The notes: generated by a model not told the origin, from the letters alone. 62,810 nt of DNA from Candidatus Dormiibacterota bacterium (GCA_035635555.1 DASQAT010000044.1:1-62810); one strand, 5' to 3'. Counted from the first letter of the stretch, positions 1 to 62,810 are shown. Program-made: numbers and translations.

Positions 1-845
1 TCAACAAGCTGCGCGGCACGCTGCAGGTGTGCGCGGTGAAGGCGCCGGGGTTCGGTGACCGGCGCAAGGCGATGCTCGAGGACATCGCCATTCTCACCGG
101 CGGCAAGTGCATCACCGAGGACCTCGGCATCAAGCTGGAGAACGTGAAGATCGAGGACCTCGGGCAGGCCAAGAAGATCACCGCCGACAAGGACAACACG
201 ACCATCGTCGAGGGTAAGGGGAAGCGCTCGGACATCGAAGGCCGCGTGAAGCAGATCCGGACCCAGATCGAGGAGACCACCTCCGACTACGATCGCGAGA
301 AACTGCAGGAGAGGCTCGCGAAGCTGGTCGGCGGCGTCGCCATCATCAAGGTCGGCGCGGCCACCGAGACCGAGATGAAGGAGAAGAAGTCCCGGGTCGA
401 GGATGCCATGCACGCCACCAAGGCGGCCGTCGAGGAGGGGATCGTCCCCGGCGGCGGCATCGCCCTGGTGCGCGCCATCCCGGCGCTCGAGAGGCTCAAG
501 GAGAAGCAGGAAGACGTCCAGACCGGCATCAACATCGTCCGCCGGGCCCTGGAGGAGCCGATCCGGCAGATCGCCATCAACGCCGGCTACGAAGGCTCGA
601 TCGTCGTCCAGCAGGCGAAGGAGAAGGAGAAACCGGTGGTCGGCTTCGACGCGTACACCGGAAAGTGGGTGGACATGTTCGAGGCGGGGATCATCGACCC
701 GACCAAGGTCTGCCGCACGGCCCTGCAGAACGCGGCCAGCATCGCGGGTCTGATGCTGACCACCGAGGCGCTCGTCTCCGAGGTTCCGGAGAAGGAGAAG
801 CCGGCACCACCGGGTCCGCGCATGGGCGGCGGCGACATGTACTGA
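1..845 (+). CDS. groL: GroEL chaperonin, C-terminal part (5' end outside window)
   Basis: This is the C-terminal half of the 60-kDa chaperonin, which folds proteins in the cytoplasm as a double ring with GroES. The reading frame is open from base 3 and enters at the conserved [21 protein letters not shown] segment, about residue 265 of E. coli GroEL. The ATPase aspartate region ([15 protein letters not shown]) and the following GGG loop are intact. The C-terminus ends PRMGGGDMY, a short variant of the usual GGM-repeat tail. An internal GTG at 27 is not the real start. A strong terminator follows 68 bases after the stop, so groL is the last gene of its transcript. The rest of the gene and any groS lie to the left of the window. 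Confidence 0.98.
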
Positions 846-913
846 TCGCCCCGGCCGCCCCTGGCGGCCGTCCGACCGGTGCCTGTCCGGACCGCGATCG
901 CTCTGAACGACAC

Positions 914-945
914 GAGCCCCTCGCAATTCGAGGGGCTCTTTTTTT
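914..945 (+). terminator. Rho-independent terminator after groL
   Basis: A perfect 10-bp stem (GAGCCCCTCG at 914-923 paired with 929-938), a 5-base loop and a run of seven T at 939-945. It ends the groL transcript. The convergent lolA stop codon lies just beyond it at 947. Confidence 0.95.
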
Positions 946-946
946 G

Positions 947-1711
947 CTAGAAGCTCTGCTCGCCGAGCGAGAAGCCGTTGAAGGACTCCGAGACCACCAC
1001 GTCCTTGGGCAGGTCGAGGTGAAACCGGCTGGCGGCGACTTCGACGTTCGTGCGGATGTCCTGGAAGGCCAGGAGGGTCGAGTCACCGTCGGACTCGACG
1101 TACTGCAGCTGGCGCGGCAGGAAGGTCGTGGTGTCGACCCAGATCTTCATCTCGGCCACACGCTCGGCCAGTTTCTTCTTGCGTGGAACCAGGACAAGAA
1201 GGTACGTGTCCTTCAGATCGCTTTGCGGAGCCAGCCGGAATTCGTAGTACTTCCCCAGCTCGTCGATAGACTGCCCGACCCCCAGGAACCGGAACAGGCG
1301 CTTCCCGACGAATTTCTTGATCGGCACCTCCTCCGCCCTCTTGAGCGCCGGGTAATAGGCGATGTACATGTCCTCCGTGATCACGAACACCTTGCGGTCC
1401 GGGTCGAGGTACTCCCAGCGGACCTGGTTGGGCCGGTTGTAATAGAACTCGCCGCGCGACAACACGGGCCGCGCCAGGAGCTTGAGTTCCTTCTTCTCGG
1501 TGAACGAGGCCACGAGGGTGCCGGTCTCGCGCTGGGCCTTGTCGAAAGCCTGCAGGATGCGCGCGAGCATCGGGTCCCCCGCGACGCCGGACTGCCTCCC
1601 CGTCGCAGCGGTGTCGTCCTTCGGCACCTGGTTCGACGGTGCCCCCGCGACAACTATCGAGACCGTGGCCGCCAGCGCGGCGGCCATGACGGCGGTTCGT
1701 TTTCTGTTCAC
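947..1711 (-). CDS. lolA: LolA-like periplasmic outer-membrane lipoprotein carrier
   Basis: Predicted 254-residue exported protein of the LolA/LolA-like family, which carries lipoproteins across the periplasm to the outer membrane. The N-terminus has a basic NRKR region and a hydrophobic AVMAAALAATVSIVVAGA core typical of a signal peptide. The mature part has the family pattern: an opening helix (LARILQAFDKAQRETGTL), then beta strands around GEFYYNRPNQVRWEY and PDRKVFVITEDMYIAYYP. The open frame continues to an ATG at 1741, but a promoter at 1745-1773 would start RNA near 1738. The GTG at 1711 has a GGAGG at good spacing, so it is taken as the start. The family is diverse in sequence, so the LolA role is likely rather than certain. 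Confidence 0.82.
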   Translation of the reverse strand: MNRKRTAVMAAALAATVSIVVAGAPSNQVPKDDTAATGRQSGVAGDPMLARILQAFDKAQRETGTLVASFTEKKELKLLARPVLSRGEFYYNRPNQVRWEYLDPDRKVFVITEDMYIAYYPALKRAEEVPIKKFVGKRLFRFLGVGQSIDELGKYYEFRLAPQSDLKDTYLLVLVPRKKKLAERVAEMKIWVDTTTFLPRQLQYVESDGDSTLLAFQDIRTNVEVAASRFHLDLPKDVVVSESFNGFSLGEQSF

Positions 1712-1744
1712 GGACGGGAACCTCCAGAGGATCAGGACCAAGTC

Positions 1745-1773
1745 AATTTAACAGACGGGGATCGGGTCGTCAA
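1745..1773 (-). promoter_or_regulatory. Sigma-70-type promoter for lolA
   Basis: On the minus strand TTGACG (1773-1768) and TAAATT (1750-1745) are separated by 17 bases. The predicted start near 1738 lies downstream of the first ATG of the lolA frame, which supports the later GTG start. Confidence 0.55.
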
Positions 1774-1787
1774 GCAAAGCAGGACGG

Positions 1788-1816
1788 TTGACAAACCCGG
1801 GCACTCCCCGGATGAT
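1788..1816 (+). promoter_or_regulatory. Probable sigma-70 promoter for the thioredoxin-like gene
   Basis: A perfect TTGACA (1788-1793), a 17-base spacer and GATGAT (1811-1816, four of six consensus bases). The predicted RNA start is about 10 bases before the ATG at 1834, so the leader is very short. It is divergent from the lolA promoter. Confidence 0.45.
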
Positions 1817-1833
1817 GCTCGCCGGGAGCCTGC

Positions 1834-2328
1834 ATGTCGAGAACGGCACGACGGGTGTTGACGATCGTGTTCCTGCTGGCCGCGGCCGGCGCGACGCCGG
1901 CGCAGGAGGTCCTCCTCGGCCGCGTCGGGCCGGAGGCCATCCTGTCGATCTCGCCGGAGTGGCGGACGAACCGCGAGGCCTACGAACCGGCCGAGGCGGA
2001 CATCCGGGTGATCGCCACGACACCGCTCAAGGCCAGGCTTGACGTGTATTTCGGAGGCTGGTGCTCCGACAGCCGCCGGGAGGTCCCGCGCTTCCTCCGG
2101 ATTCTCGATCGAGCCTCCCCGGCGCGCCTGAAAGTCCGGTACTACGGCATCGACCGGACCAAGAAGGAGCCGGCGCGTCTGGTCAGGAGGGGCGCCATCG
2201 AGCGAGTGCCCACCTTCATCCTGCGCGCCGATGGGCGCGAGGTCGGTCGCATCGTCGAGACGCCGCAGACGACGCTCGAGCACGACCTCGCCCTTCTTGT
2301 CCAGAAGGCCGCGGCGTCGCCCCCGTAG
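1834..2328 (+). CDS. Exported thioredoxin-like protein with a single active-site cysteine
   Basis: 164 residues. An N-terminal signal peptide (RTARRVLTIVFLLAAAGATPAQ) points to the periplasm. The body is a thioredoxin fold: a beta strand, then the active-site position FGGWCSDS, and later the cis-proline loop RVPTFIL followed by a strand reading GREVGRIVE. The usual CxxC is reduced to CxxS, so the second redox cysteine is missing. Such proteins may act as monothiol isomerases or reductases, or may have lost redox function. The gene stands alone between lolA (divergent) and a convergent regulator. Its substrate is unknown. Confidence 0.8.
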   Translation: MSRTARRVLTIVFLLAAAGATPAQEVLLGRVGPEAILSISPEWRTNREAYEPAEADIRVIATTPLKARLDVYFGGWCSDSRREVPRFLRILDRASPARLKVRYYGIDRTKKEPARLVRRGAIERVPTFILRADGREVGRIVETPQTTLEHDLALLVQKAAASPP

Positions 2329-2355
2329 AACCGGAGGCGGCGCGCCCCCGCCGGC

Positions 2356-3459
2356 CTACAGCCGGGACTGCCCCCGGACCAGGATGTCCTGCATGACCCG
2401 GCGCTGGATCTCGTTCCACTCCCCGTCCCGAATGTCCAGGAAGGCCTGCACGACGTCCGGATCGAATTGCGTGCCGGAATACTTGAGGATCTCGGCGCGC
2501 GCCGCCTCGTACGGCAGGGCCTTGCGGTACGGGCGGTCCGATGTCATGGCGTCCAGCGTGTCGACCACGGCGAAGATGCGGGCCCCCAGCGGGATTTCCT
2601 TCCCCTTCAGACCCCGCGGATAGCCCGACCCGTCGTACGTTTCCTGATGGCTGAGAACAATCTCGCGCGCCCCTTCCAGGAACTTGATCCCCTGCAGGAT
2701 GCGATGACCGATCTCCGGATGCCGGCGCATCTCGACCCATTCCTCCGGGGTCAGCTTGCCCGGCTTTCGGAGGATTGCGTCCGGGACGCCGATTTTCCCC
2801 ACGTCGTGCAGCAGCGCGCCGCGGTAGATGTCCGTCAGGTCCGGCTCCCCCACGCCCATCCGGCGCGCCACGGCCACCGTGTACGAGGCCACCCGCAGGG
2901 AATGGCCCAGCGTCTCCGTGTCGCGTGTGTCGAGCGCCGACGCCAGGGCCTCGAGGGTCGTCTGATAGGAGGACTGCAGACGCGACAGGAGATCCTCCAC
3001 CTCCCGCTTCTTGCCGAGCAGCTCGGCCGTGCGGGCCGCGACCTTGATCTCGAGCGTCCTCTGATACTCCCGATTCTCCCGCAGCAGGCGCTGCTTCTCC
3101 AGGGCCCTCTCCACCGTGATCCGAACCTCGGCGAGATTGAAGGGCTTGGTGAGGTAGTCGCAGGCCCCCAGGCGCATCGACTGGATGGCAGTCTCGACGT
3201 CCACGATGCCCGTCAGCATGATGATCTCGGTGTCCGGGCGGATCTTCTTGATCTCCTGGAGCAGGTGGACCCCGTCCATTTCCGGCATGTCGATGTCGCT
3301 CACGACCAGCTCGAATCCGTTCGTCTGGACCTTCCTGAGGCCTTCGAGTCCGTCGCAGGCGGTGTCGCAGCGGTAACCGCTGTCGGACAGCCCTTCGTTC
3401 AGCAGGTCCCGTATCGTCCGGTCGTCATCAACAATCAGGATGTGGGTCGCCTCGGGCAT
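2356..3459 (-). CDS. Response regulator with HD-GYP c-di-GMP phosphodiesterase domain
   Basis: 367 residues. The N-terminal receiver domain (about 1-120) has the acidic pair in LIVDDD, the phospho-acceptor aspartate in VSDIDMPEMDG, a threonine in MLTG and the lysine in LTKPF. A coiled helix (EKQRLLRENREYQRTLEIKV) links it to an HD-GYP domain with HSLRVASY, LLHDVGKIGVP, SHQETYDGSGYP and VVDTLDAMTSDRPYR. These keep the metal-binding HD pair and the GYP signature, so hydrolysis of c-di-GMP is expected. ATG 3459 is chosen because it begins MPEATHILIVDDD; the 40 upstream codons look like non-coding sequence. Its sensor kinase is not adjacent. Confidence 0.93.
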   Translation of the reverse strand: MPEATHILIVDDDRTIRDLLNEGLSDSGYRCDTACDGLEGLRKVQTNGFELVVSDIDMPEMDGVHLLQEIKKIRPDTEIIMLTGIVDVETAIQSMRLGACDYLTKPFNLAEVRITVERALEKQRLLRENREYQRTLEIKVAARTAELLGKKREVEDLLSRLQSSYQTTLEALASALDTRDTETLGHSLRVASYTVAVARRMGVGEPDLTDIYRGALLHDVGKIGVPDAILRKPGKLTPEEWVEMRRHPEIGHRILQGIKFLEGAREIVLSHQETYDGSGYPRGLKGKEIPLGARIFAVVDTLDAMTSDRPYRKALPYEAARAEILKYSGTQFDPDVVQAFLDIRDGEWNEIQRRVMQDILVRGQSRL

Positions 3460-3575
3460 GTGTCCGTTCCGGAGATTTCGACGGCCACACGTCGCCGCCG
3501 CAACGGCAATGTAGGTTACGAAATGGGGAGGCGCAATGGACGCGGCGGCGGCCCGACGCCGCCACCGGGCCGATT

Positions 3576-6284
3576 TCAATCTTTGGATTCGACCTTCGTC
3601 ATGTCCAGCCAGTTCGGCCCAATCTTGAGATCGGCGACCAGAGGGACGCGCAGCTCGTGGACGCCCTCCATCACGTCGCGCACGATGCGGGACACGGCGG
3701 GAACCTCCGTCTCCGGTACCTCCAGGACCAGCTCGTCATGGACTTGAAGCGTCATGCGCGCGCCGCTCCCCGCCTCCTTGAGACGCCGGGCCAGCGCCAC
3801 CATCGCGAGCTTGATGAGATCCGCCGCCGTGCCCTGGATGGTCGTGTTCACGGCGGCGCGGAGCGCCTGCTGGCGGGCGTTCCGATCCGTGCCTTTGATC
3901 TCCGGGAAGTGGCGTACCCGCCCGAGCAGGGTCCTGACGCGCCCCTCCGATTCCACCGCCGCGATCGTGGTGTCGATGTACTCCTTCACGCGGGGCAGAC
4001 GCTGGAAGTAAGCCTCGATGAAGCCCTCCGCCTCCTTGACCGGTATCCCCTGCTCGCGCGCCAGACGCTGGGCGCCCATGCCGTAGATGATTCCGAAGTT
4101 CACGACCTTGGCGCGCCGGCGCATCTCGTCGCTCACCAGATCGGGCATCACGCCGAAGACTTCCGCCGCCGTGCGGCGGTGAATGTCCTCGTTCGTCCGA
4201 AAGGCGTTCACCAGGGCCGGATCGCCGCACAGGTGGGCGAGCACACGCAGCTCGATCTGCGAGTAATCCGCGGACAGGAGCACATGACCGCGATCCGTGA
4301 CGAAGGCCCTGCGGATCTGCCGCCCCTGCTCCGTGCGCACCGGGATGTTCTGAAGATTCGGATCGCTGCTGCTCAGACGGCCGGTGGCGGCGACCGCCTG
4401 GTTGAAGGACGTATGGACGCGGCCCGTGTCCGCGTTGATCAGGCCGGGCAGGCTGTCGACGTAGGTCGACTTGAGCTTCTGCAGGCTCCTGTATTCCAGG
4501 ATCCGGCGCGGCAGCTCGTGCTCCTCCGCCAGCTCCTCGAGGACCTCCACGCCGGTGGAGAACGACCGCGTCCTCTGGGTCCTGCGCCCGGGGGTCAGTT
4601 TCAGACCGTCGAACAGGATCTCCCCCAGCTGGCGGGGCGAGTTGATGTTGAACTCCCTCCCCGCGAGAGCGTGGATCTCGGAGGTCAAGCGGGCCAGCTG
4701 AGTCTCCCACTCGCGCGACAGCGAAGCGAGGAAGCCGGTGTCGACGCGCACGCCGGCGACCTCCATCTCCGCCAGGACGTACGCCAGGGGAAGCTCCAGG
4801 TCGTTGAACAGCGCCAGCAGCCCCTCCTCCCTCATGCCCGTCTCCAGACGGTCGCGGACGGCCAGCACGGCGGCGACGCGCCCGCAGACCAGGGCCGCGG
4901 CCCGCTCCACGCCGATATCGGCGAGCGGGACGCTCCTGGCGCCCGAGCCGAGCACCGCTTCGTAGGAGGGGACCTCGAACCCGGCGACGTCCCGGGCGAC
5001 CGCCTCGAGGTCATGGCTGCGCCGCGAGGCGTCGAGGAGGTAGCTGGCCAGCATGGTGTCGAACTCGACGGTCGGCGGATCCCAGCCCAAACGCCGGAGC
5101 AGGATCAGATCGCTCTTGACGTTGTGGGCCTCGCGCCGCGGACCCCGCCTCTCGAACAGGGGACGCAGGCGGTTCAGGACGGTCGCCTGGTCGAGCGGGG
5201 GGGGATCGCCGAGGTGGCGTTGCGCCACCGGAACGTAGAAGCTCTCACCGCCGACGCCGGCCAGGGCGATTCCCACGATTCCGGCCCGCATCGGCTCGGC
5301 GTGGTCCCTCTCCACATTGAAGGCGAACCGCCCCGACGCCCGCAATCGCTCCACCGCCCGCTCCAGGTCCGGGGTATCCCGGACGACCGTGTGACGCGCC
5401 TCCGGGGTCACCACGGGAGCCGCAAACTCCCGCGCGAGCGCTCCAAACTCGAGGTCCTGGAAGAGCTGTCGCGCCGCCTCCTGGTCGGGCGCGCCGACTC
5501 TCAATCGATCGGGATCGAACGACAGCGGGGCGTCGTAACGCAGAGTGGCCAGGTCGCGGCTCAGGCGGGCGACGTCGGCGTTCGCCAGCAGGCCTTCCCG
5601 ATAAGTCTTCCGGGAGATGGCCGGGGCCGCGAGCAGGACGGATTCGAGATCGCCGTACTGGCGGATCAGATCCCTGGCCCCCTTCTCCCCGATTCCGGGA
5701 ACGCCCGGGATGTTGTCGGATGAATCGCCGCAGAGCGCCAGCACGTCCCGCACCTGATCGGGTCGAACCCCGAACACGCGCTCGACACCCCCGCTGTCGA
5801 GAAACTGTTCGCTCACGGGATTGAAGACCCTGACGCCGTCTCCCACGAGCTGCAGAAGGTCCTTGTCGGTGGCCACGATGACGACCTCGAGGCCGGCCTT
5901 GCGGCCGCGATCGGCGAGCGTCGCGATGAGGTCGTCCGCTTCGAACCCGGAGAGCTCGAGCACGGGGACCCCCAGAACCTCGCACACCTTCTTCACGTAC
6001 GGGATCTGCACGACGAGATCGGCGGGTGTCTCGGGGCGGTTCGCCTTGTAGTCGGCGAACGCCTTGTGCCGGAACGTCGGCTCCGCAAGGTCGAAGGCCA
6101 CCCCGAGGCGTCGCGGCGCGTGCTCGCGCAGGAGTTTGCGCAGCATCGACGTGAAGCCGAAGATGGCGTTGGTCGGGAGACCCTTGCTGGTGCTCAGACC
6201 TCGTATGGCGTAGAACGCCCGGTACAGGTTGTTGCTTCCGTCGACGAGATAGAGGGCGCGCCCGGGATCGGGACGATCCGTCAT
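3576..6284 (-). CDS. polA: DNA polymerase I
   Basis: 902 residues, normal for PolA, which fills gaps and removes RNA primers. The N-terminal 5'-3' nuclease (about 1-290) opens LYLVDGSNNLYRAFYA and has the helix-hairpin-helix GIPGVPGIGEKGA-like motif. The polymerase motifs are intact: A, SADYSQIELRVLAHL (about 670); B, RRRAKVVNFGIIYGMG (about 728), with Phe at the nucleotide-discriminating position; C, VHDELVLEV (about 850). The middle 3'-5' proofreading domain looks damaged: motif I reads FAFNVE instead of F-D-x-E, and the final catalytic Asp region reads LVCGRVAAVL. ATG 6284 has GGAGGAGG upstream. The open frame runs 91 more codons into glyA but that stretch is low-complexity and rejected. 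Confidence 0.97.
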   Translation of the reverse strand: MTDRPDPGRALYLVDGSNNLYRAFYAIRGLSTSKGLPTNAIFGFTSMLRKLLREHAPRRLGVAFDLAEPTFRHKAFADYKANRPETPADLVVQIPYVKKVCEVLGVPVLELSGFEADDLIATLADRGRKAGLEVVIVATDKDLLQLVGDGVRVFNPVSEQFLDSGGVERVFGVRPDQVRDVLALCGDSSDNIPGVPGIGEKGARDLIRQYGDLESVLLAAPAISRKTYREGLLANADVARLSRDLATLRYDAPLSFDPDRLRVGAPDQEAARQLFQDLEFGALAREFAAPVVTPEARHTVVRDTPDLERAVERLRASGRFAFNVERDHAEPMRAGIVGIALAGVGGESFYVPVAQRHLGDPPPLDQATVLNRLRPLFERRGPRREAHNVKSDLILLRRLGWDPPTVEFDTMLASYLLDASRRSHDLEAVARDVAGFEVPSYEAVLGSGARSVPLADIGVERAAALVCGRVAAVLAVRDRLETGMREEGLLALFNDLELPLAYVLAEMEVAGVRVDTGFLASLSREWETQLARLTSEIHALAGREFNINSPRQLGEILFDGLKLTPGRRTQRTRSFSTGVEVLEELAEEHELPRRILEYRSLQKLKSTYVDSLPGLINADTGRVHTSFNQAVAATGRLSSSDPNLQNIPVRTEQGRQIRRAFVTDRGHVLLSADYSQIELRVLAHLCGDPALVNAFRTNEDIHRRTAAEVFGVMPDLVSDEMRRRAKVVNFGIIYGMGAQRLAREQGIPVKEAEGFIEAYFQRLPRVKEYIDTTIAAVESEGRVRTLLGRVRHFPEIKGTDRNARQQALRAAVNTTIQGTAADLIKLAMVALARRLKEAGSGARMTLQVHDELVLEVPETEVPAVSRIVRDVMEGVHELRVPLVADLKIGPNWLDMTKVESKD

Positions 6285-6414
6285 GCCTCGGCCTCCTCCG
6301 CCTCGGGAGGAATCCTCGGCGTCCTCTCCGCCACGCGCCCCCCGCCCACGACTCTCCGCGGGACGCCGGTCCGATCGAGGAGGATCGGGAGCGGCCGGAT
6401 CGCGCGGCGGGACG

Positions 6415-7704
6415 TCAGGACGGGCGCTCCCGACCGGCGCCGCGCTCGGCCGCCGGGCGCGGCAGCCAGCCATAGATGGGGAAGGATCGGCAGAGCCCCG
6501 CGACGCGGCCCCGCAGGGACTCGATGTCGCGCGCGTCCGGTTCCCGTTCGAGCGCATCGAGGATCAGCCGGGCGATCTCGTCCATCTGGGAGGGCCCCAT
6601 CCCCCGCGTGGTCACGGCGGGCGTGCCGATCCGCACACCGCTGCCGATCAGCGGCTTCTCCGGATCGAACGGAATGGTGTTCTTGTTGAGGGCGATGCCC
6701 ACCCTGTCCAGTCTCTGCTCGACCGCGCGTCCCGTCAGTTTCCTCGTCCGCAGATCCAGGAGGAACAGGTGGGTGTCCGTGCCGCCCGAGACGACTCGAA
6801 GACCGCCGGCCGCGAGAAGCGCCGCCAGTCTCACGGCGTTCTCCACGGTCCGCTTCTGATCACGCTTGAACTCCTCGGACATCGCCTCCTTGAACGCCAC
6901 CGCCTTGGCCGCGATCATGTGCACGAGGGGCCCACCCTGTGTCCCCGGGAACACGGCGCTGTCGATCTCTTTCGCGAAGCGCTCGCGGCAGAGGATGACC
7001 GCCCCGCGCGGACCGCGCAGGGTCTTGTGCGTGGTGGTGGTCACGAAATCGGCGTAGGGCACCGGATTCGGATGCACCCCCGCCGCGACCAGACCCGCCA
7101 CGTGGGCGATGTCGGCCATCAGAAGGGCTCCGGTGTCGTCTGCAATGCGGCGGATGCGGGGGTAGTCGATGATCCGCGCGTAGGCGCTCGCCCCCGCGAC
7201 GATCAGGCGGGGCCGGTGTTCCCGGGCCAGACGCTCCATCTGGTCGTAGTCCAGTAGCTCCGTCTCACGGCTGACACCGTAGGGGATGATCTTGAAGTAT
7301 CGCCCGGAGAAATTCAGGGGATGGCCGTGAGTCAGATGTCCGCCGTGCGAGAGATCCATCCCCAGGATGACGTCGCCCGGTTTGAGCATGGCGAGGTACA
7401 CCGCCATGTTCGCCTGCGAACCCGAATGCGGCTGGACGTTGGCGTGCTCCGCGCCGAAAATCGCCCTGGCCCTGTCGATGGCCAGCCGCTCGACCGTGTC
7501 GGAGTGCTCGCATCCACCGTAGTAGCGGCGTCCGGGATACCCCTCCGCATACTTGTTCGTGAACACGGATCCCATCGCTTCCAGCACGGCGCGCGAGGCG
7601 AAGTTTTCGGAGGCGATCAGGACCAGGGTTTCGTCCTGCCGGGCGACCTCGGCGGCGAGAGCCACGGCCACTTCGGGATCGGTCTTCTGCAGGGACTCCA
7701 GCAT
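6415..7704 (-). CDS. glyA: Serine hydroxymethyltransferase
   Basis: 429 residues. PLP enzyme that interconverts serine and glycine and feeds one-carbon units to tetrahydrofolate. Family signatures run in order: [30 protein letters not shown], the [12 protein letters not shown] cofactor region, [12 protein letters not shown], the [12 protein letters not shown] loop, and [11 protein letters not shown] with the PLP-binding lysine. The start ATG has AGGAGGACGTC just upstream. It is followed 130 bases later by polA on the same strand and may share its transcript. Confidence 0.98.
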
Positions 7705-7933
7705 GACGTCCTCCTTCCTGTCACGTCCTCCGGCGGCGGAGGAAGAAGATCCGGGAGCGTCGGACCGCCGTCGCCGGGGCTATGAGGGGGAGGTCCTGCG
7801 CGGAACGGTTCGCTCGTCAGAGGGGCTGATGATAGGCCACGGCCCCCGAGGAGATCAAGGCGGAGCGCGGTCGCTTCGACATGATATGATCGCGCGCCCG
7901 CGCGGTCGAACGTGCCGACCCGTGCTGCGTGAC

Positions 7934-8752
7934 ATGAGACCGCCGAACGCCCTCCACTACGTCTCGACCGGCAATCCCCGCGGGCCCGTCCTGCTGTTCC
8001 TGCACGGCATCACGGGCTCCAGGCGGTACTGGCAGAAGAAGGTGCGGCCGCTCGAGCAGGATTACAGGCTGGTGCTCCCCGATCTCCTCGGGTTCGGCTT
8101 GTCTCCCAAGCCCTACCTCGAGTACACCCTGCCCGTGTTCCGCGACAGCGTGCGCAGTCTTGTGGAGGAGATCGATCTCGCCGGACACCCGCTGACCATC
8201 GTCGGTCACTCTCTCGGCGGCCTGATCGCCCTGGAGTACGCCGCGCTCCACGGGTCGCACGTGAAGCGCATGATCCTGCTGAGCCTTCCACGCTTCAGCG
8301 AGCCTGCGACGGCGCACGCCCTCTTCTGGCGCGGCTCCCCCCATTACCGGCGCCTTCTCAACGAACACTCTCTGGGGGAAACGATTGCCCAGATGAAACG
8401 CACCGGCCTGGAGCTCACGCTGAGGTATATGCTGCGATTTCCCTGGTCGGTGGTCATCGACAGCCACAAGTTCACCTTCAAGTCGCTCACCTCGACTCTG
8501 GAACATTGTCTCTTGAGCTACCAGGTCGATCGGATCCTGCCCGAGGTCGCTCCCCTGCCCACGCTCCTGATCCATGGCGAGCAGGACTCCGTCGCACCGC
8601 TCGACCATGTGCGTCCCCTACCGGCTCTCTACCCCCACATGCGCCTGCGCACGGTGCGCGGGACAGGACACCATCTGTTCCTCACCCACACACGCCTCTG
8701 CCTGGACATGTTCCGGGAGTTCCTGGAAGAGGATGGGCGTGCGCCTGCATGA
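7934..8752 (+). CDS. Alpha/beta hydrolase
   Basis: 272 residues of the alpha/beta-hydrolase fold. The oxyanion segment is LLFLHGITGSRRYW, the nucleophile elbow is VGHSLGGLIALEYAA, the acid lies in the LLIHGEQDSVAP strand, and the catalytic His is in VRGTGHHLF. No lid or transmembrane segment is evident. ATG 7934 (MRPPNALHYVSTG) is chosen because homology-like sequence begins there; the frame is open further upstream. A GTG at 7922 is an alternative. Substrate is unknown. It is followed by an AT-rich promoter region belonging to the heat-shock cluster. Confidence 0.85.
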   Translation: MRPPNALHYVSTGNPRGPVLLFLHGITGSRRYWQKKVRPLEQDYRLVLPDLLGFGLSPKPYLEYTLPVFRDSVRSLVEEIDLAGHPLTIVGHSLGGLIALEYAALHGSHVKRMILLSLPRFSEPATAHALFWRGSPHYRRLLNEHSLGETIAQMKRTGLELTLRYMLRFPWSVVIDSHKFTFKSLTSTLEHCLLSYQVDRILPEVAPLPTLLIHGEQDSVAPLDHVRPLPALYPHMRLRTVRGTGHHLFLTHTRLCLDMFREFLEEDGRAPA

Positions 8753-8800
8753 ATACTTTCTAAGTTATTGATAATAAAATAGATATTGTATATCAAATTA

Positions 8801-8821
8801 TTTGACAATGATACACTCAAT
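8801..8821. promoter_or_regulatory. HAIR-like palindrome (possible HspR operator)
   Basis: The HspR operator HAIR is CTTGAGT-N7-ACTCAAG. Here TTTGACA-N7-ACTCAAT keeps the TTGA-N11-TCAA core with exact spacing; the right half matches 6 of 7 bases and the left only 4 of 7. It overlaps the -35 box, where a repressor would block RNA polymerase. No hspR gene is in the window. Confidence 0.4.
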
Positions 8822-8830
8822 GTTTATACT
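8802..8830 (+). promoter_or_regulatory. Near-consensus promoter of the heat-shock cluster
   Basis: A perfect TTGACA (8802-8807), a 17-base spacer and TATACT (8825-8830). It lies in a strikingly AT-rich stretch (about 8755-8850) within GC-rich DNA. It points at the clpB remnant, hsp20, htpX and grpE. Confidence 0.75.
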
Positions 8831-8872
8831 GAGCATCCCATTAATCATGACTGAAGGAGATTGCAGCAGAGC

Positions 8873-8997
8873 ATGAACCTCGACAAGTTGACTGTCCGTT
8901 CCCAGGAGGCGCTGCAGGAGGCCCAGTGAACGAGGTGGTGTTCGAAAAAATCAGAAAGCAGGAGCCGGTCGCCACGACCGGGAGACGCGCCCGCTGA
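8873..8997 (+). pseudogene. clpB: Apparent clpB scar: start of the gene joined to its end
   Basis: ATG 8873 has AAGGAG at 8854 and encodes MNLDKLTVRSQEALQEAQ followed by a stop at 8927-8929. That 18-residue peptide matches the conserved N-terminus of the disaggregase ClpB, which normally continues for about 850 residues. Immediately after, in a different frame (8926-8997), the sequence reads VNEVVFEKIRKQEP and ends ATTGRRAR-stop, which resembles a ClpB C-terminal tail (VVFEK). The middle of about 2.5 kb is therefore missing. It sits under a heat-shock-like promoter and ahead of hsp20, the place expected for clpB. The N-terminal match is strong; the C-terminal match is weaker. It may be a true deletion or an assembly collapse. 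Confidence 0.6.
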
Positions 8998-9047
8998 CGG
9001 CGCTCCCGATCGGACCGGACGAATCCTGAAATCGCGAGGAGGAGAGC

Positions 9048-9494
9048 ATGACCGTCGTCAAGTGGGACCCCTATCGTGATGTGTGGACCCTCCAGGACCG
9101 CGTCAACCGTCTGTTTCAGGAAGGGATGTCCGCGCCACAGGGACAGGAGGATCTGCAGGCGGGTCAGTGGACTCCGCCGGTGGATATCTTCGAGAACGCG
9201 GAGACGATCGTGCTCCGCGCCGATCTCCCGGGTGTGGATCAGGACGACATCGAGATGAGAGTGGAGGGCGGAACACTCGTGATCCGGGGGCGGAGAAGGC
9301 TTTCAGGGGACCTCCGCCCCGAGGACATGCACCGGGCGGAACGTCCCCACGGCACCTTCGTCCGCTCCTTCGGCCTGCCGACGAACGTCGACCAGGCCGG
9401 GATCCGGGCCACGCAGAAGAACGGCGTCCTGGAAGTCATCCTGCCGAAGAGGCAGGAGTCGAAGGCCAAGGCCATCCGCATCGAGGTGAAGTGA
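9048..9494 (+). CDS. Hsp20 / alpha-crystallin small heat-shock protein
   Basis: 148 residues. ATP-independent holdase that binds unfolding proteins in the cytoplasm. The N-terminus ([18 protein letters not shown]) is typical. The alpha-crystallin domain covers about 45-140 ([20 protein letters not shown] through [10 protein letters not shown]) and includes the GVLEVILPK strand. The C-terminus has a short basic tail ([10 protein letters not shown]). A strong GAGGAGGAG ribosome site precedes the ATG. It is the first intact gene after the heat-shock promoter. Confidence 0.96.
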
Positions 9495-9588
9495 CGCCGG
9501 TGGGATGGGCCCCCGCCGCCGGGCGGGTTACAATGCGACGCCGGCACCGGACGCACCGGTGGCGCGCGACGAGGAGACGATACATCCG

Positions 9589-10428
9589 ATGAACGCCTTG
9601 AAGACGGCATTCCTCCTGGGGCTGCTGTCCGCTCTGATCGTGGCCATGGGCGGCCTGTTCGGCGGAGCGAACGGGATGTACATCGCCCTGGGAGTGGCGG
9701 CCCTCATGAACTTCTTTTCCTACTGGTTCTCCGACCGCATCGTCCTGGCGCTGCACCGCGCCCAACCGGTCGGCCGGGAGCAGGCGCCCGAGCTGTACGA
9801 GATCCTGGAGCGTCTCACCGCGCGCGCCGGGATACCCATGCCGCGCGTCTACGTCCTTCCCGAGGAGGCCCCGAACGCGTTCGCCACGGGACGCGACCCG
9901 AACCACGCGGCCGTCGCCGTGACGCATGGAATCCTGCGCATCCTGAACGCCGAGGAGCTCGAGGGGGTCCTGGCGCACGAGCTGTCGCACGTCAAGAATC
10001 GCGACATCCTGATCGGCTCGATCGCGGCGACCCTCGCGGCGACGATCATGGTGATCGCCAACATGGCCCGCTGGGCGGCGATATTCGGAGGCGGTCAGCG
10101 CGACGACCGCCAGGGCTCCAACCCGATTGCCCTGCTCGCCGGGATCATCCTGGCTCCGATCGCGGCGACCCTCATCCAGCTCGCCGTGTCGCGCGCCCGC
10201 GAGTACCAGGCCGACGCGAGCGGGGCGGAGCTCACGCACAACCCGTACGGGCTCGCCCATGCGCTGCAGAAGCTCGAGGACGCCAGCCGACGGATCCCGA
10301 TGCTGACCGCGGCGCCGGCCTCCAGTCACCTGTTCATCGTCAAGCCGTTCACGGGCGAGGCGCTGGCGAACCTCTTCAGCACGCATCCGCCGATCCGCGA
10401 GCGCATCCGACGTCTTACGGGGCACTGA
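9589..10428 (+). CDS. htpX: HtpX-type M48 membrane metalloprotease
   Basis: 279 residues. Inner-membrane zinc protease that degrades damaged membrane proteins under stress. Two N-terminal hydrophobic segments ([38 protein letters not shown]) precede the catalytic [10 protein letters not shown], which carries HExxH. Two further hydrophobic segments follow, then the third zinc ligand region [15 protein letters not shown] 9589 has a GAGGAGA ribosome site 12 bases upstream. A TACAAT at 9529-9534 could be its own -10 box. It is the second intact gene of the heat-shock cluster. Confidence 0.95.
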
Positions 10429-10470
10429 CGGCCGGCCGGACGCCGCCGGGTTCGCCCATTGGAATCGATC

Positions 10471-11166
10471 ATGAAAGAACACGGCAGATCAGGAGACACG
10501 CGGGACGACAGCCAGGATAAGGCATTCTCGGTCATCGATCGACGTCCGGTCTTCCAGGACGAGACCTCGGCGGCCTTGGAGCCTCGCTACCCCTCGGTCG
10601 TCGAGGAGCTGAAGGTCCGCACCGAGGAGGCGGAGCGCCGGGCGCGGGAGATCAGCGCGGCCTACCGCCGGATCGAGGAGGAGCGCGAGGCCTTCCGGGT
10701 GCGCCTGGCGCGCGATCTGGAGCGCCGGGTCGAGATCGCGCGCGTCGAGATGATGCGCAAGGTGCTCGGGGTCCTCGATGACCTCGACCGGGCGATCGCG
10801 GTCGGCGCCGGATCCCCGGGTGCCGGCGGCCTCTTGTCCGGCGTCACGCTCATCCGTGATCATCTCCTCCAGACCCTCGCGTCCGAGGGAGTTCAGGGGC
10901 TCGACCTGGTGGGACAGCGCTTCGACCCCGCCGTGGCCGAAGCGGTCTCGGTGCAGGAGACGGACGATCCCGCGCGCGACACTCTGATCCTCGAGGAAAG
11001 CGGCCGAGGATACATGCTCGGCGCCACGCTCCTGCGCCCGGCGCGCGTCAGGGTGGCGCGGTACTCCGGGGCGGCGTGTCCGGACCAGCATCCGGACGAC
11101 GCGGCCCCGGCCGGGGGGGATTCGCGCGATGCGGCTCCGCCCGGGCCCCGCAGCCGACCGGAGTGA
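10471..11166 (+). CDS. grpE: GrpE nucleotide exchange factor
   Basis: 231 residues. Cochaperone that releases ADP from DnaK. A long acidic/basic coiled coil (about 35-95, EELKVRTEEAERRAREIS onward) leads to the four-helix and beta-wing region: MMRKVLGVLDDLDRAI, LVGQRFDPAVAEAVS, and the C-terminal signature GYMLGATLLRPARVRVA. A Pro/Asp/Ala-rich extension of about 35 residues follows, longer than usual. ATG 10471 is preferred to the in-frame TTG at 10459. The last 119 bases overlap the end of a convergent gene on the other strand. No dnaK or dnaJ is in the window. Confidence 0.92.
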   Translation: MKEHGRSGDTRDDSQDKAFSVIDRRPVFQDETSAALEPRYPSVVEELKVRTEEAERRAREISAAYRRIEEEREAFRVRLARDLERRVEIARVEMMRKVLGVLDDLDRAIAVGAGSPGAGGLLSGVTLIRDHLLQTLASEGVQGLDLVGQRFDPAVAEAVSVQETDDPARDTLILEESGRGYMLGATLLRPARVRVARYSGAACPDQHPDDAAPAGGDSRDAAPPGPRSRPE

Positions 11167-12391
11167 TGTCGCTCCATGGTTCGAGCAGATCCTCCGGCAC
11201 CCTGCCGTCGATCTCCTCGGGACACCTGATGCCGAGAAGTCTGCAGACGAGCGGGGCCACGTCCACGGCTCGAAGACGATCGCACCGGGCGCCACGCCTC
11301 ACCCCCGCTCCCCAGGCGTAGAAGATCCCCTGCATCTCGCTCTGCTCGGGAGGATACCCATGCATGCCCCGCACCGGCTTCTCGTCTCCGCGACCGTCCG
11401 CGAAGTACGTCCCGGGCGGGGCGATGGCCACGAGATCGCCTGTGCGCTCGGGCTGCCGGTAGCGTAACCCTCCGGGCAGCGATCCCTTCCTGTAGACGGT
11501 CATTCCGGGAACTTCCGTCAGCGCGGACTCGGCGGCGCCGCAGGAACGGAGGTCCGGGCAGTAGACGTTGCAGACGGCCCCCGTGGAAACGGCGCGGACG
11601 GGGCGCGACTCACCCCGCCCGAGCAGGTCCCGAGTTCTCAATACGCGCGAGACGCCCGCCATGCCGTGATCCGAGACGACGATCAGCGCCGATTTCGGCG
11701 CTCGCTCGAGGGCCCGCAACAGACGCGCCACCAGACCGTCGGTCCGACGCACGCTCTCGAGCACGGCGCCCGACTCGGGACCATCGGCGTGACCCGCTGC
11801 GTCCGGTCCGTGCAGGTAGGACAGGATCAGCCGAGGCCGGTCCTCCCCGCGCAGCGACAGCCATCGAGTGATCCGCTCGATCTTGTCCCGGTCGGTCGTC
11901 TCCGCGGAATACGGAATGCGGCGTGTCGCGGCGATACCCCGCCACGGCGTGTAGGAGAAAACCCAATGGAACACGGCGGTGCGCACCCCCTGGCGCTCCG
12001 CGGTCACCCAGATCGGCTCGGCCAGGAGCCACGTGGCATCGTCATCCCGGCGATAGAGCCCGCGCCTGCGGTCGATGAATTCGTTGTTGACGATACCGTG
12101 CCTGTCGGGGAAGACCCCGGTCGCGAGGCTGGCGTGGGCCGGAAAAGTCGAGGAGGGGAACGGCGGCAGCAGCGCCCCGCAGGACGCTCCCTCCCTGGCC
12201 AGGCGCGCGAGGGTCGGCGCCCCGGCCCGGGCGGGGTAGTCCCAGCGCATGCCGTCGATGGACAGGACGACGACGGTGTCGGCGGGCCCGGCCGTCGTGA
12301 CCGCTTCGGCGCAGGTCCAGGCGGCGCCCGCCAGGAGCACCAGGAGCAGCCCCCTGCCGGAACGGGCCGCGGAACCACGGGGGTCAAGCAA
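11048..12391 (-). CDS. Type I phosphodiesterase / nucleotide pyrophosphatase family protein
   Basis: 447 residues with an N-terminal signal peptide (LLLVLLAGAAWTCAEA), so probably periplasmic. Alkaline-phosphatase-superfamily metal ligands are all visible: Asp in VLSIDGMRWD, the catalytic Thr in FPSSTFPAHASLATG, Asp/His in LHGPDAAGH, Asp-His in VSDHGMAG and His in RGMHGYPP. This matches the NPP branch, which cleaves phosphodiesters or pyrophosphates of nucleotides or lipids. The start is a TTG that overlaps the UbiA stop by 8 bases, so the two are likely cotranscribed. The last 40 residues are Pro/Arg-rich and are antisense to the grpE end. The substrate cannot be read from sequence. Confidence 0.88.
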   Translation of the reverse strand: MLDPRGSAARSGRGLLLVLLAGAAWTCAEAVTTAGPADTVVVLSIDGMRWDYPARAGAPTLARLAREGASCGALLPPFPSSTFPAHASLATGVFPDRHGIVNNEFIDRRRGLYRRDDDATWLLAEPIWVTAERQGVRTAVFHWVFSYTPWRGIAATRRIPYSAETTDRDKIERITRWLSLRGEDRPRLILSYLHGPDAAGHADGPESGAVLESVRRTDGLVARLLRALERAPKSALIVVSDHGMAGVSRVLRTRDLLGRGESRPVRAVSTGAVCNVYCPDLRSCGAAESALTEVPGMTVYRKGSLPGGLRYRQPERTGDLVAIAPPGTYFADGRGDEKPVRGMHGYPPEQSEMQGIFYAWGAGVRRGARCDRLRAVDVAPLVCRLLGIRCPEEIDGRVPEDLLEPWSDITPVGCGARAEPHRANPPRPGPRRPDAGPDTPPRSTAPP

Positions 12392-13403
12392 GGTAGGCGA
12401 TGGCGAACCCGACCTGGGCGAACATCATCATGAGATACATGTGCGTCCAGGACGGATGGTTCTCCGATCTCGCCAGAGCCGCCGGGTCGCGCAGGATGAG
12501 CCGGGCCGTCCAGGCCCCCCAGCCCGCGAGCGCCAGTCCCAGGAGGGTCAGCAGGGTGCGGTCCCCTGTCAGAACCGGGCCCGAACCGAACGGATCGGGG
12601 AGCCACACGCCGATCGGGATCAGGAGCCACGGCAGGCAGAAGAACGGTGCGACGAAGCGCGCGGCCTTCTCCACCCCCAGCCGGATCGGCAGCGTGAGGC
12701 AACCGTGGGCGGCGTCTCCCTCCATGTCGGAGAAGTCCTTGCTCGAGGTGGCCCCCAGCAGGAACAGCAGGAAGACCGATCCGATGTACCAGGGCTCCAC
12801 GTGAATCACGCTCGCGACCATGGACCAGCCCGCCACCTTGAGGAGACAACCGCGCGGCACGGCGATGGTGAGATTGGCCCAGATGCCGAACCGCTTCGTC
12901 CGCCCCCAGACCGGGTCGGAGTACATCAGAGTGAGCACGAGACCCGCGAGGTAGATGAAGAAGCACTGGTGCTCCGCAAGGGGCGCTCCGGCCTTCTCCC
13001 AGAAGGTGGCGCGCGGGTAGTCGACGATGAGCCAGGTGGGCAGGAGAGCCACGATGTACAGGAGGAACGCGAAGCGCAGACCGGCCCCGGTCGAGATCCT
13101 CCCCGAGGGCAGCGGCCTCTGCGGCTTGTTGCGACGGTCGATCTCCAGGTCGTGGTACTGATTGATGACGTTGCTCGCGGCATTCAGGAATGCGGCGGTG
13201 ACCGAACCGAGGAGGATCATCGCCAGGACCGACGTCGTGAAGTGTCGTTCAGGATCGGGATTGTGCGCGGAGCCGAACGCGGTCAGGGCGCCCGACACGA
13301 CGCCAAAGGTCGGAGGAAGCAGGGTGAAAGGCCGGGTCAATGCGAAGTAGAGCCGCGCCCGCGAGGCGAAGCTCCTGACCCTGGTCACTGCTATCCCGCA
13401 CAT
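12384..13403 (-). CDS. UbiA-family prenyltransferase
   Basis: 339 residues, with about eight or nine hydrophobic helices. Both Asp-rich motifs of the family are present: NVINQYHDLEIDRRNKPQRPL (NxxxDxxxD type, about residue 85) and KDFSDMEGDAAHGCLTLPIR (about 215). These bind Mg2+ and the prenyl diphosphate. Members attach prenyl chains to quinone, chlorin, heme or sugar acceptors in the inner membrane. Which acceptor is used cannot be told. The phosphodiesterase-like gene follows with an 8-base overlap. A gene resembling prenyl-alcohol kinases lies 2 kb away on the same strand. Confidence 0.93.
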   Translation of the reverse strand: MCGIAVTRVRSFASRARLYFALTRPFTLLPPTFGVVSGALTAFGSAHNPDPERHFTTSVLAMILLGSVTAAFLNAASNVINQYHDLEIDRRNKPQRPLPSGRISTGAGLRFAFLLYIVALLPTWLIVDYPRATFWEKAGAPLAEHQCFFIYLAGLVLTLMYSDPVWGRTKRFGIWANLTIAVPRGCLLKVAGWSMVASVIHVEPWYIGSVFLLFLLGATSSKDFSDMEGDAAHGCLTLPIRLGVEKAARFVAPFFCLPWLLIPIGVWLPDPFGSGPVLTGDRTLLTLLGLALAGWGAWTARLILRDPAALARSENHPSWTHMYLMMMFAQVGFAIAYLA

Positions 13404-13470
13404 GCGCCGCGCGTAGGATACTCGCCGCCCCGACGCCGCACAAATCGCGGGCCCGACGGGCCGGGGGCAC

Positions 13471-14649
13471 TCAGGGGGAGCGGACGATCCGCGGCACCGT
13501 CCCGCACCGGCGTTCCATGAGCGGCAGATACTTGTCCCGCAGCAGTGTGCGGAGTCCTGTCTCGATCGCGACTCCCTGCGCGCCGGGCAGGTCGACCCCG
13601 GGGGCCTCGCCGGCAGATTCTTCCTCCGCGTTTCGCGGCTTCAGCAGCCGGACGACAGTCGTGCCCCGGCGCGCCGTGGACGGGGAGCCCGCCGTCTCTC
13701 CGGCGGTTGAAGCCAGCGCGAAGAGCGCAGCGATATCGGGATCGACGGATGGTGCGTCCTGCCGCACCGCGCAGGTGTACCCTACGGCCGACAGGACCAC
13801 CGTGCCGTCCTGATGTGCGGACACCCGGTACCCGGTGGACTCCAGCAGCAGGACCTGCCCACGTGATGTTGCCTCGGACCGCGGGGAGGCCAGGGGAGCC
13901 TCCGCCTGTGTCCTTGCGACCACCTTGTGATCCTCAAGCACGTCCTGGCGTGCCCCACGCCCCTCCGCGACGCCGGCCGCGGCGGGGGCGAATCCCGCCG
14001 CAGGCGCGGCAGGCTCGCGCTCAGGCTTCGCCTGTCGCCGCTCGATCGGCTCCCTTTCTCGGACGCCCCCGGCGATCACGGGCGCCGGTGCTCCGGACGG
14101 AGCCGCCGTCTCCTGCATCCTGCTGTTCCGACCCGTGGCGGAAGGAGCCGAATCGTCCCTCTGCCGCGATCCATTCCCGACATAGCCGAGCGCCTTCAAC
14201 GATTCGTCCAGCTCGTCCCGCGGCTCCTTCCCGACCCCGGCGCGCTCGCTTCCGCCGAGGGTATCCGGGGCCGTCGGTCGATCGATGAGCGGTGTCTGCG
14301 GGGGCGCAGTGTCCCATCTCGTCGCCCACAGACCGATCGCCAGGACGATGACGGCGGCGGCGGCGATCCCCATGCGGGAGTACTCGAGGCGGAACCGGCG
14401 TTGCCGTGTCCTGCCGGCTCCCGCGAGTCCGACCTTGAGGCGGATGCGCGACCGCAAATCGGTCGGGACCGGAGGCGGCTCCTCCCGTGTCGCTATCGCC
14501 GCCATCGCCCGGAAGTCGTCCAGGAGGGCCTCGCAGGACGAGCAGCCGGCGACATGCGCCTCGACCTCGGCACGTTCGGTCTGCGGGAGCTCGCCGTCCA
14601 GGTAGGCGGACAGCAGCTCGCGCGGATGGACATTCCTCCGATCGCTCAC
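13471..14649 (-). CDS. Anti-sigma factor with zinc-finger and large extracytoplasmic domain
   Basis: 392 residues. The N-terminal zf-HC2 domain has the pattern LLSAYLDGELPQTE followed by His and Cys-x2-Cys (EAHVAGCSSCEALL), typical of anti-sigma factors that hold ECF sigma factors. One transmembrane helix (GIAAAAVIVLAIGLWAT) lies at about 100-117. The rest is a low-complexity, Pro/Ala/Arg-rich periplasmic region. The start is GTG 14649, overlapping the sigma stop as GTGA, which shows translational coupling. The ORF upstream of this GTG is excluded. The signal sensed is unknown. Confidence 0.88.
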   Translation of the reverse strand: MSDRRNVHPRELLSAYLDGELPQTERAEVEAHVAGCSSCEALLDDFRAMAAIATREEPPPVPTDLRSRIRLKVGLAGAGRTRQRRFRLEYSRMGIAAAAVIVLAIGLWATRWDTAPPQTPLIDRPTAPDTLGGSERAGVGKEPRDELDESLKALGYVGNGSRQRDDSAPSATGRNSRMQETAAPSGAPAPVIAGGVREREPIERRQAKPEREPAAPAAGFAPAAAGVAEGRGARQDVLEDHKVVARTQAEAPLASPRSEATSRGQVLLLESTGYRVSAHQDGTVVLSAVGYTCAVRQDAPSVDPDIAALFALASTAGETAGSPSTARRGTTVVRLLKPRNAEEESAGEAPGVDLPGAQGVAIETGLRTLLRDKYLPLMERRCGTVPRIVRSP

Positions 14650-15338
14650 GGACCCTCCCCCGCGACACACTGTCGGAGCGCCACGCGGGCCCGCGCCAGG
14701 CGCGAGCGGACCGTCCCGAGCGCCAGACCGGCGAGCGCCGCGATCTCTTCATAGGAACGGGCGTCCACGTCCCGCAGCGTCAGGACCGCGCGCCACGCCG
14801 CCGGCAGCCGCGACAGGCAGGCCGCGAGACGTCGCATGAGATCGTCGGCCTCCAGGGCCTGGAGAGGCGACGGAGATCCCCGCATGATCCATGAGCCCGC
14901 GGCCTCGGGGGCCGCCTCGAGCAGGTGGCTGTCGTCCTCCAGGTTTCGGAAGGCGCGCCGCATCTTCTCCTCCTTGCGGTCGAGGTGATTCAGGGCGCGC
15001 GTCACCGCGATCCGGTGCAGCCAGGTCGAGAACTTCGCCTCGCCCCGGTAGCCCTCCAGTCCCTGGTACGCCGCGAGGAAGACTTCCTGCACGACGTCCT
15101 CGGTGTCCTCGTTGTGGCGCAGGATCCGCCAGACCACGGCCCAGACGCGGGGCAGGTGACGCTCGACGAGAAGGTCGAAGGCCTCGCGATCCCCTCCCGT
15201 CGCCTTCGAGATCAGACGGCCATCGCCGGTCTCCGGGGCGGACCCGGGGGTCGCGGCGCCCGGCCCATCACCCGGGTCGACCTTCGAGCCCCGGCCCATC
15301 CGCCACAGCCTGCCACGCGCTCGCGCCATCGTGCTCAT
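14646..15338 (-). CDS. ECF (RpoE-type) RNA polymerase sigma factor
   Basis: 230 residues. Region 2 covers about 55-120: REAFDLLVERHLPRVWAVVWRI, then DTEDVVQEVFLAAYQGL and FSTWLHRIAVTRALNHLD. Region 4 is a helix-turn-helix at about 175-225 (LPAAWRAVLTLRDVDARSYEEI, LGTVRSRLARARVALR). The extra 45 N-terminal residues are low-complexity and the start is uncertain; ATG 15329 or a later ATG is possible. The anti-sigma gene follows directly, overlapping by four bases. Autoregulation is usual for such pairs but no promoter motif was identified. Confidence 0.92.
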   Translation of the reverse strand: MSTMARARGRLWRMGRGSKVDPGDGPGAATPGSAPETGDGRLISKATGGDREAFDLLVERHLPRVWAVVWRILRHNEDTEDVVQEVFLAAYQGLEGYRGEAKFSTWLHRIAVTRALNHLDRKEEKMRRAFRNLEDDSHLLEAAPEAAGSWIMRGSPSPLQALEADDLMRRLAACLSRLPAAWRAVLTLRDVDARSYEEIAALAGLALGTVRSRLARARVALRQCVAGEGP

Positions 15339-15445
15339 TAGGAAGACCGCCCCCGACCTGAGACAGCCCGGCCCGCCCGGAAGTTCCCCGGGGACCCGCA
15401 TGATCGTGCGATGCCGTCCGGGAGCGGGGCACCCGGCGGCCTGGT

Positions 15446-16765
15446 TCAGAGCAGCGCCAGGAGACCGATCCCGCTCAGCGAGCCGACCAGGGTGTTGGAG
15501 AAATTCACCGCCTCGTTGTCCATGAGCCCGCGGCTCTCGAGCGTGGCTCCCAGGACCGAGTCGGCCGTCGATCCGATGAACGCCGCGGCCAGCACGACAC
15601 CACTGAAGCGTCCCTCCAGGAAACCCGCCGCGACCGCGACTCCGCACACGACGGCGGACGCGGCGAGGCCGGTCCACGTGCCGAGCCAGGACACCCCGCC
15701 GTTGGTTCCGGCGGGGACTCTCCGTAGCGTGGTGATCAGGACCGGGCGGCCGCCGTAGGCCCGGCCGATCTCGCTGCTCACGGTGTCGAACGCGGCCGTC
15801 GCGTAGGCGCAGACGAAGGCCAGACGGAAGACGTCCGGCGACGCGGCGGCCGCGATCAGGAACGCCAGATAGACGGCGACGCCGCAGTTCGCAAGGGCGT
15901 GCCGCGCGGATCGCGCCCCCTTCTTCTCCTGCGCGATTCCGAGCCGCTGCTTGCGGCGCAGCCCGAGGCGCGTCGAGGCGCTGCCGAGGACGAAGAAGGC
16001 GATCAGGACCAGAAATCCTCTCCAGGAGGCGAACGTGAACGTCAGAACGCCGACCAGGAAGCCGGCGATCATCCCCGATCGGTCGACCGCGCCGCTTCCA
16101 CGGAACACGAGGGCCAGGATGAGGTTGCACACGACACCCAGGAGAAGCGACCGCCACAACGCGGGGGCCGCCTGGACCAGACGCTCGAGCTCGACCCGCT
16201 CCAGGCCGGCCAGGAAAACGGCCGACAGGATCGGCACCGTGAGATTGTCGTCCAGACGCCACGGGAGCGACTCCATGAAGGCGGCGAACACCGACGCCGT
16301 CGCCGCGAGGAGAGCCGCCTCCAGCGGTCTCCGCCCCATCCAGACGAGGACCGCCCAGGAGAAGGCGAAGGCCGCGACGGCGAACGCGCACGACCCCTCC
16401 ATCGTCTTGGATCGATTCCAGGGGATCGGCGTGCGGCCGAAGCGGCGGCCGATCCAGCCCGCGGCGCTGTCCCCCGCCGCCAGGATCGCCCACGCCGCGC
16501 CCGCAATCTCCATGTGGCGGTGGAAGAGAAGCACGAGCAGGAGGACCGTCGCCGGATAGATGACGACACCGGAACGCCAGGGAGACTCGCGCTCGCCGCG
16601 CCTGAACAGCGAGGGACCGACATGCGGCAGGAGGAACAGGTTGAAGAGGACCGCCGCTCCGGCGGCGCAGGCGGCCTGCATGGGAGTGAGATAGGGAAGC
16701 AGGAAGGCCAGCCCCCCCATGGCGAAATGCACGACCCTGCGCGCCGTCTCACCCTGTGCCGTCAT
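15446..16765 (-). CDS. Fused prenyl-alcohol kinase-like (VTE5/SEC59) and DUF92 (VTE6-like) membrane protein
   Basis: 439 residues, nearly all hydrophobic helices. The N-terminal half (about 1-195) has the CTP-dependent lipid kinase signature of SEC59/VTE5: AAGDSAAGWIGRRFGRTPI followed by RSKTMEGSCAF. The C-terminal half (about 200-439) is DUF92/TMEM19: FDTVSSEIGRAYGG, VPAGTNGGVSWLGT, GSTADSVLGATLES and NFSNTLVGS. In plants and cyanobacteria VTE5 and VTE6 carry out the two steps that turn phytol into phytyl diphosphate. The fusion could do both steps on some isoprenoid alcohol; that is inference. ATG 16765 overlaps the preceding gene as ATGA. Confidence 0.8.
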   Translation of the reverse strand: MTAQGETARRVVHFAMGGLAFLLPYLTPMQAACAAGAAVLFNLFLLPHVGPSLFRRGERESPWRSGVVIYPATVLLLVLLFHRHMEIAGAAWAILAAGDSAAGWIGRRFGRTPIPWNRSKTMEGSCAFAVAAFAFSWAVLVWMGRRPLEAALLAATASVFAAFMESLPWRLDDNLTVPILSAVFLAGLERVELERLVQAAPALWRSLLLGVVCNLILALVFRGSGAVDRSGMIAGFLVGVLTFTFASWRGFLVLIAFFVLGSASTRLGLRRKQRLGIAQEKKGARSARHALANCGVAVYLAFLIAAAASPDVFRLAFVCAYATAAFDTVSSEIGRAYGGRPVLITTLRRVPAGTNGGVSWLGTWTGLAASAVVCGVAVAAGFLEGRFSGVVLAAAFIGSTADSVLGATLESRGLMDNEAVNFSNTLVGSLSGIGLLALL

Positions 16766-17775
16766 CGCCCCTGCCGCGCCGACGCTTCCGGGGAGACCGA
16801 ACCGGAACGCAGCGCTTCGATCGTGCTCCGGAGACCCTCGCGCAGCGGCGTGATCTGGTAGCCCAGCTCGCGGACCGCGCGCTCGCTCGAGTAGACCCAG
16901 GAGTGACGAAAGGTCGCGATGGCCCCGTCCGTGATGTCCGGCGGCCGGTCCGTCAGACGTGCCCAGGCCCGCAGCAGGCGGCCGGCGGTCTCGGCCGCCC
17001 AGAAGGGGATCGCGAGGCGCGGAGGGCGCCGTCCGGTCAGCGCGTGCAGCAGGGCGAACAGCTCGTCCTGGCTGACGTTCTCCCCTCCCAGGATGTAGCC
17101 TCTCCCGGGTGCTCCCTTTTCCAGCGCGAGCCTGTGACCCTCGGCGACGTCGTCGGCATAGGCGTAACAGATGCGGGCCGGGGCGCCTCCGAGGCGGGCC
17201 TTCAGCCGACCGCCGAGGTAATCCATGAACACCCGGCCGAGCAGGTTCCCCTGCGTCATGGCCCCTGGGCCATAGACCACCCCGGGATAGACCGTCGTCA
17301 CCGGGAGCCCCTCCCGCACCCGATCGCGCACCAGGCGATCGGCGACCCACTTGGTGCGCTCGTACTCCGTGCGGAAGCGGAACTCGTCGCGCTCGAAGGA
17401 CTCGTCGCGGGGATCCGGGCCGGTCGGTCCAAGCGCCCCAATCGTCGAAGTGTAGAGCATGCGCCGCACGTGCCGTTGTTCCGCGGCGCGCAGGACCGCC
17501 GCGACCCCCTCCACGTTCACGCGGTCGAACTCGCGCCGATCCCGCACCCACATCTTGACGAGCGCGGCCATGTGCACGAGCGCGTCGCACCCGTCGAGCG
17601 CCCGGTCGAGGGATGCGGGCTCCAGGATGTCGCCTTCGACCGGAACGCAGCCGGCCGGCACGCTCGCCCCGCGGCCCGGTCGCACGAGCGCCCTGACGGC
17701 ATGACCCGCCGATACGAGACGCGCGGCGACGTGGGCACCGAGATAACCGGTCGCACCGGTGATCAGGACCCTCAT
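16762..17775 (-). CDS. NAD(P)-dependent epimerase/dehydratase (extended SDR)
   Basis: 337 residues. The N-terminal Rossmann fold has GATGYLGAHVAARL (GxxGxxG). The catalytic serine/threonine region is MLYTSTIGALG and the YxxxK pair is in TEYERTKWVAD. The overall pattern resembles the dihydroflavonol-reductase / 3-beta-hydroxysteroid-dehydrogenase-like group. It is translationally coupled on both sides by 4-base overlaps: to rfbD upstream and to the DUF92 fusion downstream. Substrate is unknown; sugar nucleotides or isoprenoid ketones are both possible from context. Confidence 0.88.
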   Translation of the reverse strand: MRVLITGATGYLGAHVAARLVSAGHAVRALVRPGRGASVPAGCVPVEGDILEPASLDRALDGCDALVHMAALVKMWVRDRREFDRVNVEGVAAVLRAAEQRHVRRMLYTSTIGALGPTGPDPRDESFERDEFRFRTEYERTKWVADRLVRDRVREGLPVTTVYPGVVYGPGAMTQGNLLGRVFMDYLGGRLKARLGGAPARICYAYADDVAEGHRLALEKGAPGRGYILGGENVSQDELFALLHALTGRRPPRLAIPFWAAETAGRLLRAWARLTDRPPDITDGAIATFRHSWVYSSERAVRELGYQITPLREGLRSTIEALRSGSVSPEASARQGR

Positions 17776-18653
17776 GGACCCCCCGAGCGCCGCGGTTCCG
17801 CGGCCAGGTAGTCGCGGAGCGCCTCCTGCCAGGCGCGCGGGCTTTGCCCCGTCAGGCGGCTGTAGAGCGAGGTGTCGAGCGCGGAATAGGCCGGCCGGAC
17901 GGCGATCCGCCCGGCCTCCCCGGTCGTGATCGCCTTGAGCTCGCCGGTACCGGACCCGCCGGCGGCGAGGATCTCCCGCGCCAGATCGTATCGCGAGCAG
18001 ACGCCCGCGTTGGCGAAATGAACCAGGCCCCTGGCGTTGCGGTCGATCAGGAGGAGGAGAGCGCGCGCGAGGTCCACCGCGTACGTCGGCGAGCCGAACT
18101 GGTCGTTCACGACACGGAGCGTGCCGCCGTTCGCGGCGCGCGTCCGGATGGAGTCCACGAAGTTGCTACGCCCGAGGCCATACAGCCAGGACGTCCGCAC
18201 GATCAGGTGCTCGGATGTCGCCGCCGCGACACGCCGCTCCCCGTCCAGCTTGCTGCGGCCATACTCCGACAGGGGAGCCGGTGGATCGTCTTCGGTGTAG
18301 GGAACGCCGCGGCGGCCGTCGAATACGAAGTCGGTGCTCACCTGGACGACCCGGGAGCCGGTCGCGGCGGCCGCCATCGCGACGTTCCCGGCCCCCTCCG
18401 CGTTCACACGCCGCGCGCGGTCCCGGTCGATCTCGCAGCCGTCGACGTCGGTGTACGCCGCGCAGTTGATGACCACGTCCGGCCGAAGTCTCTCGACTTC
18501 GGCTTCCAGCCGGAAGCCGTCCGTCACATCGGCCTCGGCACGGGTCGCGGCGATCGTGCCGGGATACGCCTCCTCCAGCGCTTCGGTGACGGCTCTCCCC
18601 AGCATCCCGCCCGCGCCGAGGACCAGGCGCACGAGCGCACGGTCGGCGCTCAC
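17772..18653 (-). CDS. rfbD: dTDP-4-dehydrorhamnose reductase family protein
   Basis: 293 residues. The last enzyme of dTDP-L-rhamnose synthesis reduces dTDP-4-keto-rhamnose with NAD(P)H. Seen here: GAGGMLGRAV nucleotide loop, DVVINCAAYTDVDGCE, VSTDFVFDG, SEYGRSKLDGER (YxxxK), RTSWLYG and the C-terminal RPAYSALD. The other rml genes are not in the window. It sits between lptD and the SDR with ATGA overlaps at both ends, linking it to envelope biogenesis. Some homologues reduce other sugar nucleotides, so the exact product is not certain. Confidence 0.88.
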   Translation of the reverse strand: MSADRALVRLVLGAGGMLGRAVTEALEEAYPGTIAATRAEADVTDGFRLEAEVERLRPDVVINCAAYTDVDGCEIDRDRARRVNAEGAGNVAMAAAATGSRVVQVSTDFVFDGRRGVPYTEDDPPAPLSEYGRSKLDGERRVAAATSEHLIVRTSWLYGLGRSNFVDSIRTRAANGGTLRVVNDQFGSPTYAVDLARALLLLIDRNARGLVHFANAGVCSRYDLAREILAAGGSGTGELKAITTGEAGRIAVRPAYSALDTSLYSRLTGQSPRAWQEALRDYLAAEPRRSGGP

Positions 18654-21331
18654 GGCGCGATCCCCGGGAACGTCCCCGGCAGCGCGCCCGCCGAACCCGA
18701 CTGGAAATCGATCACGTTCCCCACACCCTTGAGATTGATCAGGAAGCGGAACTCACGCTGGCTGGAGCCGACGAAATTGCGGTTGAGGACCTCGAGCTGG
18801 AACCCGCAGCACTGCGTGTTGTAGCCGAACCGGTAGCGCTGGTCGCGCAGGCGAGGCTCGCCCGCCTGAATGTCTCCCAGTTCATAGTTCGTCTGCACGC
18901 CGAGGAGAAGCTTGCGGCCCCAGAAGCTCGTTTCTCCCTGCACACCGATCTGGCTGCGGTTGAACGGCTGCGCGAAACCCTGCCCCTGCTCGAACAGGGC
19001 GCGCGATTCGAGGTCCCGGATGCTGGACCAGGTCACATCGAGGAACCCGCGCTTGAGGCTGCGCAGGTTGGCGCTGAGGCTCGCCTCGCGGATCTGGCGG
19101 AAGAGAATATCATACGAGCTGCGCATGTCGACGCTCGTGTGCAGGGACGGGTTGACGCGCAGCGTGGCCTGCACCGGCCCGAAGTTGCTCTGCAGCGGCG
19201 TGAACGCCGACCCCAGCGCCGACGACACGCTGAGAGGCCCGAGGAAAGAATAGTCCTGGCTGATCTCGAGCGATGCGATCTCGACGGTGCTCAGGCGTTT
19301 CTTCTCTTCGTCTTCCTCCTTCGACGCCTGGCTCCCGCCGCCCGCCTGCTGCTGCTCCTGCTGCTTGCGCTGCAGGAGCTCCCGGGTCTTGGCGTACGGA
19401 TCGATGCGGCCGCCCCCGACGAAGGTCGAATTCGCGGGACCGTACAGGGCGCTCATCTGCTCCGTCCCGCTGATCGGACGCTTGGCGAACAGCCTGCTCA
19501 CGACCGCGTACGTCGCCAGATTGGCGTTGCCCCCGATGGCGTCGATCTGGTCGAACGGGATCACCCGATCCGGATCGGCGACCCTCGACAGGTAGGTGTA
19601 GGTGATCTGCGGCTCGATGGTGTTCTTGTACTGCGGCGAGAATTTCGAGTTCGGACGGTCGAAGACGCGGCTGAGCTTCGGCCCGATCAGCGTCAGCCCC
19701 CCCTGGTAGATGCGCCGGTCGAACGGCTGATCGCTGATGATCGTGTTCTCGTGATCGAAGACGTTGTTTCCTTCGCCGAAGTCGAGAGTCCCGGGAAGAT
19801 TGTCGCAACCGAGATCATCCGCGGCGTCGAACACGCCGTTCAGGTTCTGGTCGCGCTCCGAGTCGACGATCCCGTTCCCCTCGCCGAAGTCCCCCGTGTT
19901 CGGGATGTTGTCGCAGCCGAGGTCGCCGCGCTGGCTCTTGGTGTAATAAGTATCGCGGACGCCGAAGCTCGCGTTCACGTCGAGCCAGGGCACTGGCGAA
20001 AGCTGCGACGACAGCACCGGGAATACATCGAACCGACCATAGCCCGTGCCCGGGGTCCCTTTGTCGAAGAGATCCGCCGACGACTCGAGAGTGAGGAAGA
20101 AGGGCAGGGTGCCGAGCCGCTGCCGGCGACCGCGGAGCTCGATCCCCGGCTGGATCCAGCGCGTGATCGTCTCCTCCTGCGTCTGGGAGAACGGTCCGTC
20201 GAACGCGGGGTCGACCGCCACGTTGACCAGCTGTTCCCGGCGCTCGCTCCGGAGGTTGAGTGAATAGAACCCCCAGGTCCGGGTCATGAAGAGGTTGCTC
20301 ACCGCCTGGGGGTTGGTGGAGAGGCGCAGGTCCCGCTCGAAATCCCGATAGTAGTCGAAATCGCTGATGAAGTTGGCGGTCGCGACCAGCTTCCAGCCCT
20401 GGCCGAAGACCTGGTTGTGACCGTAATTGATCACCCAGCGATTGGTGGGAATCCCCTGGATGTCCTCCTCTTTGGCGATCTGGTCGCGGATGAAGTAACC
20501 GGTGAAGTAGCCGCGGCCGTTCTCGCTCGGCATGTAGCGGTATTCCAGTCCCGTGCCGAGCCCCGCCAGCGACATGTAATCGAGATAGAGGGTCGCGTCC
20601 ATGTTGCGGCGGATGGCCCAGTAGAGGGCGTTGCTGAGGATGGTGCCCGAGCGACGCGAAAACCCGAACTCGGGGAACAGCAGACCGGAGGCGCGGTCCG
20701 ATTTCACCGGCCAGACGAGGTACGGCGAGTAGAACACGATGACGTGCCCTATCTTGAACCTCGGATTGTGCAGGTAGGCGTAATTGTCCTGCCGGATCAG
20801 CGCCCGTTCGATCTTGAAGCTCCAGTAAGGCACCGGCTGGGTGCAGGCCGTGAAGGTCGCGTCGTACAGGACCATCTCGTCCTTGGAGATCTTCTCGACC
20901 CGGTCGGCCTCGAAGTAGTACGACGGCTCCGCGTACCCCCGGGCCGTGTAGAAGACTCCCGTTTCAGTGTCCAGGTTGTACGTGAGTCGTTCGGCGGTCA
21001 GCCGCGACGTCCCCTGGTCGAGGATGACGTTGCCCAGAGCCGTCACATCCTTGGTGGACGGCAGATAGCGGACGTAGTCCGCCTGCAGCCGGGTATCACC
21101 GTACTTGATGTCGACGTATTCCTTGAGGATGAGCTCGTCCTTCCCGATGATCGAGCCCGGGCCGGCGGCGATCTCGAGGGCCTTGCCGCCCGGTCCCTCC
21201 CCCACGAACTTCCGCTGCCGCTCGGGTGGCGCCGGGGTGGGGGTGGCGGAGGGTTCCTGCCGCGCGACGGCGGCCCCGCAGAGGGTAGCCGCGAGAAGGA
21301 GCCCGATGGCGATCTTGGGGGGGGCGGGCAT
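18650..21331 (-). CDS. lptD: LPS-assembly outer-membrane protein LptD (OstA)
   Basis: 893 residues. LptD with LptE inserts LPS into the outer leaflet of the outer membrane. A signal peptide (IAIGLLLAATLCGAAVA) is followed by the OstA/LptA-like beta-jellyroll domain (about 45-200: VDIKYGDTRLQADYVRYLP, RLTAERLTYNL) and then the beta barrel with the characteristic Tyr/Phe-rich strands. Two oddities occur. An Asp-rich insert at about residues 465-530 repeats DLGCDN-x-P and contains an EF-hand-like DQNLNGVFDAAD. Further on there is a Gln/Lys/Glu-rich loop (QRKQQEQQQ). ATG 21331 is 4 bases after the MEMO gene, and the stop overlaps rfbD as ATGA. Confidence 0.93.
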   Translation of the reverse strand: MPAPPKIAIGLLLAATLCGAAVARQEPSATPTPAPPERQRKFVGEGPGGKALEIAAGPGSIIGKDELILKEYVDIKYGDTRLQADYVRYLPSTKDVTALGNVILDQGTSRLTAERLTYNLDTETGVFYTARGYAEPSYYFEADRVEKISKDEMVLYDATFTACTQPVPYWSFKIERALIRQDNYAYLHNPRFKIGHVIVFYSPYLVWPVKSDRASGLLFPEFGFSRRSGTILSNALYWAIRRNMDATLYLDYMSLAGLGTGLEYRYMPSENGRGYFTGYFIRDQIAKEEDIQGIPTNRWVINYGHNQVFGQGWKLVATANFISDFDYYRDFERDLRLSTNPQAVSNLFMTRTWGFYSLNLRSERREQLVNVAVDPAFDGPFSQTQEETITRWIQPGIELRGRRQRLGTLPFFLTLESSADLFDKGTPGTGYGRFDVFPVLSSQLSPVPWLDVNASFGVRDTYYTKSQRGDLGCDNIPNTGDFGEGNGIVDSERDQNLNGVFDAADDLGCDNLPGTLDFGEGNNVFDHENTIISDQPFDRRIYQGGLTLIGPKLSRVFDRPNSKFSPQYKNTIEPQITYTYLSRVADPDRVIPFDQIDAIGGNANLATYAVVSRLFAKRPISGTEQMSALYGPANSTFVGGGRIDPYAKTRELLQRKQQEQQQAGGGSQASKEEDEEKKRLSTVEIASLEISQDYSFLGPLSVSSALGSAFTPLQSNFGPVQATLRVNPSLHTSVDMRSSYDILFRQIREASLSANLRSLKRGFLDVTWSSIRDLESRALFEQGQGFAQPFNRSQIGVQGETSFWGRKLLLGVQTNYELGDIQAGEPRLRDQRYRFGYNTQCCGFQLEVLNRNFVGSSQREFRFLINLKGVGNVIDFQSGSAGALPGTFPGIAP

Positions 21332-21335
21332 GCGA

Positions 21336-22145
21336 TCAGGTGACGGCGACGCCGGCGTAGCCGACGACCGAGCGGTGATCCCCGGTCGTCTCTCCCGAAT
21401 GGGAATAGGCGACGAGACGCGCCTCCCGGGCTCCGATGCGGCGCGCCGCTTCCAGCCCCGCGACCGCGGGGGCGACCCCGCACATGCTGATGTCCTCCTC
21501 CAGGACGACGCGGTGCAGTCCCTCGGGATCGAGGGCCAGGACACGCTCGATCGCCTTATGATCCTGCCGCGCAGCCACGGTCGCCGGCACATAGTGGGAC
21601 ATGTCGCTGCTGACGATCAGCAGGACGTCCCCGCCCGCCCCCTCGATCGCGGACGCAAGCCCCCTCCCGAGGTCGAGGAGGGTTTCGAGATGGTGGGTCC
21701 CGACGCACACCGGCACGAACGTGACGTTCCCCACCAGGTACTGCAGGAATGGCAGATGGACTTCGAGAGAGTGCTCGCGTCGATGCGCCGCCGAGTCGAC
21801 ACGCACCTCACGGCAGCCCTCGAGAACACCCCGCGCCAGGGATGAATCGACGGGCACGGGTCCGAGCGGAGTGTCCCATTCCCCCTCGTCGTTGATCGCC
21901 AGCGCCTCGCCCTCTCCCGTGTGATTCGGGCAGAGGATGAGGACCCGTCGGGCCAGCCGCGCGGCCGTGTATGTCTCCCCCGCCACGCGGCCCGAGTACA
22001 TGTATCCGGCGTGCGGGACCATCAAAGCCACACCGCGCGGCTCCGCGGGAGGAAACTTGCCCTGCGTCAGGGTGACCAGTTCGTTTTTGAGACTCTGCGG
22101 GTCGGCCGGATAGAACTGCCCGGCCACGGCGGGTCTGCGGATCAT
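21336..22145 (-). CDS. amrB: MEMO1 family protein (AmmeMemoRadiSam system protein B)
   Basis: 269 residues. It belongs to the Memo/AmmeMemoRadiSam-B family, structurally related to extradiol dioxygenases. Motifs: RRPAVAGQFYPADP at the start, MVPHAGYMYSGRVAGETY, LCPNHTGEG, REHSLEVHLPFLQY, VSSDMSHY and CGVAPAV. The metal-binding His residues are present. In many bacteria it clusters with AMMECR1 and a radical SAM protein; here neither partner is adjacent. It is instead the first gene of the lptD operon, with its own promoter. ATG 22145 (MIRRPAV) has GGGAG upstream; an ATG 10 codons earlier is also in frame. Its biochemical role is unsettled. Confidence 0.92.
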   Translation of the reverse strand: MIRRPAVAGQFYPADPQSLKNELVTLTQGKFPPAEPRGVALMVPHAGYMYSGRVAGETYTAARLARRVLILCPNHTGEGEALAINDEGEWDTPLGPVPVDSSLARGVLEGCREVRVDSAAHRREHSLEVHLPFLQYLVGNVTFVPVCVGTHHLETLLDLGRGLASAIEGAGGDVLLIVSSDMSHYVPATVAARQDHKAIERVLALDPEGLHRVVLEEDISMCGVAPAVAGLEAARRIGAREARLVAYSHSGETTGDHRSVVGYAGVAVT

Positions 22146-22186
22146 CGCGCTCCCGGCCCATCGAACGAGATGCAAAAAGCCCAGTC

Positions 22187-22215
22187 ATCCTAACAGATGG
22201 CGTGGCCAAAGTAAA
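22187..22215 (-). promoter_or_regulatory. Probable promoter for the MEMO-lptD operon
   Basis: Minus strand TTTACT (22215-22210), a 17-base spacer and TAGGAT (22192-22187), each four of six consensus bases. The predicted start is near 22180, about 35 bases before the ATG. Confidence 0.4.
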
Positions 22216-22233
22216 GAAAATGGGACACTTGCA

Positions 22234-22262
22234 TTGTTTCCCGGACCCCCCTGTGCTACGAT
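22234..22262 (+). promoter_or_regulatory. Probable promoter for the nitrilase-radical SAM pair
   Basis: TTGTTT (22234-22239), 17 bases and TACGAT (22257-22262), divergent from the MEMO promoter. The predicted leader is about 32 bases to the ATG at 22301. Confidence 0.4.
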
Positions 22263-22300
22263 CCGCACCTTCACGCTAAGCTCGAGGCGGAGGAAATGGC

Positions 22301-23209
22301 ATGGCGCGGCGAAGCGCACGACGCGGTTCGAGCGCACGGGCGCGCATCGCCCTGGCGCAGATGGAGCCGATCCTCGGTGACGTCGAAGCGAACATGTCGC
22401 GGCACGTCGCGTGGGCAAGGCAGGCGATTTCCAGGGGGGCCGATCTGCTCGTCTTTCCAGAGCTCAGCCTGACGGGATATCTGCTCCAGGACCTGGTGGC
22501 CGACGTGGCGGTGTCCCTCGATCGACCGGAGCCCATCCGGCCGCTGCTCGAGACGAGCCGGCGGATCGCGATGGTCGTCGGACTGGTCGAGGAATCCACG
22601 GGTCATCGCTTTCACAACAGCGCCCTGTTCCTCGCCGGCGGGCGGGTGCGCCACGTCCATCGCAAAGTCTACTTGCCGACCTACGGCATGTTCGACGAGG
22701 GACGATTCTTCGCCGCCGGCGACCGCATCGAGGCGTTTCCCACGCCGTTCGGCCGGATGGGAATGCTCATCTGCGAAGACTTCTGGCACCCCTCCTCCGC
22801 GCTGGTCCTCGCGCAGGACGGCGCGGATTGCCTGCTGGTGCTGTCGGCCGGACCCACCGAGGCGATCGGGAGGCAGGGTGGCTCGATCGGTCAGGCGACC
22901 TGGAGGAACCTGGCGAGGGTGACGGCTCAGATGCAGACCCTGTTCGTCGCGTACGTCAACCGCGTGGGTTTCGAGGACGGGGTGAACTTCGCGGGTGGCT
23001 CGTGCGTCATCGATCCGCTCGGCGAGTGTCTCGCCGAGGGACCGAGTCTCGAGGACGGGCTGGTGGTCTGCGACCTCGAGCGCTCCACCCTGCGCCGGGC
23101 GCGCACGTTCTATCCCCTGCTGCGCGACGAGCGCCTGCCGGTCCTGGCTCGCGAGATCGAGAGGCTGCTGACGCTTCCGGCGCCGGGCCGGCCGCGGAGG
23201 ACCGCGTGA
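22301..23209 (+). CDS. Carbon-nitrogen hydrolase (nitrilase family), NAD-synthase-glutaminase-like
   Basis: 302 residues. The nitrilase Glu-Lys-Cys triad is visible: Glu in LLVFPELSLTGY (about 53), Lys in HRKVYLPTYGMFDE (about 121) and Cys in LICEDFWHP (about 157). The PTYGMFDEGRFF segment is typical of the glutaminase domain of glutamine-dependent NAD synthetases. The window also holds a NadE (28177) that lacks this domain, so this protein could supply its ammonia; that is inference. The stop overlaps the next gene as GTGA. Confidence 0.88.
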   Translation: MARRSARRGSSARARIALAQMEPILGDVEANMSRHVAWARQAISRGADLLVFPELSLTGYLLQDLVADVAVSLDRPEPIRPLLETSRRIAMVVGLVEESTGHRFHNSALFLAGGRVRHVHRKVYLPTYGMFDEGRFFAAGDRIEAFPTPFGRMGMLICEDFWHPSSALVLAQDGADCLLVLSAGPTEAIGRQGGSIGQATWRNLARVTAQMQTLFVAYVNRVGFEDGVNFAGGSCVIDPLGECLAEGPSLEDGLVVCDLERSTLRRARTFYPLLRDERLPVLAREIERLLTLPAPGRPRRTA

Positions 23210-24981
23210 AGATCGTCCTCGCCTACCGGTGTCACGATCTCGGGAGAATGGAGTTCTATTCGCGCTTCACTCCCCTGGGCCTGGGATACATCAACGCCCT
23301 CCTGCGCTCCCGCGGCTACGACTCCCGGATCCTCAACTGCAGCGCCTGGTCCTGGAAGAGGACCGAGCGCTTCCTGAAGGAGGAGCGTCCGGATGTCCTC
23401 GGAGTCTCGGTGTTCACCTTCAACCGCCACGAGGCGATGCGGCTGGCCGCGCTGGCGCGCAAGGCCGTTCCCTCATGCTTCATCGTGGCGGGCGGGCCGC
23501 ACGCCACCCACCTGCCGCATCATCTCCTCCTGGGCTATCCGCAGATCGACGTGGTGGTGCGCGGCGAAGGGGAGGAGACGATGCTCGACCTGGTGCGGGC
23601 GCGCGAGCGCGGGGACCCGAACCCTCGCCTGACCGGGATACCCGGCATCACCTTCCGATCTCCGGACAAAGCAGACGGGAAGCCGGATGTCCCCACGTGC
23701 GCCCTGCCGACCGCAACCCCGGGGAAGGAATGCCTCGACACACCCGACAGGCCGGTCATCGCCGACCTCGATCGGCTGCCGCATCCCGCCGTAGATCCGG
23801 CCACGATCGGCGTGGATCCGGTGACTCAGTTCGAGTTCATCATCACGTCGCGCGGCTGCCCGGCGGCCTGCACCTTCTGCTCCTCCCCCGATTTCTGGGG
23901 CCGCGGCCTGCGATTCCGATCGGCCGCGAGCATGGTCGAGGAGGTGCGCCTGCTGCGCGAGCGGCACGGTGTCGTGTACGTCTCCGTGCGTGACGACACG
24001 TTCACGGTCCACAAGAAGCGCGTCGTCGACTTCTGCAGGATGCTCATCGAGCAGAAGATCGATCTGCTGTGGGACTGCCAGTCGCGTGTGAACGCCGTGG
24101 ACGAGGAGCGCCTGGTCTGGATGCGGCGCGCGGGGTGCACGCACATCCAGTACGGCGTGGAATCGGGTTCGCCGCGGATGCTCGAGAGGCTCAACAAGGG
24201 GATCACCCTCGAGCAGGTGCGGGCCGCGGCCCTGGCGACGCGCCGCGTCGGGCTCGGTCTGTCGATCTACCTGATCACCGGGATCGACTCGGAGACCGAC
24301 GACGATCTCGCCGCCACACTCCGGCTCATCGAGGAGATCCGCCCGCACGACGGCCTGGTCTCACCCATGACCGTCTACCCGGGCACGGCGCTGTACGAGG
24401 AGGCGAAGACCCGCTTCGGACTGGGGGACGACTACTGGGCGCGGGAGCGGGGCGAGGCGTACTACGTCCGCGAGGACCCCTGGACCCGTCGCTCGGTGCG
24501 AACGCTGGCGGCCGCGCTGCGGCGGACGGGGCGCCAGGCGGCCTACGGCCCGGACGATTTCGATCGACAGCGCGCCGTCGTGGGCGACTGCTACGCCCTG
24601 CGTCTTTCGGCCGGGGAATACTGGCAGCGCCGCGGCGCCTGGGGCCGGGCGGGAGCGGAGTACCTGGCGATCCTGCGCGACAACCCGCGCTCCCTGTGGG
24701 CACGCATGCGCCTCGGAACCCTGTCTCTGCGCCGGAGGAAACTGGCGGAGGCCTCCGGGCACTTCCGGGCGGCCGCCGAGATCGCGCCGGCCTTCCACCT
24801 GGCGCACAGCCTCCTCGGCGGCGCCCTGCTCAGGATGAGGCGTCGTGATGAGGCCGCCGCGTCCTTCGTCCGCGCCCACCTGCTCGACCCCGGCGATCCT
24901 CAGACCCGGTCCCGGGTGCGCCGCCTGGCCCCGGGCTTCCTGTCGATCGACCGGGAGCGGGCGGCCGCGTCAGTCTCCTGA
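23206..24981 (+). CDS. B12-binding-type radical SAM protein with C-terminal TPR region
   Basis: 591 residues. The N-terminal cobalamin-binding-like domain (about 1-150) includes SRFTPLGLGYINALLRSRGY, GVSVFTFNRHEAMRLA and IVAGGPHATHLP. The radical SAM core has C-x3-C-x2-C in RGCPAACTFCSSPDFWG (about 220) and the later GVESGSPRMLERLNKG. From about 450 the protein turns helical with tetratricopeptide-like units (WGRAGAEYLAILRDNP; AEASGHFRAAAEIAP). GTG 23206 overlaps the nitrilase stop by four bases, so the two are translationally coupled. Members of this group methylate or rearrange varied substrates; this one is unknown. Confidence 0.88.
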   Translation: MKIVLAYRCHDLGRMEFYSRFTPLGLGYINALLRSRGYDSRILNCSAWSWKRTERFLKEERPDVLGVSVFTFNRHEAMRLAALARKAVPSCFIVAGGPHATHLPHHLLLGYPQIDVVVRGEGEETMLDLVRARERGDPNPRLTGIPGITFRSPDKADGKPDVPTCALPTATPGKECLDTPDRPVIADLDRLPHPAVDPATIGVDPVTQFEFIITSRGCPAACTFCSSPDFWGRGLRFRSAASMVEEVRLLRERHGVVYVSVRDDTFTVHKKRVVDFCRMLIEQKIDLLWDCQSRVNAVDEERLVWMRRAGCTHIQYGVESGSPRMLERLNKGITLEQVRAAALATRRVGLGLSIYLITGIDSETDDDLAATLRLIEEIRPHDGLVSPMTVYPGTALYEEAKTRFGLGDDYWARERGEAYYVREDPWTRRSVRTLAAALRRTGRQAAYGPDDFDRQRAVVGDCYALRLSAGEYWQRRGAWGRAGAEYLAILRDNPRSLWARMRLGTLSLRRRKLAEASGHFRAAAEIAPAFHLAHSLLGGALLRMRRRDEAAASFVRAHLLDPGDPQTRSRVRRLAPGFLSIDRERAAASVS

Positions 24982-26532
24982 AGTCGCGTCCTTCCAGGGC
25001 ACCCCCGCTCCCCAGCCGGGACAGTACACGATCATCGTCCGGTCTCCGCAGATCAGGTTGTCTTCGAGGTCCACACGAAGGATCGCCTCGCCGAGGGCGT
25101 CCTGGAAGAAGCGGCTGGGATACCAGGACGGGAAGAGGACGACGTAATCGGGTTTGCGCGCCCGCAGGAACTCGAGAAGACCGGCCTCGCTGGCCCCGTT
25201 CCAGCCGCGGCCCGCCGCGGCGGGGATCGCCGGCCGCAGATAGGGAATGATCTCCGGCGAAGCGAGACCGGTCAGGTCGAGGATCGGCGCCTCCGTGGCG
25301 TAGCCGATGGCGCCGATGTCGTTGGTGGCGATCGTGCCCGGTCCTCCGGGCCTCTCCCTGAGCCAGCGCCCGATGTGCATCTGCATGTCGGTGATATTCT
25401 TCACTTCCCTCGCGTAGCGGTCCATTCCGGTCCAGGTCCCCCAGGCGGAGAGCGCCACGATGACCCCGATGGTCGCGCGCCTGATGCCCCGCCCCGACAG
25501 GCGTCCCGGGAGGGCGAACAGACCGATGCCGCCCGAGACGACCATCGTGGCGACGATCGGAGCGATGTAACGCTGCTCGTGGAACAGGGGCCCCCCAAAG
25601 GGGGCCGCGATCGCCATCACGGAGGGCAGCAGAAGCCCGATCATCCAGGGCAGGTGCGTGCCGGGCCGCCGCTCCAGGAAGCGCCGGAACCCGATCGGCG
25701 CGAGAAGGAGGAGCGCCCCATTGTCACGCAGCAGCGCCGCGAGGAGCGGGACGAGATAAAGAGAGGGATTCGAAACCACGATACCCGGCACCAGGTCCGT
25801 CCGCCCCTCGAGCACCGCCGACAGGACGCCATGGCGGCCGACCTTCGCCTGGAACGAGCCGGGAAGCCACAGCCCGGTGAGCATCCGATCGAGCAGGAAC
25901 GGGGCGAACGACGCCCCCGCGCAACCCAGCGTCGACCCAAGCGCCGCGGCCTTCGAGAACGGACGCATCCGGAGCAGCGAGTCCACCAGAACGAACGTCG
26001 GCAGCGCCGCGAGCTCGGGCCGTACCATCCCGGCGGCGGCCGCGAACCCAAGAGATGCGCGGGTCCGACCGTCGAACGCCGCGAGGATGGTTCCCAGGAC
26101 GAGGGTGGCGGCGAGATTCGTTTCCATCCCGGACAGGCCCGCCCAGGGGAAGGGATGGGTCCCCACAATCAGGAGGCCGCACAGGAGCCCCGCCTCGCGG
26201 TCACTCGTGACCCTCGCGGCAAGTCGATAAGCGACCGCCGCCAGGGCCGCCGTCGTCCCGATGCCGACCAGGTAGGCCGCCCACGGAAACGGCAGGCCGG
26301 CTGCGGCCGGCACGGCGAGGAGCAGGGTCCAGAGGGGAGCGCTGGACGCAGCCGAATGCTCTCCTGGATTGAAACCGAACCCCCGGCCCTGGGCCAGGCT
26401 CCGGGCGAGGCGGGCGTGTATCCAGGCATCGTCGAGGGGCAGGCCGGCTTCGCCCGCGGCGCGCCTGCCCGCCAGGAGATACAGCGCGCCGATGAGCAGG
26501 ATCGCGGCGGCGATCGCGGCGGCGCGCCTCAC
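24970..26532 (-). CDS. GT-C-type membrane glycosyltransferase
   Basis: 520 residues with about ten or eleven transmembrane helices. After the first helix comes the loop GLPLDDAWIHARLARSLA with an Asp-Asp pair, then GFGFNPGEHSAASSAPLWTLLL, both hallmarks of GT-C enzymes that take sugars from polyprenyl-phosphate donors. The C-terminal soluble part includes TIATNDIGAIGYATEAPILDLTGLASPE, seen in many such proteins. The acceptor is unknown (cell-surface glycan or lipid). The start is GTG 26532. Its 3' end overlaps the radical SAM gene by 12 bases, tail to tail. Confidence 0.85.
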   Translation of the reverse strand: MRRAAAIAAAILLIGALYLLAGRRAAGEAGLPLDDAWIHARLARSLAQGRGFGFNPGEHSAASSAPLWTLLLAVPAAAGLPFPWAAYLVGIGTTAALAAVAYRLAARVTSDREAGLLCGLLIVGTHPFPWAGLSGMETNLAATLVLGTILAAFDGRTRASLGFAAAAGMVRPELAALPTFVLVDSLLRMRPFSKAAALGSTLGCAGASFAPFLLDRMLTGLWLPGSFQAKVGRHGVLSAVLEGRTDLVPGIVVSNPSLYLVPLLAALLRDNGALLLLAPIGFRRFLERRPGTHLPWMIGLLLPSVMAIAAPFGGPLFHEQRYIAPIVATMVVSGGIGLFALPGRLSGRGIRRATIGVIVALSAWGTWTGMDRYAREVKNITDMQMHIGRWLRERPGGPGTIATNDIGAIGYATEAPILDLTGLASPEIIPYLRPAIPAAAGRGWNGASEAGLLEFLRARKPDYVVLFPSWYPSRFFQDALGEAILRVDLEDNLICGDRTMIVYCPGWGAGVPWKDATSGD

Positions 26533-26644
26533 GCCCTCGCTTCCCGGACCCAGGGGCGCGCCCCGACGGGAGCGTCGGTGCCCAAGGACGCCACCGTGTT
26601 CTTCTCCTGGCCGGGGGACGCGTCCGCGGTCCCCGCGCCGTGGC

Positions 26645-27448
26645 TCATGGGGCCGACCGATCCGCCTCCACCCTGTTGGTGAGACGTCCGATCCGATCGA
26701 TGGATACGGTCACTTCATCATCCGGGTGGAGGGGCCCCACGCCTTCGGGGGTCCCGGTGGCGAGGAGATCTCCGGGCAGGAGAGTCATGACTCCGGACAC
26801 GAAGCAAACGAGCTCGGCGACGCCGAAGATCATGCGGGATACCGGGGACGACTGGCGCCGCCGGCCGTTGACGAACGTCTCCACGGCCAGATCGTCCGGG
26901 CGCAGGCCGATGGCGATGACCGGCCCGCAGGGGCAGAACGTGTCGAACCCCTTGGCCCTTGTGAACTGGACATCCGACTTCTGGAGATCCCGGGCGGTGA
27001 CGTCGTTGACGCACGTGTATCCGAGCACGTAGTCGAGCGCGCGCGATGCCGGAACGTGCCGTGCCCTGCGACCGATGACGACGCCCAGCTCACCTTCGAA
27101 ATCGACGCGTCCGCCGGCCGCGGGCAGGAGAATGGTTCCGCCCGTCGGCAGGATGGACGACGGCGGTTTCAGGAAGAGCAGCGGCTTTTCGGGTGCGTCG
27201 TGGCCGAGCTCGGCGATGTGATCCCGGTAATTGCGCCCGACCCCGACGATCTTCGACGGCGCGCACGGCGGCAGGGGCTCCCACCCGGCGACCGGCACGC
27301 TCTCCCGCGCGGCGCGTTCCGGAAGAAGGAACGGATCGTCTGCGAACGGATCCCCCTGGATCGGGCGCGCCCGCCCGTCGTCGTCGAGGAGAGCGAAGAA
27401 GGTCAGGCGGCCGTCGCGGAAACGGGCCAGCCGGAGAACGGCCCCCAC
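26645..27448 (-). CDS. Fumarylacetoacetate hydrolase family protein
   Basis: 267 residues. The FAH-fold core starts at GVGRNYRDHIAELG and has the metal ligands in VDFEGELGVVIGRRAR (E-x-E) and CVNDVTARDLQK (Asp). Later signatures are ITCLLPGDLLATGTPEGVG-like (TLLPGDLLATGTPEGVG). The family covers acylpyruvate hydrolases, 2-hydroxyhepta-2,4-dienedioate isomerases and oxaloacetate decarboxylases; the specific reaction cannot be assigned. GTG 27448 lies 3 bases after the efp stop, so it is probably cotranscribed with efp. Confidence 0.9.
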   Translation of the reverse strand: MGAVLRLARFRDGRLTFFALLDDDGRARPIQGDPFADDPFLLPERAARESVPVAGWEPLPPCAPSKIVGVGRNYRDHIAELGHDAPEKPLLFLKPPSSILPTGGTILLPAAGGRVDFEGELGVVIGRRARHVPASRALDYVLGYTCVNDVTARDLQKSDVQFTRAKGFDTFCPCGPVIAIGLRPDDLAVETFVNGRRRQSSPVSRMIFGVAELVCFVSGVMTLLPGDLLATGTPEGVGPLHPDDEVTVSIDRIGRLTNRVEADRSAP

Positions 27449-27451
27449 GGA

Positions 27452-28012
27452 TCACTTCGCCCGCTCGAGATACTTCCCTTCGGCCGTATCGATGCGCACG
27501 ACGTCACCCACGTCGATGAACTGCGGCACGCTGACCTGGAGCCCGGTCTCGAGAACGGCCGGCTTGCCGCTGTTGGAGGCCGTCGCCCCCTTCATCCCCG
27601 GCTGGGTCTCGACCACCTTCAGGTCGACGGTGATCGGAAGTTCGACCCCGACGGGCCGGTGCTCGTAGAACTCCACCAGGACCTTGGTGTTTGGAACCAG
27701 GTAGTCGACCACCTGCCCGAGATCCTGCCGGGTGATGGCGACCTGGTCGTAGGTGTCGGTGTTCATGAAATGGAAGTCGTCCCCGGAGGCGTACAGGAAC
27801 TCCATCTCGTGCTCCTCCAGGTCCGCCTTCTCGACGCGATCCTCCGAACGAAAGCGGTACTCGAAGCTGTTTCCGGACTTCAAGTTGCGGAGCTTGGCCT
27901 GCACCATGCCGCGCCAGTTTCCGGGTGTGATGTGCTGGACGCTCAGGATGCGGCACAGGTTTCCTTCGTGGAGGATCGCCATGCCGGAACGCAATTGTGT
28001 CGCCTGGATCAT
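27452..28012 (-). CDS. efp: Elongation factor P with asparagine at the modification tip
   Basis: 186 residues, normal for EF-P, which rescues ribosomes stalled on polyproline. Three domains are recognisable: KOW-like (1-65), the OB fold (about 66-127, FEYRFRSEDRVEKADLEE and HFMNTDTYDQVAI) and the C-terminal OB domain (PGMKGATASNSGKPAVLETG, VPQFIDVGDVVRIDT). The tip loop that reaches the tRNA reads PGNWRG, where E. coli has PGKGQA. The lysine that receives beta-lysine (or Arg for rhamnose) is replaced by Asn32. No epmA, epmB or earP is in the window. ATG 28012 is chosen by homology and by the promoter at 28071-28099. Confidence 0.96.
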   Translation of the reverse strand: MIQATQLRSGMAILHEGNLCRILSVQHITPGNWRGMVQAKLRNLKSGNSFEYRFRSEDRVEKADLEEHEMEFLYASGDDFHFMNTDTYDQVAITRQDLGQVVDYLVPNTKVLVEFYEHRPVGVELPITVDLKVVETQPGMKGATASNSGKPAVLETGLQVSVPQFIDVGDVVRIDTAEGKYLERAK

Positions 28013-28070
28013 CGCTCGGTCCTTCGCCTTGGATGCCGGTGCTGCGCCCGTCCATCGTTCCGACCCGCGG

Positions 28071-28099
28071 ATTATACCGGCCGCACAGCGGGCCTGCAA
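28071..28099 (-). promoter_or_regulatory. Promoter for efp
   Basis: A perfect TATAAT on the minus strand (28076-28071), 17 bases from TTGCAG (28099-28094). The predicted start near 28064 gives a leader of about 50 bases. Confidence 0.6.
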
Positions 28100-28140
28100 G
28101 CCGCATCCGGCGCGCCCTACGCAAAGGCGGGCGGGCGTCG

Positions 28141-28170
28141 TTGACAGGTCTCCCGTCGCGGACTTAGGCT
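28141..28170 (+). promoter_or_regulatory. Promoter for nadE, predicted leaderless
   Basis: A perfect TTGACA (28141-28146), 18 bases and TAGGCT (28165-28170). Six bases separate the -10 box from the ATG at 28177, so transcription should begin at or very near the start codon. Confidence 0.5.
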
Positions 28171-28176
28171 CTCGCA

Positions 28177-29034
28177 ATGAGGGCGCGAAACGAGCAACGG
28201 ACGTTCGATATCCCGGCCGACCTCGACTTCGAGGCTTCGACCGCCGCCGCGCTGCTGGCCGATTTCATCCGGCGGGAGACCCGCAAGGCGGGATTCTCGC
28301 GCGCCGTCCTGGGGCTTTCGGGCGGTGTCGACTCCGCCGCCACGGCGGCTCTGGCCGTGCGGGCGCTGGGGGCCGGGAACGTCGTCTGCGCCCTCCTCCC
28401 CTACCGCACGTCGAGTCCGGACAGCCTGAGCGACGCCCGCCTCATGGTCCGCCTCCTCGGGACGAGGAGCGTGCGGCTTGCGATCACGCCGATGATCGAC
28501 GCCTACTTCGAGCGACAGAGACGGGCGTCGGCGCTCCGGCGCGGCAACAAGATGGCGCGCGAGCGGATGGCGGTGCTCTACGATCTTTCGGCCCGCGAGC
28601 GGGCGCTGGTCGTGGGCACGAGCAACAAGACCGAGCTGCTCCTGGGGTACGGAACGATCTTCGGTGACCTGGCCTGCGGGATCAATCCGCTCGGGGACCT
28701 GTACAAGACCCAGGTCCGGGGGCTGGCGCTGCACCTCGGCGTGCCCGGCCACATCGTCCTCAAGACCGCGACCGCCGACCTGTGGCCCGGCCAATCGGAC
28801 GAGCAGGATATCGGGGCCCCCTACGTGGAGGTCGACCGGCTCCTTCATCTCCTGGTCGACCGGCGCGCGTCGCCTCAGGAGGCCATGGCTCTCGGGTTCG
28901 CGCGTCCGATGGTCCGGCGCATCACCAGGCGCATCAGCGCGACGCAGTTCAAGCGGCGGACGCCGCTCATCGCGAAGGTCTCGCCGCGCACCGTCGGGAT
29001 CGACTTCCTGTATCCACGCGACTGGGGAAGATAG
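28177..29034 (+). CDS. nadE: NAD+ synthetase (short, ammonia-type)
   Basis: 285 residues. It amidates nicotinate adenine dinucleotide to NAD+ using ATP and ammonia. The PP-loop ATP site is LGLSGGVDSAATAALAV (about 48). Other signatures: ERMAVLYDLSARERALVVGTSNKTELLLGYGT and DLYKTQVRGLALHLGVP, and the LWPGQSDEQDIGAPY loop. There is no fused nitrilase-type glutaminase domain, so ammonia must come free or from a separate glutaminase such as the product at 22301. It starts a plus-strand run nadE-rsmI-smpB. Confidence 0.96.
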   Translation: MRARNEQRTFDIPADLDFEASTAAALLADFIRRETRKAGFSRAVLGLSGGVDSAATAALAVRALGAGNVVCALLPYRTSSPDSLSDARLMVRLLGTRSVRLAITPMIDAYFERQRRASALRRGNKMARERMAVLYDLSARERALVVGTSNKTELLLGYGTIFGDLACGINPLGDLYKTQVRGLALHLGVPGHIVLKTATADLWPGQSDEQDIGAPYVEVDRLLHLLVDRRASPQEAMALGFARPMVRRITRRISATQFKRRTPLIAKVSPRTVGIDFLYPRDWGR

Positions 29035-29038
29035 GTTG

Positions 29039-29920
29039 ATGGGCTCCGAGCGAGGGGCGCGGGGGACGCTCTATGTCGTCGGCACCCCGATCGGCAATCT
29101 GGACGATCTGTCTCCACGGGCCGTCGAGGCCTTCGCCGCGAGCGATCTCATCGCGTGCGAGGACACGCGCCGCTCCAGGACCCTGTTGTCGAGGCACGGA
29201 CTCACGACACGGCTCGTGAGTTATCACAAGTTCAACGAGATGCGCCGCCTTCCGGACCTTCTCGAGACGCTCGGTCGTGGTGGTCGGGTGTCCCTGGTGA
29301 GCGATGGCGGGACTCCGGGAATTTCCGATCCAGGAGCGCGCCTCGTGAACGCCGCCCGGAGCGCGGGCCACGTCCTCGTTCCGATCCCGGGCGCCTCGGC
29401 GATCACGGCCCTCCTCTCGGTCAGCGGCCTCGACCCGGGCCCCTTCACGTTCATCGGCTTCCTGCCCCACCGCAAGGGTGAACGGCGGAGAGCCCTCGAG
29501 TCCTTGCGCGCCGAGCCGCGTCCCCTGCTGTTCTTCGAGTCGCCCCGACGCGTCGTCGCGACGCTCACGGACGCTCTCGAGATCCTGGGTGATCGCGGCG
29601 CGCTCCTGGGGAGAGAGATGACCAAGGTGCACGAGGAGTTCGTCGCCGGCACGGTCCGTACGCTGATCGCGGCGTTCGAGGGACGCGAGGCCCGGGGAGA
29701 GATAGCGTTCCTGCTGGCCGGGGCGGGCCCATCCCCCTCCGCCGCCGCGGCCCCGGTCGGGCCGGAAGCCCGACCCCGCGAGGGGCCCGGCCGCCGGGTG
29801 CGCCTCCTGATCGAGTCCGGCGTGGATCGCAAGGAGGCGATGCGGCGCGTGGCGCGGGAGACGGGTCTCTCGCGTCGCGACCTCTATCGCATGATCCTGC
29901 GCGATCGGGAGGAGGAGTGA
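29039..29920 (+). CDS. rsmI: 16S rRNA 2'-O-ribose C1402 methyltransferase
   Basis: 293 residues. RsmI methylates C1402 of 16S rRNA with SAM. The tetrapyrrole-methylase fold is clear: LYVVGTPIGNLDDLSPRAVE, LIACEDTRRSRTLL, VSLVSDGGTPGISDPG, VPIPGASAITALLSVSG and FIGFLPHRKGERR. The C-terminal helical tail (GVDRKEAMRRVARETG) is typical. ATG 29039 lies 4 bases after the nadE stop; a TTG three bases earlier is possible. The stop overlaps smpB as GTGA. Confidence 0.97.
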   Translation: MGSERGARGTLYVVGTPIGNLDDLSPRAVEAFAASDLIACEDTRRSRTLLSRHGLTTRLVSYHKFNEMRRLPDLLETLGRGGRVSLVSDGGTPGISDPGARLVNAARSAGHVLVPIPGASAITALLSVSGLDPGPFTFIGFLPHRKGERRRALESLRAEPRPLLFFESPRRVVATLTDALEILGDRGALLGREMTKVHEEFVAGTVRTLIAAFEGREARGEIAFLLAGAGPSPSAAAAPVGPEARPREGPGRRVRLLIESGVDRKEAMRRVARETGLSRRDLYRMILRDREEE

Positions 29921-30399
29921 GCCGCGGGAAGGACAAGGATCCGGCCGGTCGCGTGCTGGCGTCGAACCGCCATGCGTTCCACGCCTATTTCATCGGGGAG
30001 CGCCATGAGGCCGGCCTGGCGCTGCTCGGGACGGAGGTGAAGGCGCTGCGCGAGGGGAAGGCGAACCTCAAGGACGCCTTCGCGCGGGTCGACGGACGCG
30101 AGGTCTACCTGCACAACTGTCACATCTCCCCCTATTCGCACGGCGGGTACGCCAATCACGATCCGCTGCGCCCGCGCAAGCTCCTCCTGCATCGCCGCGA
30201 AATCCTCAGGCTGGCGCAGGAGACGCGCTCCGGCGGCCAGACGCTGGTCCCGTTGCGCCTCTACCTGTCGAAGGGCCGGGTGAAGGTCGAGATCGCGCTG
30301 GCCAGGGGGAAGAAGCTCTGGGACAAGCGCCAGGCGATCAAGGAGAGGGACCAGGAGAAAGAGGCGCGGGCCGCGGTGCGTGAGAGACGCCGTTCCTGA
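29917..30399 (+). CDS. smpB: SsrA-binding protein SmpB
   Basis: 160 residues. SmpB delivers tmRNA to stalled ribosomes for trans-translation. The OB-fold signatures are present: NRHAFHAYFIGERHEAGLALLGTEVKALREGK-type opening, YLHNCHISPYSHGGYANHDP, and RPRKLLLHRREI. The basic tail KKLWDKRQAIKERDQEKEAR forms the helix that mimics mRNA in the decoding site. The start is GTG 29917, coupled to rsmI by a 4-base overlap. The tmRNA gene is not found nearby. Confidence 0.98.
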   Translation: MSRGKDKDPAGRVLASNRHAFHAYFIGERHEAGLALLGTEVKALREGKANLKDAFARVDGREVYLHNCHISPYSHGGYANHDPLRPRKLLLHRREILRLAQETRSGGQTLVPLRLYLSKGRVKVEIALARGKKLWDKRQAIKERDQEKEARAAVRERRRS

Positions 30400-30415
30400 G
30401 AGGCGGTTCCTGCGG

Positions 30416-31195
30416 TCAGCGAACGATCCCCTGGAGCGGGCTGCTCGCCCGGGCGTGGAGTTTCTTCGGGATCCGGCCGGCCTCGAAGGCGAGCCGGCCG
30501 GCCTCGACCGCCAGCCGCATGGCGCGGGCCATTTTCACAGGATCGTCCGCGCCGGCGATCCCGGTGTTCATCAGGACCCCGTCGGCGCCGGTCTCCATCA
30601 CGATGGCGGCGTCCGAGGCCGTTCCTACCCCGGCGTCCACGATCACCGGCACGTCCCTGATCTCCTCGAGGAGGATCCTGAGATTTGCGGGGTTCTGGAT
30701 CCCGAGACCCGAGCCTATCGGCGCCGCCAGCGGCATCACCGCCGCCGCGCCCGCGTCGCGCAGACGCTTCGCAACCACCAGGTCGTCGTTCGTGTACGGC
30801 AGGACCGCAAACCCTTCCTTGACGAGAATCCGGGTGGCCAGGAGCAGACCCTCGTTGTCGGGGAACAGGGTCCTCTCGTCGCCGATGACCTCGAGTTTCA
30901 CCAAGTCCGAAAGACCGGCCTCACGCCCGAGACGCGCGGTGCGCACGGCCTCCTCCGCGGTGAAACACCCCGCCGTGTTGGGCAGGAGGGTGATGCGGGC
31001 GGAGTCGATGTAGTCGAGCAGCGACTCTCCGCCTCTCCGCGACAGATCCACGCGCCTCACGGCGACCGTGACCATCGAGGCGCCGGACGCCTCGATCGCG
31101 CGCCGCATGACATCGAAGTCCGGGTACTTCCCCGTGCCTACGATCAGACGCGACGGATAGCTTCGCCCCGCGATGGTGAGGGTCCCGGTCTGCAC
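30416..31195 (-). CDS. thiG: Thiazole synthase
   Basis: 259 residues. ThiG builds the thiazole phosphate ring of thiamine from deoxyxylulose phosphate, dehydroglycine and the sulfur carried by ThiS. It is a TIM barrel with [37 protein letters not shown], the Schiff-base lysine region [25 protein letters not shown] and [23 protein letters not shown]. The start is GTG 31195, 5 bases after thiS. No TPP riboswitch was seen ahead of the pair. Confidence 0.97.
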
Positions 31196-31200
31196 GGTCG

Positions 31201-31401
31201 TTATCCGCCCCCGACGAACTGCACGAACTCCACCCGATCCCCGTCTCGCAGGGTGCTGCGGACGAAGTCCGCGCGCCGCAGGACGTCACCGTTCAATTCC
31301 ACCGCCACCCTCCCCGGTGCCACGCCCAGTGATTCCAGGAGAGCCAGGACCGTGATGTCCGGCGCCGCCTCGCGATCCTCCCCGTTGAGAATGATGGTCA
31401 C
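31201..31401 (-). CDS. thiS: Sulfur carrier protein ThiS
   Basis: 66 residues. A ubiquitin-like fold that ends in the Gly-Gly tail (FVQFVGGG), which is adenylated and turned into a thiocarboxylate to donate sulfur to ThiG. The start [12 protein letters not shown] and the middle [13 protein letters not shown] are typical. Its GTG start is 9 bases after the upstream unknown gene, so thiS-thiG may share that gene's promoter. Confidence 0.95.
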
Positions 31402-31410
31402 GCGCCCCGC

Positions 31411-32070
31411 TCACCCCGCGGCCTTGCGTGCCGGCTTCTTGATCACCTGCTTGATCTCCGCGCTCTCCTTTCCGGAGGAGGCCTGGATGATCAGCGCCGC
31501 GGTCCCCTCCTCGAGCAGGGGCAGCGGACAGGAGAGCGACACCTGCCCCGCGTCATCGGTTGCGCCCTCCACGAGCGTCTTCGGCTTGTCGACTGTGCTG
31601 ATCAGCTTCACCCTCACCTTCGCCCCGCCGACGCCCTGACCGGTCGAGGAACGACCCACGAAAAGGGCCAGACGGGCCGTCTCGCCCTCGACGAATCCGT
31701 CCGATCCCGTCATCCTCAGGGCAATCCGCTCCGTGGCCGCCTGCGACAGGAGCCAGTCCATGACGACCTCATCGAAGCTCTTGTGGGAGATGATCCCCTC
31801 GCCGAAGGGGCGGATCTGCTTGCTGTCGTACTTGCCTTCGCGGATGTCGAGAATCATGCGGTTGTGCTGCGTCTCGATCCGCTCGGCGATCTCCTTTTCG
31901 TCGATGCCCTTGACGAGAAGATCGGCATACGATGTGCGGCGCGCCGCCAGGATCTCTCCCCCCACATAGATCAAGGTCTCGATGATCGGATTCTGCTGGC
32001 CCTTGTCTTCGGTCTGGACGTGGAAGGTCTTGCCCTGGTGCTGGACGTCCGTGTTGAAACCCGTGACCAT
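31411..32070 (-). CDS. Conserved-looking protein of unknown function
   Basis: 219 residues, no signal peptide or membrane segment. The N-terminus MVTGFNTDVQHQGKTFHVQTEDKG has an alternating pattern typical of a small beta-rich domain. A helical middle follows (KEIAERIETQHNRMILDIREG), then from about 115 a beta-sandwich-like C-terminal region (ARLALFVGRSSTGQG, GAKVRVKLISTVDKP, GQVSLSCPLPL) that resembles a bacterial Ig-like or carboxypeptidase-regulatory-like fold. I recall similar openings in Acidobacteria and myxobacteria, with no assigned role. The promoter places RNA start at the ATG itself. It is followed closely by thiS and thiG. Confidence 0.75.
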   Translation of the reverse strand: MVTGFNTDVQHQGKTFHVQTEDKGQQNPIIETLIYVGGEILAARRTSYADLLVKGIDEKEIAERIETQHNRMILDIREGKYDSKQIRPFGEGIISHKSFDEVVMDWLLSQAATERIALRMTGSDGFVEGETARLALFVGRSSTGQGVGGAKVRVKLISTVDKPKTLVEGATDDAGQVSLSCPLPLLEEGTAALIIQASSGKESAEIKQVIKKPARKAAG

Positions 32071-32076
32071 GCGGCC

Positions 32077-32106
32077 ATCTTAGGGCAAGCCTCGAAAGGG
32101 CGTCAA
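32077..32106 (-). promoter_or_regulatory. Promoter, predicted leaderless, for the unknown gene-thiSG operon
   Basis: Minus strand TTGACG (32106-32101), 18 bases and TAAGAT (32082-32077). Six bases separate the -10 box from the ATG at 32070. Confidence 0.5.
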
Positions 32107-32153
32107 GGACGCGGCCGCGCGTGCGATCCACCTGTGCTACAGTCCCGGCGATC

Positions 32154-33233
32154 ATGACGGACACGATCGGCGACGGCACTGCGGTGGTTCTCTGCGACGG
32201 CGGTTTCGGGACGACCGAGGGGAAAACTGCGCACGGATTGGTGCGCCACACGGAGCGTTACCGGGTCCTGGCCGTCATCGACGGAAGCCTGGCGGGCCGG
32301 GACGCGGGCGATGTCCTCGACGGCACGCCTGCCGGGATCCCGATCGTCCTGGACCTCGAGGAGGCGATCCGTGCGGCGGGTCGCCGGCCCGATTATCTGG
32401 TCGTGGGCGTCGCCACCCACGGCGGGGTCCTGCCGGACAGGCTTCGCCCGACGATCGCCAGGGCGCTGACACGCGGCATCAACGTCGACTCCGGCCTGCA
32501 CGAACTCCTCGGCGATGATCCGGAATTCTCCTCCCTGGCCCGGACGAGCGGCGCCCGGATCCGCGACGTCCGGCGCACTCCCCCGAGCGGGGACATGCAC
32601 GCCTTCACCGGGCGGATCCTGGACGTCGCCTCGATCCGCGTCGCCGTGCTCGGAACCGATTCCGGTGTCGGCAAGCGGACGACCTCCGTCCGACTGGTTC
32701 AGGGTCTCCGTTCACGGGGGATGAGAGCCGTCCTGGTCGGGACCGGCCAGACCTCCTGGATGCAAGGCGTGCGCTACGGTCTGATCCTGGACAGCCTGGT
32801 GAACGACTTCGTCAGCGGCGAGATCGAGCACCAGGTGCTGCGCGCGTTTCGCGAGGAGAAGCCCGATGTCATCGTCATCGAGGGCCAGGGATGCCTGACC
32901 CACCCCGCCTACCCCGGCGGCTTCGAGATCCTGGCGGGGGCCCGGCCCGACGGTATCGTGCTGCAGCATGCCCCGGCGCGCGTGCACTACGACGGCTTTC
33001 CCGAGTTCCCGCTGGCGGGTGTCGAGAAGGAGATGACGGTCATCCAACTGCTCAGCGGCAAGCCGGTCGTAGCGATCGCTCTGAACCACGAGGGCCTGGC
33101 GCCCGAGGAGGTGCGGACGCAGGCGGCGGCCTGCCGCGCGCGGTACGGAATTCCGTGCTGCGACGCGCTCCGTGACGGGGTGGAGCCGATCATTGAGGAG
33201 CTCCATCGCCGGTTCCCGCGCCTGCCGGGATGA
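32154..33233 (+). CDS. dgcN: DUF1611 protein, DgcN-like (D-glutamate N-acetyltransferase)
   Basis: 359 residues. The N-terminal domain (about 1-150) is Rossmann-like (YRVLAVIDGSLAGRDAG; YLVVGVATHGGVLP). The C-terminal domain has a P-loop at about 166 (LGTDSGVGKRTTSVRL), and later VIVIEGQGCLTHPAYPGG. This is the DUF1611 architecture. In marine Proteobacteria DgcN acetylates D-glutamate and the partner DgcA then epimerises it. The following gene is a DgcA-like epimerase overlapping as ATGA, which supports the assignment. A TACAGT at 32138-32143 may be the -10 box. Function here rests on family and pairing. Confidence 0.8.
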   Translation: MTDTIGDGTAVVLCDGGFGTTEGKTAHGLVRHTERYRVLAVIDGSLAGRDAGDVLDGTPAGIPIVLDLEEAIRAAGRRPDYLVVGVATHGGVLPDRLRPTIARALTRGINVDSGLHELLGDDPEFSSLARTSGARIRDVRRTPPSGDMHAFTGRILDVASIRVAVLGTDSGVGKRTTSVRLVQGLRSRGMRAVLVGTGQTSWMQGVRYGLILDSLVNDFVSGEIEHQVLRAFREEKPDVIVIEGQGCLTHPAYPGGFEILAGARPDGIVLQHAPARVHYDGFPEFPLAGVEKEMTVIQLLSGKPVVAIALNHEGLAPEEVRTQAAACRARYGIPCCDALRDGVEPIIEELHRRFPRLPG

Positions 33234-34303
33234 TCCGCGTCGCCCGCGTCGAGGTGATCCCGATTCCCTTCCGGCTGGTCGAGGGTTACCGCATCGCCGG
33301 CCATTCCTACTCGATCGCCGAGAACATCATCGTCAAGGTCGACACGTCCGACGGGCGCACCGGGTTCGGCTGCGCCGCACCGGCGGAGGAGGTCACACGC
33401 GAGACACCCGCCGCCGCACGGCACGCTCTGGACGACCGCCTCGTCCCGCTCCTCCGCATGTCCGACGCCGCCGATCCCTCCGACTTCGCGCGCCGCGCTC
33501 TCGAGGCGGCCCCCTCGTCGCCGGCCGCCCGCGCAGCCTGCGAGATGGCGCTCTTCGATCTCGCCGGGCTCCGCGCGCGCGTCCCGCTGGCGCGCGTCCT
33601 CGGGATGAAGCGGGATCGCCTTCCGACCAGCATCACCCTCGGGATCGACGAGCCGCGGCCGACGCTCGAACGCGCCAGGCGGCACGTGGCCGCGGGATTC
33701 CGAATCCTCAAGCTGAAGATCGGCGAGGACTGGAAGGACGACCTCGGAACCGTGCGCCTGCTGCGCGAAGCGCTGGGTCCGGGGATCCTTCTGCGCGCGG
33801 ACGCCAACCAGGGATACTCCGAGGATGCGGCCCGCCATTTCCTTGCGGGGCTTCCCCCCGGGTCGCTCGAGCTCATCGAACAGCCGACGGCCGCCGCCGA
33901 CCTCTCCCTCCTGCGCCGCCTCACCGACGAGTTCGAATTGCCGATCATGGCGGACGAGTCGGTCCTCGGCGCGGCCGACGCGCGCCGCCTGGCGGAGGCG
34001 CGCGCCGCCGATCTGGTGAACATCAAACTGATGAAATCCGGCGGCCTCTGCGAAGCGCTCGACATCGCGCGCGTCACGCGGGCCGCCGGGATCGGAGGCA
34101 TGATCGGATGCATGGATGAGTCCCGCATCGGCATCGCGGCCGCCCTGCATTTCGCCCTGGCCGCCTCCAACGTCGAGCGCGCCGATCTCGATGGGCATCT
34201 GGACATCGCCGACGACGTCGCCGAGGGAGGCCTGCAGATCGCGAACGGCGAGATCCTGCCTCTTCTCGACCGGGACGGGCTGGGGGTTTCGGTCAGGCTC
34301 TGA
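33230..34303 (+). CDS. dgcA: Dipeptide-epimerase / N-acetyl-D-glutamate racemase-like enolase (DgcA-like)
   Basis: 357 residues, enolase superfamily of the muconate-lactonizing/dipeptide-epimerase branch. The catalytic residues are visible: Lys-x-Lys in ILKLKIGED (about 162), metal ligands in RADANQGYS (about 190), LIEQPT (about 215) and MADES (about 240), and the second Lys in NIKLMKSGG (about 265). These support 1,1-proton transfer at an amino-acid alpha carbon. Paired with dgcN it would convert N-acetyl-D-glutamate to the L form. L-Ala-D/L-Glu epimerase (peptidoglycan recycling) is the alternative. Its end overlaps the convergent activator gene by 11 bases. Confidence 0.85.
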   Translation: MIRVARVEVIPIPFRLVEGYRIAGHSYSIAENIIVKVDTSDGRTGFGCAAPAEEVTRETPAAARHALDDRLVPLLRMSDAADPSDFARRALEAAPSSPAARAACEMALFDLAGLRARVPLARVLGMKRDRLPTSITLGIDEPRPTLERARRHVAAGFRILKLKIGEDWKDDLGTVRLLREALGPGILLRADANQGYSEDAARHFLAGLPPGSLELIEQPTAAADLSLLRRLTDEFELPIMADESVLGAADARRLAEARAADLVNIKLMKSGGLCEALDIARVTRAAGIGGMIGCMDESRIGIAAALHFALAASNVERADLDGHLDIADDVAEGGLQIANGEILPLLDRDGLGVSVRL

Positions 34304-35702
34304 CTGCGGCCGCTGCCGGGCCCGGTTTCCGCCCGCGACGACCGGGAACGCGGAGACCGTAGGTCCGGATCTTGCGCTGCAGCGTCCGCAGGCCTATGTG
34401 CAGGCTGCGGGCCGCGTGCGTGCGGTTGCCGTCATGATGATGCAGCGTCCGGCGGATGTGCTCGCGCTCCATCTCACGCAGGGTGGTTCCGACCCGCGGG
34501 CGGGCACGCACGGTCTCGGAACTCGTGTCGCCGCGCACGCCGGCCGGCAGGTCGCTCTCGCGGATGGCGTCCCCGGGGTGCGTGATGGCCGTGCTCTCCA
34601 GCACATTCTTCAGCTCCCGCACGTTGCCGGGCCAGGGATGGCGCTGCAGGCGGCGCACCGCCTTCGCGGTGAGGCGCCGCGCGCGCAGTCCGTTGTCGCG
34701 CCGGACCTGCTCCAGCAGCACCCGCGCCAGCTCGGGGATGTCCTCCTGACGCTCGCGCAGGGGCGGCACGCGGATGGTGATGACCTTGAGCCGGAAGTAG
34801 AGATCGTCGCGGAACCGGCCGCGACGGATCAGGTCCTCCAGGTCGGTGTTGGTCGCGGCCAGCACGCGCACGTCGACGCGCAGCTCACGGCTGCCGCCCA
34901 CGCGCATGAACTCTCTCTCCTCCAGAACGCGCAGGAGCTTGGCCTGCGTGAGCAGATCCATGTCGCCGACCTCGTCGAGGAAGATGGTTCCGCCGTCGGC
35001 GAGCTCGAACTTTCCCTTCTGCCGCCCGACCGCGCCCGTGAACGCGCCCCGCTCGTGCCCGAACAGCTCGCTCTCGATGAGATTGACGGGGATGGCCGAG
35101 CAGTTGATCGCGATGAAGGGGGCCTCCCGCCGGGGCGAGTTGAAATGGATGGCCTTGGCCACGAGCTCCTTCCCCACGCCGCTTTCGCCGAGAATGAGGA
35201 CCGTGCTGCGTGCCACGGCCACCTGAAGGATCTGGTCCCGCACCCGGCGCATCCCCGCCGACCGGCTCACCAGATTACCGACGAGATACTTGCGGCTCAG
35301 CTCGTTCTGAAAATGAATGGCGCGGTCGCCCGCGTGCCGCCACTCCAAGATGCGCTCCAGCCGGGAACGGACCTCGGCCTTCTCCAGGGGACGCACCAGG
35401 TAGTCGTCGGCGCCGTGCTCGAGGGCGTGGATGGCGCGTCGCACGGCGTCTTCGGTCGTGAGCACCAGGATCGACGGGATGGACGTGTGGGCGCGGAGCC
35501 GGGCCACGACGTCCTCGTCTCCGTCCCCGACCAGCGACGAATCCAGGAGCGCCATGTCGAAATCCTCCCGTGCCGCAAGATCGAGCGCTGCGGCGGGTGT
35601 CGCGACCGAGCGCACGTCCATCCCCAGCCCCCGGAGCATGAGCTCCACTTCGAAGCGCTGGGCCGGATCGATCAGCAGGATCTGCTTGCCGTGGACGAGC
35701 AC
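34293..35702 (-). CDS. Sigma-54-dependent activator (NtrC type) with altered receiver domain
   Basis: 469 residues from GTG 35702. Receiver-like domain 1-120, AAA+ domain about 145-385, Fis-type helix-turn-helix at the C-terminus (THAARSLHIGLRTLQRKIR). Walker A is LGESGVGKELVAKA (about 171), the sigma-54 contact loop is ERGAFTGAVG (about 222), Walker B is GGTIFLDEVGDMD. The receiver keeps the acceptor-like Asp (MALLDSS), but the acidic pair is reduced to LLIDP and the conserved Lys is Arg (YLVRPL), so phosphorylation may be weak or absent. GTG 35702 has GAGG at good spacing; ATG 35744 is an alternative. A sigma-54 promoter and palindrome lie upstream, facing away. Confidence 0.92.
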   Translation of the reverse strand: MLVHGKQILLIDPAQRFEVELMLRGLGMDVRSVATPAAALDLAAREDFDMALLDSSLVGDGDEDVVARLRAHTSIPSILVLTTEDAVRRAIHALEHGADDYLVRPLEKAEVRSRLERILEWRHAGDRAIHFQNELSRKYLVGNLVSRSAGMRRVRDQILQVAVARSTVLILGESGVGKELVAKAIHFNSPRREAPFIAINCSAIPVNLIESELFGHERGAFTGAVGRQKGKFELADGGTIFLDEVGDMDLLTQAKLLRVLEEREFMRVGGSRELRVDVRVLAATNTDLEDLIRRGRFRDDLYFRLKVITIRVPPLRERQEDIPELARVLLEQVRRDNGLRARRLTAKAVRRLQRHPWPGNVRELKNVLESTAITHPGDAIRESDLPAGVRGDTSSETVRARPRVGTTLREMEREHIRRTLHHHDGNRTHAARSLHIGLRTLQRKIRTYGLRVPGRRGRKPGPAAAAVRA

Positions 35703-35869
35703 AGGGAACCTCGAGCGACGTCGAAGTCTGTCACTTTGGCGCATTTCTGTCAACAAACAAATGCGTCAGAGTGGCCGAGTAGGGAAATTTTCGGCCCGGG
35801 CGGAGCGCCACGGAGGGTGACTCCCTCCCAATCGCAGCCTGCAACAGACTGTTTTACATGAGGTTACGG

Positions 35870-35884
35870 TGATGTTATACATCA
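35870..35884. promoter_or_regulatory. Palindrome, possible activator binding site
   Basis: TGATG-TTATA-CATCA, a perfect 5-bp inverted repeat centred about 35 bases upstream of the sigma-54 -24 element. It lies between the activator gene and the small gene it may control. The position is close for an enhancer site but possible. Confidence 0.4.
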
Positions 35885-35909
35885 TGATACGTCGGACCGG
35901 ATTGCAAAA

Positions 35910-35927
35910 ACCTGGCAGGATTATTGC
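35910..35927 (+). promoter_or_regulatory. Sigma-54 promoter
   Basis: CTGGCAGG-N4-TTGCTT, with GG (35912-35913) and GC (35924-35925) exactly 10 bases apart as sigma-54 requires. It matches the YTGGCAcG-N4-TTGCW consensus in all positions but one. The expected RNA start is near 35937, 27 bases before the ATG of the 69-residue gene. Confidence 0.8.
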
Positions 35928-35963
35928 TTCTCTGGATAAACAACCTTCGGGAGGACGCCCGGG

Positions 35964-36173
35964 ATGAGGAAGAAGAAAGCCGCACTCGGCAAGAAGCAGT
36001 CCACCAGGATTTCGAACGGAATGGTCGACTTCAGCTACGCGAACGTTTCATACCAGATCGACCCGACCCGCAGAAAGGTCTATCACCAGTGGATCGAGGT
36101 CGAGACCGCCAAGACGTGCCTGATCATGGGGGCCTGGTCCCAGACGCGGGTGCAGGAGAAGCGGGCGGTCTAG
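35964..36173 (+). CDS. Small orphan protein (69 residues) under sigma-54 control
   Basis: 69 residues beginning with a very basic stretch (MRKKKAALGKKQ) and continuing with a Tyr/Val/Ile-rich beta-like part (DFSYANVSYQIDP, KVYHQWIEVETAKTC). There is one Cys, no signal peptide and no membrane helix. I recognise no family. A good ribosome site (GGGAGGA) sits 9 bases before the ATG, and a sigma-54 promoter and terminator bracket the gene as a single unit. The adjacent divergent activator is the natural regulator. The basic N-terminus could suit nucleic-acid or ribosome binding, but that is a guess. Confidence 0.72.
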   Translation: MRKKKAALGKKQSTRISNGMVDFSYANVSYQIDPTRRKVYHQWIEVETAKTCLIMGAWSQTRVQEKRAV

Positions 36174-36247
36174 TGCTCGTTGCCTTTCTCTAACCAGCCC
36201 GCGAGGGCTGAGGTACGTCACCGGAACCACACAACTCACACCTGAAC

Positions 36248-36288
36248 AGAGCCGCTTCGGTAATCATGAAGCGGCTCTCCTTCTTTCG
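36248..36288. terminator. Terminator between the 69-residue gene and the convergent EAL gene
   Basis: A perfect 11-bp stem (AGAGCCGCTTC at 36248-36258 with 36268-36278), 9-base loop, then a T-rich CCTTCTTTC. It ends the small transcript and may also serve the opposite strand. A smaller hairpin (CAGCCC-GCGA-GGGCTG, 36195-36210) precedes it; the 75 bases from the stop to this stem hold nothing else I recognise. Confidence 0.8.
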
Positions 36289-36293
36289 GGGTC

Positions 36294-37643
36294 CTAATCC
36301 TCGAGGGCGCTGAGGTCGGCCTTCGGGAAGGGCGCGCCCGGCCGTGCGAACAGGTACCCCTGCGCGTAGCGCACCCCGATCGATTGGAGACAGCGCAGCT
36401 CCTCGACCGTCTCGACGCCCTCGGCGATCAACGTGATCCCGGAGCTGGTCGAGAATCGGGCGATCGTCCCGGTGAGGTCCTGCTTGATCGGGTGCAGGTG
36501 GATGTCGCGGATCAGCGCCATGTCGATCTTGATGAAGTCTGGTTTGATCTCGGCGATCGATTTCAGCCCCGAGTATCCCGAGCCCACGTCGTCCACGGCC
36601 AGCCGGAATCCGTGGAACTGGAGATAGCTCAGGAGCTGGCGCAGTGAGGTGAAATCGCGGACGGCGGAATGCTCGGTCATCTCCAGCACGACCTGCGACG
36701 GCTTGAGATTCGAGTCGCGCAGGAGCGCGAAGGTGGCTTCCGAGCGCAGCGCGGGATCGTGAATCGAGTCGGGCTCCATGTTCAGGAACAGGAGCTGCTC
36801 GTCGTCGAGGCCGCGCGCCGAGCGGATAGCCCGCTCACGGCAGAGCCGCTCGAGCTTCCACACCGAGTCGTTGTCATAGGCCGCCTTGAACAGCTGGTCC
36901 GGCCCGGCGAAGGCCTCAGGCGAGACACGGGTCAGCGCCTCGAACCCGACGATTCGCTTCTCCAGCAGGTCGACGACCGGCTGGTACACCGGGTGGATCG
37001 CCTCCGTCTTCAGAATCATCTTCAGCTTCAGGGAGGCGTCGTGCTGCTCCTTCTTGCGCTGCTGGAGCGAATCGGTGAACGCCTGCTCCAGGGCCGAGTA
37101 CACCAGGCGCTCGAAGCGCACCGTGGCGTTCTGCACCAGGACGGTGCAGCCGACGTAGAGTCCAAACGTTTCCTGCACGTCGGCCGGAAGGCCATCCCGC
37201 ACGAAGCGCTCCAGCCTGGCCGCGACGCGGCGGCGCACCTTGTCGATGTCCGGGTACGCGACTCCCTGCCTGCCGCGCGGCGGCGACAGGAGAATCACGA
37301 ACGCGTTGCCGCTGATCATCACCTCGGACACGTAGTCGTCCCGCCGGAGCGCAACCTTCTTGATCTCGAGCAGGAAGGCCGCGACGCTGCGTACCAGCGA
37401 TTCGTATCCCTGCCAGCCCAGCGTCTGCTCTCCGCGCTCGTTCTGGAGCACGCTGATGGAGAGCAGGCCGAGATGGTGCGACTCCTTCAGCAGACGGCGG
37501 ATGCGACCGAGGAGGAGCGGGACCGTCGGCAGATCGGTCAGCTCGTCGTACAGCAGGTCCGTGAGGGCCCCGGCGGTGCTCCTGCCCGCGAGCTCCCCTC
37601 TCTGCTTGAGGTCCTTCACCAGTTTCCTGCGGCGACTCTGCAT
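36294..37643 (-). CDS. EAL-domain c-di-GMP phosphodiesterase with degenerate GGDEF domain
   Basis: 449 residues. The N-terminal part (about 30-200) has GGDEF-like spacing (YDELTDLPTVPLLL) but the active site reads MISGNAFVILL, so it cannot make c-di-GMP. The EAL domain (about 205-445) keeps its key residues: EALTRV, NMEPDSI, LEMTEHS, AVDDVGSGYSGLKSI, FIKIDMALI and AEGVET. It should hydrolyse c-di-GMP to pGpG. No membrane helix is seen, so it is cytoplasmic. It lies 13 bases after the diguanylate cyclase on the same strand, forming a make-and-break pair. Confidence 0.93.
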   Translation of the reverse strand: MQSRRRKLVKDLKQRGELAGRSTAGALTDLLYDELTDLPTVPLLLGRIRRLLKESHHLGLLSISVLQNERGEQTLGWQGYESLVRSVAAFLLEIKKVALRRDDYVSEVMISGNAFVILLSPPRGRQGVAYPDIDKVRRRVAARLERFVRDGLPADVQETFGLYVGCTVLVQNATVRFERLVYSALEQAFTDSLQQRKKEQHDASLKLKMILKTEAIHPVYQPVVDLLEKRIVGFEALTRVSPEAFAGPDQLFKAAYDNDSVWKLERLCRERAIRSARGLDDEQLLFLNMEPDSIHDPALRSEATFALLRDSNLKPSQVVLEMTEHSAVRDFTSLRQLLSYLQFHGFRLAVDDVGSGYSGLKSIAEIKPDFIKIDMALIRDIHLHPIKQDLTGTIARFSTSSGITLIAEGVETVEELRCLQSIGVRYAQGYLFARPGAPFPKADLSALED

Positions 37644-37656
37644 GGGGGGGGCGGTC

Positions 37657-38931
37657 TCAGCCGTTGTTCACGTTGTAGTACGCGTCTTCGGAACCGTCGG
37701 AGAAGTATTTCGTCTCCGCGCGGAGGACCCGGTTCCGTCCCGCCTGCTTGGCGCGGTACAGCGCTGCGTCGGCGGCCGCGATGAGGTCCGGGCCGTTGCG
37801 ACCGTCGTCGGGGAACGTGGCGACCCCGCCGCTCAGGGACACGATCTTGAGCGGCTGGCTCTCCCGGTTGGCGTACGGGTGTTCGGCGACCCTGGCGCGG
37901 ATCCGTTCCGCCGCGACCATAGCCCCGTCCTTGGGCGTCTGCGGCAGGATGACGATGAACTCCTCGCCGCCGTAGCGCGCCGGCGTATCGTCCGGCCGAA
38001 CCATGTCGCGCAGGATCTGCCCCGTGAACTTGAGGACCTCGTCCCCCGCCTGGTGCCCCTGCGTGTCGTTGTAATGCTTGAAGTGATCCAGGTCGAAGAT
38101 GAACAGCGAAAACGGATAGTGCCCCTTCTCCGCCTTGAGAATTTCGTCCGACAGGCGGCTCATGAAGAAACGCTTGTTGAAGAGCTTGGTCAGACCGTCC
38201 GAGTTCGCCATCTCCTGGACCTGCGAGAACAGCGCGTTGTTGTGCAGCGCGATGCTGCCCAGGTCGGCGATGAGGTTCAGCAGGGTCTTCTCGTACTTGT
38301 AGTGCTTCGTGATCCCGCCGACACTGATGACGCCGGACACGCGTCCTTCGTGCACCATCGGCGCGCACAGCTCGGTCTTGAAACGGAAGTGGGCCGGGAC
38401 ATCGAGGCTCGCCCCCGACTGGCGCATCTCCCTGATGAAATCGTTGGTGTCCATGGGGACCTTGTGCTGCGCCACCCATCCGATGCGACCCTCGCCCAAC
38501 TTCACCTGGAAACCGAGCTTGACGTCCTCCGCCAGACCCCGCTGCTGGTGCAGGATCAGCGTATCGACGCGCTCGTCCAAGAGGAAGAGCAGGACCTGAC
38601 CTGGGGCGAACAGGCGCTCGGAGATCTTGGTGAGCAGCGGGGCGATCGCGCGCCGCTCCATGTGCGAATTGATCTCCTTGGTGAAGTCGGGGAGCAGGAG
38701 GAAGAAGCTCGACAGCGCGGTGTTCTCGGCCTCCAGGCGGGCCGCGGTGGATTTCAAGTCGCGCAGCGCCGAGACGTCTCCATCGGAACGGACGGGGCGG
38801 CGCACGGATCGCGATCCCCCGCCCATCCGTCCCAGGAGCCAGCCGAGGAAGATGGCCCCCAGGATGCCGCAGCCCCATCCCCATGGCGGCACCCCGCGGA
38901 GGGTCGCCAAAGCCGCGCTGACGGAATCCAT
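37657..38931 (-). CDS. Membrane-anchored GAF-GGDEF diguanylate cyclase
   Basis: 424 residues. One transmembrane helix near the N-terminus (GCGILGAIFLGWLLG, about 20-34), then a coiled linker, a GAF domain (about 85-235; FAPGQVLLFLLDERVDTLILH, GFQVKLGEGRIGWVAQH, ISVGGITKHYKYEKTLLNL) and a GGDEF domain (about 250-410). The active site ARYGGEEFIVIL is intact. The inhibitory I-site RxxD is present as RPDD five residues before it, so product feedback is expected. A possible promoter lies at 38992-39020. It forms an operon with the EAL gene. Confidence 0.94.
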   Translation of the reverse strand: MDSVSAALATLRGVPPWGWGCGILGAIFLGWLLGRMGGGSRSVRRPVRSDGDVSALRDLKSTAARLEAENTALSSFFLLLPDFTKEINSHMERRAIAPLLTKISERLFAPGQVLLFLLDERVDTLILHQQRGLAEDVKLGFQVKLGEGRIGWVAQHKVPMDTNDFIREMRQSGASLDVPAHFRFKTELCAPMVHEGRVSGVISVGGITKHYKYEKTLLNLIADLGSIALHNNALFSQVQEMANSDGLTKLFNKRFFMSRLSDEILKAEKGHYPFSLFIFDLDHFKHYNDTQGHQAGDEVLKFTGQILRDMVRPDDTPARYGGEEFIVILPQTPKDGAMVAAERIRARVAEHPYANRESQPLKIVSLSGGVATFPDDGRNGPDLIAAADAALYRAKQAGRNRVLRAETKYFSDGSEDAYYNVNNG

Positions 38932-38991
38932 CTGGTTCCGACTCCCCGTCGGACCTCCTGGAAGGAGGCATGACCTGCGTTCACCCGCGCA

Positions 38992-39020
38992 AACTTAAGG
39001 TCCTGAGATGGGCAATTCAA
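38992..39020 (-). promoter_or_regulatory. Possible promoter for the GGDEF-EAL pair
   Basis: Minus strand TTGAAT (39020-39015), 17 bases and TAAGTT (38997-38992). The -10 box is weak (three of six). It lies in the 315-base gap 38932-39246 between divergent genes, which otherwise holds only the plus-strand promoter at 39164-39192. Confidence 0.35.
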
Positions 39021-39163
39021 GGCGCCGGCCGCCGCCGGACGGTCGCCGCGACACGGGGGAGGCCTGTCGATCGGTCGTCTCGGACGAAGGTGTCAATTTT
39101 CCGACGGGCGGCCGCGCCGTGGCAGGCCGAGCGCATTTTCATCTGGACCGGCGAGGAGGTTTC

Positions 39164-39192
39164 TTGACAGCCGCCGGTCGGCGCTCTAGAGT
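39164..39192 (+). promoter_or_regulatory. Promoter for the solute-binding lipoprotein gene
   Basis: A perfect TTGACA (39164-39169), 17 bases and TAGAGT (39187-39192). The predicted leader is about 48 bases, too short for a cobalamin riboswitch. Confidence 0.6.
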
Positions 39193-39246
39193 GGCCGGCC
39201 TTGCGTTTCGGAGGGCGGCGGGAGGCCCCGCGGAGAACGTCCTGAC

Positions 39247-40233
39247 ATGCTCGAGCGTCGATCCGACTGCCCGCACCGGCACGTTCCGCCTGTTGTCCTC
39301 CTGTGCGCCGTGCTCGCCGGCGGACTTCTTCCCGGGTGCGATCGAAGGCAGCCCGGGGCGGAGACACGCATCCTCACGGACGGGCTGGGGCGCACGGTCC
39401 GGCTGCCCCCGCGCCCACGGCGCATCGTGTCTCTGGCGCCGAGCGTGACCAGCTCGCTACTGGCGCTGGGCGCGCGGGATCGTCTCGTGGGCGTGACCGA
39501 CTTTTGCGTCCTGCCGGCCGGTGACGCGCCGGTCGCTCGCATCGGAGGCATGCTGAATCCAAGCCTCGAGACGATCCGCGGTCTCGGTCCCGATGTCCTG
39601 GTCGCCACCACGAGCGGGAACGACCCCTCCTTGGCCCGGGAGGCGGCCTCGATAGGCCTGCCGCTCTACACGATTCACACACCCGATGTCGAGAGCGTGC
39701 TCCGCTCCCTCCTCGATCTCGGGCGCCTCATCGATGAACCGGAGCGTGGACGGGTCCTCGTAGCCGATCTCAGGTCGCGGCTTTCGACCGTCGCGTCCGG
39801 CATCGCCTTGGACCGGCCCGTCAGGGTGCTGTTCGTGGTCTGGGGCGATCCGCTGGTCGTCCCCGGGCGTTCGTCCTTCCTGACCGACGCGCTGGCGCGC
39901 GCCGGCGGTACGTCGATCACGTCCGACGCCGCGGCTGCCTACCCCACGTTCGACGTCGAATCGGCGATCATGCGCGCCCCCGAAGCCATCCTGACCACGC
40001 AGCAGAATCGGGCCGTCCTCGATCGACTGCGCGCGGAGCCGGCCTGGTCAAGGGTGCCGGCGGTGAGATCCGGAAGGTTGTTCGTGGTGAGTGAGTCGAT
40101 CGAGCAGCCGGGTCCCGAGGTCGTGTCCGGCATCGAAGAGGTCGCCCGGCGGCTCCATCCGCGGGTCTTCGCGGCCCCGGGCGCGGCCGCTTCTCCCGCC
40201 CCCCGCCGGGAAGGGAGGCGCGTGTCTCCATGA
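39247..40233 (+). CDS. Solute-binding lipoprotein of a cobalamin/siderophore ABC transporter
   Basis: 328 residues. The N-terminus (VVLLCAVLAGGLLPGC) is a lipoprotein signal ending in an LPGC lipobox. The mature protein is of the BtuF/FhuD type with two lobes joined by a long helix: RTVRLPPRPRRIVSLAPSVTSSLLALGARDRLVGVTDF-type opening, IGGMLNPSLETIRGLGPDVLVATT, and a second lobe with RVLFVVWGDPLVVPG. This class binds cobalamin or ferric siderophores in the periplasm. No permease or ATPase is adjacent, so partner and ligand are unknown. Confidence 0.87.
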   Translation: MLERRSDCPHRHVPPVVLLCAVLAGGLLPGCDRRQPGAETRILTDGLGRTVRLPPRPRRIVSLAPSVTSSLLALGARDRLVGVTDFCVLPAGDAPVARIGGMLNPSLETIRGLGPDVLVATTSGNDPSLAREAASIGLPLYTIHTPDVESVLRSLLDLGRLIDEPERGRVLVADLRSRLSTVASGIALDRPVRVLFVVWGDPLVVPGRSSFLTDALARAGGTSITSDAAAAYPTFDVESAIMRAPEAILTTQQNRAVLDRLRAEPAWSRVPAVRSGRLFVVSESIEQPGPEVVSGIEEVARRLHPRVFAAPGAAASPAPRREGRRVSP

Positions 40234-40241
40234 ACAAGGAA

Positions 40242-40268
40242 GCCGTGCGAGCCTTCGGCCCGCACGGC
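40242..40268 (+). terminator. Possible terminator hairpin without a T-run
   Basis: GCCGTGCG (40242-40249) pairs with CGCACGGC (40261-40268), with an inner GCC/GGC stem. It follows the lipoprotein stop by 8 bases. No run of T follows. The remaining bases to 40435 hold nothing I recognise. Confidence 0.35.
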
Positions 40269-40435
40269 GGGGGAATCGGAGGCGGGCACCCGTCTGCCCG
40301 TCTCCAATAGTTGAATTGTCCCACGCCCCCTCCGGGCGGTCCACTTCTCCCTGCAACCTCCGGTGCATCCATGCAGCAGGCTTCATTGTAGGATGGCTGT
40401 CTCTTACGGCGGCCGCGACGGCCTGAGGGAGGACG

Positions 40436-40915
40436 ATGGGATTCCTGAAGGGACGGATCGAGGACTACAGCTCGCCCCTGGCCGCTCTCCCTGTCAGGCT
40501 GTACACAGGGTACTTCTTCCTGAAGTACGGCCTGGCGAAGTTCACGGGCGGGTTCGGCGGAGCGGGCCTTCACGAAACCCTGAGCAAGTGGGCCGAGGGG
40601 CCTGCCTACCACTTCTACGTCCCCTTTCTGCAGAAGGTGGCGATCCCCCACGCCTCCCTGTTCGCGCACTTCGTCACGCTGGGGGAGATCGTCGTCGGGA
40701 GCCTGCTCCTGCTCGGCTGCGCCTGCCGGCTGGCGGCCCTGGGCGGCCTCTTTCTGTGCCTCAATTTTCTGTTCGCGAGCGGCGCGCCGATCCTGAGCAC
40801 CGAGCAGCCGGCGGTGTTCACCCTGCTGCTCGTCACGATCTACGCGACCGCCGCGGGGCGCGCCCTCGGGATCGATGCGCTGCTGAAGCACCGGCTGCCG
40901 CGCTGGGTGGCGTGA
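40436..40915 (+). CDS. DoxX-family membrane protein
   Basis: 159 residues with four hydrophobic segments. The family opening is PVRLYTGYFFLKYGLAKFTGGF, and the second segment reads FAHFVTLGEIVVGSLLLLGCACRLAALGGLFLCLNF. DoxX proteins are small inner-membrane proteins linked to quinone or thiosulfate redox chemistry and to oxidative stress; the role here is not known. A clear GGAGG ribosome site precedes the ATG. A small membrane gene follows 3 bases after the stop. Confidence 0.87.
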   Translation: MGFLKGRIEDYSSPLAALPVRLYTGYFFLKYGLAKFTGGFGGAGLHETLSKWAEGPAYHFYVPFLQKVAIPHASLFAHFVTLGEIVVGSLLLLGCACRLAALGGLFLCLNFLFASGAPILSTEQPAVFTLLLVTIYATAAGRALGIDALLKHRLPRWVA

Positions 40916-40918
40916 TCC

Positions 40919-41425
40919 ATGCTGCACAACGTGCCGATCGCGCGCATCCTCGGATTCCTGTTCCTGGGGAGCGTGATTCTGATCGGATTCGTGACGTACG
41001 AGGGATACCGCACCTCCATGGGGAGCCTGGCGGCCTCCGCTCACATCCGCTTCGCGCTGTTCGGAATCGTCGTCGTCCTGTTCACCCAGACCATGACCCT
41101 CTTCTACTTCGTCGGGACCGGCAGCCGCATCAAGAAGGTCGTGCAGCGCTACGGGCTCGCCGCGTCGCTGGTGGAGCGCACCCGGCGCTTGAAGGCGCGC
41201 CTGTTTCCCTGGCTGACGTTCACGCCCCTGGTCACCATGGCCGCCTTCATCGTGGGGGGGGGCGCCCACACACACGCCCTCCCGCGCTGGATGCACGCCC
41301 TCCTGGCCCTGATCGCCCTGGCGATGAACCTGATCACGGCGGTCGTGGCCGTCGTCTGTATCTCGGACAACATCGTGCTGATCGAGGAGATCGACGCCGC
41401 CCTGCCTGAGACGGCGGCGGACTGA
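40919..41425 (+). CDS. Four-helix membrane protein of unknown function
   Basis: 168 residues with four predicted transmembrane helices: ARILGFLFLGSVILIGFVTY, RFALFGIVVVLFTQTMTLFYFVG, WLTFTPLVTMAAFIVGGGA and MHALLALIALAMNLITAVVAVV. A basic cytoplasmic loop (SRIKKVVQRYG to RTRRLKARLF) lies in the middle and His residues flank helix 3 (GGGAHTHALPRW). I recognise no family. It is cotranscribed with doxX (3-base gap), so a shared membrane role is likely. It converges on an outer-membrane barrel gene 9 bases away. Confidence 0.75.
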   Translation: MLHNVPIARILGFLFLGSVILIGFVTYEGYRTSMGSLAASAHIRFALFGIVVVLFTQTMTLFYFVGTGSRIKKVVQRYGLAASLVERTRRLKARLFPWLTFTPLVTMAAFIVGGGAHTHALPRWMHALLALIALAMNLITAVVAVVCISDNIVLIEEIDAALPETAAD

Positions 41426-41434
41426 GGCGCGGGT

Positions 41435-42178
41435 CTAGGCTCCGCCGAGGATGATCGTCAGCGCGAGGCCGATCTCGATGTGGTCCTGGTTGCCGCGGGA
41501 ACCCGAGCTGTAGCGCACCTGGCGCGCGTCGATGCGGAATGCCGCCTTCTCACCCCCGAAGAAACGCATGCCGCCGCCGTAGTTGTACATGAAGGTGTTT
41601 TCGTCCCCGACCAGCTGATCGAGCGGCTGCTGGAGATCGGGATCGGCCGTCTGGCCGAAGATGCTCGAGTTGATCAGACCGACGCCGCCGGTGGCGAAGG
41701 CCACGACCTTGCCGCGGTGCTGCAGGAAGAAGTTGTGGACGTAGTTGACGTGAGCGACGATGAGATCGATGCTGACGTCCTCCTGCTTGCGCTGATCGGT
41801 CGTCAGTGTGCCGGGCGGTCCGGCGGTGACGTCGTAGACCCTCTTGTGCACGAAGAACGTTCCGGTGGTCGCGGTTCCGCCGAAGCCGAACTCGACCATC
41901 TGCTTCTTGGTCCAGTTGTAGCCGAAGCGAAACCCGTAGGAGAGGCTGTCCTGGATGTCCGAGGTCACGACGTCCACTGTCCTCGTGATGGTCGCCCCCG
42001 AGGTGAGGGTCTGGTCCGTCGTGCCATCGCCCAGATGCGGGTTCCCATAGAAGATCCATCCCAGCTCGGGGGTCACCTCCCAGGACTTCTCGCGATTCTG
42101 CGCCCAGGCAGGTGCCGCCAGGATCGCGGCCGCCGCGCACGCGACGAGCCCCCCTCTCCACATGAACGGACTTCGCAT
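41435..42178 (-). CDS. Outer-membrane beta-barrel protein
   Basis: 247 residues. A signal peptide (MWRGGLVACAAAAILAAPAWAQ) precedes a barrel of the OmpA/OmpW-like size class: alternating strands such as WEVTPELGWIFYG, LSYGFRFGYNWTKKQMVEFGFGG, VNYVHNFFLQHRGKVVAFATGGVGL and the last strand HIEIGLALTIILGG. The middle FMYNYGGGMRFFGGEKAAFRIDARQVRY is typical of porin-like small barrels. ATG 42178 has a GGGGGGA ribosome site; the frame opens slightly earlier. Function unknown. Confidence 0.85.
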   Translation of the reverse strand: MRSPFMWRGGLVACAAAAILAAPAWAQNREKSWEVTPELGWIFYGNPHLGDGTTDQTLTSGATITRTVDVVTSDIQDSLSYGFRFGYNWTKKQMVEFGFGGTATTGTFFVHKRVYDVTAGPPGTLTTDQRKQEDVSIDLIVAHVNYVHNFFLQHRGKVVAFATGGVGLINSSIFGQTADPDLQQPLDQLVGDENTFMYNYGGGMRFFGGEKAAFRIDARQVRYSSGSRGNQDHIEIGLALTIILGGA

Positions 42179-42368
42179 CGCTCCCCCCACGCACAGCGCG
42201 GCCCGCGCCGCCTACGCCGTGCCGCCCTCCGGAACTGAGAGACTTGGAAAAGACGGCATACCTTTGCAGAAGCCCTTGTCCCTGTCAAGATCAAAGTGCG
42301 GCCTGCGCGAGGGGGCGCGGCGCGGCCGCAGCGCCGCCCCGGACCGGCATGCCCTGCGGGGCCCGCCC

Positions 42369-42397
42369 TTCCCAATCCCCCGCCCGGCACCTAGAAT
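42369..42397 (+). promoter_or_regulatory. Promoter for fdhD, predicted leaderless
   Basis: TTCCCA (42369-42374), 17 bases and TAGAAT (42392-42397). Six bases separate the -10 box from the ATG at 42404. Confidence 0.45.
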
Positions 42398-42403
42398 GTG
42401 GGC

Positions 42404-43216
42404 ATGTCACGCGGCGCGGTCGAACGCAGCACGCTCTGGAAGATCCGGGGGGGACTAACACGCGAAGCCTCCGACTGGGTCGTGGTCGAGGAGCCCCTGG
42501 AGATCCGCATCGACGGCGAGAGCCTGGCTGTGATCATGCGGACCCCCGGTCACGACCTGGAGCTGGCGGCCGGCTTCTGCCTGACGGAAGGGGTGGTGCG
42601 TTCGATCGACGCCATCGGGACGATGCGGCAGTGCCGCGCCGAGGGGGACATGGAGCTGAACATCGTCGAGATCTCCCTGGCCCCGGGGGTCGTCTTCGAC
42701 GCCCATAGGCTCCGGCGCAATCTCGTGGCGAGCGCCGCCTGCGGCCTGTGCGGCAAGGCGTCCATCGAAGCGCTGGCCACCCGGGCCACGCCCCTGGCCA
42801 CCGATCTGCGTGTGCGGCGCGAGGTCCTGGAATCGCTCCCGGATCGCCTTCTCGCCGCCCAGGAGAGCTTCGGGCGCACCGGCGCCTTGCACGCGTCGGG
42901 TCTGTTCGCCCCGGACGGCCGACTGCGGGTGTGCCGCGAGGACGTCGGGCGGCACAACGCGGTGGACAAGGTTGTCGGGCGCACCGCGCTCGACGGATCG
43001 CGCGCGGACGACGCCATCCTCATGGTCTCGGGACGGACGTCCTTCGAGATCCTCCAGAAGGCGGCGGTCGCGGGCATTCCGATCGTCTGCGCCATTTCCG
43101 GGCCGACCACGCTGGCCATCGAAACGGCGCGCGCCTTCCATATCACCCTGGTGAATTTCCTGCGCGGCAGCGATATGAACGTCGCCTCCTGCCCGGAGAG
43201 AATCGCCGAAAATTGA
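42404..43216 (+). CDS. fdhD: Formate dehydrogenase accessory sulfurtransferase
   Basis: 270 residues. FdhD passes sulfur from a cysteine desulfurase to the molybdenum cofactor of formate dehydrogenase-type enzymes. Family features: EEPLEIRIDGESLAVIMRTPGHDLELAAGFCLTEG-type opening, the CxxC pair in SAACGLCGKASIEAL, SGLFAPDGRLRVCREDVGRHNAVDKVVG and VSGRTSFEILQKAAVAGIP. ATG 42404 fits the leaderless promoter; an in-frame GTG lies 6 bases earlier. No formate dehydrogenase is in the window. ispH follows after about 28 bases. Confidence 0.96.
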   Translation: MSRGAVERSTLWKIRGGLTREASDWVVVEEPLEIRIDGESLAVIMRTPGHDLELAAGFCLTEGVVRSIDAIGTMRQCRAEGDMELNIVEISLAPGVVFDAHRLRRNLVASAACGLCGKASIEALATRATPLATDLRVRREVLESLPDRLLAAQESFGRTGALHASGLFAPDGRLRVCREDVGRHNAVDKVVGRTALDGSRADDAILMVSGRTSFEILQKAAVAGIPIVCAISGPTTLAIETARAFHITLVNFLRGSDMNVASCPERIAEN

Positions 43217-43244
43217 CGGACCCGTGTATCGTGTAGAATCGAGG

Positions 43245-44447
43245 ATGCGACGGATGGACGAGATGGAATATTACCAGCGTGGATTCGGCCTCAAGGAGGC
43301 GATTCGCCCCGAGTTGCGGGCCGACTACCACAGCGGCATCGTGGAGAAGCTCAAGGCCTCGGGTTACCGCCTGCAGACCGGCGCCGTGACCTTCCTCCTG
43401 GCCCGCGAGTTCGGCTTCTGTTACGGGGTCGATCGCGCCGTCGAATACGCCTACGAGACCCGCAGGCGGTTTCCCGATCGAGCAATCTACCTGGTCGGAG
43501 AGATCATCCACAACCCGCACGTCAACGCCCGCCTGAAGGAGATGGGGATCCGGTTCCTGCGGGACCCGGAAGGGGGCGGCCCCGGGTTCGAAGCCGTCCG
43601 TTCCGAGGACGTCGTCATCCTGCCCGCGTTCGGCGTGACCGTCGAGGAGATGGCCCGTCTCAAGGCGACCGGCTGTGTCCTGGTCGACACGACCTGCGGA
43701 TCGGTGCTGAACGTCTGGAAGAACGTCGACCGCTTTTCGGCCACGGGATTCACGGCCGTGATCCACGGCAAGTACGCGCACGAGGAGACCCGGGCCACAG
43801 CCTCCCGCACGACCCAGTACCCGGGGGGGCGTCACCTGGTGGTCCGCGACCGCGCCGAGGCGTCGCTCGTCTGCGACTACATCCGGAACGGGGGGGATCG
43901 ATCCGCGTTTCTCGCCCGTTTCTCCGCCGCCTGTTCCCCCGGGTTCGACCCCGACGTTCATCTGGGTCGCATCGGCCTCGCGAACCAGACGACCATGCTC
44001 TCCTCGGAATCCCTCGAAATCCAGGAGATGATCCGGGCGGCGCTCGCGGACCGCCACGGCGCGGGGGAGATTCCGGAGCGCTTCCGCGCCTTCGACACGA
44101 TCTGCAGCGCCACGCAGGACCGCCAGGATTCCGTCCTCGAGCTGATCGCCGGAAACCCCGACCTCATGGTGGTGATCGGCGGGTACAACAGCAGCAATAC
44201 CACCCACCTCGCCGCTCTCGCGTCCAGGACCGTCCCGACCTACCACATCCAGGACGCGTCCTGCATCCTCGGGACCGGGATGATCCGTCACAAGCCCTTC
44301 GGCAGCCCGTCCGAGGTCACCACCCGCGACTGGCTCCCGAACGGGCCGGTCGTGCTCGGTCTCACCGCGGGCGCCTCCACGCCGAACAACAAGATCGGAG
44401 AGGTCGTCTTGACCATCGCCGCCCTTCGGGGCGTGACGGAGATCTGA
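43245..44447 (+). CDS. ispH: 4-hydroxy-3-methylbut-2-enyl diphosphate reductase, cyanobacterial/plant type
   Basis: About 400 residues, clearly longer than E. coli IspH (316). The last step of the MEP pathway yields IPP and DMAPP. The three cluster cysteines lie in REFGFCYGVDRAVEYAYE, VDTTCGSVLNVWKNV and DTICSATQDRQDSV. The opening YYQRGFGLKEAIRPEL and the GEIIHNPHVNARLKEMG segment match the plastid/cyanobacterial branch. A TAGAAT at 43234-43239 lies 5 bases before the ATG at 43245, suggesting a leaderless start. ATG 43254, with GAGG upstream, is the alternative. Confidence 0.95.
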   Translation: MRRMDEMEYYQRGFGLKEAIRPELRADYHSGIVEKLKASGYRLQTGAVTFLLAREFGFCYGVDRAVEYAYETRRRFPDRAIYLVGEIIHNPHVNARLKEMGIRFLRDPEGGGPGFEAVRSEDVVILPAFGVTVEEMARLKATGCVLVDTTCGSVLNVWKNVDRFSATGFTAVIHGKYAHEETRATASRTTQYPGGRHLVVRDRAEASLVCDYIRNGGDRSAFLARFSAACSPGFDPDVHLGRIGLANQTTMLSSESLEIQEMIRAALADRHGAGEIPERFRAFDTICSATQDRQDSVLELIAGNPDLMVVIGGYNSSNTTHLAALASRTVPTYHIQDASCILGTGMIRHKPFGSPSEVTTRDWLPNGPVVLGLTAGASTPNNKIGEVVLTIAALRGVTEI

Positions 44448-44503
44448 GTCTCCCCAGACGGACGCAGGCGACGACCGGGCGACTGCCGCCCGGACGCATG
44501 CCG

Positions 44504-45196
44504 TCAGTGAACGTCTTCGCCGTCCGGATCCCGGCGGGCGGCCTGACTCAGCGCGATATCGCGCCAGCGCTCCTCCAGCACCCGGATCAGCAGCCGGCAG
44601 CGCTCCCGCACATCGTCGAGGCCGAGCAGCGCCATCTTGAGCGGCAGTTCCATGGCCAGACTCTGGCAGAGCGTGTTGACCACCGCCGCGAAGGGGATAT
44701 CGCTGTCGAAGGCCAGGGGCTGGGAAACGCGCCCGGAGATCTCCTGGAGGAGTCCGGCGCACGAGGCGAACAGACGTTTCTTGTCTTCCACGACACCGGG
44801 ACCGTCCACCTCGTTCCGGTCGTCGAGGACACGCACTCGCGCGACGCGGTAGGGGCTGTCCCTCTCGAAGGACAGGACCTCGACCCGAGCCACTCCGCGC
44901 AGGCGGATGTTGAACCTTCCGTCCGGCAGTCGCGCCTCCTCCTCGATGATACCCGCGCACGCCATCGGGAAGATTTCGGGGCTTCCGTCAAATCCCCGCT
45001 CCCAGCCCGGCTTCAGGAGCGCCATGGCGATCAGCCGGTCCCCCCCGAGGGCGTCCTCGGTCATCTGCCTGTAGCGCGGCTCGAAGATGTGCAGCGGCAG
45101 GGAGGCGTGCGGGAAGAAGACGAGATCCGGCAGAGGGAAGACGGGGACTGTCCCCCGCGTCCTCAGGGTCTCGAGCGCCCGCGTCCGCACGTCCAC
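44504..45196 (-). CDS. LON peptidase substrate-binding-domain protein
   Basis: 230 residues. It consists of the N-terminal LON domain alone: VPVFPLPDLVFFPHASLPLHIFEPRYRQM, then CAGIIEEEARLPDGRFNIRLRGVARVEVLS. A helical tail follows (PLKMALLGLDDVRERCRLLI). No AAA+ or protease domain is present. Such stand-alone proteins are common and their role is unclear; adaptor or substrate-recognition functions are suspected. The start is GTG 45196 with GGGAGG upstream. Confidence 0.92.
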   Translation of the reverse strand: MDVRTRALETLRTRGTVPVFPLPDLVFFPHASLPLHIFEPRYRQMTEDALGGDRLIAMALLKPGWERGFDGSPEIFPMACAGIIEEEARLPDGRFNIRLRGVARVEVLSFERDSPYRVARVRVLDDRNEVDGPGVVEDKKRLFASCAGLLQEISGRVSQPLAFDSDIPFAAVVNTLCQSLAMELPLKMALLGLDDVRERCRLLIRVLEERWRDIALSQAARRDPDGEDVH

Positions 45197-45331
45197 CGTC
45201 CACCTCCCGGACGTGCAGCGGAGGGCCCGCTCTCCGTCCCGGCGCAGTTTACCGCCTTACCCTGCGGGCCGGGCGGATTGTTTCCCCCGCGCCCGATGTG
45301 GTACTTTGCGGCCTGGCGGGAGAAAGCGCGC

Positions 45332-45712
45332 ATGCCTCCATACGAGTGTCACGTGTTTGTCTGCACCCACGGGGAGTATTGTCCGTTCGATGGATCCGCG
45401 GAGGTGCACCGCCTGCTCAAGGAGGGGGTCGCCGCGCGCGGCCTGAAGGGGAAGATCAGAGTCAACAAGGCGGGCTGCTTCAACCAGTGCGGCAACGGCC
45501 CGATGGTCGTCGTGTACCCCGAGAATGTCTGGTACGGCGGCGTGACGCCGGACAAGGCGCTGCGCATCCTCGAGGAGCACATCGCGGGCGGCCGGCCGGT
45601 GGTCGATCTGAAGTACGAGGCGCTCCCCGGACCCAACAAGAACGGCGCGCGCATGGCCGCCATCAACGCCGCCAGGGCGGCGCTCAAGCCGACCGGGTCG
45701 GGCACGGACTGA
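45332..45712 (+). CDS. Thioredoxin-like [2Fe-2S] ferredoxin
   Basis: 126 residues. Thioredoxin-fold ferredoxin with the cluster cysteines arranged as HVFVCTHGEYC near the start and KAGCFNQCGNGPMVVVYPENVWYGG in the middle. This matches the Aquifex-type ferredoxin and the NuoE C-terminal fold. It carries electrons in the cytoplasm; its partner is unknown. The tail (ARMAAINAARAALKPTG) is an added helix. The histidine kinase gene begins 7 bases after its stop, so the two are probably cotranscribed. Confidence 0.9.
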   Translation: MPPYECHVFVCTHGEYCPFDGSAEVHRLLKEGVAARGLKGKIRVNKAGCFNQCGNGPMVVVYPENVWYGGVTPDKALRILEEHIAGGRPVVDLKYEALPGPNKNGARMAAINAARAALKPTGSGTD

Positions 45713-45719
45713 ACCGAGC

Positions 45720-46727
45720 ATGCCCAGAAACCGGTCCCCCTGGATCTCCGGCGCGGCGCTCGGCGGTGCTTTGGCCGGCGCAGTCCTGGCCCTGGCCGTC
45801 CGGATCCTCCCCTCGTCCGAATCGCCGGCGCTGAAACAGCTGGCCTGCGCCACCGTGCTGATCGCCGCCTACGCGCTCGGCGTCCTCGTCGCCTATCGCC
45901 GCCGCGACAAAGAGCATGTTCGGCTCCTCCTGGATGTGCAGGAGGAGCTCCGGTTCAGCCAGGACCATATCATGGCGAACGAAACCTACCGATCCCTGAG
46001 CGCCTACCTCGAGATCGTCGCGCACCAGATGAGGGAGCCGCTCCAGGGTCTCCTGGACGGACTCAAGACGCTCGCCGTCGACAGCGGTCTCCCGGACGCG
46101 CTGCGGGAGCGGGTGGCGGGGCTCGGGAGCAGGGGCGAGACCCTCCACGAAACCCTGCGCCACCTGGCCGGTTATGCTCTCACCAAGCCGGGGCGGGCCC
46201 CGTTCAGCGCCAATATCCTGCTGCATGAATCGATCCTGCTCTGCCGGCGACGCGCCTCCGAGAAGAAGATCGTCTTCGAGGAACGCTATGCCGTGGTGCC
46301 GCCGGTGATGGGGTCGGCGATGCGCGTGCACCAGGCTCTGTTCAACATCATCGTCAACGCGGTGGAGGCGATGCCCTTCGGGGGGGGCACGATCGTCGTC
46401 GAGACGGCGCACCAGGGGGAGCGTGTGATCGCGCGTGTGCGGGATTCGGGGATCGGCATACGCCCGGAGCACATGAAGCAGGTGTTCGAGCCGTTCTTCA
46501 CGACCAAGCCGGAGAAGAAGGGCGTGGGGCTCGGACTCTGGGCCGCCCGGCAGATGCTCGACATCATCGGGGCCGACATCACGATCAAGAGCGCGCCGCA
46601 CCAGGGGACCGAAGTCACCATCACCTTCGCGCAGGCGGCCCCGCTGCGTCCGGGACGCGAAGGGACCACCCACCCACCCGAGCTCGGGAAGAACACCACC
46701 GACGACCGCGATCGCCGGATCGCGTGA
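45720..46727 (+). CDS. Membrane sensor histidine kinase
   Basis: 335 residues. Two N-terminal transmembrane helices (about 10-30 and 40-60) with only a short periplasmic loop (PSSESPALKQL) between them, so it probably senses within the membrane or cytoplasm. The dimerisation helix carries the His (YLEIVAHQMREPLQGLLDGL, about 102). The ATP domain has the N box (NIIVNAVEAMPFGGG), G1 (VRDSGIGI) and G2 (KKGVGLGLWAARQM). No response regulator is adjacent; the ferredoxin gene precedes it. Confidence 0.92.
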   Translation: MPRNRSPWISGAALGGALAGAVLALAVRILPSSESPALKQLACATVLIAAYALGVLVAYRRRDKEHVRLLLDVQEELRFSQDHIMANETYRSLSAYLEIVAHQMREPLQGLLDGLKTLAVDSGLPDALRERVAGLGSRGETLHETLRHLAGYALTKPGRAPFSANILLHESILLCRRRASEKKIVFEERYAVVPPVMGSAMRVHQALFNIIVNAVEAMPFGGGTIVVETAHQGERVIARVRDSGIGIRPEHMKQVFEPFFTTKPEKKGVGLGLWAARQMLDIIGADITIKSAPHQGTEVTITFAQAAPLRPGREGTTHPPELGKNTTDDRDRRIA

Positions 46728-46779
46728 GGTCCGGGCGGGATCGGGGTCGCCCGCGTCCCGCGTGGCGGCACCCGGGGTC

Positions 46780-47691
46780 TCAGGGGGCCCCGGCGCGCCG
46801 TCCGAGCAGGTTGGCGACGACGTAACCCGCGATGCTCGGGTTCTCCTTCAGGCGCCGCACCGAGTAGGCATACCAGTGCGGACCGTAGGGAACGTACACG
46901 CGCATGCGGTGGCCGGCTTTTCGGATGAGACCGCGCAGCTCTTCGTCCACCCCCAGGAGCATCTGGAATTCGTAGCGGTCGCGCGCCAGACGCTTCTCGT
47001 CGATGAGACGGATGGCCTCCCAGACCAGATCCTCGTCATGCGTGGCGATTCCCACATAATGCCCGCGCTCGATCATGTCCTCGAGAACGCGCGCGTAATT
47101 CTTGTTGACGACCCCCCGGTTTCGATAGGCGATCGTCCTGGGCTCGACGTAGATCCCCTTGCAGAGCCGGACATTGGAGCCCCCCGGCAGACTCCGGGCG
47201 TCCTCGAGAGTTCGTCGCAGGCACGCCTGCAGGACCACCCCCACGTTGTCGAGCCCCTCCCCCCTCAACCTCCGATACAGATCGAGCGTCGGTGTCGTGC
47301 AGCTCGAGTCCTCCATGTCGATCCGCACGAAGTTCCCCTGATCGCTTGCCGCCCGGACGAGCGCACGGACATTCGCGAGGCAGAACTCGAAATCAATCTT
47401 GAGGCCCAGCTGGGTCAGCTTGATCGAGACGTTCGAGTCGAGCCTTTCATGATGGATGACGCTCAGGGCGCGCTGGTACTCTCTCACCGCCGCATCCGCG
47501 AGATCGCGCCGGTCCACCTCCTCGCCGAGGACGTCCAGCGTCGCCATGCAGCCCGCGCCGTTCAGCACGCGCAGCACGCGCACCGCCTCCTCGAGGGAAT
47601 CGCCGGCGATGTAGCGCAGGGAGAAGGTCCTCACGACGGGGCGCGGCACGAACGGCAGCGCCCGCGAGATCAGGTAGTTCAGCACGGTCAC
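46780..47691 (-). CDS. Proline dehydrogenase (monofunctional)
   Basis: 303 residues. FAD enzyme that oxidises proline to pyrroline-5-carboxylate. The TIM-barrel signatures are visible: TLDVLGEEVDRRD, VSIKLTQLGLKID, VRIDMEDSSCTTPTLDLY, QACLRRTLEDA, VRLCKGIYVEP, VGIATHDEDL, FQMLLGVDEELRG and VYVPYGPHWYAYSVRRLKENP. The start is GTG 47691 with GGAGG upstream. The partner dehydrogenase is not in the window. It is divergent from acs. Confidence 0.95.
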   Translation of the reverse strand: MTVLNYLISRALPFVPRPVVRTFSLRYIAGDSLEEAVRVLRVLNGAGCMATLDVLGEEVDRRDLADAAVREYQRALSVIHHERLDSNVSIKLTQLGLKIDFEFCLANVRALVRAASDQGNFVRIDMEDSSCTTPTLDLYRRLRGEGLDNVGVVLQACLRRTLEDARSLPGGSNVRLCKGIYVEPRTIAYRNRGVVNKNYARVLEDMIERGHYVGIATHDEDLVWEAIRLIDEKRLARDRYEFQMLLGVDEELRGLIRKAGHRMRVYVPYGPHWYAYSVRRLKENPSIAGYVVANLLGRRAGAP

Positions 47692-47781
47692 GTGACCTCC
47701 CGCGACGGAATGATCGTCCTCTTCCGGCGCGTGATCCTACCAAATGCGCGGCGACCCGGCTTCGGCGAGCGCCGCGCGGGT

Positions 47782-47811
47782 TTGACACTCCGGATCCGCA
47801 TTGGCTATAGT
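47782..47811 (+). promoter_or_regulatory. Promoter for acs
   Basis: A perfect TTGACA (47782-47787), 18 bases and TATAGT (47806-47811). The leader is about 32 bases to the GTG at 47850. Confidence 0.65.
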
Positions 47812-47849
47812 CTCGCCCCTGCTTCGACACTCCCACGGCGAGGTGCACG

Positions 47850-49814
<1,965 letters not shown>

Positions 49815-49870
49815 GCGACCATCCGGCGGCGCCTCACCGCGAAGGGCCGCAGGGTCGCGACGGCTTCCCG

Positions 49871-50248
49871 TCAGCCGACGATCTTCGCCGCCTTGTCCAG
49901 ATCGCTCACGACCATGACGACGATCGCCTTGCCGGGCGTCTGGGTGATGCCGGTGTAGGCGTAGTCGATGTTGATTCCGGCTCCCGAGAGGCGGGAGCAG
50001 ATGTCTCCGAGCGAGCCGGGCTGGTCCGCCATGTCCACGGTCAGGCAGTCTTCGATCGAAGCGTACAACCCCTCTTTCTGCAGCGCCTCCCTGCCCTTCG
50101 CCGGATCGTCGGCGATGATCTTGGCGCGTCCCTCGAAAACCGCCAGGGCGCGCATGTTCACCCGGGCCTTGCCGAGGGACTGGGCGACCTGGGAGAGGGT
50201 CCCGGGCTTGTTGGCGAGTTGGACGGTCAACTGCTTGGCTCGCGGCAT
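49871..50248 (-). CDS. Tandem ACT-domain protein
   Basis: 125 residues made of two ACT domains: LTVQLANKPGTLSQVAQSLGKARVNM and LTVDMADQPGSLGDICSRLSGAGINIDYAY. ACT domains bind small ligands, mostly amino acids. There is no catalytic domain. It is the last gene after sdhCAB (4-base gap), so it may sense a metabolite and influence that region. Ligand is unknown. The ATG has GGAGGTAG upstream. Confidence 0.88.
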   Translation of the reverse strand: MPRAKQLTVQLANKPGTLSQVAQSLGKARVNMRALAVFEGRAKIIADDPAKGREALQKEGLYASIEDCLTVDMADQPGSLGDICSRLSGAGINIDYAYTGITQTPGKAIVVMVVSDLDKAAKIVG

Positions 50249-50252
50249 GTCT

Positions 50253-50993
50253 CTACCTCCTGAGGAGCTTTCGGACCAGCCCAAGGAGCGGATCGAAATA
50301 GCGGTCCGCCACCCGTTCCTTGAGCGGGATGATGCCATTGTCGGTGATCTGGATGTGCTCGGGGCAGACCTCGGTGCAGCAGCGCGTGATGTTGCAGAGG
50401 CCCGACCCGAACTCCCGTCGGATCGCGGGGATCCTGTCGTCCGTGTCGAGCGGGTGCATCTCGAGAGACGCCAGTCGAATCATGAAGCGCGGCCCGACGA
50501 AGGCGTCCTTGCACGACTGGTCGCGCAGGACATGGCAGACGTCCTGGCACAGGTAGCACTCGATGCACTTGCGGAACTCCTGCACCCGGTCCACGTCCTC
50601 CTGCATCATGCGGTACGGCCCCGAGGTGGCTCCCGGCCGCGGCCGGAACGGCGGGATCCGCTTGTTCTGCTCGTAATTCCAGGAGACGTCCGTCACCAGA
50701 TCCTTGACGACCGGGAAGGTCTTCATCGGCTGCACGGTGATGATCTCGGTGGCGGAGTACTGGTTCATGCGCGTCATGCAGGCGAGCTTCGGCTTCCCGT
50801 TGATCTCCATGCTGCAGGACCCGCACTTCCCCGCCTTGCAGTTCCACCGCACTGCCAGGTCGTTGGCGAGTCTCGCCTGGATCCGGTGCAGGACGTCCAG
50901 GACGACCATGCCGGGATCGACGTCCACGCCATACTCGACGAACGCACCGCCCGCCGCCGTGCCGCGCCAGACTCGAAAGGTGCGCTCAGGCAC
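50253..50993 (-). CDS. sdhB: Succinate dehydrogenase/fumarate reductase iron-sulfur subunit
   Basis: 246 residues. Three cluster-binding regions are present: [2Fe-2S] in NCKAGKCGSCSMEING with KLAC; [4Fe-4S] in CIECYLCQDVC; and the [3Fe-4S]/[4Fe-4S] region CNITRCCTEVCPEHI. It links the flavoprotein to the membrane quinone site. It overlaps the sdhA stop by 8 bases. The C-terminus (RKLLRR) is short. Confidence 0.96.
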   Translation of the reverse strand: MPERTFRVWRGTAAGGAFVEYGVDVDPGMVVLDVLHRIQARLANDLAVRWNCKAGKCGSCSMEINGKPKLACMTRMNQYSATEIITVQPMKTFPVVKDLVTDVSWNYEQNKRIPPFRPRPGATSGPYRMMQEDVDRVQEFRKCIECYLCQDVCHVLRDQSCKDAFVGPRFMIRLASLEMHPLDTDDRIPAIRREFGSGLCNITRCCTEVCPEHIQITDNGIIPLKERVADRYFDPLLGLVRKLLRR

Positions 50994-52818
50994 GTCCGGC
51001 CTCCAGGTCCTCGATCTTGGCGAAGGCGATCGCGGCCAGCTCCTTCGGCGGCTCCTGCCGGTCCACGACCCGCGTCTCCATGCGTCCGTCGCCGCCCCTC
51101 AGCACGACGACATTCGCCTTCTGCCACTCGTCGCGCTCGCCGGGATAATCGACGCGGGTATGCGCCCCCCTGCTCTCCTGCCTCACGAGCGCGGCGCGAG
51201 TGACCGCCTCCGCGGTGATCAGGAGCGACTTCAGGTCGAGCGCCTCGTGCCATCCGGCGTTGTACTGGGCCGCGCCGGCAGCCTTCACTTTCGCGGCCTC
51301 GGCCTTCAGCTTTTCGAGCTCCTCGAGCGCGGTCCGGAGCTCGCTTTCCGCGCGGACGATCCCGACGTATCGACCCATGATCTCCTGGAGTTGCTCGTGC
51401 ACGACGTACGGATTCGTGCCGCTCTCGCGATTCAGAATGTCCGTGGCCCCGCGCACCGCTGCCCGCACCTCGTCTTCGTGGACCCGCGGCACGGCCCCGA
51501 GACCCTTGACATACTGCGCCGCGCCGATGCCCGACAGCCTTCCGAACACGAGGAGGTCGGAGAGCGAGTTGCCCCCCAGCCGGTTGGCGCCGTGCATCCC
51601 CGCCGCGGCCTCTCCGGCGGCGAACAGACCCGGCACGGTGGACATCTGGGTGTCGGAATCGACACGGATGCCCCCCATGAAGTAGTGCAGCGTCGGCCCG
51701 ACTTCCATCGGCTCGCGCGTGATGTCCACCTCGGCGAGCTCCTTGAACTGATGGTACATGGAGGGGAGCTTCTTCTTGATCGTCTCCCCCCGCACGCGCG
51801 AGGCGATGTCCAGGAACACACCACCGTGCGGCGAGCCGCGGCCTTCATTGACCTCCCTCGTGATGGCACGCGCCACGACGTCGCGCGTCAGGAGCTCGGG
51901 CGGCCGGCGCGCGGTCTTGTCTCCCTTGAGCCAGCGGTTCGCCTCCTCTTCGCTGGCGGCGGTCTCGGAGGCGAATTTCTCCGGGATGTAATCGAACATG
52001 AAGCGCTTCCTGGCGCTGTTCAGAAGGACGCCGCCGTCCCCGCGCACGCCCTCGGTCACGAGAATGCCGCGCACCGAGGGCGGCCACACCATGCCGGTGG
52101 GATGGAACTGCGTGAACTCCATGTCCATCAAATCGGCGCCCGCCTCGTAGGCCATGGCATAGCCGTCACCGGAGTACTCCCAGGAGTTGGACGTGATCCG
52201 CCAGGCCCGCCCTCCCCCGCCGGTCGCCAGGACGATCGCCCGGGTCCTGAACAGGACGAAGCGTCCGGATTCGCGCCAGTAGCCCAGGACACCGGCGATA
52301 CGCCCTCCGTCCAGCAGGAGCCGCAGGGCCGCGCACTCCATGTAGACGCCGAACCCCTTGTGGACCGCGTGGTCCTGGAGCGTGCGGATGATTTCGAGGC
52401 CGGTCCGGTCACCGACGTGCGCCAGGCGCGGATAGCGGTGCCCGCCGAAATTCCGCTGGCTGATCAGGCCGTCCCGGGTGCGATCGAACACGGCTCCCCA
52501 TTCCTCCAGCTCGCGCACCCGGTCGGGAGCTTCCCGGGCGTGCAGCTCCGCCATGCGCCATTGGTTGAGGAACTTGCCGCCCCGCATGGTGTCTCGGAAG
52601 TGCACCTTCCAGTTGTCGCGTCCGTCGACGTTGCCGAGGGCCGCCGCCACGCCCCCCTCGGCCATGACGGTGTGGGCCTTGCCCAGGAGCGACTTGCACA
52701 TCAGGCCGGTGCTGAGGCCGCGCGCGGAGCATTCGATCGCGGCGCGCAGACCCGCCCCGCCGGCGCCGATGACCAGAACGTCGTGCTCGAAGGTCTGTAT
52801 CTCGGCCACGTCGAGCAT
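50986..52818 (-). CDS. sdhA: Succinate dehydrogenase/fumarate reductase flavoprotein subunit
   Basis: 610 residues. FAD-binding VLVIGAGGAGLRAAIEC at the start and the FAD-His region KAHTVMAEGGVAAALG. Active-site motifs follow: DLMDMEFTQFHPTGMV, VTEGVRGDGG, SRVRGETIKKKLP, PTLHYFMGGIRVDSDTQ and MHGANRLGGNSL. The C-terminal helical region ends with GDGRMETRVVDRQEPP. The whole resembles SDH forms found in actinobacteria and acidobacteria. It follows the membrane subunit by 3 bases. Confidence 0.96.
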   Translation of the reverse strand: MLDVAEIQTFEHDVLVIGAGGAGLRAAIECSARGLSTGLMCKSLLGKAHTVMAEGGVAAALGNVDGRDNWKVHFRDTMRGGKFLNQWRMAELHAREAPDRVRELEEWGAVFDRTRDGLISQRNFGGHRYPRLAHVGDRTGLEIIRTLQDHAVHKGFGVYMECAALRLLLDGGRIAGVLGYWRESGRFVLFRTRAIVLATGGGGRAWRITSNSWEYSGDGYAMAYEAGADLMDMEFTQFHPTGMVWPPSVRGILVTEGVRGDGGVLLNSARKRFMFDYIPEKFASETAASEEEANRWLKGDKTARRPPELLTRDVVARAITREVNEGRGSPHGGVFLDIASRVRGETIKKKLPSMYHQFKELAEVDITREPMEVGPTLHYFMGGIRVDSDTQMSTVPGLFAAGEAAAGMHGANRLGGNSLSDLLVFGRLSGIGAAQYVKGLGAVPRVHEDEVRAAVRGATDILNRESGTNPYVVHEQLQEIMGRYVGIVRAESELRTALEELEKLKAEAAKVKAAGAAQYNAGWHEALDLKSLLITAEAVTRAALVRQESRGAHTRVDYPGERDEWQKANVVVLRGGDGRMETRVVDRQEPPKELAAIAFAKIEDLEAGRA

Positions 52819-52821
52819 CGG

Positions 52822-53646
52822 CTAGCCCCAGGTGCTGATGTCGTGAATGAGGCCCATCGAGAGCAGGCGGACGTACAGGTCGGAGAACGCGACCCAGAAG
52901 AGACTCACCCATGCCCACTGCATGTGATGGGCGTTGAGCGCCGACGCGCCCCGCCAGATCCCGTGGCGCACGGGGCCGCCGCGTTCGCAGGAGAAGCAGT
53001 CGAGCCTCCCCCCCACGAGGTGGCGCCAGGAATGGCATCCAAACGTATAGGCCGCCAGGAGCGTCGGGTTCACGAGCAGGACCACGCTTCCCACCCCGAC
53101 TCCGATCCGCCCGTCGCGGAAGAAGGCCTGGTAGGCGTCGACGTACAGGATGAAGATGAACGCGATGGCGAAATAAAGCGCGTAGCGGTGCAGGTTCTGG
53201 ACCACCAGGAGCCCGGTCTCCCCCCGGTAGCGACCACGCCGGACCGGACCGACGGCGCAGCCCGGGGGCGTTCCGAAGAACGAGCGGTAGTACGCCTTGC
53301 GATAATAGTAGCAGGTGGCCCGGAACGCCCCCGGGAAGATGAGGATCAGGAAGGCGGGGGAGGCGGGAAGGAACGACGGCCACCACCCCGGCCACGCGCC
53401 GAACCAGGCATGCATGAGAGGGGCGGAGCCGGGGGCGGCCGGATCGATGAACAGCGGGGGTGAATAGAACGGCGAGATATACGAAGCGTACGAGTAATAC
53501 GACCCCTGGAACGCGGCCCACGTCGCATACACCGCGAAGCCGCCCAGGCCGAGGATCGTCAGGAGCGGTCCGACCCAGAAGCGATCCGTGCGCGCCGTCT
53601 GCGCGAATCCGACGAGGTGACCGCCGGCGCGCGCTGCCTCTGCCAT
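52822..53646 (-). CDS. sdhC: Membrane anchor subunit of succinate dehydrogenase, unusual type
   Basis: 274 residues with five predicted helices: FWVGPLLTILGLGGFAVYATW, PAFLILIFPGAFRATCYYY, HRYALYFAIAFIFILYV, SVVLLVNPTLLAAYTFGCHSW and WVSLFWVAFSDLYVRLL. This single large subunit replaces the usual small SdhC/SdhD. A Tyr/Ser/Pro-rich loop (GSYYSYASYISPFYSPPLF) lies on one face between helices 1 and 2. His residues in NLHRYALYF and GCHSWRH are candidate heme ligands. A Cys pair (CFSCERGG) sits in a loop. ATG 53646 has GGAGGA upstream. Confidence 0.85.
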   Translation of the reverse strand: MAEAARAGGHLVGFAQTARTDRFWVGPLLTILGLGGFAVYATWAAFQGSYYSYASYISPFYSPPLFIDPAAPGSAPLMHAWFGAWPGWWPSFLPASPAFLILIFPGAFRATCYYYRKAYYRSFFGTPPGCAVGPVRRGRYRGETGLLVVQNLHRYALYFAIAFIFILYVDAYQAFFRDGRIGVGVGSVVLLVNPTLLAAYTFGCHSWRHLVGGRLDCFSCERGGPVRHGIWRGASALNAHHMQWAWVSLFWVAFSDLYVRLLSMGLIHDISTWG

Positions 53647-53695
53647 CCATCTCCTCCGTTCAGGTGCCCTGATGTTCGGCGGGGCGGATTCTATA

Positions 53696-54526
53696 TTAGA
53701 AGCGCCCGGATTCGCGCTCGCGGGCGGGCAGGACCTCCAGGCAGGTGGTCCACCACCCCGTGAGGATTGTCTCCACGAATTCCTCGGGGAGTCCTTCCCC
53801 ACGCATGTCGCGCGCCAGTCGTTCGTGGTCGTACACGACCGGGACGAACTCGACGCCCAGGGGACCCGACCGGCCGGTCGCTCCGGTGCGGGCCGCCGTC
53901 AGGAGGGTGTACCAGACGTGCGTCGCCCCGTCGTTGGCCGGCCGTCCCAGAGCGCCGACGTTGATCACCTGCCCACCCCCGGGCAGGGTCCGGCTCCAAT
54001 GCAGCCCGGTGTGCGTGCACAGAATGACGTCCGCCCCGTGATCGCGAAGCAGCTTCTCGAGAAACGGCACGGGGGACGTCGACTGCCACAGAAATTCGTT
54101 CTGGCGGCGGGGCGACCCGTGGCACAGCAGCACTCTGCGACCGCCCATCTCGATCCGGTGGGTGGGCGGGAGCTCCCGGTACCATTCCTTGAACGCGCGC
54201 GGCGTGTTCGCCCGGGTATAGTCGTAGGCGATCTGGGCGAACCGGTTGTCGCGCGGGTCCGTGTACCCGCACTGACAATCGTCTCTGTCATGGCCGACGG
54301 ACTCCTCGTAATTTCCCTGGATCACCGTCACGCCGTGCTCCCGGAGAAGGGCCGGGACCCTCTCCGGATGCGGACCGAATCCTCCCAGATCGCCGAGACA
54401 GAAGAGGACCTCGGCACCGCGGTGACGCGCGTCCTGTATCGCCGCCTCGAGCGCCGGGGAGTTGTTGTAGACGCCCCCGAAAAAGGCCGCCCTGTCCGGG
54501 AACGAGGTCAGGCCGGACTGAGTCAT
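53696..54526 (-). CDS. Metallophosphoesterase-fold protein with altered metal motif I
   Basis: 276 residues of the calcineurin-like YfcE/DUF2437 style. Motif II is LFCLGDLGGFGPHPE, motif III is QGNYEESVGHD (usually GNHD), then LLCHGSPR and CTHTGLHW (usually GHTH). The first motif, normally D-x-H-G-N, reads FFGGVYNNSPALEAA, so both metal ligands of that motif are lost. An extra Cys pair (CQCGY) is present. The protein may bind one metal or act on a special substrate. ATG 54526 overlaps the radical SAM stop as ATGA. Confidence 0.82.
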   Translation of the reverse strand: MTQSGLTSFPDRAAFFGGVYNNSPALEAAIQDARHRGAEVLFCLGDLGGFGPHPERVPALLREHGVTVIQGNYEESVGHDRDDCQCGYTDPRDNRFAQIAYDYTRANTPRAFKEWYRELPPTHRIEMGGRRVLLCHGSPRRQNEFLWQSTSPVPFLEKLLRDHGADVILCTHTGLHWSRTLPGGGQVINVGALGRPANDGATHVWYTLLTAARTGATGRSGPLGVEFVPVVYDHERLARDMRGEGLPEEFVETILTGWWTTCLEVLPARERESGRF

Positions 54527-55416
54527 GTGCGACAGGTGACGCCCGTGAGGTAGCAGGTGTGGCAGGCGCCGTGCGTGAGCGGGAAGGGCCGGATCGCTTC
54601 GCGCAAGCCGGCACCGAGGCGGGCGCCGGGTTCCTCGACCAGGATCGGGCAGACGTAGACTCCACGCGTCGTCACCGCCCTCCCCGTGCTGCATTGCAGG
54701 GCCTCCAGACCCTCGCGTGTCACAGTGTCCGGCGACAGACGCTCCCACATCTCGTAGCCTCGCGCTCTCGCGGCCTCGGCGCCGATCCGCCAGAGCGGCA
54801 GCACCTTGACACGGGGCCGCGCCAGACCCAGAGAACGCAACAGCTCCAGCATCCGCGCCCGGCCCTCACCCCCTCCGACGCCGACGGCCGCCTCGGTGAC
54901 CGTCACGACCGGAAGGAAACGGTGCGCGGCCAGAGTCTGGATCCCCTGGACGGCCCTCCTGAACGTCCCGGAGCCGCGGATCCGGTCGTGATCCTCGGGG
55001 CCCCACCCGTCCAGGCTCACCCTGACGTCGAGCGAGTATTCCGAAGCGTCGGCGATCGCTCGCAGAGCCCGGCAGGTGCTCGCATCGAGAAACAGCCCGT
55101 TGGTCAGCACGTTCGCCGGCCCCTGGCGCAGCGTCGCCTCGAGGATGGGCAGGAGCTCGCGATTCATGAACGGCTCCCCTCCCGTGAGGTAGTACTCGCG
55201 GACGCCGAGCGCTCTGGCATCGTCCAGGTGCCGGCGAGTCTCCTCGACCGTCATCATGCCGTGGCTGTGATTGTCGGGGGCGCAGGAGATGAAGCAATGC
55301 GTGCAGCGCAGGTTGCAGATCGTGCCGGCCACATAGAGCCAGAGCGTGTCCAGGGCGAGCATCGGGGCGTGCGGGTGGGAGGGAACGCCCCCGTCCGGGA
55401 CGGGCGCCCCGTTCAC
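54523..55416 (-). CDS. Radical SAM protein with C-terminal SPASM-like cysteines
   Basis: 297 residues. The cluster motif is C-x3-C-x2-C in TICNLRCTHCFISC, followed by YYLTGGEPFMNRELLP and VRVSLDGWGPEDHDRIRG. The C-terminal 75 residues hold extra cysteines (LQCSTGRAV, GVYVCPIL, ACHTCYLTGVTC) arranged like a SPASM/twitch auxiliary cluster site. Such enzymes often modify peptides or proteins, or make cofactors. GTG 55416 overlaps the preceding stop as GTGA; ATG 55362 is an alternative. No precursor peptide gene is seen beside it. Confidence 0.9.
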   Translation of the reverse strand: MNGAPVPDGGVPSHPHAPMLALDTLWLYVAGTICNLRCTHCFISCAPDNHSHGMMTVEETRRHLDDARALGVREYYLTGGEPFMNRELLPILEATLRQGPANVLTNGLFLDASTCRALRAIADASEYSLDVRVSLDGWGPEDHDRIRGSGTFRRAVQGIQTLAAHRFLPVVTVTEAAVGVGGGEGRARMLELLRSLGLARPRVKVLPLWRIGAEAARARGYEMWERLSPDTVTREGLEALQCSTGRAVTTRGVYVCPILVEEPGARLGAGLREAIRPFPLTHGACHTCYLTGVTCRT

Positions 55417-56738
55417 GCTCGCGTCTCCGGGAGGTGGCCCGAATTCCGCGGCCCGGTCGCCGAAACGCCGGAGCTGCCCGTCCGACGCCTCCCGGGCGAC
55501 GGGACGGCGTCCTGCAGGGGGCGCGCTCCACGGGCAAGGCCCGCGAACACGGCGTCGACCTGCTCCAGGCCGGCGCGCAGCAGGAAGGTCGCATTCCGAC
55601 CGTAGCTCTTGCTGCCGATGATGTAGAAATCCGGCTCGGGATGGGAGAGCAGGTCGGCGGAAGGCGCGGGCTGCGCCAGGCAGTCGTCCCCCTTCCCCAG
55701 AAGTACGGCCGCGAGCTTGATTGGCCCGCAGGTGGCGTAGCACAGGTGGACCTGGAGCTCGGAGTGGATCGACGAGTCCGGTGTAGACCCGACGTTGGCG
55801 ATGATCCGATCGACGATCTTCCGCCGCCGACGTCCTCCTCCCCGCAGAGACACCTCGAGGCGCCCCCGGTCCCGCCCGCCCTTCACGAGGATCGATTCGA
55901 CCACGCTTCCCGGGCACGCCTCGAATCGCGGGTTGCGCCCCGCGGCCAGCCGGCTTGCCTCGGCGCAAAGGGCTCCGCGCGCGGGCAGGAGCTCGCCGGG
56001 AACACCCGCATACAGCGGACGCCGCGTGCTCCTGAAGACCCAGATGACCCGGGTGCGCGGATGCCGCGCGGCGAGCGCCGACAGGGCGACCGCGGATGTG
56101 GCCGCCGAGTGACCGGCTCCCACAAGGAGAGTCGTCCGGCCGGCGAAAAGGGCGGCGACCCGGGGGCTCGCTAAGTTCGGGATTCCGCGATCGATGAACG
56201 ACGCCGCCTGGCTCTCTCCCGGGACGGGAATGCCGCCGTCGCCCAGCGGTCTCATCTGCCCCCACGTGCCGGAGGCATCGATCACGACGTCCGCCGCGTG
56301 GACCTCCTGTCGTCCTCCTCGCTCGGCGAGAATGCGGAACGGCCGGACGGCGCGCGCGTCGTTGCCGGGCAGGTCCTCTTTGAGAGTCGCGTCGCGGCTG
56401 ATGGCCAGAACCCGGGTGCGCTCCCGCACGGCGCCGCGCAGGGGGCGGCTCTTCGCCAGAGGAAGGAGATAGTCCGCCAGGTATTGGCGCCCGGTCGGGG
56501 CGGTCCCGGCGTCCCGGCATGGCCGCACCCCTTCGCCCCTCAAGACCCGCAGCCCCAGGGAGGAGCAGTTCATCTCCCACGGGGAGAACATTCGAACGTG
56601 ACCCCAGGATCGGAGATTCTCCCCGACCCGTCCCACCTCCAGAACAGCGACTTCGTATCCCAGGTGCGCCCCGAGGAGGGCCGTTTCAAGCCCGATCGGC
56701 CCCGCCCCGACGATGACCAGTCGCATGCCCCGCGGCAT
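55413..56738 (-). CDS. FAD/NAD(P)-binding oxidoreductase
   Basis: 441 residues. Two dinucleotide-binding folds: FAD site LVIVGAGPIGLETALLGAHLG at the start and NAD(P) site TLLVGAGHSAATSAVALSAL near the middle. Segments such as SWGHVRMFSPWEMNCSSLG and DFYIIGSKSYGRNATFLL resemble flavin-monooxygenase/pyridine-nucleotide-disulfide oxidoreductase-like proteins. There is no CxxC redox pair near the FAD. It is the first gene of the three-gene coupled operon. ATG 56738 or 56726 can serve as start. Substrate unknown. Confidence 0.85.
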   Translation of the reverse strand: MPRGMRLVIVGAGPIGLETALLGAHLGYEVAVLEVGRVGENLRSWGHVRMFSPWEMNCSSLGLRVLRGEGVRPCRDAGTAPTGRQYLADYLLPLAKSRPLRGAVRERTRVLAISRDATLKEDLPGNDARAVRPFRILAERGGRQEVHAADVVIDASGTWGQMRPLGDGGIPVPGESQAASFIDRGIPNLASPRVAALFAGRTTLLVGAGHSAATSAVALSALAARHPRTRVIWVFRSTRRPLYAGVPGELLPARGALCAEASRLAAGRNPRFEACPGSVVESILVKGGRDRGRLEVSLRGGGRRRRKIVDRIIANVGSTPDSSIHSELQVHLCYATCGPIKLAAVLLGKGDDCLAQPAPSADLLSHPEPDFYIIGSKSYGRNATFLLRAGLEQVDAVFAGLARGARPLQDAVPSPGRRRTGSSGVSATGPRNSGHLPETRA

Positions 56739-56846
56739 GCGCGCGAGTCTAGCACAGGACCCGAGCCCCCCCGGGAGGCCGAGGCCGCCCCGGGCTTGCG
56801 CCGGGAAATCGGAGGCCCCATCTTCTTTGCATGCGGGGCAGGGTGC

Positions 56847-56852
56847 TATACT
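56847..56852 (+). promoter_or_regulatory. Probable -10 box of the rne promoter
   Basis: TATACT lies in the 243-base gap 56739-56981 between the divergent oxidoreductase gene and rne. No good -35 box is seen. A start near 56859 gives a leader of about 120 bases. Long leaders let RNase E control its own mRNA in E. coli; nothing else in the gap was recognised. Confidence 0.4.
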
Positions 56853-56981
56853 GCCCTCCTCGTGGTGGAGCTCCCAGGCCGGCCCCATGGCAGGCACGGT
56901 CGAGCCCGCCGCGAGGCGCTGACCGCGGGACATGACCGGCCAAGGAGGCTGGCCCCGGGGACGGGAGCGCGAGGAGATTCA

Positions 56982-59255
56982 ATGCCAAAATCGATGTTCG
57001 TCAACGTGACCGCGGAAGAGGAAAACCGCGTCGCGATCGTCGAGAACGGCGTCCTCGACGTCTTCGAGATCGAGACCCTCAGCAAAGAACATCTCAAAGG
57101 GAACATTTTCAAGGTCGTCGTGGAAGGGATCAACCCCGCCCTGGAGGCCGCCTTCGTCAACTACGGAGGAGAGCGCGCCGGGTTCCTGCCGCTCGACGAG
57201 GTCAACTTCAAGCTCTATCCGAGCCGCAACGGCGGCCAGGCGGCCGGTAAGGGCCGGGGAGCGAGGATCAGCCGCCATCTCGACAAGGGGATGGAGGTCC
57301 TGGTCCAGGTCATCCGCGACGCCTTCGGCAACAAGCCCCCGACCATGAGCACCTACTATTCCCTGCCGGGACGGTATCTCGTCCTGATGCCGGGGGCCGA
57401 CGCCGCCGGCATCTCCCGGAAGATCGAGAGCGCCGAGCAGCGCGAGCGGCTGCGGAAAATTCTCGATGAGCTGACGGTGCCCTCCGGATTTGGCGTGATC
57501 GTGCGCACTGCGGGCATGGAGACGAGCCCCCGTGAGCTCCAGGCAGACCTCGAATCGCTTCTGGAGCTCTGGAGGACCATCGAGACCGCCGCCGAGCAGG
57601 TGAAGCCTCCCGCGCTGATCTTCCAGGAGCGCGATCTCGTGATCCGCACCATCCGGGACTACTTCACCTCCGACATCGAGGAGGTCCTGATCGACGACGA
57701 ACCCGCCTACGTGCGCGCCCGGAAGTTCTTCGAGGCCCACATGCCCGACAAGGCGGACGTGGTGAAGCTCTATACCGGCGACAAGCCGATCTTCACGAAG
57801 CACAACGTCGAAGACCAGATCGAGCGCATCTACAAGCGTACGGTCCAGCTCAAGTCGGGCGGCTCGATCTCCATCGATCAAACCGAGGCGCTGACCGCGA
57901 TCGACGTGAACTCCGCCCGCTCGATCCGGTCGGCCAGCAGCGAGGACACCGCGACGCGCACCAACCTGGAGGCGGCGGAAGAAATCGCCCGGCAGCTGCG
58001 CCTGCGCGACATCGGCGGCCTCATCGTCATCGATTTCATCGACATGGAGTCGAGCAAGCACATCCGGCAGACGGAGCGCGCGTTCGCCGATGCCATGTCG
58101 CGCGACAAGGCGCGCTACGACGTCACGCGCATCAGCAAGCTCGGCCTGATGGAGGTGTCGCGCCAGCGCATCCGTTCCACCAAGGCCTCTTCATCGTTCA
58201 TGGAGTGCCCGACCTGCCAGGGGGACGGCACCGTACGAACTCCCGAGGCCGCGGCGCGCGCCGCCTTCCGCAAGATTCAGGCGCGCGTGGTGAAGGGTGA
58301 CATCTCGGGCGTGAAGGTCTTCCTGCCGCCGGAGGTCGCCCTCCACCTTCTCAACCAGAAGCGGGACGATCTCGCGCGACTCGAGGGACGCTACAGGGTG
58401 TCGATCGAGGTGGCGCCGGAAGCGCGCATGAAGGCCAGCCAGTTCGAGATCGAGGAGGTCCGCCGCGAGGAGCCGGAGGTCCAGCCGATGGTCACCGCCG
58501 ACACGGTGGACAAGGCGCTGGTATCGGGCACGCTGCAACCCCTGCCGCGCCCCCCGGAGACGCAGGAGAGCGCGGCCCCTCCCCAGCCTCCGCGCGAAGC
58601 GGCCGAGGGCCCGTCAAGGCGCAGGCGGCGTCGCCGTCATCGCCAGACGCCGGGCGCCATGAGCGCTCCTCCCCAGGACGCGGCGCAGCGGCCCGAGGGA
58701 GCCATGATGACGGCCCCGCCCGCGCGCGGCGGCGCGCCGCTCCCGCCCGGGGCATCCGACGCGCGCTCCGGAGAGCAGGACGAAGCTCCCGCCTATTCCG
58801 AGGGACCCGATGACGAGGGGAGCCTCCCGACCCCGCCACGCGCGGAAGTCGCGGCCGGCCCGGTGATGCCGCGTTTGGCCGAGCTCCCTGTGACGGACGC
58901 TCTCCAGGGCGCTCCGCATCACAGACGGCGCCGACGCCGACGACATCGCGGACGCGGTGGCCCGGGTACGCGCCCGGCCGGATCACCGCAGGGGGATGCC
59001 CGATCGGCATTCGGGACACAGCGGAGAGGCGTGACGCCGGGTGGCAACGGCTCCGCCGATTCGTCCCGGCGGGAAGAAGCGGCACCTCCGAGGTCCGAGC
59101 CCGCATTGCCGCCCCACTCCCCACGACCGTCCCAGGACATCGACCCGGGGCCGCCCCCGGCCGCGCGTGTCGGGGCGGACGGCGCCGCAGCGGACGCACA
59201 GGCCGAGGCGAAGCCAAAGCGGCGCTGGTGGCGACGCTCGTTCAGCAGAGGCTGA
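56982..59255 (+). CDS. rne: Ribonuclease E/G
   Basis: 757 residues. Endoribonuclease that starts mRNA decay and rRNA processing. The S1 domain lies at about 38-120 (KGNIFKVVVEGINPALEAAFVNYG). The catalytic Mg2+ aspartates are in LTAIDVNSARS (about 306) and IDFIDMES (about 350). The zinc-link CPTCQGDGTV (about 409) is intact, allowing tetramer formation. From about 510 the protein is disordered, with two Arg-rich blocks (SRRRRRRRHRQ; HHRRRRRRRHRGRGG), likely RNA-binding or scaffold regions as in RNase E. ATG 56982 has GAGGAG upstream. Confidence 0.96.
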   Translation: MPKSMFVNVTAEEENRVAIVENGVLDVFEIETLSKEHLKGNIFKVVVEGINPALEAAFVNYGGERAGFLPLDEVNFKLYPSRNGGQAAGKGRGARISRHLDKGMEVLVQVIRDAFGNKPPTMSTYYSLPGRYLVLMPGADAAGISRKIESAEQRERLRKILDELTVPSGFGVIVRTAGMETSPRELQADLESLLELWRTIETAAEQVKPPALIFQERDLVIRTIRDYFTSDIEEVLIDDEPAYVRARKFFEAHMPDKADVVKLYTGDKPIFTKHNVEDQIERIYKRTVQLKSGGSISIDQTEALTAIDVNSARSIRSASSEDTATRTNLEAAEEIARQLRLRDIGGLIVIDFIDMESSKHIRQTERAFADAMSRDKARYDVTRISKLGLMEVSRQRIRSTKASSSFMECPTCQGDGTVRTPEAAARAAFRKIQARVVKGDISGVKVFLPPEVALHLLNQKRDDLARLEGRYRVSIEVAPEARMKASQFEIEEVRREEPEVQPMVTADTVDKALVSGTLQPLPRPPETQESAAPPQPPREAAEGPSRRRRRRRHRQTPGAMSAPPQDAAQRPEGAMMTAPPARGGAPLPPGASDARSGEQDEAPAYSEGPDDEGSLPTPPRAEVAAGPVMPRLAELPVTDALQGAPHHRRRRRRRHRGRGGPGTRPAGSPQGDARSAFGTQRRGVTPGGNGSADSSRREEAAPPRSEPALPPHSPRPSQDIDPGPPPAARVGADGAAADAQAEAKPKRRWWRRSFSRG

Positions 59256-59267
59256 CCGGTACGGCTC

Positions 59268-59846
59268 ATGTCGCTGAAGCTCCTCCACTTCGAGGCCTGC
59301 CCCTTCTGTGAGAAAGTCAGGCTGTCCCTCAGGCATATGAAGCTGCCCTACGAAGCGGAGGTCATCGAACCCGGTGATCGCAGCCGGGTCGAAGAGGTCT
59401 CCGGGCAGAGACTCGTTCCGGTGCTGTGCGACGGAGAGCGCGTCATCCCCGATTCCACCCGCATCCTCCGCTACCTCATAGCGCGCTACGGCGACACGGC
59501 CATTCTTCCGGGCGATCCGGCCGAGCAGGCGCTTGCCTGGATCGTCGAGGACTACGCCGACGAGGTCCTTGGTCCCCTGTTGCGTTCGATCCTGGAGGAC
59601 CGGACCGATTCGGGCGCCCCGCTGCAGGGCGCCGAGCGCCGCGAGCTCGAGCGGCACCTCGAAACGCAGTTTCGGAATCTCGAGCAGCTTTTCTCGCAAC
59701 GCGCCCACGTGTTCGGAAACAGACCCGGGCTGGCCGACATCTCCCTGTATGCCTTCCTCGTCAGCCTGGTCCGATCCGGCCGGAGCGAAATCTCCTCCGG
59801 GTTTCCACACCTGAAATTGTGGTACGGCAGGATGGAGAGTCTGTAG
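59268..59846 (+). CDS. Glutathione S-transferase/glutaredoxin-like protein
   Basis: 192 residues. The N-terminal thioredoxin-fold domain carries FEACPFCEKVRLSLRHMKLPYE with a CPFC pair as in glutaredoxin 2, then GQRLVPVLCDGERVIPDSTRILRYL with the cis-Pro and Ser/Thr that bind glutathione. The C-terminal helical domain is GST-like (FGNRPGLADISLYAFL). It could act on glutathione or another thiol. It lies 12 bases after rne and may be cotranscribed. Confidence 0.88.
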   Translation: MSLKLLHFEACPFCEKVRLSLRHMKLPYEAEVIEPGDRSRVEEVSGQRLVPVLCDGERVIPDSTRILRYLIARYGDTAILPGDPAEQALAWIVEDYADEVLGPLLRSILEDRTDSGAPLQGAERRELERHLETQFRNLEQLFSQRAHVFGNRPGLADISLYAFLVSLVRSGRSEISSGFPHLKLWYGRMESL

Positions 59847-59849
59847 CGA

Positions 59850-60833
59850 TCAGGCGGCGACGAGGACCTGGAAGAACTCCTCGATCGCATCCATGAACTC
59901 CGAGACCGAGACCAGGCTGTTGATCCGCTGGCGCAGGACCCGGCCGTTGGGCAGGCCGTGCGTATACCAGCCGGTGAAGGTGCGGATCTTGTGCAGGGCG
60001 AAGCGCTCCTCTTCGCGCTCGCGCAGAAGCGAGAAGTGGTACAGGATGAGTTCGCGCCGCTCTTCGATCGAAGGCTGCCGGGGCAGGGTTCCCGCCCGCG
60101 CCGCGGCGATTTGTCGGAAGATCCAAGGATTTTTGATCGCCGCCCGACCGATCATAACGCCGTCGCAGCCGGTCGCTGCCCAAAGAGCGAGAGCGTCGGC
60201 GGGCTCCTCCACGTCTCCGTTGCCGCTCACGGGGATCCGGACCGCCTCCTTGAGCCTGCGGATACGCCCCCAGTCGGCCTTGCCGCTGAACATCTGGCGC
60301 GCCGTGCGCGCGTGCAGGGCCACGGCATCCACACCCTCCGATTCGCAAATCCGGCCGAGCTCGAGATAGTTGGATCGGGCGTCGTCGAGTCCCGCGCGGA
60401 ACTTGACGGTGAGCGGTAGAGTGACGCGTCGCCGCACCGTCCGGATGATGTCCCGTGCCAGTCCGAGGTCGCCCATCAGAGCAGCGCCGGCGCACCCCTT
60501 GAGGACCTTGTTGGCGGGACAGCCCATGTTGATGTCGACGATGTCCGCGCCGAGCGCCTGAACGAATTCCGCGGCATCGGCCATACGCTGGGGATCGCTG
60601 CCGTAAATCTGAATGGCCAGAGGGCGCTCCTCCTCGGAAAACTCCATCATGTGGCGCGTCTTCTCGTTCCCCCGGGTCAGCGCCTCCGAGGAGATGAACT
60701 CCATGGTCACCAGGCCGACTCCGCCGATCCGCTTCAGGATGAGGCGGAAATACTGGTCGGTGATCCCGGCCATGGGGGCCAGGATGGTGGGCTCGTCGAG
60801 AACGACATGACCGATGCGCATCATGGGAACCAT
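59850..60833 (-). CDS. dusB: tRNA-dihydrouridine synthase (DusB type)
   Basis: 327 residues. FMN enzyme that reduces uridines in the tRNA D-loop. The TIM barrel opens PTILAPMAGITDQYFRLILK. The catalytic cysteine is in VDINMGCPANKVLKG. FMN-contact segments: LPLTVKFRAGLDD, ALHARTARQMFSG, VSGNGDVEEP and GCDGVMIGRAAIKNPWIF. Three in-frame ATGs (60833, 60824, 60821) are possible starts. It converges on the GST-like gene with a 3-base gap. Confidence 0.95.
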   Translation of the reverse strand: MVPMMRIGHVVLDEPTILAPMAGITDQYFRLILKRIGGVGLVTMEFISSEALTRGNEKTRHMMEFSEEERPLAIQIYGSDPQRMADAAEFVQALGADIVDINMGCPANKVLKGCAGAALMGDLGLARDIIRTVRRRVTLPLTVKFRAGLDDARSNYLELGRICESEGVDAVALHARTARQMFSGKADWGRIRRLKEAVRIPVSGNGDVEEPADALALWAATGCDGVMIGRAAIKNPWIFRQIAAARAGTLPRQPSIEERRELILYHFSLLREREEERFALHKIRTFTGWYTHGLPNGRVLRQRINSLVSVSEFMDAIEEFFQVLVAA

Positions 60834-60864
60834 ATTCTCGCACGGGGCGATGCAGACGCCGCCC

Positions 60865-60907
60865 AAAAAAGTCGAGCGCCCCGTCCCGTCTCCGGGAGGG
60901 GCGCTCG
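60865..60907 (-). terminator. Rho-independent terminator after cysteine-rich gene 1
   Basis: A perfect 10-bp stem (CGAGCGCCCC at 60873-60882 with 60898-60907) followed on the minus strand by a run of six T (60870-60865). It separates the cysteine-rich genes from dusB. Confidence 0.9.
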
Positions 60908-60931
60908 CGGTCTCGTTCGATGACGCCTGGA

Positions 60932-61477
60932 CTAGGGCTGAGGATCCGATGGACTCTGCTGCCCCGGAGGTATGACCTGTTTGCAGAACTTGGCGCAGCC
61001 GGAAGCAAAATCACACAGGGCCGGACTCGGGGCACAGCCGAAAGCCGCCTTGCAGCAATCCTGGCAATTGCCGCGGTTCTTGTTGTCCAGGCACTGCGTC
61101 GGGAAATCAGTGTCCGGACTGATGCTGGAAGCGCTGCTGGCGAGACCGACAACTGCCGCGAGCTGGTCCGCCTTCCCCGAGCTGACGGCACTGTCGGGGT
61201 TCGCGGTCGAGACCCGCAGGCCCAGATCCGCGAGGATTCGGGCGGCCGTCCCTTCAGTCAATCTCGCGTTCGCGTCGTCGATCTTCACCCCGAGCGACTT
61301 GAGGGAATCGACGGCGGCGGTCGGCGTGCTCACCGGCTGGCCGATCGCCTTTGTCACCTTCACGGCAAAATCACCCACCGTGACGGTGGATTTTTGGGCG
61401 CTGCTCGCCGCCGCGAACGCGGCCACGGTCACAACGGCACTGACCGTGAGGACCAGCAAGGACTTCCTCATCATCAT
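60932..61477 (-). CDS. Secreted cysteine-rich protein 1 of a tandem paralogue pair
   Basis: 181 residues. Signal peptide MMMRKSLLVLTVSAVVTV with cleavage likely after ASSAQ. The middle is helical (TVGDFAVKVTKAIGQ; ARLTEGTAARILADLGL; SSGKADQLAAVVG). The C-terminal 55 residues are cysteine-rich: C-x8-C-x2-C-C-x5-C-x6-C-x5-C-x3-C, starting CLDNKNRGNCQDCCKAAFGC and ending CAKFCKQVIPP. The even number of cysteines suggests disulfides or a metal site outside the cytoplasm. No known family is recognised. Strong GAGGGGGGAG ribosome site. It is homologous to the next gene. Confidence 0.8.
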   Translation of the reverse strand: MMMRKSLLVLTVSAVVTVAAFAAASSAQKSTVTVGDFAVKVTKAIGQPVSTPTAAVDSLKSLGVKIDDANARLTEGTAARILADLGLRVSTANPDSAVSSGKADQLAAVVGLASSASSISPDTDFPTQCLDNKNRGNCQDCCKAAFGCAPSPALCDFASGCAKFCKQVIPPGQQSPSDPQP

Positions 61478-61582
61478 GTGGGCTCCCCCCTCAGATGGAT
61501 ACTGAGTCGATGTCAATACTTATGCATCACTCCAGGCACGCCTAACCGTCCATGAATGCAGAATTCGCCAAAAGCGCCCCGA

Positions 61583-61611
61583 AATCTACGGCTAAACAAT
61601 TCTGACGTCAA
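61583..61611 (-). promoter_or_regulatory. Promoter for cysteine-rich gene 1
   Basis: Minus strand TTGACG (61611-61606), 17 bases and TAGATT (61588-61583). The leader is about 100 bases. The rest of the 61478-61737 gap shows nothing I recognise. Confidence 0.5.
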
Positions 61612-61737
61612 GCAGGTTTTTCGGGTTGCCCATTTCGCCAACAGCGCGGTGTGCGGGAGTCCCGTGACTTTATGCAGCAGGGTTATTTTCCCCGACACGG
61701 AGAAAGCGGTCTGTGAATGCGCGCCGCCGGTGGCGTT

Positions 61738-62262
61738 TCAGGGGAGCGGCTCGCTTGCGCTCGGCTTGTTGATCACCATGCAGGCCTTGGCGCAACTACT
61801 CGCCTCCCCACCGAGAGCCTTGCAGCAGTCCATGCACAGACCGTGAGTCTTCTGATCGAAGCATGAGTCCACAGTGTCAGTCGGGTCGGACTTCTCTGTG
61901 GTCGACCCTGTCCTGCTCGCGGGTCTAGCGAGAGCAGAACGGAATTGCAGCACCAGGAGATCGGCCTGATCGCGGGTCAGGAGACGATCGGGGCTGGATG
62001 TCGTCGCCGCGAAGCCGGCGATCTGGAGAATGGCGACAGCGCGCCCCTCCGTGAGAGGCGCATTCCCCCCCATTCCGAGATCCGTGGTGATGAGCCGCCT
62101 CGAAACCTCGCTTGCTCCCGCCATCCGAGCAACGCTCGAGAGATCGCGGGAGAGTTCGCTCGCGGTGACACCCGGACCGGGCCTGGCAGTCGCCGCAAGT
62201 GTCGGCGCCATCGCCGCCCAGGCAATCACGGCCATGAAAATGGAAATCTGCACTTTCTTCAT
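61738..62262 (-). CDS. Secreted cysteine-rich protein 2 of a tandem paralogue pair
   Basis: 174 residues. Signal peptide MKKVQISIFMAVIAWAAMAP, cleavage likely after TLAA. It shares with gene 1 the LTEGRAVAILQIAGF block, a PDRLLTRDQADLLV block and the cysteine tail: CFDQKTHGLCMDCCKALGG followed by C-x3-C (CAKAC). The tail has six cysteines against eight in gene 1. The LTEG/IL/AGF pattern is faintly like S-layer homology repeats but too weak to claim. GGAG lies 6 bases before the ATG. Its own promoter suggests separate control of the two paralogues. Confidence 0.8.
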   Translation of the reverse strand: MKKVQISIFMAVIAWAAMAPTLAATARPGPGVTASELSRDLSSVARMAGASEVSRRLITTDLGMGGNAPLTEGRAVAILQIAGFAATTSSPDRLLTRDQADLLVLQFRSALARPASRTGSTTEKSDPTDTVDSCFDQKTHGLCMDCCKALGGEASSCAKACMVINKPSASEPLP

Positions 62263-62318
62263 CGTCGTCTCCGTCTCTACGCTGGAAGGAACCCAGGACA
62301 CCCTGTGCGGCCACAGAT

Positions 62319-62347
62319 CATTTACGGCGATCCGTCAGGATTGTCAA
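62319..62347 (-). promoter_or_regulatory. Promoter for cysteine-rich gene 2
   Basis: Minus strand perfect TTGACA (62347-62342), 17 bases and TAAATG (62324-62319, weak). Located in the 367-base gap 62263-62629, which also holds the divergent promoter below. Confidence 0.45.
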
Positions 62348-62444
62348 TGCATTTCGCGTGCGAGCGAACATGGCGAGCCGATCATGCCCGTTTTGCGCGG
62401 GGCACGCGGACAATCACGTCTTACCAGTGTCGCACCGAAATCGC

Positions 62445-62472
62445 TTGACAAGCTGTCACTTGGCGGTATTTA
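62445..62472 (+). promoter_or_regulatory. Promoter for the right-edge surface protein gene
   Basis: A perfect TTGACA (62445-62450), 16 bases and TATTTA (62467-62472). The leader would be about 150 bases. Confidence 0.45.
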
Positions 62473-62629
62473 AGGCGAGAACTTCTACGCACAGATAGCC
62501 GACTCTTCATCTTCGGAGGGACCGTGGCCAGGACGCCTGGAGGGAGGCGTTTCGGTCGCCCGACCGAACGCGCAGTGACGTCCTCACCCTGCCGCGCACG
62601 GGGAACGGGTGGGAGAGGCAACGTCACGC

Positions 62630-62810
62630 ATGCGGACTGACACCCGATCCCGCACCGTCAGGCTCGTCGCCTGCGGGCTGGCGGTGTGCGCGCTGGGGGT
62701 GGTGGCGCGGCTGGTGATGGCGGCCGGGGCGATCACGCTGTACGTGGACGACAACAGCACCTGCACGAGCGGCTGCGGCAGCCAGGCCGCCCCGTACCGC
62801 ACCATCCAGG
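62630..62810 (+). CDS. Start of a secreted, probably beta-helix, protein (runs off window)
   Basis: 60 codons are visible and open to the window end. ATG 62630 has GGGAGAGG at 62611. The N-terminus has a basic region and a hydrophobic core (RLVACGLAVCALGVVARLVMA), a signal peptide. The mature start reads ITLYVDDNSTCTSGCGSQAAPYRTIQ in two parts: YVDDN followed by a short Cys/Gly stretch and then APYRTIQ. That pattern is typical of right-handed parallel beta-helix surface proteins. The rest lies outside the window, so the fold and role are inferred. Confidence 0.65.
   Translation, partial: MRTDTRSRTVRLVACGLAVCALGVVARLVMAAGAITLYVDDNSTCTSGCGSQAAPYRTIQ

Follow-up and report, generated by a model that had tools for sequence, protein, structure and literature searches.

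What process is served by three overlapping genes (hereafter the trio) that encode a FAD/NAD(P)-binding oxidoreductase (the FAD enzyme), a radical SAM protein (rSAM) and a metallophosphoesterase-fold protein (MPE) in the window, the whole 62,810-nucleotide stretch of DNA that was analysed? The original prediction placed these proteins in a modification or cofactor pathway; the existence of a coupled system is supported by the results described below, modification of a peptide or protein is not, and organoarsenical biosynthesis is a more specific reading of the same genes. Arsenosugars and arsenolipids figure prominently among the arsenic compounds of the sea and some soils, and to our knowledge ArsM and ArsS are the only enzymes with a firm assignment in their biosynthesis.

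Gene organization in the window

The trio lies on the minus strand, and its genes overlap by 4 bp each, as GTGA and ATGA, at the places where these overlaps had been predicted:

55413..56738, minus: FAD/NAD(P)-binding oxidoreductase, first gene of the trio, 441 aa (Pfam Pyr_redox_3, 34.8 bits, cut-off 30)
55413..55416, minus: GTGA overlap of the FAD enzyme stop and rSAM start, read from the sequence
54523..55416, minus: radical SAM protein with a C-terminal twitch-like cysteine set, GTG start, 297 aa
55294..55317, minus: CxxxCxxC radical SAM motif (C34, C38, C41), invariant in alignment A2
54532..54693, minus: auxiliary twitch-like cysteines C242, C256, C285, C288 and C295, invariant in A2, with similar spacing in ArsS alignment A3
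54523..54526, minus: ATGA overlap of the rSAM stop and MPE start, read from the sequence
53696..54526, minus: metallophosphoesterase-fold protein, one metal site lost, 276 aa (Metallophos_2)
54461..54478, minus: GGVYNN replacing SDxHGN, so that metal site 1 has neither DxH ligand (alignments)
54305..54316, minus: GNYE replacing GNHD, with the site-2 Asn ligand kept (alignments; SapH has GNWE)

The trio is flanked on its 5' side by a 240-bp intergenic stretch and a divergent gene of RNase E/G type (named from sequence), and on its 3' side by succinate dehydrogenase genes; no arsenic genes adjoin the window's own trio. The genome contains one ArsM above its cut-off and one TIGR04282 protein, both encoded on contigs other than that of the trio, and no ArsS was found in it at a threshold of 1e-20. 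Elsewhere in the window, a membrane-type protein (52822-53802, minus) is encoded in the SdhC place, immediately upstream of the SdhA gene, and matches nothing in Pfam or NCBIfam at E 0.1. There are also two neighbouring, probably secreted proteins (60932-61516 and 61738-62301, minus) that have similar Cys-rich C-termini (CxDCCK..) and no match in Pfam or NCBIfam.

Conservation across bacterial phyla

By scanning genome_contigs with MPE, 460 stretches that encode relatives were found, the best 80 of which (55-79% identity) come from Planctomycetota, Acidobacteriota, Gemmatimonadota, Calditrichota/KSB1, Myxococcota, Methylomirabilota, Rokubacteria and Chloroflexota, as well as from MAGs named Bacteroidetes and Gammaproteobacteria. 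The rSAM gene lies within 8 kb of that for MPE in 82 of 89 loci and the FAD gene in 46 of 89; the rSAM and MPE pairing is kept over about ten phyla, so the predicted co-occurrence and coupling extend beyond close relatives. Identity to the window proteins is ~60% for MPE, ~47% for rSAM and ~43% for the FAD enzyme. Though widespread among environmental bacteria, the trio is patchy in distribution (MPE of the trio type in 11/149 Acidobacteriota and 9/149 Planctomycetota genomes), and a search of plasmids returned only canonical-type MPE paralogues (25-35%).

The original prediction did not recognise the trio as a described system, and we likewise found no matching curated family for the whole system and no account of it in the literature searched. 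A system that combines rSAM, a metallophosphoesterase and arsenic was not found in the open-access literature searched, where TIGR04282 is itself mentioned in only two papers. The trio is apparently previously undescribed.

A phosphoesterase fold that lacks one metal site

MPE is a calcineurin-like phosphoesterase (PF12850, Metallophos_2; 38.9 bits versus a gathering cut-off of 27), and its AlphaFold2 model (mean pLDDT 91.3) is closest to the solved folds of PH1004, 1nnw, SapH and 3rqz (Z 25-27). The uncharacterised Pyrococcus phosphoesterase-fold proteins in PDB entries 1nnw and 2gju, which are the nearest structural relatives of the trio MPE, are also without DxH.

The replacement of D-x-H by GGVYNN that had been noticed in the window holds for the subfamily: the motif is G17-G18-V-Y20-N-N22, in which G17, G18, Y20 and N22 are invariant among the 61 sequences of alignment A1, and the pattern GGxYxN is invariant across the subfamily. 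When MPE is aligned with SapH, LSDIHGN becomes FGGVYNN, GNWE becomes GNYE and GHIH becomes THTG. With ligands assigned to sites as is usual for this phosphoesterase family, the site-1 positions (Asp and His in DxH, and the final His in GHxH) are occupied by G18, Y20 and G174, all of which are invariant, and the site-2 ligands (in GD, GN, H and GH) D46, N72, H136 and H172 are also invariant in A1. The later motifs had been predicted to remain, but the canonical GHxH position reads THTG, with its final His lost; since this residue is missing too, all three site-1 ligands are absent. GNYE does replace GNHD as predicted, but it does not by itself represent a lost metal motif, because the Asn ligand is kept and the active enzyme SapH has GNWE. 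Three cysteines (C84, C86 and C262) are also invariant in A1, and a fourth, C43, nearly so. The existence of 460 relative-encoding stretches, and of a canonical paralogue in the window genome that retains LGDIHGN (and GHTH), argues that the motif pattern is not a chance event. As judged from the alignments, the changes in MPE add up coherently to the loss of one metal site.

The radical SAM protein and the FAD enzyme

rSAM is a member of the radical SAM superfamily (PF04055, 61.6 bits versus a gathering cut-off of 29.5), with a mean pLDDT of 87.7 for its AlphaFold2 model and SkfB, BlsE and SuiB among its nearest folds. It has eight cysteines that are invariant among the 50 sequences of A2, the three of CxxxCxxC plus five C-terminal ones, and the segments C242-x9-G-x3-C256 and CxxCx6C vary hardly at all. 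The predicted SPASM/twitch-like C-terminus was therefore borne out in its extra invariant cysteines but not as a match to the Pfam SPASM model (PF13186), which was absent at E 0.1. All NCBIfam matches listed for rSAM (the best 25 of 69) fall below their own cut-offs; the top one among them is the Rv1681 family (NF049973), yet its score of 106 bits is far below the cut-off of 380, and no ArsL model is among these best 25 of 69. Membership in the ArsS family was rejected by score (50 bits versus 300). A profile-profile comparison with ArsS gave an E of 3.5e-17, which is no sign of special kinship because only the shared core is covered and MoaA (52 bits to rSAM) scores equally. The FAD enzyme, whose family alignment (A4) has 24 members, has a weak similarity to the flavin monooxygenase ArsO (E 1.9e-4).

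Arsenic-type genes near the trio

Arsenic-type partners are found near the trio in 27 of 89 loci. They include ArsM (15 loci), TIGR04282/DUF2064 proteins (14), PiT transporters (6), AhpD-like proteins (5) and MerA-like proteins (4), and more rarely TVP38 (3), MTAP (2), an aquaporin (1) and an ArsC-like protein (1). The corresponding counts in 25 ArsS regions are ArsM 9, AhpD 9, PiT 6, TVP38 6, MerA-like 5 and TIGR04282 3, and 12 regions around a stand-alone TIGR04282 gene contain one ArsM-like match and no other such partners. Genes for ArsM-type methyltransferases adjoin the trio genes or lie between them at L024, L028, L040, L052, L060, L070, L072, L078, L080 and other loci, PiT transporters are encoded nearby at L031, L033, L060 and L072, and the AhpD-like TIGR04169 at L032, L050, L060, L072 and L074. 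In a single-contig genome (L089), the MPE and rSAM genes face those for a transferase, FAD enzyme, ArsM, an aquaporin and PiT; another locus (L129) encodes an ArsC-like arsenate reductase that scores below the model cut-off. In L066, an MTA-phosphorylase-type gene (named from sequence) immediately follows that for MPE, an order that would be expected for the processing of an adenosyl intermediate.

The ArsM proteins beside the trio are closest to NF040538 but score under its cut-off. A relative of NF040538 is present in 20 trio-positive genomes among those searched and is encoded within ~8 kb of MPE in 10 of these 20, where chance would predict <1% per genome. The association of the trio with arsenic is well supported.

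There are also trios without neighbouring arsenic genes, in most Planctomycetota and in the window, and among the top candidates scored arsM was not detected in six trio-positive genomes (G128, G137, G024, G044, G050 and G055) or in the ArsS-positive G019. ArsM was rejected as a discriminating partner, since 94 of 149 genomes carry it; AsSugarArsM (NF038099) exceeds its cut-off in one genome only. The 'arsenosugar' labels of TIGR04282 and TIGR04169 are inferences of their curators.

Some loci contain other genes whose names were read from the sequence, including a sodium-solute symporter upstream of rSAM (L056, L061, L066 and L049) and a GrdB-like protein, TVP38 and a MerA-like reductase after MPE (L056 and L061). 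One ArsM-like gene (G098:C35:25619-26431) contains a single in-frame TGA and possibly encodes a selenoprotein, and single in-frame stops also occur in several further Acidobacteriota arsM genes.

Distribution of the trio relative to ArsS

The occurrence of the trio, ArsS and TIGR04282 was compared in 149 Acidobacteriota and 149 Planctomycetota genomes. The trio is present in 11 Acidobacteriota and ArsS in 22, with no genome containing both, and TIGR04282 accompanies 10/11 trios and 20/22 ArsS (30/33 with either) and is found in 17/116 genomes with neither. In Planctomycetota, the trio is present in 9 genomes, ArsS in 44 and both in 1, and TIGR04282 in 9/9, 40/44, 48/52 with either and 27/97 with neither. 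When the two phyla are pooled, TIGR04282 is found in 78/85 genomes with the trio or ArsS versus 44/213 with neither (Fisher p 4e-16 in Acidobacteriota and 6e-15 in Planctomycetota, values uncorrected for relatedness). Within TIGR04282-positive genomes the trio and ArsS exclude each other (p 0.0025 and 0.010, CMH p 1.5e-4, uncorrected for phylogeny); over all genomes, unconditioned on TIGR04282, exclusion is not significant (p 0.37 and 0.28). Within the window's genus, the trio occurs in two genomes (G000 and G128) and ArsS in one (G019), and 3 of 40 trio-positive genomes that were reached via loci also contain ArsS (L010, L021 and L060).

Some genomes may use another solution. Of 17 Acidobacteriota that contain TIGR04282 but neither the trio nor ArsS, 4 encode a radical SAM-ArsM fusion (L100, L101, L137 and L138), as do two further genomes (L139 and L140). 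Three of the fusions lie on the minus strand:

L100:5472-8000, minus: radical SAM-ArsM fusion
L101:2054-5779, minus: radical SAM-ArsM fusion
L137:3235-5961, minus: radical SAM-ArsM fusion

Some of the fusion genes adjoin those for TIGR04282/DUF2064 or a Pst-type phosphate transporter. The radical SAM halves score 67-133 bits against the trio rSAM profile, versus a median of 46 for ArsS, in loci that were chosen because they hold ArsM; this lends support to radical SAM proteins of the trio kind acting with ArsM. On the other side, the radical SAM half of L100, the one fusion tested, resembles the named Rv1681 family no less closely. The fusions may represent a third way of making organoarsenicals. 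At L098:6878-7999 and L099:11386-12393, in genomes with neither the trio nor ArsS, other radical SAM proteins of an unnamed type are encoded near DUF2064.

Proposed role and alternative explanations

We consider it reasonably probable that the trio forms the core of a route to arsenosugar-type organoarsenicals that does not depend on ArsS. For the substrate, the reaction and the order of steps, we infer a pathway in which arsenate would be taken up by the PiT phosphate transporters of the trio clusters, reduced to arsenite by arsenate reductase and methylated by an ArsM-type enzyme. The rSAM protein would then join a SAM-derived group, by analogy with ArsS most likely 5'-deoxyadenosyl, to trivalent arsenic, and the FAD enzyme may set the arsenic redox state. 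MPE could bind, carry or cleave the arsenical or its adenosyl product, a role suggested by its one metal site, its conserved cysteines and a fold shared with an adenosine-nucleotide hydrolase, and the TIGR04282/DUF2064 transferase and a nucleoside phosphorylase would complete the sugar part. Our confidence in this mechanism is moderate because the window's own trio is without arsenic neighbours, arsM was not detected in some genomes and the family names were inferred by curators.

Among other explanations, one accepts the arsenic link and differs in the product. The trio could yield a different arsenical, such as a 3-amino-3-carboxypropyl or C-glycosyl adduct, or degrade or detoxify methylated arsenicals with an ArsO/ArsH-like FAD enzyme, rather than substitute for ArsS. 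The arsenic neighbours also fit this proposal, and the weak similarity of the FAD enzyme to ArsO, the few genomes with both ArsS and the trio, and the MerA-like, TVP38, GrdB-like and SSS transporter partners at some loci are in its favour. We nevertheless regard it as unlikely, since the TIGR04282 and AhpD partners shared with ArsS, and the exclusion of ArsS within TIGR04282-positive genomes, indicate the same pathway as ArsS. Less likely still is a small-molecule or cofactor pathway connected with phosphorus or selenium, whose transporters and nucleotidyltransferase-like enzymes would be shared with arsenic clusters: PiT transporters, the phosphoesterase fold, DUF2064 and the model names glyco_like_cofC (TIGR04282) and perox_w_seleSAM (TIGR04169) speak for it, but arsenic is indicated by the ArsM-type methyltransferases, by the ArsC-like arsenate reductase and by the exchange with ArsS.

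The least probable explanation, and a quite improbable one, is the originally suggested modification of a peptide or protein (RiPP-like or in protein maturation). It is consistent with SPASM/twitch-type cysteines and with SkfB and SuiB being among the nearest folds of rSAM, but BlsE, a small-molecule enzyme, is about equally near, the overlapping genes leave no intergenic space for a precursor within the trio, Pfam identifies no RRE or other peptide-binding domain in rSAM, and the recurrent partners are TIGR04282 and arsenic genes.

Should the trio stand in for ArsS, surveys based on arsS as a marker overlook producers in several groups, among them Planctomycetota, Acidobacteriota, Gemmatimonadota and Calditrichota. 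More tentatively, with the odds lying slightly against it, the trio could represent a second, hitherto unrecognised way in which enzymes form C-As bonds by radical chemistry, in which rSAM needs a dedicated one-metal pseudo-phosphoesterase (binding an arsenical or adenosyl-arsenical via its invariant cysteines) and a FAD enzyme, and which replaces ArsS over about ten phyla and may yield a new arsenical. If so, the phosphoesterase fold would have a new role, as a cysteine-bearing, one-metal partner to a radical SAM enzyme.

Comparison with known systems

The closest parallel is ArsS (TIGR04167), whose clusters, like those of the trio, contain ArsM, PiT, AhpD-like TIGR04169, TIGR04282, MerA-like and TVP38 proteins and whose C-terminal cysteines follow a similar order (C..C...CxxC..C). 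However, rSAM matches the ArsS model over the core only, at the score given above, and the trio has two extra dedicated proteins, the FAD enzyme and the pseudo-phosphoesterase, neither of which had a match in any of the 25 ArsS regions. ArsS reportedly adenosylates arsenic (PMC12159101, which cites Cheng et al. 2021), and SsArsS acts together with SsArsM (PMC8552651).

In the arsinothricin cluster arsQML, the radical SAM enzyme ArsL, which transfers an aminocarboxypropyl group, makes a C-As bond together with ArsM (PMC8552651). The trio clusters similarly combine a radical SAM protein with an ArsM, which on the trio side is nearest to, and below the cut-off of, NF040538. ArsL is a 428-aa protein with only three conserved cysteines and the permease ArsQ as a partner (PMC8552651), unlike rSAM with its 297 aa, eight invariant cysteines and MPE and FAD enzyme partners.

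For MPE, the asymmetric Ap4A hydrolase SapH, together with 3qfm, 3rqz, 1nnw and 2gju, has a similar fold over the whole length at 22-24% identity, and SapH resembles MPE in the absence of the GNHD histidine. DxH, which MPE has lost, is present in both SapH and 3rqz, and SapH also has GHxH; the trio protein is set apart from SapH by the loss of the three site-1 ligands and by its invariant C84, C86 and C262.
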